From Campylobacterales bacterium (GTDB lineage: Bacteria; Campylobacterota; Campylobacteria; Campylobacterales; Hydrogenimonadaceae): a stretch of 16,738 bases of DNA. The DNA is taken from contig JAMOMS010000052.1 in NCBI GenBank assembly GCA_027067015.1, positions 1-16,738 on the forward strand, given 5' to 3'. The position numbers and the translations under genes are program-made. The notes beneath the pieces were generated by a model. It searched no databases and was not told the DNA's origin. It saw nothing but the letters and a program-made list of their open reading frames with translations. This document shows positions 1-16,738 of this stretch, piece by piece. Numbering within the stretch: the stretch's first letter is position 1; every line of letters starts with the position of its first letter.

Positions 1-113
1 GGCTTTATATGAGCAAGATTATCGTCGAAGAGCACTGCGGCGGCACCTTGACGGTGCGCAATATGGAGGCGGGGGCCTGTTTTACCATCGAGATTCCTCT
101 AGAGAGCCGTTAA
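1..113 (+). CDS. Sensor histidine kinase, C-terminal end (partial)
   Basis: The first 113 bases encode the last 36 or so residues of a protein that enters from the left edge (codons in frame from base 3, stop TAA at 111-113). The residues read LYMSKIIVEEHCGG, then a short strand and GACFTIEIPL. This matches the end of a histidine kinase ATPase domain: the G2 box (G-L-x-M-S/A-K), the helix in which the active fold continues, the glycine turn, and the final strand of the form G-T-x-F-x-I-x-L-P. The sensor part and the phosphoacceptor histidine lie outside the window, so the signal sensed cannot be stated. It is followed by about 100 bp with no gene before nifS and is probably a separate transcription unit. 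Confidence 0.72.
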   Translation, partial: LYMSKIIVEEHCGGTLTVRNMEAGACFTIEIPLESR

Positions 114-133
114 GCTATTGATTTTATTTATTC

Positions 134-158
134 AGGGCACTTTAAAGAGAGTTGCCCT
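134..158. repeat. Inverted repeat after the kinase gene, possible weak terminator
   Basis: AGGGCA (134-139) is complementary to TGCCCT (153-158) with a 13-base loop. The loop holds a small palindrome, CTTTAAAG (140-147). It lies 20 bases after the kinase stop codon, where a terminator would be expected, but no run of T follows, so it may instead be a protein site. The right arm is immediately followed by TAATAT (158-163), a possible -10 box for nifS. Confidence 0.3.
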
Positions 159-160
159 AA

Positions 161-213
161 TATGCTCCTGATTAATTCGGACAAATATTGTCCTATTTGA
201 AAGCGGGAGCATA
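161..213. promoter_or_regulatory. Nested palindromes in the nifS leader, likely operator or RNA fold
   Basis: Two perfect inverted repeats sit one inside the other. The outer one is TATGCTCC (161-168) with GGAGCATA (206-213). The inner one is GGACAA-ATA-TTGTCC (179-193). The right outer arm contains the GGGAG ribosome-binding sequence of nifS, so in RNA the outer stem would hide it. The inner 15-bp dyad has the size and symmetry of a dimeric regulator site. Fe-S assembly genes are often controlled by Rrf2-type repressors such as IscR, but this motif is not one I recognise as a known IscR site, so the regulator is inference. Confidence 0.5.
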
Positions 214-214
214 G

Positions 215-1405
<1,191 letters not shown>

Positions 1406-1406
1406 C

Positions 1407-2390
1407 ATGGCCAAGAGCGATTTGATCGGCGGCAGTATCTGGGAAGAGTACAGCCAGAAAGTCCAGGATCTGATGAACAACCCCCGCAACCAGGGGGAGC
1501 TGACCGAAGAGGACGCCAAGCGCCTGGGCGGTGAGCTGATCGTGGCCGATTTTGGCGCCGAGAGTTGCGGCGACGCGGTGCGGCTTTACTGGATTGTCGA
1601 TCCCAAGACCGATAAGATTCTGGATGCCAAATTTAAAAGTTTCGGTTGCGGCACCGCCATTGCCAGCAGTGACACGATGGTGGAGCTTTGCAAGGGCAAA
1701 ACGGTGGACGAGGCGGTCAAGATTACCAATATCGACGTCGAAAAGGCGATGCGCGACGAGCCGGATACCCCCGCCGTACCGCCCCAGAAGATGCACTGTT
1801 CGGTGATGGCGTACGATGTGATCAAAAAGGCGGCGTCACTCTATAAGGGCGTGGATATGGAGAGTTTTGAGGAGGAGATCATTGTGTGCGAATGCGCCCG
1901 GGTGAGCCTGAGCACCATCAAAGAGGTGATCAAACTCAACGACCTCAAAACCGTCGAAGAGATTACCGACTATACCAAAGCGGGGGCGTTTTGTAAAAGC
2001 TGTATCCGCCCCGGCGGCCATGAGGAGCGCGAATACTACCTGGTCGATATTTTGGAGCAGACCCGCAAAGAGATGGAAGAAGAGAAACTCAAAGAGCAGG
2101 CCGACAAACAGGCAAGCGGCGAAGAGGTACCCTTTAAAGAGATGACGATGGTGCAAAAGATCAAGGCCATTGATAAGGTGATCGATGAGAATATCCGCCA
2201 GTACCTGATTATGGACGGGGGGAATATGGAGATTTTGGATGTCAAAGAGAACGGCGAGTATACCGATGTCTACATTCGGTATCTGGGCGCGTGTAGCGGG
2301 TGCGCCAGCTCTTCAACCGGCACGCTCTACGCCATTGAGTCGACGCTGAAACAAAAACTCGACCCCAACATCCGCGTTCTGCCTATCTGA
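1407..2390 (+). CDS. nifU: Fe-S cluster scaffold protein NifU (three-domain)
   Basis: The scaffold on which Fe-S clusters are built from sulfur supplied by NifS and then passed to apoproteins. It has 327 residues and all three classical NifU parts. The IscU-like N-terminal domain carries three cluster cysteines (Cys54 in AESCGD, Cys81 in FGCGTA, Cys131 in MHCS). The central BFD-like domain has the permanent [2Fe-2S] ligands Cys161, Cys163, Cys196 and Cys199. The C-terminal NifU domain has the CxxC pair Cys296 and Cys299 in GACSGCAS. A charged linker (about 213-245, rich in E and K) separates parts two and three. AAGGAG lies just upstream of the ATG and inside the end of nifS. A strong terminator follows at once, so nifS-nifU forms a two-gene unit. 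No key residue is missing. Confidence 0.95.
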   Translation: MAKSDLIGGSIWEEYSQKVQDLMNNPRNQGELTEEDAKRLGGELIVADFGAESCGDAVRLYWIVDPKTDKILDAKFKSFGCGTAIASSDTMVELCKGKTVDEAVKITNIDVEKAMRDEPDTPAVPPQKMHCSVMAYDVIKKAASLYKGVDMESFEEEIIVCECARVSLSTIKEVIKLNDLKTVEEITDYTKAGAFCKSCIRPGGHEEREYYLVDILEQTRKEMEEEKLKEQADKQASGEEVPFKEMTMVQKIKAIDKVIDENIRQYLIMDGGNMEILDVKENGEYTDVYIRYLGACSGCASSSTGTLYAIESTLKQKLDPNIRVLPI

Positions 2391-2395
2391 CTTTC

Positions 2396-2419
2396 GCCGG
2401 CCTGTCCGGCCGGCTTTTT
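2396..2419 (+). terminator. Rho-independent terminator of nifS-nifU
   Basis: A perfect 7-bp G+C stem, GCCGGCC (2396-2402) with GGCCGGC (2408-2414), and a TGTCC loop are followed at once by five T (2415-2419). It begins five bases after the nifU stop codon. The last two T of the tract are part of the TAA stop codon of the convergent YceI-like gene. On the minus strand no T-run follows, so it works mainly for nifU. Confidence 0.9.
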
Positions 2420-2969
2420 AACGACACTTCTGCTCTAACTCCATCTCAAATGTTAAAGTAACATCCTGCCATGTTTTGCCCTCGTGCGGTTTTCTGCACG
2501 CGTCGGTCAGGGAGCGAAGGGCGGGGAGCATACCGAAATCGGCCAGGTCAATAACCCCTTGGGCCGTGATCAATTCGCCGTCACGTTTTAGGCGCATGGG
2601 GACGCGTCGGGTCGTGTCGTGCATGGTGATCTCCACGTCGGCCAGTTTGTCGGTAACGGAGAGTATTTGCGCCTCGATGGTGTCAACTCCCTGCGCTTGG
2701 AAGAAGTATTTGACAATTTTGGCGTCTCTGGCGCGGTTTTTGGTGCTGACGCTTTCGGTGTCAATCAGCATACGCGCGCCCCGCAATAGGGCGTCCATCT
2801 TTTCTTGGGGTTTGGCCGAGAGGCGTATGGCGTCAAAGCTTCCCTTCACGCCGATTTTGAGCGGGGTTTTATACGCTTCCCAGCCGACGGAAAAGTCTTT
2901 GACGCGCCAGCGGCACGTCTGGGCGCCAAACAGCGCGGCGGCTAAAATGAGCGGTAAGAAAAATCGCAT
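2418..2969 (-). CDS. YceI-like secreted protein
   Basis: Probably a small periplasmic lipid-binding beta-barrel of the YceI family; the ligand is not known from sequence. The reading frame can be extended to base 3122, but the first ATG with a good ribosome site (AGGGAG, about 5 bases upstream) is at 2969 and gives 183 residues beginning with a signal peptide: MRFF, a hydrophobic stretch LPLILAAALF, then GA-Q near residue 17. The longer version would place this signal inside the protein and overlap the upstream gene. The mature part shows VGWEAYKTPLKIGVKGSFD (28-46) and, near the end, EGKTWQDVTLTFEMEL (163-178), both typical of YceI proteins in Campylobacterota. Three cysteines (19, 158, 182) could form a disulfide. 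It lies 34 bp after the CiaB-like gene, on the same strand. Confidence 0.72.
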   Translation of the reverse strand: MRFFLPLILAAALFGAQTCRWRVKDFSVGWEAYKTPLKIGVKGSFDAIRLSAKPQEKMDALLRGARMLIDTESVSTKNRARDAKIVKYFFQAQGVDTIEAQILSVTDKLADVEITMHDTTRRVPMRLKRDGELITAQGVIDLADFGMLPALRSLTDACRKPHEGKTWQDVTLTFEMELEQKCR

Positions 2970-2994
2970 GGAACACTCCCTGTTGAAATATGTT

Positions 2995-3000
2995 ATTGTA
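2995..3000 (-). promoter_or_regulatory. Possible -10 box for the YceI-like gene
   Basis: The minus strand reads TACAAT in the 34-bp gap between the CiaB-like gene and the YceI-like gene, about 25 bases before the ATG. No convincing -35 box is seen, and read-through from the upstream gene is equally possible. Confidence 0.25.
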
Positions 3001-3003
3001 CCA

Positions 3004-4866
3004 TTATGCCTCAAACGGCATGGTCTCCTGGCCGATGGTTTGGTATCGGGCCCAGTAGTGATCGACAAAGGCGCGCACCCTATCGTTGACGGCGTGCCAG
3101 ATGCCGTTTTGTTTCCGTACATAGGTATCCAGGTAGAGCGTGGCGTCCTCTTTGGGCAGGTAAAAGTCGTGCACGAGCCGAATGTAGCGGGCCTCGTAGA
3201 GCGTTTTGGCCCGTCGGTAGGCCGTTTCGTCCAGGTTTATGAACAGTCGTTCGTTCTCAAAAGCCAGCACGCCCGCCTCGAAGAGAATATCCAGATGCAA
3301 AAGCCCCTCGACATAGTAGGGCTCCACCTCGCCCGTCTCGCGCCAGCTCATCAATCCTACGGCCCTGGCGACGGTATCGCGCAAAATCTCCTCTTTGATC
3401 GCTTCCTCTTCGTGGGAAAAAAAGGCCATCAGGCCGCCCACGGTGGCTTTGAATTCTTCGACGTTTTTATAGTTACCCGTGGCGTTCATTTTCACTTCCG
3501 TATCATCATCCACCCAAAGAATGTGGCCGTATTCGTGGCCGACGGTGGTGATTTCATAAACCTTGTGCCAAAGCTCGGGCGCTTCGTCCATGACTTTTCG
3601 GCTGTGGCGCACGAAGTCGTCTCCCAGAATCTCGCGGGCCAGCCGCATGACGGGACGGGCCTTTTTGGCCTCCAGCACATTGTCGGCGAAGGCGAAGATC
3701 TTTTTGCCAAGCTCTCGGCTCACTTCCGTGTCGTTGGGAACCACCTGCGCCGAGAAGAGCCCCTGAAATTCCGCCCCGTAAAAAAGGGCCGGCACGCCGA
3801 TATAAAGCTGGGTGCGTGCCACCTGCTCGGCGCAATTTCTTTGTAGCTTCATGGCCTCTTGGCCGAAGGTTTTAGCCAGCGCTTCGCTCATGGTAATGAT
3901 TTGGGAGGGGATGCGGGTCTTTTGCATCCGTTTGGGTGAGGCGATACGCACGTCCCACTCCAGCGCCACCGCTTTGCGGTAGTGGTCTTCGTAGTACTCC
4001 AGCGGGTGGCCGATCTGGACGGGGACGGTGATCGCCATCCATTTGCGATCCACCTCGGCCCACTTTTCGATCAGCCCCTCGATTTGCGTATGCCCAAAGG
4101 CGCCAATCAGTGCGTCCAGGTAGGCCAGCCACGCCTCTTTTTGGCCAAAGACCTCATCCTCCATCCCCGCCAGCACGCCCCGCATATTCTCCAGTTTGTT
4201 TAAAACCTCCATCACTTCCATGCGGAACGCTTTGGCGTAGGGGACGCTTTTGAAACCCTTTTTGCTCTTTTTGAGCACCGAGTAGCACCGATCCCCCGCG
4301 CAACCGGGTCGGCGCTCGTCCAGCAGGTTTTCGCACTCCAGCATCTCGTAGATTTTCTGCTCGTCGCCCTCAAAAAGCTCGTAAAGCTCCCGGTTGACGC
4401 CGTGGATGATGTGGGCGGTCCAGGCGCTTTGCCACCTGCTCATGGCTTCGCCCACCCGGTGGGCCTCTTTGAGAATCTCACGGTAAAAGGGAGTAAGTAA
4501 CGCCTCCTCCTCAATCCACTCCAGCAGTGCCATATGACGTTTGAGGTAAAAATCGGCCACCATCTTGTAGGCGGTCTCTTTGGCTTCGATGATCTCCTTT
4601 TCGTTAAATCCCTCTTTTTGCAAAACCTGGCTTAGGGCGTCGTCTCTAAGGCCGATAAGGCGCGTCAATGCCGCCATACGGGTATCGGGCGTCTCGGGCA
4701 GGCCCAGCCTGCGCAAAAAGTCGCCCACCCAGGCTTCCGCCTCCGCGTGGCCGCTGTCCAGCAGGTCGTAGTAGCTCCCCAGCGCCTTTTGGCGGCGTAA
4801 AATTTCGTCGTAGACTCTTTGAAGGTCTTCCATGAAGATGTCGCGGTAGAGGTTTTCGTTTTGCAT
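3004..4866 (-). CDS. ciaB: CiaB-like protein with an HEXXH zinc-peptidase motif
   Basis: This 620-residue protein resembles the CiaB family of Campylobacterota (about 610 residues), recognisable from SVPYAKAF (207-214), WAEVDRKWM (269-277) and HPLEYYEDHYRKAVALEWD (287-305). CiaB of Campylobacter jejuni was described as an invasion antigen, yet this genome looks free-living, so a general role is likelier. The sequence shows HEYGH at 444-448, followed by NVEEFKATVGG (468-478), which offers a glutamate as third ligand about 22 residues downstream. This is the layout of a gluzincin-type zinc metallopeptidase. No signal peptide or membrane segment is present, so it is probably cytoplasmic. The start at 4866 has only a weak ribosome site (GGAT); Met12 is an alternative. 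Homology to CiaB is from memory of the family, and peptidase activity is inferred from the motif. Confidence 0.75.
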   Translation of the reverse strand: MQNENLYRDIFMEDLQRVYDEILRRQKALGSYYDLLDSGHAEAEAWVGDFLRRLGLPETPDTRMAALTRLIGLRDDALSQVLQKEGFNEKEIIEAKETAYKMVADFYLKRHMALLEWIEEEALLTPFYREILKEAHRVGEAMSRWQSAWTAHIIHGVNRELYELFEGDEQKIYEMLECENLLDERRPGCAGDRCYSVLKKSKKGFKSVPYAKAFRMEVMEVLNKLENMRGVLAGMEDEVFGQKEAWLAYLDALIGAFGHTQIEGLIEKWAEVDRKWMAITVPVQIGHPLEYYEDHYRKAVALEWDVRIASPKRMQKTRIPSQIITMSEALAKTFGQEAMKLQRNCAEQVARTQLYIGVPALFYGAEFQGLFSAQVVPNDTEVSRELGKKIFAFADNVLEAKKARPVMRLAREILGDDFVRHSRKVMDEAPELWHKVYEITTVGHEYGHILWVDDDTEVKMNATGNYKNVEEFKATVGGLMAFFSHEEEAIKEEILRDTVARAVGLMSWRETGEVEPYYVEGLLHLDILFEAGVLAFENERLFINLDETAYRRAKTLYEARYIRLVHDFYLPKEDATLYLDTYVRKQNGIWHAVNDRVRAFVDHYWARYQTIGQETMPFEA

Positions 4867-4888
4867 CTTTTATCCGTTTTTTTATAAT
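4861..4888 (+). promoter_or_regulatory. Strong forward promoter divergent from the CiaB-like gene
   Basis: TTGCAT (4861-4866), a 16-base spacer and a perfect TATAAT (4883-4888) form a good sigma-70 promoter on the + strand. The expected start, seven bases after the -10 box, is G4895, exactly the first base of the long inverted repeat. The -35 box lies over the ATG of the CiaB-like gene. No conventional gene lies downstream on this strand before 5776, so the promoter most likely drives a small RNA or small peptide. The minus-strand reading of the same A+T-rich patch (ATTATA) may serve the CiaB-like gene. Confidence 0.55.
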
Positions 4889-4894
4889 TTTAGT

Positions 4895-4968
4895 GGATCA
4901 ACATAAACCTTCGTATGGTTGAAGGGGTGACAAGGCCGGCAAGGGTGGCTCCCGAGCCGGCTTTTTTT
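4895..4968 (+). ncRNA. Candidate small RNA (promoter to terminator, about 74 nt)
   Basis: From the predicted start at 4895 the transcript would have about 37 bases with little internal pairing, then a hairpin and seven T (4962-4968). The free 5' part is complementary, in three blocks, to the sequence just downstream on the same strand: GGATCAACATAA (4895-4906) with 5012-5023; CCTTCGTATGGTT (4908-4920) with 4981-4993, with one G-U pair; and GGGGTGAC (4924-4931) with 4971-4978, with one G-U pair. The downstream partner carries a strong AAGGAGGG ribosome site (4990-4997). If transcription stops at 4968, a free RNA complementary to that site would result; if it reads through, the same bases fold back on it in cis. 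No known RNA family is recognised. Confidence 0.42.
4935..4968 (+). terminator. Terminator-like hairpin inside the 4895-5023 palindrome
   Basis: GCCGGC (4935-4940) pairs with GCCGGC (4956-4961), and within it GGG (4943-4945) pairs with CCC (4951-4953) around a TGGCT loop, with a small AA/GA internal loop. Seven T follow at 4962-4968. This is a clear Rho-independent terminator for + strand transcription. On the minus strand it lacks a T-run and is only a hairpin. Confidence 0.8.
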
Positions 4969-4988
4969 ATGTCGCCCCAAAACCGTAC

Positions 4989-5098
4989 GAAGGAGGGCGA
5001 TATGTGATGGCTTATGTTGATCCTGCTGTTGCTTTGCATCGTCGCGGTGCGAGCGAACTAGCCTTCGCAGGCGGGCGTCGGCCCGTCCGCCCTCCTTC
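4989..5098. repeat. Second inverted repeat, competing with the first
   Basis: GAAGGAGGGCG (4989-4999) is perfectly complementary to CGCCCTCCTTC (5088-5098), 11 of 11. Between them lie three small hairpins: TCGC-GGT-GCGA (5042-5052), GCGAA-CTAGCC-TTCGC (5053-5068), and GGCGGGC-GTCG-GCCCGTC (5070-5087, one G-U pair). Bases 4989-4993 also belong to the arm at 4981-4993 of the first repeat, so the two long folds exclude each other. The right arm reads CCTCCTT, an anti-Shine-Dalgarno match to the left arm. Confidence 0.7.
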
Positions 5099-5119
5099 CT
5101 TGTTTTCTATACCCCGTTT

Positions 5120-5710
5120 TCACATGAGCATATTGATGATCGGTTTGGCCAGGCTTAACGCTTTGGAACGGTGCGACAACTCCCGCTTGATTTTCGGATC
5201 AAGCTCTCCCAGGGTCTGGTCGTAGCCTTCGGGTATAAAAATCGGGTCATACCCGAAACCGTCGTCGCCCCTTGGCGTGTCAATGATTTGACCGTGCATC
5301 CAGCCGTGGACGACATATTCGCCTTTTTTGCCGACAACGGCCACGGCGGCGGTGTAGAAGGCCGGCGTGGCGGAAAATCCCGTCTCTTTAAGTTTGCGAA
5401 CCAGTTTTTCCAGGTTTTGGCGATCACTCGCGCCTTCTCCCGCGTAGCGGGCGCTATAAATACCGGGCTCGTTGTTTAGAAGCGGTACGCTGATGCCGCT
5501 GTCGTCGCTGACAACCACGGCGTTGTCGTCCTGAAGCGCCTCAAAGACCGTGCGGGCCTTGATCAGGGCGTTGTCAGCGAAGGTGTCGCCGTTTTCCTCA
5601 ATCTCCAGAGGGCCCAGCAGGTCGGTAAAGGGGATAACCTCCTCATGCGCAAAGAGCTCGCGGATCTCCCTTACTTTACCCTTGTTTGAAGTGGCCAGAA
5701 TAATTCGCAT
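5120..5710 (-). CDS. rdgB: dITP/XTP pyrophosphatase RdgB (HAM1 family)
   Basis: A house-cleaning enzyme that hydrolyses non-canonical purine triphosphates (dITP, ITP, XTP) to the monophosphate and pyrophosphate, keeping deaminated bases out of DNA and RNA. It has 196 residues, the usual length. The N-terminus ILATSNKGK holds the nucleotide-binding T/S-N-x-K motif (7-10). Other family motifs are [14 protein letters not shown] (39-52), VSDDSGI (67-73, with the metal and catalytic aspartates), GIYSARYAG (83-91), GFGYDPIF (151-158) and SHRSKAL (179-185), the base-recognition loop. The start at 5710 has a modest ribosome site (AAGG about 11 bases upstream). It is divergent from the MFS gene and lies upstream of, and on the same strand as, the CiaB-like gene, with the structured 253-bp region between. 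Confidence 0.95.
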
Positions 5711-5739
5711 TCGTTTTCAACCTTTTTTATCATAAGGAG

Positions 5740-5745
5740 TATAAT
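5740..5745 (+). promoter_or_regulatory. -10 box for the MFS transporter gene
   Basis: A perfect TATAAT lies 30 bases before the ATG at 5776. A poor -35 candidate, TTCAAC, lies at 5716-5721 with an 18-base spacer. Transcription would start near 5752, leaving a 24-base leader with the AAGGGG ribosome site (5765-5770). The same bases overlap the start of a possible 11-codon leader frame, described under findings. Confidence 0.5.
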
Positions 5746-5775
5746 GTTGAGAAAATTTTACCATAAGGGGTTCTC

Positions 5776-7107
5776 ATGAAAGAGATTTTCCGCAAAGTTC
5801 TGCCCCTGAGCCTGATTGTGGCGTTACGCTTTTTCGGGCTCTTTATCGTCCTTTCGGTGTTGTCGCAGTACGCGCTTGGCCTGCCCGGCGGTACCGCGTT
5901 TCTGGCCGGGGTGGCCGTGGGCGGTTACGCCCTGACCCAGGCGGTTTTGCAGGTGCCTTTCGGGGTTTTGAGTGACCGGATCGGGCGTAAAAAGACCCTG
6001 CTGGTCGGTCTGCTGATCTTTGCTGTCGGTTCCGCGGTGGCGGCGTCGGCCGATACCATCTGGGTACTGCTGTTGGGACGCTTTTTGCAAGGCGCGGGCG
6101 CCATCGGTTCGGTGGTGACGGCGATGATCGCCGACCAGGTGCGCGAGGATGAGCGGGCCCACGCCATGGCGGTGATGGGGATGACCATTGCCATGAGTTT
6201 CGCCGCGGCGATGATCATCGGCCCCATCGTAGGCGGTCTTTGGAGCGTAAGCGCGCTCTTTTGGTTGACCGCTGTATTGGCGCTGGCGGCGCTGGCCATT
6301 CTCTTTACCGCCGTGCCCGAACCGCCCAAGATCGTGCATAGCTACACCGAGGAGGAGGCGAAGATCAAGCACGTCTTCAAAGACAAAGACCTGGTGCGTA
6401 TGTACATTACCTTTCTCTTTCACAGCTCCACCATGGCCATTGCCTTTTTCCTCATTCCCATCGTCATGAAACAGAAATTCGGCATGGGGCCCCAGGAGTA
6501 TTGGAAAATCTACCTTCCCGCCGTGATTTTCGGTATTGTGGCCATGGGGCCCGCGGCGGTATTTGGCGAAAAGTACGGCAAGGGTAAGGAGGTCTTTTTG
6601 GCTTCTATCGCCTTTATCGCTGTCAGCTTCGCCCTGATGGGCTGGAGCTCCAGCGTGCTATGGTTTGGCGTGGGGGCGACTTTCTTCTTTATCGGCTTTA
6701 ATATGTTTGAGCCGCTTTTGCAAAGCTTTGTGAGCAAGTTCGCCAAAGTGCACCAAAAGGGGGCGGCGCTGGGCGTGGCCAACACCTTTGCTTATGTGGG
6801 TATCTTTATGGGCGGCGCTGTGGGCGGCTGGCTCTATCAGACCTGGGGAGAGGCCGGGGTGGCGATACTGGTGATCGCCGTCTGCTTCTTCTGGGCGCTT
6901 TGGATCTTTACCATGCGAAGCCCCAGCGTGCGGGAGAACCTCTTTTTACCCTACGCCGAGTATGACAAAAGCAAGATGGATGGACTCAAAATGGTCAACG
7001 GCGTGACCGACTTTTACATGAACGAAACCGAAGAGATCATTGTGGTGAAGTTTGATAATGAGGTGGTGGACGCCGAAACCATCAAGACCTTTTTGGCCCG
7101 CCGCTGA
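5776..7107 (+). CDS. MFS transporter, YajR-like with C-terminal cytosolic domain
   Basis: A 443-residue inner-membrane transporter of the major facilitator superfamily with about 12 membrane segments in two halves, linked by a charged cytosolic loop near residues 183-207. Motif A is clear after the second segment: GVLSDRIGRKK (63-73). GANTFAY-like and GG-rich helices recur in the second half (ALGVANTFAYVGIFMGGAVGG, 331-351, in which the first 20 residues form one segment). After the last segment (ending about 380) comes a soluble tail of roughly 60 residues with an alternating strand pattern, TEEIIVVKFDNEVVDAETIKTFL (418-440, overlapping). This layout matches E. coli YajR, an MFS exporter with a ferredoxin-like YAM domain. 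The substrate is unknown; drug or metabolite efflux is a guess. Its 3' end overlaps the convergent GGDEF gene by 26 bp. Confidence 0.85.
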   Translation: MKEIFRKVLPLSLIVALRFFGLFIVLSVLSQYALGLPGGTAFLAGVAVGGYALTQAVLQVPFGVLSDRIGRKKTLLVGLLIFAVGSAVAASADTIWVLLLGRFLQGAGAIGSVVTAMIADQVREDERAHAMAVMGMTIAMSFAAAMIIGPIVGGLWSVSALFWLTAVLALAALAILFTAVPEPPKIVHSYTEEEAKIKHVFKDKDLVRMYITFLFHSSTMAIAFFLIPIVMKQKFGMGPQEYWKIYLPAVIFGIVAMGPAAVFGEKYGKGKEVFLASIAFIAVSFALMGWSSSVLWFGVGATFFFIGFNMFEPLLQSFVSKFAKVHQKGAALGVANTFAYVGIFMGGAVGGWLYQTWGEAGVAILVIAVCFFWALWIFTMRSPSVRENLFLPYAEYDKSKMDGLKMVNGVTDFYMNETEEIIVVKFDNEVVDAETIKTFLARR

Positions 7108-8236
7108 CGGCGTTTTCGATAAGGGGGGTGTAGATGACAAACGGCACCCTCTTTTGCTTGCTGTAGTACATGGCCGTATCGGCATAGTGTAGCAGGGTAT
7201 CCAGGTCGGTATCGTGGTCGGGGTAGATGGCCACGCCGATACTGGGAATGACTGTTAGGGTCAATCCCTCGCCCAGCCCCAGGGGTTGGCTGAGGGCGTC
7301 ATAGATTTTTTGGATAATGGGCTTGACGGAGGTGTTGTTGCCAAGATGGCATAACCCTACGACAAACTCATCTCCCGCGTATCGGGCGGCAATGTCGTCT
7401 TCGCGGATAATGTTTAGCAACCGTCTTCCGATAATTTTAATGACTTCATCTCCCGCGTGATGCCCGTAGGTATCATTGATCTGTTTGAATTTGGTCAGGT
7501 CTATAAAGAGCAGGGCCATGCGGCTATGCTCCTCTTTGGCCTGCTTGAGCGCCTTTTGGGTCAGCTCATGAAAGTACATTCGGTTAGGCAAGCCGCTTAG
7601 GGGGTCGTGGTTGGCTTTTTGCTCATAAAACTCTTTGGCTACCTTGATGCGTGAGACGTTTTTGATTAGATGAAGATAGTGTTTCCTTACCAGTCGGGCC
7701 GCTTTGAGGGAGTAGATATAGGAGACGACCAAAAAGAGGGCTGACGCGAAACCTTCGGGCGTAGCGGTCATGAGCAGTTTGTAGATAAGGTAAAGATTCA
7801 TCGGCGCGGTAAAGAGCACAAAAAGGCCCGTGACACTGCCGATGGTCAAAGTGCTTCCGAATGTCAGGGCGATGATAACGGCAAAGAGCATATAACGATG
7901 GGTGGGAGAAAGAAGCTCAAAGTAGTAAATCTCCGATGTCCAGAGCAGACCGGCGGTAAAGATGGCCAAAAAGAAGATACGCTGGCTTAAAAAGTAAATC
8001 TCGTGGTTCTGATTTTTTTGAAAACGCTCAAAAAGCAGTTTGGAAGCGATGCGTAACCCCAGTGTTGTCAGCGCTAATATATTCCAAAAGAGCAAAAACG
8101 CGGTGGGAACGTAGGGAAAGATAATCAGCTCAATATAGGCGGCGGCCACGCTCATGCCCAAAACGGCGGTGCGTGTCGCTTCCATGGTTATACGGTATAG
8201 CCGAATATCTGGAAAACGGGTATAAAGGTTAAACAT
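7082..8236 (-). CDS. Membrane diguanylate cyclase (GGDEF domain), copy 1
   Basis: Makes c-di-GMP from two GTP at the inner membrane. It has 384 residues: about six membrane segments in the first 180, a short helical link (185-205), then a GGDEF domain (about 210-370). The signature is AGDEF (287-291) rather than GGDEF, a variant found in active enzymes. FIDLTKFKQINDTYGH (244-259) supplies the metal aspartate Asp246 and the substrate asparagine and aspartate. RxxD (Arg278 to Asp281) lies five residues before AGDEF and is an intact inhibitory I-site, so product feedback is expected. What the membrane part senses is unknown. It overlaps the end of the MFS gene in convergent orientation. It is clearly paralogous to the next gene (8315-9430), including TFGxTxxIG and PMNL in the membrane part. 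Confidence 0.9.
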   Translation of the reverse strand: MFNLYTRFPDIRLYRITMEATRTAVLGMSVAAAYIELIIFPYVPTAFLLFWNILALTTLGLRIASKLLFERFQKNQNHEIYFLSQRIFFLAIFTAGLLWTSEIYYFELLSPTHRYMLFAVIIALTFGSTLTIGSVTGLFVLFTAPMNLYLIYKLLMTATPEGFASALFLVVSYIYSLKAARLVRKHYLHLIKNVSRIKVAKEFYEQKANHDPLSGLPNRMYFHELTQKALKQAKEEHSRMALLFIDLTKFKQINDTYGHHAGDEVIKIIGRRLLNIIREDDIAARYAGDEFVVGLCHLGNNTSVKPIIQKIYDALSQPLGLGEGLTLTVIPSIGVAIYPDHDTDLDTLLHYADTAMYYSKQKRVPFVIYTPLIENAVSGGPKRS

Positions 8237-8261
8237 AGTGACTCTTTTGCGGTATAAAGAT

Positions 8262-8267
8262 ATTGTA
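8262..8267 (-). promoter_or_regulatory. Possible -10 box for GGDEF copy 1
   Basis: The minus strand reads TACAAT about 26 bases before the ATG at 8236, in the 78-bp gap between the two GGDEF genes. The -35 region is poor. Its presence suggests that copy 1 can be transcribed separately from copy 2. Confidence 0.35.
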
Positions 8268-8314
8268 GCATAGGAGGCGTTAACAGAAGATTTACAAAGC
8301 GGCGTGATAACAGT

Positions 8315-9430
8315 TTATTTAAAAAAGGCGTAGGGTTTGTGGTTACGCTTGGCGTAGTACATGGCCTCATCGGCGTGGCGCATGAGGGTTTTGGCGGTGA
8401 TGCCGTGATCGGGATAGAGGGCGATACCGATACTCAGACTTACGGTAATATAGTCACCCTCTTCCAGGTGAATCGGTTCGTCAAAGAGGTGCTTAATGCG
8501 TTTTGCGATCTCCTTGGCGCGCTCTTTGGCGTTTATCTCTTTGACAATCATGACAAACTCATCGCCCGAGAGCCGGGCCAGAAGATCCTCTTCTCTTAGC
8601 GCGTGCCGAAGACGTTCGGCGACGGTTTTTAACACCAGGTCGCCCACATCATGGCCGTAGGTGTCGTTGATGCCTTTGAAGTCGTTGACATCGATAAAAA
8701 AGAGGGCAAAAGGGTGGCGCGATTTTCTGGTATCACGTAACATCCACTCAAAATGGCTAAAGAACTTCTCCCGGTTGGGCAAGCCGGTAAGGCGATCCGT
8801 GTTTGCTTTGTGCTCAAAATGCTCTTTGAGTGCCATGGCCTGCTCTTTTTGATCGAGCATGGTCATCAGGTTTTTGGCGTGCATTTGGGCCGCTTTGGTG
8901 GCAAAAAAGAAGTTGACGATCAAAAAGAGCGCCGCCGCGTGAAAGACGGGATGGGTTTTGATAATCAGCTCGCCGAACATGGTGAGATTCATGGGGAGGA
9001 TATAGCTAAAAAAAAGCGTGGGCAAAGGGCCGATAAACATGGTGGCGCCAAAGGTCAGGGAAATGACCAGCGCGTATATGAGAAAGAGATAGAGCGGGGG
9101 CGTGTTGACGGTAAAAAAGGGCATAAGGGCCCAAAGCAGGCCCGTGACAATCAAACTGGCGCTATAGAGTCCCAGTAGCGGTTGAAGGTGGGGGTCTTTG
9201 GGGTCGTTGAGCGTTTTGATCTGGCCGGTGAGACGGTAGCGAAGGTAGAGGTTGCCAAGATGTAAGCCGGCCCAGCCGAAAAGCAGGGACGGGGGTACAT
9301 GATCAAAAAAGATGACGGTCGCAAAAGAAAGGACCAGCAACTGCCCCGCAAACGCGGTGTCATACAGGGATATTTGCGTTTGTAAACGTCGTAGATCCGG
9401 CATAATAAAATTGCGCAAAAATTTGGCCAT
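8315..9430 (-). CDS. Membrane diguanylate cyclase (GGDEF domain), copy 2
   Basis: A second predicted c-di-GMP synthase of 371 residues with the same plan as its neighbour: about six membrane segments in residues 25-180, a helical link (185-205) and a GGDEF domain. The signature is SGDEF (288-292). FFIDVNDFKGINDTYGHDVGD (244-264) holds the metal aspartate Asp247; RxxD (Arg279 to Asp282) five residues before SGDEF is an intact I-site. Shared details with copy 1 include TFGATMFIGPLPTLF against TFGSTLTIGSVTGLF, and PMNL, which supports an old tandem duplication. The membrane parts have diverged more than the catalytic parts, so they may sense different signals. The start at 9430 follows GGGA by 7 bases. 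A 78-bp gap separates the copies. Confidence 0.9.
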   Translation of the reverse strand: MAKFLRNFIMPDLRRLQTQISLYDTAFAGQLLVLSFATVIFFDHVPPSLLFGWAGLHLGNLYLRYRLTGQIKTLNDPKDPHLQPLLGLYSASLIVTGLLWALMPFFTVNTPPLYLFLIYALVISLTFGATMFIGPLPTLFFSYILPMNLTMFGELIIKTHPVFHAAALFLIVNFFFATKAAQMHAKNLMTMLDQKEQAMALKEHFEHKANTDRLTGLPNREKFFSHFEWMLRDTRKSRHPFALFFIDVNDFKGINDTYGHDVGDLVLKTVAERLRHALREEDLLARLSGDEFVMIVKEINAKERAKEIAKRIKHLFDEPIHLEEGDYITVSLSIGIALYPDHGITAKTLMRHADEAMYYAKRNHKPYAFFK

Positions 9431-9457
9431 AAAATTTCCCTGAAAAACTTATCGCCA

Positions 9458-9463
9458 ATAATA
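9458..9463 (-). promoter_or_regulatory. Possible promoter of GGDEF copy 2
   Basis: On the minus strand TATTAT lies 27 bases before the ATG, with TTTACT 18 bases further upstream as a possible -35 box. The region 9431-9537 is A+T rich and holds no gene. Confidence 0.4.
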
Positions 9464-9508
9464 TCGGTTAAAGAAAGAGAAAGTAAATCCGTTTATATTA
9501 ATCATTTT

Positions 9509-9539
9509 AAACAAAAGAGTCGGATGAGACCTTTTGTTT
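9509..9539 (-). terminator. Likely terminator at the end of moeA
   Basis: AAACAAAAG (9509-9517) pairs with CTTTTGTTT (9531-9539), and inside it GTC (9519-9521) pairs with GAC (9528-9530) across a single bulged A. On the minus strand the right half of the stem ends in CTTTTGTTT, which can act as the U-tract. The stem overlaps the last bases of moeA. It is A+T rich and so weaker than the nifU terminator. Confidence 0.5.
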
Positions 9540-10746
9540 AGCGCAAACGAATCACCCGTACCCTCTCACCCGCTCTTTTTTCCTCTTCGCCCACGTTTAG
9601 CCATAGCAGTCCCGCATCGGCAAGCAGGTTGGTCATAATGGCGCTGGTACCGCTTCGTTTGCCCGAGAAATCGCACAGGTACTCACCCTCTTCAAGCCAA
9701 AGGTTGCAGGCGGCGAATTCGGTTTTGTTGGCCGTTTTCTTGCGGTAGCCGTCCAGCAGGCGCGCCGAGACGACGGGCAGGGTATACGACTGCCCTTTGA
9801 GACGATAAAGAATGGGCAGAACGTAAAGCAGAAAGGTCACGGTGGAGGAGTAGGCAAAACCCGGTAGCGCTACAATGAAGCGGTTCTCTTTTTGGGCTAC
9901 CATGATGTGTTGCCCCGGTTTGATGAGCACCCCTTTAAAGTGCACCTCGCACCCCAGTTCGTCACGGACCACATCTTTGACAAAATCGTAATCGCCCACG
10001 CTGACCCCGCCGGTGGTTACCAGAATATCGGCACTCTCAAGTCCTTGGCGCATCGCGTCGGTGATGGCGGCGCGGTCGTCACGGACGGCGCCCAACTGCA
10101 CCGCTTCGCCCCCATGCTGTTTGATCAGCGCCTCAAGGGTGTAGTTGTTGGAACTGCGTATCTGGGCCGGGTTGTCACTGCACACGCCAAGCTCCAGCAC
10201 CTCACTGCCGGTGGCCAGCACGGCCACTTTGGGTTTTTGGTAGAGCAGGGGGGCGACCATATTGAGGCTGGCCATCACCCCGATCTCGGCAAATCCCAGG
10301 GTGGCGCCTTTGGGGATGAGGGTTTCGCCTTCGCGGTAGTTTTCGCCCACGGGGCGTACCGAAAAGCCTTCGGGAACCGGCTCGTCAATGCGGATTTTTC
10401 CCGCTTCAAAGGTGACGTTTTCTACGGGTATGAGCGTATCGGCCCCTTCGGGCATTAAGGAGCCGGTAAAGGTCTTGATGGCGGTGCCGGGGCGCACTCT
10501 CATGCCCGTTACGTCACTGCCGGCGGCGTTGTCGTGCAAAACGGTTATCTCCCCTTTGGCCTGGTCGGCGCCGATGATGGCGTAACCGTCCATGGCGGCG
10601 GTGGGGTGTTTGGGGGAGTTCTCTTTGGCGACGACCTCTTGGGCAAGTACCCGGTTGAGCGCGTCGGGCAGGTAGCGTTTTTCCACGCCGACGGGTCGGA
10701 CGGAGAGATTTTGGATGATTCGCATCGACTCTTCAAATGTCAGCAC
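9538..10746 (-). CDS. moeA: Molybdopterin molybdenumtransferase MoeA
   Basis: Inserts molybdenum (or tungsten) into adenylylated molybdopterin, the last step of molybdenum cofactor synthesis. It has 402 residues, the normal length. Family motifs are PTAAMDGYAI (48-57), FTGSLMPEGADTLIPVE (93-109), ATGSEVLELG (178-187), RSSNNYTLEAL (197-207), TTGGVSVGDYDFVKDV (244-259) and LPGFAYSSTVTF (294-305). The segment usually written GED is GEN here (134-136), which I believe is common in Campylobacterota. The start is GTG at 10746, supported by AAAGGAG about 6 bases upstream; it lies only two bases after the moaE stop codon, so the genes are translationally linked. The product supports the molybdoenzymes (nitrate reductase, formate dehydrogenase and similar) that these bacteria use for respiration. 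Confidence 0.95.
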   Translation of the reverse strand: MLTFEESMRIIQNLSVRPVGVEKRYLPDALNRVLAQEVVAKENSPKHPTAAMDGYAIIGADQAKGEITVLHDNAAGSDVTGMRVRPGTAIKTFTGSLMPEGADTLIPVENVTFEAGKIRIDEPVPEGFSVRPVGENYREGETLIPKGATLGFAEIGVMASLNMVAPLLYQKPKVAVLATGSEVLELGVCSDNPAQIRSSNNYTLEALIKQHGGEAVQLGAVRDDRAAITDAMRQGLESADILVTTGGVSVGDYDFVKDVVRDELGCEVHFKGVLIKPGQHIMVAQKENRFIVALPGFAYSSTVTFLLYVLPILYRLKGQSYTLPVVSARLLDGYRKKTANKTEFAACNLWLEEGEYLCDFSGKRSGTSAIMTNLLADAGLLWLNVGEEEKRAGERVRVIRLR

Positions 10747-10748
10747 GG

Positions 10749-11195
10749 TTACTCCTTTGCGCTTAAAAGGCCACTGCCTGCCATCGGGGTGGAGCGGTCG
10801 GCGGCGTAGAGACGACGACCGTTAATGACATCATACTTCCAGATGGGAGCATTGGCTTTAAAATCTTCCACGAAAGCGTCCAGCATCTCAAGCGCCACCC
10901 GCCGTTTGGGGCTGAAGATGGCGCAGGCAAACGAGCTTGCGTGTACCGGTACGTCGCCTTGGCTGTGGGCCATGATCAGCAAAGCTCCTTTGTCGGCCAG
11001 GCGTCGGCGCCAGCTCTCAAACCACGTTTCCAAAACGGGGCGGTAGATGTCAAAACTGAGCGCCTCAATGCCGCCCTCTTCCCGAATAGTCCCCACAAAG
11101 GTGACCATGGCGCCGTAGTTTTTGTTATGTTCGGCCTCATACCACTCTTTTAAAAGCTCGGTTACGGGTAGGGGACCGTCAAAAATCAGCAACAT
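10749..11195 (-). CDS. moaE: Molybdopterin synthase catalytic subunit MoaE
   Basis: Large subunit of molybdopterin synthase: with thiocarboxylated MoaD it puts two sulfurs into cyclic pyranopterin monophosphate. The frame is open to 11279, but the ATG at 11195 has AAGGAG nine bases upstream and gives MLLIFDGPL, like other MoaE N-termini. That makes 148 residues. GAMVTFVGTIRE (28-39) and DFKANAPIWKYD (111-122) match the family, and the latter holds both active-site lysines (Lys113, Lys120). Two usual motifs are altered: HRxG reads HSQG (77-80), and the HRxxAF segment reads KRRVAL (97-102), though one arginine remains. It lies between moaD (43-bp gap) and moeA (2-bp gap). Confidence 0.92.
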   Translation of the reverse strand: MLLIFDGPLPVTELLKEWYEAEHNKNYGAMVTFVGTIREEGGIEALSFDIYRPVLETWFESWRRRLADKGALLIMAHSQGDVPVHASSFACAIFSPKRRVALEMLDAFVEDFKANAPIWKYDVINGRRLYAADRSTPMAGSGLLSAKE

Positions 11196-11238
11196 CTTCA
11201 CTGGCTCCTTGCGTTTTTGGTTGGATGAGTTGTTCTGT

Positions 11239-11460
11239 TTAACCGCCGCACACGGGGGGCAGGAGGCTGATACGGTCACCGTTTTTAAGCGGTATATCCA
11301 TGCTTTTGACCAATTTGTCGTTGACCGCTACGGCGCACTGGGAAAGCCACGGGGCCACATCGGGCTCTTGTCGCAGGCGTTCGGCCACCTCTTTGAGCGT
11401 GGCCGCCTCCAGGGTCAGGGGGGCTTTGCCGATAGGCCCGAGAAACTCGACCGTTACCAT
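11239..11460 (-). CDS. moaD: Molybdopterin synthase sulfur carrier subunit MoaD
   Basis: A small ubiquitin-like protein whose C-terminal glycine is adenylated and then thiocarboxylated, carrying sulfur into the MoaE active site. The frame could be extended to 11517, but the ATG at 11460 with GAGGAG upstream gives 73 residues, a usual MoaD length, and the longer version would remove the promoter. The N-terminal strand MVTVEFLGPIG, the segment AVAVNDKLV (43-51), the run NGDRISLLPPVCGG (60-73) and the final Gly-Gly are diagnostic. It is the first gene of the moaD-moaE-moeA cluster. The MoeB-type activating enzyme is not in this window. Confidence 0.93.
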   Translation of the reverse strand: MVTVEFLGPIGKAPLTLEAATLKEVAERLRQEPDVAPWLSQCAVAVNDKLVKSMDIPLKNGDRISLLPPVCGG

Positions 11461-11479
11461 CTTTATCGGTCTCCTCTTT

Positions 11480-11509
11480 TTGAAGGGATTATAACACAGT
11501 GGGTATAAT
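11480..11509 (+). promoter_or_regulatory. mqnA promoter, leaderless start
   Basis: TTGAAG (11480-11485), an 18-base spacer and a perfect TATAAT (11504-11509) lie directly before mqnA. The predicted transcription start, seven bases after the -10 box, is base 11516, the A of the mqnA ATG. No ribosome-binding sequence is present between the -10 box and the ATG. The mRNA therefore looks leaderless. Confidence 0.6.
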
Positions 11510-11517
11510 GCGGTCAT
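11488..11517 (-). promoter_or_regulatory. Promoter of moaD-moaE-moeA
   Basis: On the minus strand a perfect TATAAT (11488-11493) is preceded by ATGACC (11512-11517) with an 18-base spacer. Transcription would start near 11481, about 20 bases before the moaD ATG, leaving room for the GAGGAG ribosome site. It overlaps face to face with the mqnA promoter, so the two polymerases would compete. Confidence 0.6.
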
Positions 11518-12181
11518 GATATTCGGGAAAATCGCCTATTTGAATCTTTTGCCTTTTCACGCCTTCATGAAACGCTACCTTCGTCACAACGCCGAGAAAG
11601 GCGCCTGGTTGTCGGGAGGCGGGGTGCCCGCCAAGGTCAACCGCGACTTTCGGCGCGGTCGGGTGGACGCGGCGGTAATCTCCAGCATACGCAGTCGCGG
11701 CTGTGATTGCACCGATCTTGGCATCATCGCCGACGGGGAGGTGATGAGCGTGTTGGCACTGCCGGGGCGCTCACGCCCGGACGGCGCGTCCGAAACCTCC
11801 AACGCGCTGGCCCGCGTTTTGGGCGTGGAGGGAGAGGTGGTCATCGGCGACAGGGCGTTGGCACTCTATTTTCAAAAGCCCCCCGAGGGGACGATCGATC
11901 TGGCAAAGGAGTGGAAGCGACGTTACGGCCTGCCCTTTGTCTTTGCCCGGCTCTGTGCCGCCCCCCGTTACCGCCGCCGGGTGACGCGCATGGCGCGCCT
12001 TTTTCACAAGGCGCCCGTACGGGTACCTTATACGCAAAGGCGCAAAGAGGCGACGCGCCACGGTTTGAGCGTGGCGCAACTTGATCTATACCTTTCAAAA
12101 ATCTACTACCGAATGGGCTGGCGTGAGAAGCGGGGACTGGCCCTTTTTCTCAAAAAAGCGTCCCGTTTGCGAAAAATTTAA
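11516..12181 (+). CDS. mqnA: Chorismate dehydratase MqnA (futalosine menaquinone pathway)
   Basis: First committed enzyme of the futalosine route to menaquinone: removes water from chorismate to give 3-enolpyruvylbenzoate. The N-terminus IFGKIAYLNLLPFHAF (2-17) is typical of MqnA in Campylobacterota, and SGGGVPAKVNRDFRRGRVDAAVISSI (about 34-59) covers the ligand-binding loop of this periplasmic-binding-protein-like fold. The later segment EGEVVIGDRALALYF marks the second lobe. At 221 residues it is shorter than the 260-290 of most MqnA proteins, which I believe is usual in this phylum. The last third is unusually rich in Arg and Lys. The ATG at 11516 has no ribosome site, but it starts where family members start and where the promoter predicts the RNA begins. 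Confidence 0.85.
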   Translation: MIFGKIAYLNLLPFHAFMKRYLRHNAEKGAWLSGGGVPAKVNRDFRRGRVDAAVISSIRSRGCDCTDLGIIADGEVMSVLALPGRSRPDGASETSNALARVLGVEGEVVIGDRALALYFQKPPEGTIDLAKEWKRRYGLPFVFARLCAAPRYRRRVTRMARLFHKAPVRVPYTQRRKEATRHGLSVAQLDLYLSKIYYRMGWREKRGLALFLKKASRLRKI

Positions 12182-12208
12182 TTGAAGTTAAAAATTTACT
12201 GCTAAAAT
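12182..12208 (+). promoter_or_regulatory. Promoter of the cytochrome c peroxidase gene, near-leaderless
   Basis: An extended -10 element, TGC followed by TAAAAT (12203-12208), lies nine bases before the ATG at 12217. TTGAAG (12182-12187) is a possible -35 box, with a short 15-base spacer that an extended -10 could tolerate. The predicted RNA start is about 12215, leaving a leader of some two bases, and no ribosome-binding sequence is visible. Confidence 0.45.
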
Positions 12209-12216
12209 TTCCAATT

Positions 12217-13164
12217 ATGAAGCTTCTATATAAAACGGTGTCGGTATGGATGGTTTTGGTGTGGACGGCATGGGGGTTATATGCGCAAGAGCCGATTCAG
12301 CCCATTCCCAAACATCTCTCTTATAACCACGCCAAAGCCGTGCTTGGGTATCGGCTTTTTATTGATCCCGCGCTTTCGGCCGACGGGACGGTAGCGTGTG
12401 TCAATTGTCACAGTTTCGGTCACGGCGGCGCCGATCCCCGGCCCGTTTCCGTGGGTGTTCACGGCAAAAAAGGGCATGTCAACGCCCCGACGGTCTACAA
12501 CAGTTACTTTAATTTCCGCCAGTTTTGGAACGGGCGGGCAAAAGATCTCAAAGAGCAGGCCGGCGGCCCTTTGCACAACCCGATAGAGATGGCCATGCGG
12601 CCGCACCAGGTAGAAAAGTATCTCAACCAAAACGGCCAATACCGCCGCCTGTTTCAAGAAGTGTACGCCAGAGCGCCCCGTTATACGGACGCGCTGGACG
12701 CCATCGCCGAGTTTGAGAAAGCCCTTTATACGCCCGATTGCCGTTTTGACCGCTATTTGCGCAAAGAGGCGGATTTGACGCCACTGCAAAAGCGGGGGTA
12801 CGATCTTTTTAAGACCGACGGGTGCATCACCTGCCACAACGGCATCAATATCGGCGGCAACAGTTACCAGAAGATGGGCCTTATTATCCCCTATCCCTGG
12901 TCCGCGAAAGCGCCGGATCGGTTTCGCCTGACCAAAAACCCGATGGATAAGAACGTTTTTAAAGTGCCGACACTGCGAAACATCGTTTTAACGGCCCCCT
13001 ACTTTCACGACGGAAGCGCCAAAACGCTCAAAGAGGCGTTGCAGAAGATGGCCTACCATAATCTCGGGTTTGAGTTGGATAAAAAAGAGATTGAGGCGCT
13101 GGAGGCGTTTTTAAAAACCCTGACGGGGCGTACGCCGGCTATTTTGAAAGAGATGGGAATGTAG
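12217..13164 (+). CDS. Di-heme cytochrome c peroxidase (CcpA/MauG family)
   Basis: Periplasmic enzyme that reduces hydrogen peroxide to water with electrons from cytochrome c. It has 315 residues. A signal peptide covers about residues 1-23 (MKLLYK, then the hydrophobic run VSVWMVLVWTAWGL, then AQ). Two heme c motifs are present: CVNCH (61-65), the peroxidatic heme, and CITCH (203-207), the electron-transfer heme. Other family marks are FWNGRA (103-108) with the Trp that links the hemes, PTLRNIVLTAPYFHDGS (251-267) and LQKMAYHNLG (275-284), where Met278 should be the distal ligand of the high-potential heme. It has its own promoter. The next gene starts directly after its stop codon, so the two are co-transcribed. 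Role: peroxide defence or peroxide respiration. Confidence 0.93.
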   Translation: MKLLYKTVSVWMVLVWTAWGLYAQEPIQPIPKHLSYNHAKAVLGYRLFIDPALSADGTVACVNCHSFGHGGADPRPVSVGVHGKKGHVNAPTVYNSYFNFRQFWNGRAKDLKEQAGGPLHNPIEMAMRPHQVEKYLNQNGQYRRLFQEVYARAPRYTDALDAIAEFEKALYTPDCRFDRYLRKEADLTPLQKRGYDLFKTDGCITCHNGINIGGNSYQKMGLIIPYPWSAKAPDRFRLTKNPMDKNVFKVPTLRNIVLTAPYFHDGSAKTLKEALQKMAYHNLGFELDKKEIEALEAFLKTLTGRTPAILKEMGM

Positions 13165-15261
13165 ATGCGTCGCCTAATCTGGAAAATGGCCGTCGCCCTG
13201 TTTTTGGGCCTGCTGGGGCTTGGGTTGATGAGCTATCAAAAATATTTCCTTAAAAGCCGTTTTGAGAAGAATTCGCAAATCTCTTTGGCACTGCAATCGA
13301 TCATGACCGATGTGGTCGCCTTTAAGCATGCGGTTTTGCGGGCCAACTATTTTCTTTATTACAACAATGACGAAATTTACCGGAATATCAAAAAGATCGA
13401 GCAAAAGTTGACCGATCTGCTTGCCCAAAAAGAGTTTCGCAAAAACCATCCCGAAAGTTACCGCAAGCTTTCGCGTCTGCGTGCGCAAGTGCGTCAGACC
13501 GAGGAGGCGGTAACCCGCTTTTTGACCTACAACGCCTCGTTGAAAAACAGCAGTATCTACCTGCCCACGCTGGCCAAAAAGGCGTACGGGCTTTTTGATC
13601 CAAGAAGTGAACGGGGCAGTCGGATTGTTTTACTTCTTTCGCAAATTAACGCCGCGCTTTTTTTAGCCAAAAACGCGCTGGATGAGACATTTTTAAGTGA
13701 GATTCGCCAATACAAAGAGGCGCTTCAGGCCCGGATGAAAGAGGTCAAAGATCCCAAAAAACGGCGACTCCTGCAGATGAGCTTGCGCCATATCGATCTT
13801 TACATCAACCTTTTCCCCGCGTTTAGCAGTATGCTTCGGGAAATTTTGCATGAACCGCTTGAAGAGGCGCTCCGGCAGGTTATGGGCACGTTTACGCGAG
13901 AATCAAAAGAGGAGATGTTAAAGGTCAATCGCCTTGCCGATCTTTTGATGGCGCTCTATCTTTTGTTGGTCGGGGCGATTGTCTATTTTATTGTCTATGT
14001 CGAAAAAGAGAGCCAGCTGGATATGCTCACCCAATTGGGTAACCGCAAAGCCTATGCGCTGGCCAAAGAGCGGTTGAGGCGCCCCGCGCTTTTGTTGGTC
14101 AATATCGACCAGTTCAAGCACATCAACGAATACTACGGCGCGGGCGTGGGAGACAGACTGCTTGTCGAGGTGGGCCGGCTGTTGTCGCGCCACCTGCCCG
14201 CCCGGGACGCGCTGAGGGTCTTTCGCATGGGGGGCGATGATTTTGGGATTTTGCTGGAGTTTCGTGATGAAGAGAGCCTGGTAGTGCTGATTGAGCGGGT
14301 TTTACGGCTCTTTGAGAGCGCGCGCTTTGAGATTGACGAGATCCCGCCGATTGAGATCTCGGTGACAATCGGGGCCAGTTTCGCCAAAGAGCGACTCTTT
14401 GAGACGGCCGATATGGCGCTTAAAGAGGCCAAAAACTCCAAGCGGCTCAGATACCGTATTTACAACCCCTCCATCGACAAGTCCGAGACGATCGCCCGTA
14501 ACATCCGCGCCTCCAAACAGCTTAAACAGGCCATTGCCCACGGCCAGATCATCCCCTATTTTCAGCCTATCCGCGCGTTTGCTTCGGGGCAGGTGGTCAA
14601 GTATGAGGCACTGGCGCGTATCAGGCTGAACGAGAAAGAGGTGCTCACGCCCTATCACTTCCTGGAAGCGACCAAACTCACCAAGCTAAGCGGCGTCATT
14701 ACCCGGGCCATTTTGCGCCAAACCCTGGAGGTGGCGCGACACACGACGGTCCATTTTAGTGTCAATATCGCCGCCAGTGATATCAGCAGTGAAGAGGATA
14801 CCGAAGCGATTTTCGCGCTTTTGGAGCACTACAAAGAGTGCGCCGGGCGCATTACCTTTGAGATTTTGGAGAGCGAGGAGTTGGACAGTTACGAGGAGGT
14901 GGCCGTTTTTATCAACCGTGTCAAACGATTGGGCGCGGCGGTGGCTATTGATGATTTTGGAAGCGGTTACTCCAACTTTGAGAAGTTACTGCAGTTGGAT
15001 CTGGATATTCTCAAAATTGACGGCTCACTTATTAAAAATATCGACCATGACGCGTATGCCCGGATGGTGGTAGAGCTGGTGGTCGATTTTGCCTCACGGG
15101 CCGGATTGCGTACCATCGCCGAGTTTGTCCACTCCAAGGCGGTGGCCGAAACGGCCCGGGCGCTTGGCATTGACTGCGCCCAGGGGTATTACTACGGCAA
15201 ACCTATGCCGGCGGAGCACTATTTTGGTAAAAAAGGGGGAAAAGATGGCACAGTTGGATAA
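13165..15261 (+). CDS. Membrane c-di-GMP protein with GGDEF and EAL domains
   Basis: A 698-residue protein with a membrane segment at 5-24, a periplasmic helical sensor region (about 25-258), a second segment (261-278), a GGDEF domain (about 283-430) and an EAL domain (about 448-690). The EAL domain keeps its catalytic set: KYEALAR (479-485), Asn534, Glu566, DDFGSGYSN (596-604), Lys617 in KIDG, Glu653 and QGYYYGKP (673-680). It is therefore probably an active c-di-GMP phosphodiesterase. The GGDEF motif reads GGDDF (356-360), and the I-site position has RDAL instead of RxxD. That domain may be weak, or may bind GTP to control the EAL part. It starts on the base after the peroxidase stop codon and overlaps the next gene by 17 bp, so it sits inside an operon. 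Confidence 0.92.
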   Translation: MRRLIWKMAVALFLGLLGLGLMSYQKYFLKSRFEKNSQISLALQSIMTDVVAFKHAVLRANYFLYYNNDEIYRNIKKIEQKLTDLLAQKEFRKNHPESYRKLSRLRAQVRQTEEAVTRFLTYNASLKNSSIYLPTLAKKAYGLFDPRSERGSRIVLLLSQINAALFLAKNALDETFLSEIRQYKEALQARMKEVKDPKKRRLLQMSLRHIDLYINLFPAFSSMLREILHEPLEEALRQVMGTFTRESKEEMLKVNRLADLLMALYLLLVGAIVYFIVYVEKESQLDMLTQLGNRKAYALAKERLRRPALLLVNIDQFKHINEYYGAGVGDRLLVEVGRLLSRHLPARDALRVFRMGGDDFGILLEFRDEESLVVLIERVLRLFESARFEIDEIPPIEISVTIGASFAKERLFETADMALKEAKNSKRLRYRIYNPSIDKSETIARNIRASKQLKQAIAHGQIIPYFQPIRAFASGQVVKYEALARIRLNEKEVLTPYHFLEATKLTKLSGVITRAILRQTLEVARHTTVHFSVNIAASDISSEEDTEAIFALLEHYKECAGRITFEILESEELDSYEEVAVFINRVKRLGAAVAIDDFGSGYSNFEKLLQLDLDILKIDGSLIKNIDHDAYARMVVELVVDFASRAGLRTIAEFVHSKAVAETARALGIDCAQGYYYGKPMPAEHYFGKKGGKDGTVG

Positions 15262-16738
15262 ACGCTATGCCAAAGCTTGCGCGCAGATTTTAAGAGAAGA
15301 TGATTTGAGTGTTTCTGAAGCGGTTGCCGACAAACTGGCCCAAAAGGGTTTTTGCGCGGAGTTGATCGGGGAAGGGGAGGCGCTCTATCTCAAGCTCTAC
15401 GGTCGCCGCCACTTTATGCTCACCATGATTGTGCCGTTGTTGAAGAATATGGGCTTAAGCGTGCACAGCGAGATCTCTTATGAGATTCCGGGGGCCGAGA
15501 AGATTTATGTCAGCCGTTACCGTATCGGCAGTGACCGGGCACTCCAGGCACGTCGGGCGGAGAAGAATCTGCTGGAATTGCTGGAGATGATGCTCTGCGC
15601 TCCCACCCTGCCCAATACGCCGCTGTTGGAGCTGGGGTTGCTGGAGAACCTTTCACCCGGTGAGCTTCGCTTTTTGCAGGCCCTTGTGGCGTTTACCGAC
15701 CAACTGGTCGCCTCTTTCAACCGGGCGGGTATTGTGGAGGTACTGGTGCGCCATCACGCCTATGCCAGGGGGTTGGTGGACTACTTTACGATCAAGTTTG
15801 ATCCCGGCAGACGGGGCCACAAAAAAGAGGCGCTGTTAAAAGAAAAGGCCCTGGAGGCGATGCGCAAAGAGGTAGTCAACCTGAACGAGGACAGGATTTT
15901 GCGGATGCTGGCCGAGGTGGTTCGCCATATGGTGCGTACCAACTACTTTCTACATAAGGAGGCCATCGCCTTTAAGGTGCATACCCACCGTATTGAAGGG
16001 TTGGAAGGCGGCACCCAGCCCCGCATTGAGGCCTTTGTCTATCACCATGAGCTTTGCGGGGTGCATCTGCGTATGGGGCCGGTGAGCCGTGGCGGATTGC
16101 GCTGGAGCGACCGGTTGGAGGATTACCGGGTGGAGGTGCGCTCACTGATGCTGACCCAGGAGGGTAAAAACGCCGTTATCATTCCCGCCGGCGCCAAAGG
16201 AGGGTTTGTGATCAAACGCCCCCGTGAGGAGATTGACCGGGCGCGTTTTAAAGCCTATTACGCCATGTATATTGACGCCCTGCTTGATCTGGTGGATAAC
16301 CAGACCCCGGAAGGGGCGCGAACCCCCGAAGGGATTGTGCGCTACGACGAGGATGACACCTACTTTGTTGTCGCCGCCGACAAAGGAACCGCCGCCATGA
16401 GCGACACCGCCAACGACATCGCCCTTAAGCGGGGATTTTGGCTGGGTGACGCGTTTGCCAGCGGCGGTAGTAACGGTTACAGCCACAAAGCGCTGGGTAT
16501 TACCGCCAAAGGGGCGATCCGCTCCGTGGAGCGCTATTTCATTGAGCGGGGAGTCAATATTTACGAAACGCCTGTCAGCGTGGTGGGGATCGGTTCCATG
16601 AACGGGGATGTGTTCGGCAACGGTATTTTGCTCAGCGAGAAGTTCAAACTCCTGGCGGCGGTGAGCCACAGCGAGATTTTCATTGATCCCGACCCCGATA
16701 TCGCCGTTGCCTACGCCGAGCGCAAACGGCTCTTTGAG
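15245..16738 (+). CDS. NAD-dependent glutamate dehydrogenase, large type (3' end outside window)
   Basis: Oxidises glutamate to 2-oxoglutarate and ammonia with NAD. 498 codons are present and the frame is open at the window end. Motifs of the large GDH family appear in order: LRMGPVSRGGLRWSDRLEDY from about residue 274, then QEGKNAVIIPAGAKGGF about 304-320 with the substrate-binding lysine, then VVAADKGTAAMSDTAND about 376-392, then GFWLGDAFASGGSNGYSHK about 400-418. In the 180-kDa type the first of these lies several hundred residues further in, so this one has a much shorter N-terminal region and is likely the 115-kDa type of about 1000 residues. The ATG at 15245 follows GGGGGA and lies within the last 17 bases of the GGDEF-EAL gene. 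No function for the N-terminal 270 residues can be read directly; regulation is plausible. Confidence 0.88.
   Translation, partial: MAQLDKRYAKACAQILREDDLSVSEAVADKLAQKGFCAELIGEGEALYLKLYGRRHFMLTMIVPLLKNMGLSVHSEISYEIPGAEKIYVSRYRIGSDRALQARRAEKNLLELLEMMLCAPTLPNTPLLELGLLENLSPGELRFLQALVAFTDQLVASFNRAGIVEVLVRHHAYARGLVDYFTIKFDPGRRGHKKEALLKEKALEAMRKEVVNLNEDRILRMLAEVVRHMVRTNYFLHKEAIAFKVHTHRIEGLEGGTQPRIEAFVYHHELCGVHLRMGPVSRGGLRWSDRLEDYRVEVRSLMLTQEGKNAVIIPAGAKGGFVIKRPREEIDRARFKAYYAMYIDALLDLVDNQTPEGARTPEGIVRYDEDDTYFVVAADKGTAAMSDTANDIALKRGFWLGDAFASGGSNGYSHKALGITAKGAIRSVERYFIERGVNIYETPVSVVGIGSMNGDVFGNGILLSEKFKLLAAVSHSEIFIDPDPDIAVAYAERKRLFE

Follow-up and report, generated by a model that had tools for sequence, protein, structure and literature searches.

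The question raised by this locus is what a promoter, a nested inverted repeat, a terminator, and a ribosome site would be for when all of them lie on one strand of a short gap between two genes that are read from the other. The window, meaning the whole stretch of 16,738 nucleotides that was analysed, had been given a first-pass annotation in which a promoter of the form TTGCAT-16-TATAAT would start RNA at the edge of the repeat. The promoter is present where that annotation put it, and a promoter scan returned the same -10 element with the -35 placed one base further left. The -35 hexamer shares bases with the start codon of the DUF7897 gene, which is read from the minus strand, and the predicted RNA start, G4895, lies seven bases past the -10. 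The nested inverted repeat (4895-5023) was likewise recovered, with its three complementary blocks (12, 13, and 8-9 bp) and with two G-U pairs as the sole departures from Watson-Crick pairing within them. So were the terminator, with its seven T ending at 4968, and the ribosome site in the 3′ stretch of the repeat (Table 1). Absent from the first-pass annotation were a short frame served by this ribosome site, which would be the target, the second anti-Shine-Dalgarno (anti-SD) sequence, and the membership in a multi-copy family.

Table 1. Features of the element and its surroundings, in window positions.
Feature	Position	Strand	Basis
Promoter: TTGCAT 4861-4866, 16 bp, TATAAT 4883-4888	4861..4888	+	read from sequence; promoter scan
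Gap holding the whole element, 253 bp, between the rdgB and DUF7897 genes	4867..5119	.	
Predicted leader small RNA (sRNA), ~74 nt, proposed antitoxin	4895..4968	+	
RNA 5′ end; pairs with 5012-5023 inside the toxin frame (12 bp)	4895..4906	+	
Arm with anti-SD (CCTTC); partner 4981-4993, 13 bp, one G-U	4908..4920	+	fold, covariation
Inner arm 4924-4931/32; partner 4970/71-4978, 8-9 bp, one G-U	4924..4932	+	fold, covariation
Intrinsic terminator: stem 4935-4940/4956-4961, then seven T at 4962-4968	4935..4968	+	
3′ arms of the nested repeat	4970..4993	+	fold, covariation
Shine-Dalgarno (SD) sequence AAGGAGG	4990..4996	+	sequence and alignment
Toxin-like peptide frame	5002..5061	+	sequence, comparison of copies
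Hairpin 3′ of the frame	5067..5090	+	
Second anti-SD (CGCCCTCCTTC), complementary to 4989-4999	5088..5098	+	sequence; 35-copy test

The element is probably an Ibs-like type I toxin-antitoxin module: its toxin would be a membrane peptide, and early termination during synthesis of the toxin mRNA would yield a leader RNA that serves as the antitoxin. Two predicted RNAs are central to this proposal. The stretch 4893-5024 (132 nt) folds at -75.6 kcal/mol with a z-score of -8.8, and none of 200 shuffled sequences folds as well. The short RNA (4895-4970), when folded alone, forms two hairpins (z -2.8), so the predicted structures of the short and the read-through RNA differ. The earlier claim that the two RNAs would have different fates is supported to the extent of this predicted folding.

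Both flanking genes, rdgB (5120-5710, Ham1 family) and the DUF7897 gene (3004-4866), are on the minus strand. Of 14 congener rdgB loci examined, nine had sequence covering the opposite end of rdgB, one (G007) has a different sequence following rdgB, and four (G002, G005, G011, and G017) have the DUF7897 gene directly after rdgB with an overlap of 4-8 bp. Since the two genes overlap in these four congeners and are parted by the element in the window, a compact unit appears, from this comparison, to have been inserted into the operon on the opposite strand.

The element, of about 250 bases, occurs in many copies in Campylobacterales bacteria. A DNA search of the window's own genome found just the window copy at E-values up to 0.001, whereas three copies were matched there by covariance model. 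Among 100 genomes, the DNA search yielded one clear relative, in the congener G009 (E 1.4e-6), whose arms differ from those of the window and pair equally well, and whose frame after the ribosome site is intact. A first covariance model, built from the window and G009 copies, detected 18 elements (E<0.02) in 10 of 149 genomes, with weak partial matches only (E up to 1) in three further genomes. A second model, built from those 18 elements, detected 13 copies in the window's genus, carried by 7 of its 18 genomes (the other 11 being without a copy). Across the order it gave 41 matches, distributed over five families and coming from 21 of 398 genomes; the phylum set had 34, from 18 of 397 genomes, and a Sulfurimonas-like genus had 67, from 28 of 135 genomes, with up to six per genome. 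The genome sets of these searches overlap, and the filters in the larger searches lose weak matches. The per-copy counts given below are based on 44 copies catalogued in detail, including one marginal member, G441 (E 0.0026). The first-pass judgement that the layout is unlikely to be chance is borne out, as it recurs, whole or in part, in these 44 copies with covarying arms. The motif TTTTTTTATGTCG was also tried as a family marker and set aside: it is found in 47 of 199 genomes, and among 16 forward matches examined (30 loci were fetched) the element was present only at the window and G009. A plasmid search with one Sulfurimonas-type element as query returned six short matches, none covering more than 16% of the query, and a search of viral contigs for exact occurrences of one Sulfurimonas-type coding motif found none. 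At the Rfam gathering score, the window gave nothing and 18 loci gave three tRNAs only.

Behind the ribosome site, a frame that is intact by the criterion used here is found in 35 of the 44 copies. Nearly all intact frames (33 of 35) encode 19-22 residues, the other two encoding 14 and 32, and the peptides are hydrophobic (mean GRAVY 1.80). Two main kinds can be distinguished, one in the window's genus (e.g., MWRLLLIVLLLCLLAEKAF in G007b) and one in the Sulfurimonas-like genus (e.g., MDKLVITILLMCIFAPLLR in G334b). Three groups, of 22, 4, and 3 copies, have pN/pS ratios of 0.36-0.42, and a frame test on the 22 copies gives 0.27 for the true frame and 0.59 and 4.56 for the other two, which indicates that the peptide is under purifying selection. 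Searches of Pfam and NCBIfam with five peptides of at least 20 residues gave no credible family, the one Pfam match being chance-like (E 2.6). The window is among the nine copies lacking an intact frame: an in-frame stop is its second codon, and the frame reopens at an internal ATG at 5014 to give 15 residues. In a single copy, such an interruption may be due to an assembly error. Loss of the toxin frame with retention of the RNA is what would be expected of toxin-antitoxin loci.

The upstream half of the element is maintained across copies as well. Of the 44 copies, 34 have an exact TATAAT as their best -10 hexamer and 43 have one with no more than a single mismatch, though the scored hexamer sits off the usual distance in G123a, G334a, and G529a; among the 35 intact copies, an exact sense TATAAT is present in 29, against 5.2 expected from mononucleotide shuffles. 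The predicted start and the T run are 58-77 nt apart in 39 of 44 copies, 53-55 nt in four, and 40 nt in the marginal G441. The T run on the sense strand measures six to nine T (at least six in 44 of 44 copies, mean 8.6), while the A run before the terminator stem, which would be the T run of the other strand, does not exceed four, leaving the other strand with no comparable run. The first 16 nt of the leader, which lie largely outside the modelled region, form a mean helix of 9.71 bp with toxin codons 2-13 as compared to 4.70 bp in permutations (sd 0.23, n=35). This excess supports both the predicted start point and an antisense role for the RNA 5′ end. Complementarity between an RNA and the start region of the toxin mRNA, a general feature of type I systems, is found in this family for the predicted leader.

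The paired arm changes in relatives, which the first-pass annotation had proposed to look for by covariance model, are abundant. In an 18-copy alignment, two-sided changes occur at 21 of 22 arm pairs and 95.6% of cells are standard pairs. The covariation score is 0.72, compared to 0.25 when shuffled and at most 0.14 with the partners slid, and none of 500 shuffles reaches the observed values, although the 18-row alignment was fitted to the model and the slid control only partly addresses such bias; one opposite-strand match had been removed beforehand by a stricter threshold. In 41 copies, remaining after six opposite-strand matches (mirror images of the palindrome) were removed from a 47-row alignment, the 853 pair cells comprise 758 Watson-Crick, 67 G-U, 7 A-C, and 21 other pairs, a count biased to some degree by the fitting of the alignment to the model. 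The large excess of G-U over A-C pairs suggests that the sense-strand RNA is what is constrained; repair of the DNA or an antisense RNA would explain it less well.

This strand bias weighs against a reading in which the element is a MITE- or REPIN-like palindromic repeat with arms homogenised by DNA repair. Such a repeat would be palindromic and dispersed, as the element is, and could have inserted between genes that overlap in congeners. It would nevertheless leave unaccounted for the excess of G-U over A-C on one strand, the codon-level selection, and the conservation of promoter and terminator, and the copies within the window's own genome are not near-identical DNA, so that this origin is extremely improbable.

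Comparison of copies that share a locus indicates how the arms change. Four congeneric copies (G000c, G003b, G007b, and G008) have the upstream gene in common, and three of them the downstream gene, while four Sulfurimonas-like copies (G123b, G246b, G388b, and G529b) share both neighbour genes. Inside both groups, most copies have arms that are different yet matched. G000c is exceptional in that its 5′ arm resembles that of G007b and its arms are poorly matched. The arms thus turn over with their pairing mostly kept.

Predicted sRNA-target duplexes have a mean energy of -41.6 kcal/mol for cognate and -26.9 kcal/mol (sd 5.4) for non-cognate combinations (n=44), and within the same genome every sRNA favours its own target with the exception of that of G000c. 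Targets of other genomes are equal or better partners for some sRNAs. Because the copies were found via their hairpins, the cognate preference shows that paralogs have diverged and is not independent proof of pairing. In G003, a free-standing unit of promoter, sRNA, and terminator, without a toxin, lies directly upstream of a full element. The orphan sRNA binds the two targets of its genome modestly better than shuffled RNA does (18 and 9 of 200 shuffles, respectively, are as good), and this modest advantage, considered as proof of trans action, is just suggestive.

The same observations can be read as a lock that works only in cis: the read-through mRNA would be silenced by the long hairpin that it contains, and attenuation would leave the short RNA as a by-product. 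The hairpin is very stable and could form in every read-through molecule, and the paralogs differ in their arms. Moreover, every read-through mRNA contains the sequence of the sRNA in cis and could be silenced without any trans role of the sRNA. A pure cis lock would, however, have no need of the terminator that is kept in every copy or of the toxin-less unit in G003. This reading is considered unlikely. Not all of the rival explanations weighed here are mutually exclusive.

A different question is whether the peptide is toxic at all. A harmless small membrane peptide might be placed under the control of its leader, with the leader serving as an attenuator, thermosensor, or ligand switch; the peptide, whose toxicity is a prediction, is conserved. 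The patchy presence of the element, the number of copies in some genomes, the loss of the frame in 9 of 44 copies, and the divergent arms of paralogs fit a toxin-antitoxin system better, and the leader sequence is unconserved, contrary to what would be expected of a sensor. A harmless peptide is therefore quite unlikely.

Downstream of the stop codon, a hairpin is followed by a stretch complementary to the SD sequence. In the window, the complementarity between 5088-5098 and 4989-4999 is perfect. Across copies, the helix formed between each SD sequence and its own 3′ element averages 6.94, compared to 5.70 in permutations, where the maximum of 1000 was 6.29. Individual copies can show a large excess, although the average one is modest.

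For the toxin-antitoxin reading favoured here, comparison of the copies establishes a conserved layout of promoter, sRNA-sized unit, sense terminator, covarying arms, codon pairing, and anti-SD, with a peptide under purifying selection. From there we infer the transcripts, toxicity, processing to an active mRNA, silencing in trans, and the prevailing of the toxin after loss of transcription. Both RNAs would be made from one promoter and one strand. The majority of transcripts would end at the built-in terminator to give the sRNA in excess over the toxin mRNA. This sRNA would be antisense to the toxin codons at its 5′ end and to the ribosome site in its arm; the leader amounts to a partial, inverted duplicate of the toxin start lying upstream of the toxin. 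The minority of transcripts that read through would be toxin mRNA, whose ribosome site would be captured in cis by the 5′ arm as it emerges, and the 3′ anti-SD would act as a second lock on this mRNA. Processing may then release an active mRNA, which the sRNA would silence in trans. Once transcription stops, the sRNA, if labile, would be lost first, and translation of the toxin would win.

The first-pass annotation recognised no known family, but the toxin half of the element is recognisably like ibs/Sib (RF00113). The Ibs peptides are also hydrophobic, with 18-19 residues in ibsA and ibsB as compared to the 19-22 that predominate here, and several peptides of the family end in AY, as do ibsA and ibsB. 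By eye, the Escherichia coli ibsA and ibsB loci carry a hairpin after the stop, perhaps followed by an anti-SD-like stretch, as well as a terminator-like hairpin before the ribosome site. The helix between the SD sequence and the tail, by the same measure, is 7 bp in ibsA and 5 bp in ibsB, the latter being no higher than the permuted mean of the present family. Both families are multi-copy, with five ibs copies described for MG1655 (PMC4147584), and the IbsC peptide is described as tolerating shortening to 15 residues (PMC8309996). The antitoxin side differs, as the proposed antitoxin here is a same-strand leader from the toxin's own promoter and not an antisense RNA. Within 178 nt upstream of the ibsA and ibsB ribosome sites, complementarity to the start region amounts to 5-6 bp, against a mean of 10.8 bp here.

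It could instead be that the other strand supplies an antisense RNA as the antitoxin, as in classical ibs/Sib, and that the sense leader only tunes the system. SIB_RNA is the top-scoring Rfam match over the window element (full length, antisense strand, 15.1 bits, E 0.94-1.7), although both searches also gave an unrelated family that scored lower yet had the smaller E-value. In a SIB_RNA search of 120 genomes, the two best among the matches listed lie antisense on elements of the family, namely G015a (39.9 bits, E 1.6e-6, over the full model) and G000c (24.8 bits, E 0.008), with the window match at E 1.9. None of the 120 genomes has a match above the Rfam gathering score of 56 bits, SIB_RNA is listed for only 3 of the 19 known copies in these genomes, and 51 of the 120 have some match up to E 10. 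A permissive Rfam search of 20 short loci (E up to 10) gave 29 matches; a single one of them, below the cut-off, was SIB_RNA. An antisense TATAAT is not enriched among the 35 intact copies relative to mononucleotide shuffles (exact in 2, with 3.0 expected; at most one mismatch in 16, with 18.8 expected). The two exact cases are G015a and G246a, so an antisense RNA is possible in these copies. For the family as a whole, the other strand lacks a long T run and the preponderance of G-U over A-C favours the sense RNA, making the classical arrangement very unlikely. The toxin half is thus Ibs-like, through homology or convergence, with a different arrangement of the antitoxin.

The attenuation gene order recalls type III loci, and the logic of multiple anti-SD elements recalls AapA. 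As described for type III ToxIN (PMC4147584), a single promoter, an antitoxin RNA, an intrinsic terminator, and the toxin gene follow each other on one strand, with the terminator ending about 90% of toxIN transcripts (PMC4147584). Unlike ToxIN, the present family has no tandem repeats (direct repeats are absent from window positions 4600-5400), its product is a peptide of about 19 residues (14-32 when intact) rather than an RNase, and its RNA is complementary to the toxin mRNA. The type I system AapA/IsoA of Helicobacter also belongs to the Campylobacterota, and several anti-SD elements are described as locking the AapA toxin mRNA (PMC6733600). IsoA is antisense, however, whereas the family has no conserved antisense promoter; a leader sRNA of this kind does not feature in the AapA/IsoA accounts available; and AapA1 is given as 30 residues (PMC8309996), compared to 14-22 in 34 of the 35 intact peptides here. 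No same-strand leader antitoxin of this kind was met among the top-ranked abstracts of a mainly open-access literature, a coverage that makes this weak evidence of novelty. If the proposal is true, an antisense antitoxin needs neither the opposite strand nor a separate gene, one promoter and one terminator being enough, and the supply of both partners from the toxin's own promoter would be an unusual build for a toxin-antitoxin pair. Whether the family should be regarded as a new toxin-antitoxin class is evenly balanced: such a class would have the gene order of type III and the base-pairing of type I systems, attenuation would set the ratio of the partners, an Ibs-like toxin may have exchanged its antisense RNA for an upstream, inverted duplicate of its own start region, and turnover of the arms would stop cross-silencing between paralogs.

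In G003, a congener of the window's genome, a promoter-sRNA-terminator unit stands alone without a toxin, directly adjoining a full element on the upstream side of the latter. Among the targets (toxin start regions) of 44 catalogued element copies, the best predicted partners of this toxin-less sRNA are the two that belong to G003 itself. For the third copy of the window's own genome, the predicted pairing of the sRNA is -41.7 with the target of the window copy versus -34.4 with its own; the arms of this copy are poorly matched, and the end of its frame is altered. In another genome, G088, two full elements occur in tandem, with a spacing of about 200 bp.

Features and their locations.
Feature	Location	Positions	Strand
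Toxin-less sRNA unit	G003, L138	about 880-790	minus
Third copy, window's genome	L112, G000:C219		
Tandem full elements	G088, L133	372-483; 684-791	minus
Marginal member	G441, L140	about 1501-1602	minus
Recurrent terminator loops	alignment A5	columns 36-58	
DUF7897 gene	window	3004-4866	minus
Membrane-protein pair	window	7082-8236; 8315-9430	

The marginal member, from genome G441, has a terminator and well-matched arms. Its peptide (32 residues, basic tail) differs from those of other members, and the toxin was possibly exchanged while the RNA layout stayed the same.

Elsewhere in the window, a HEYGH motif read by eye in the DUF7897 protein suggests that it may be a zinc peptidase. Two membrane proteins encoded next to each other look alike, with GGDEF-like motifs on by-eye reading.

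In the alignment of element copies, the terminator loops group into a few recurrent types (e.g., GGGTAGCTCCC, GGGAGTCATGACCC, and GGAGTAATTAACC), often self-complementary. These types are common to different species and perhaps serve as a kissing site or a protein site.
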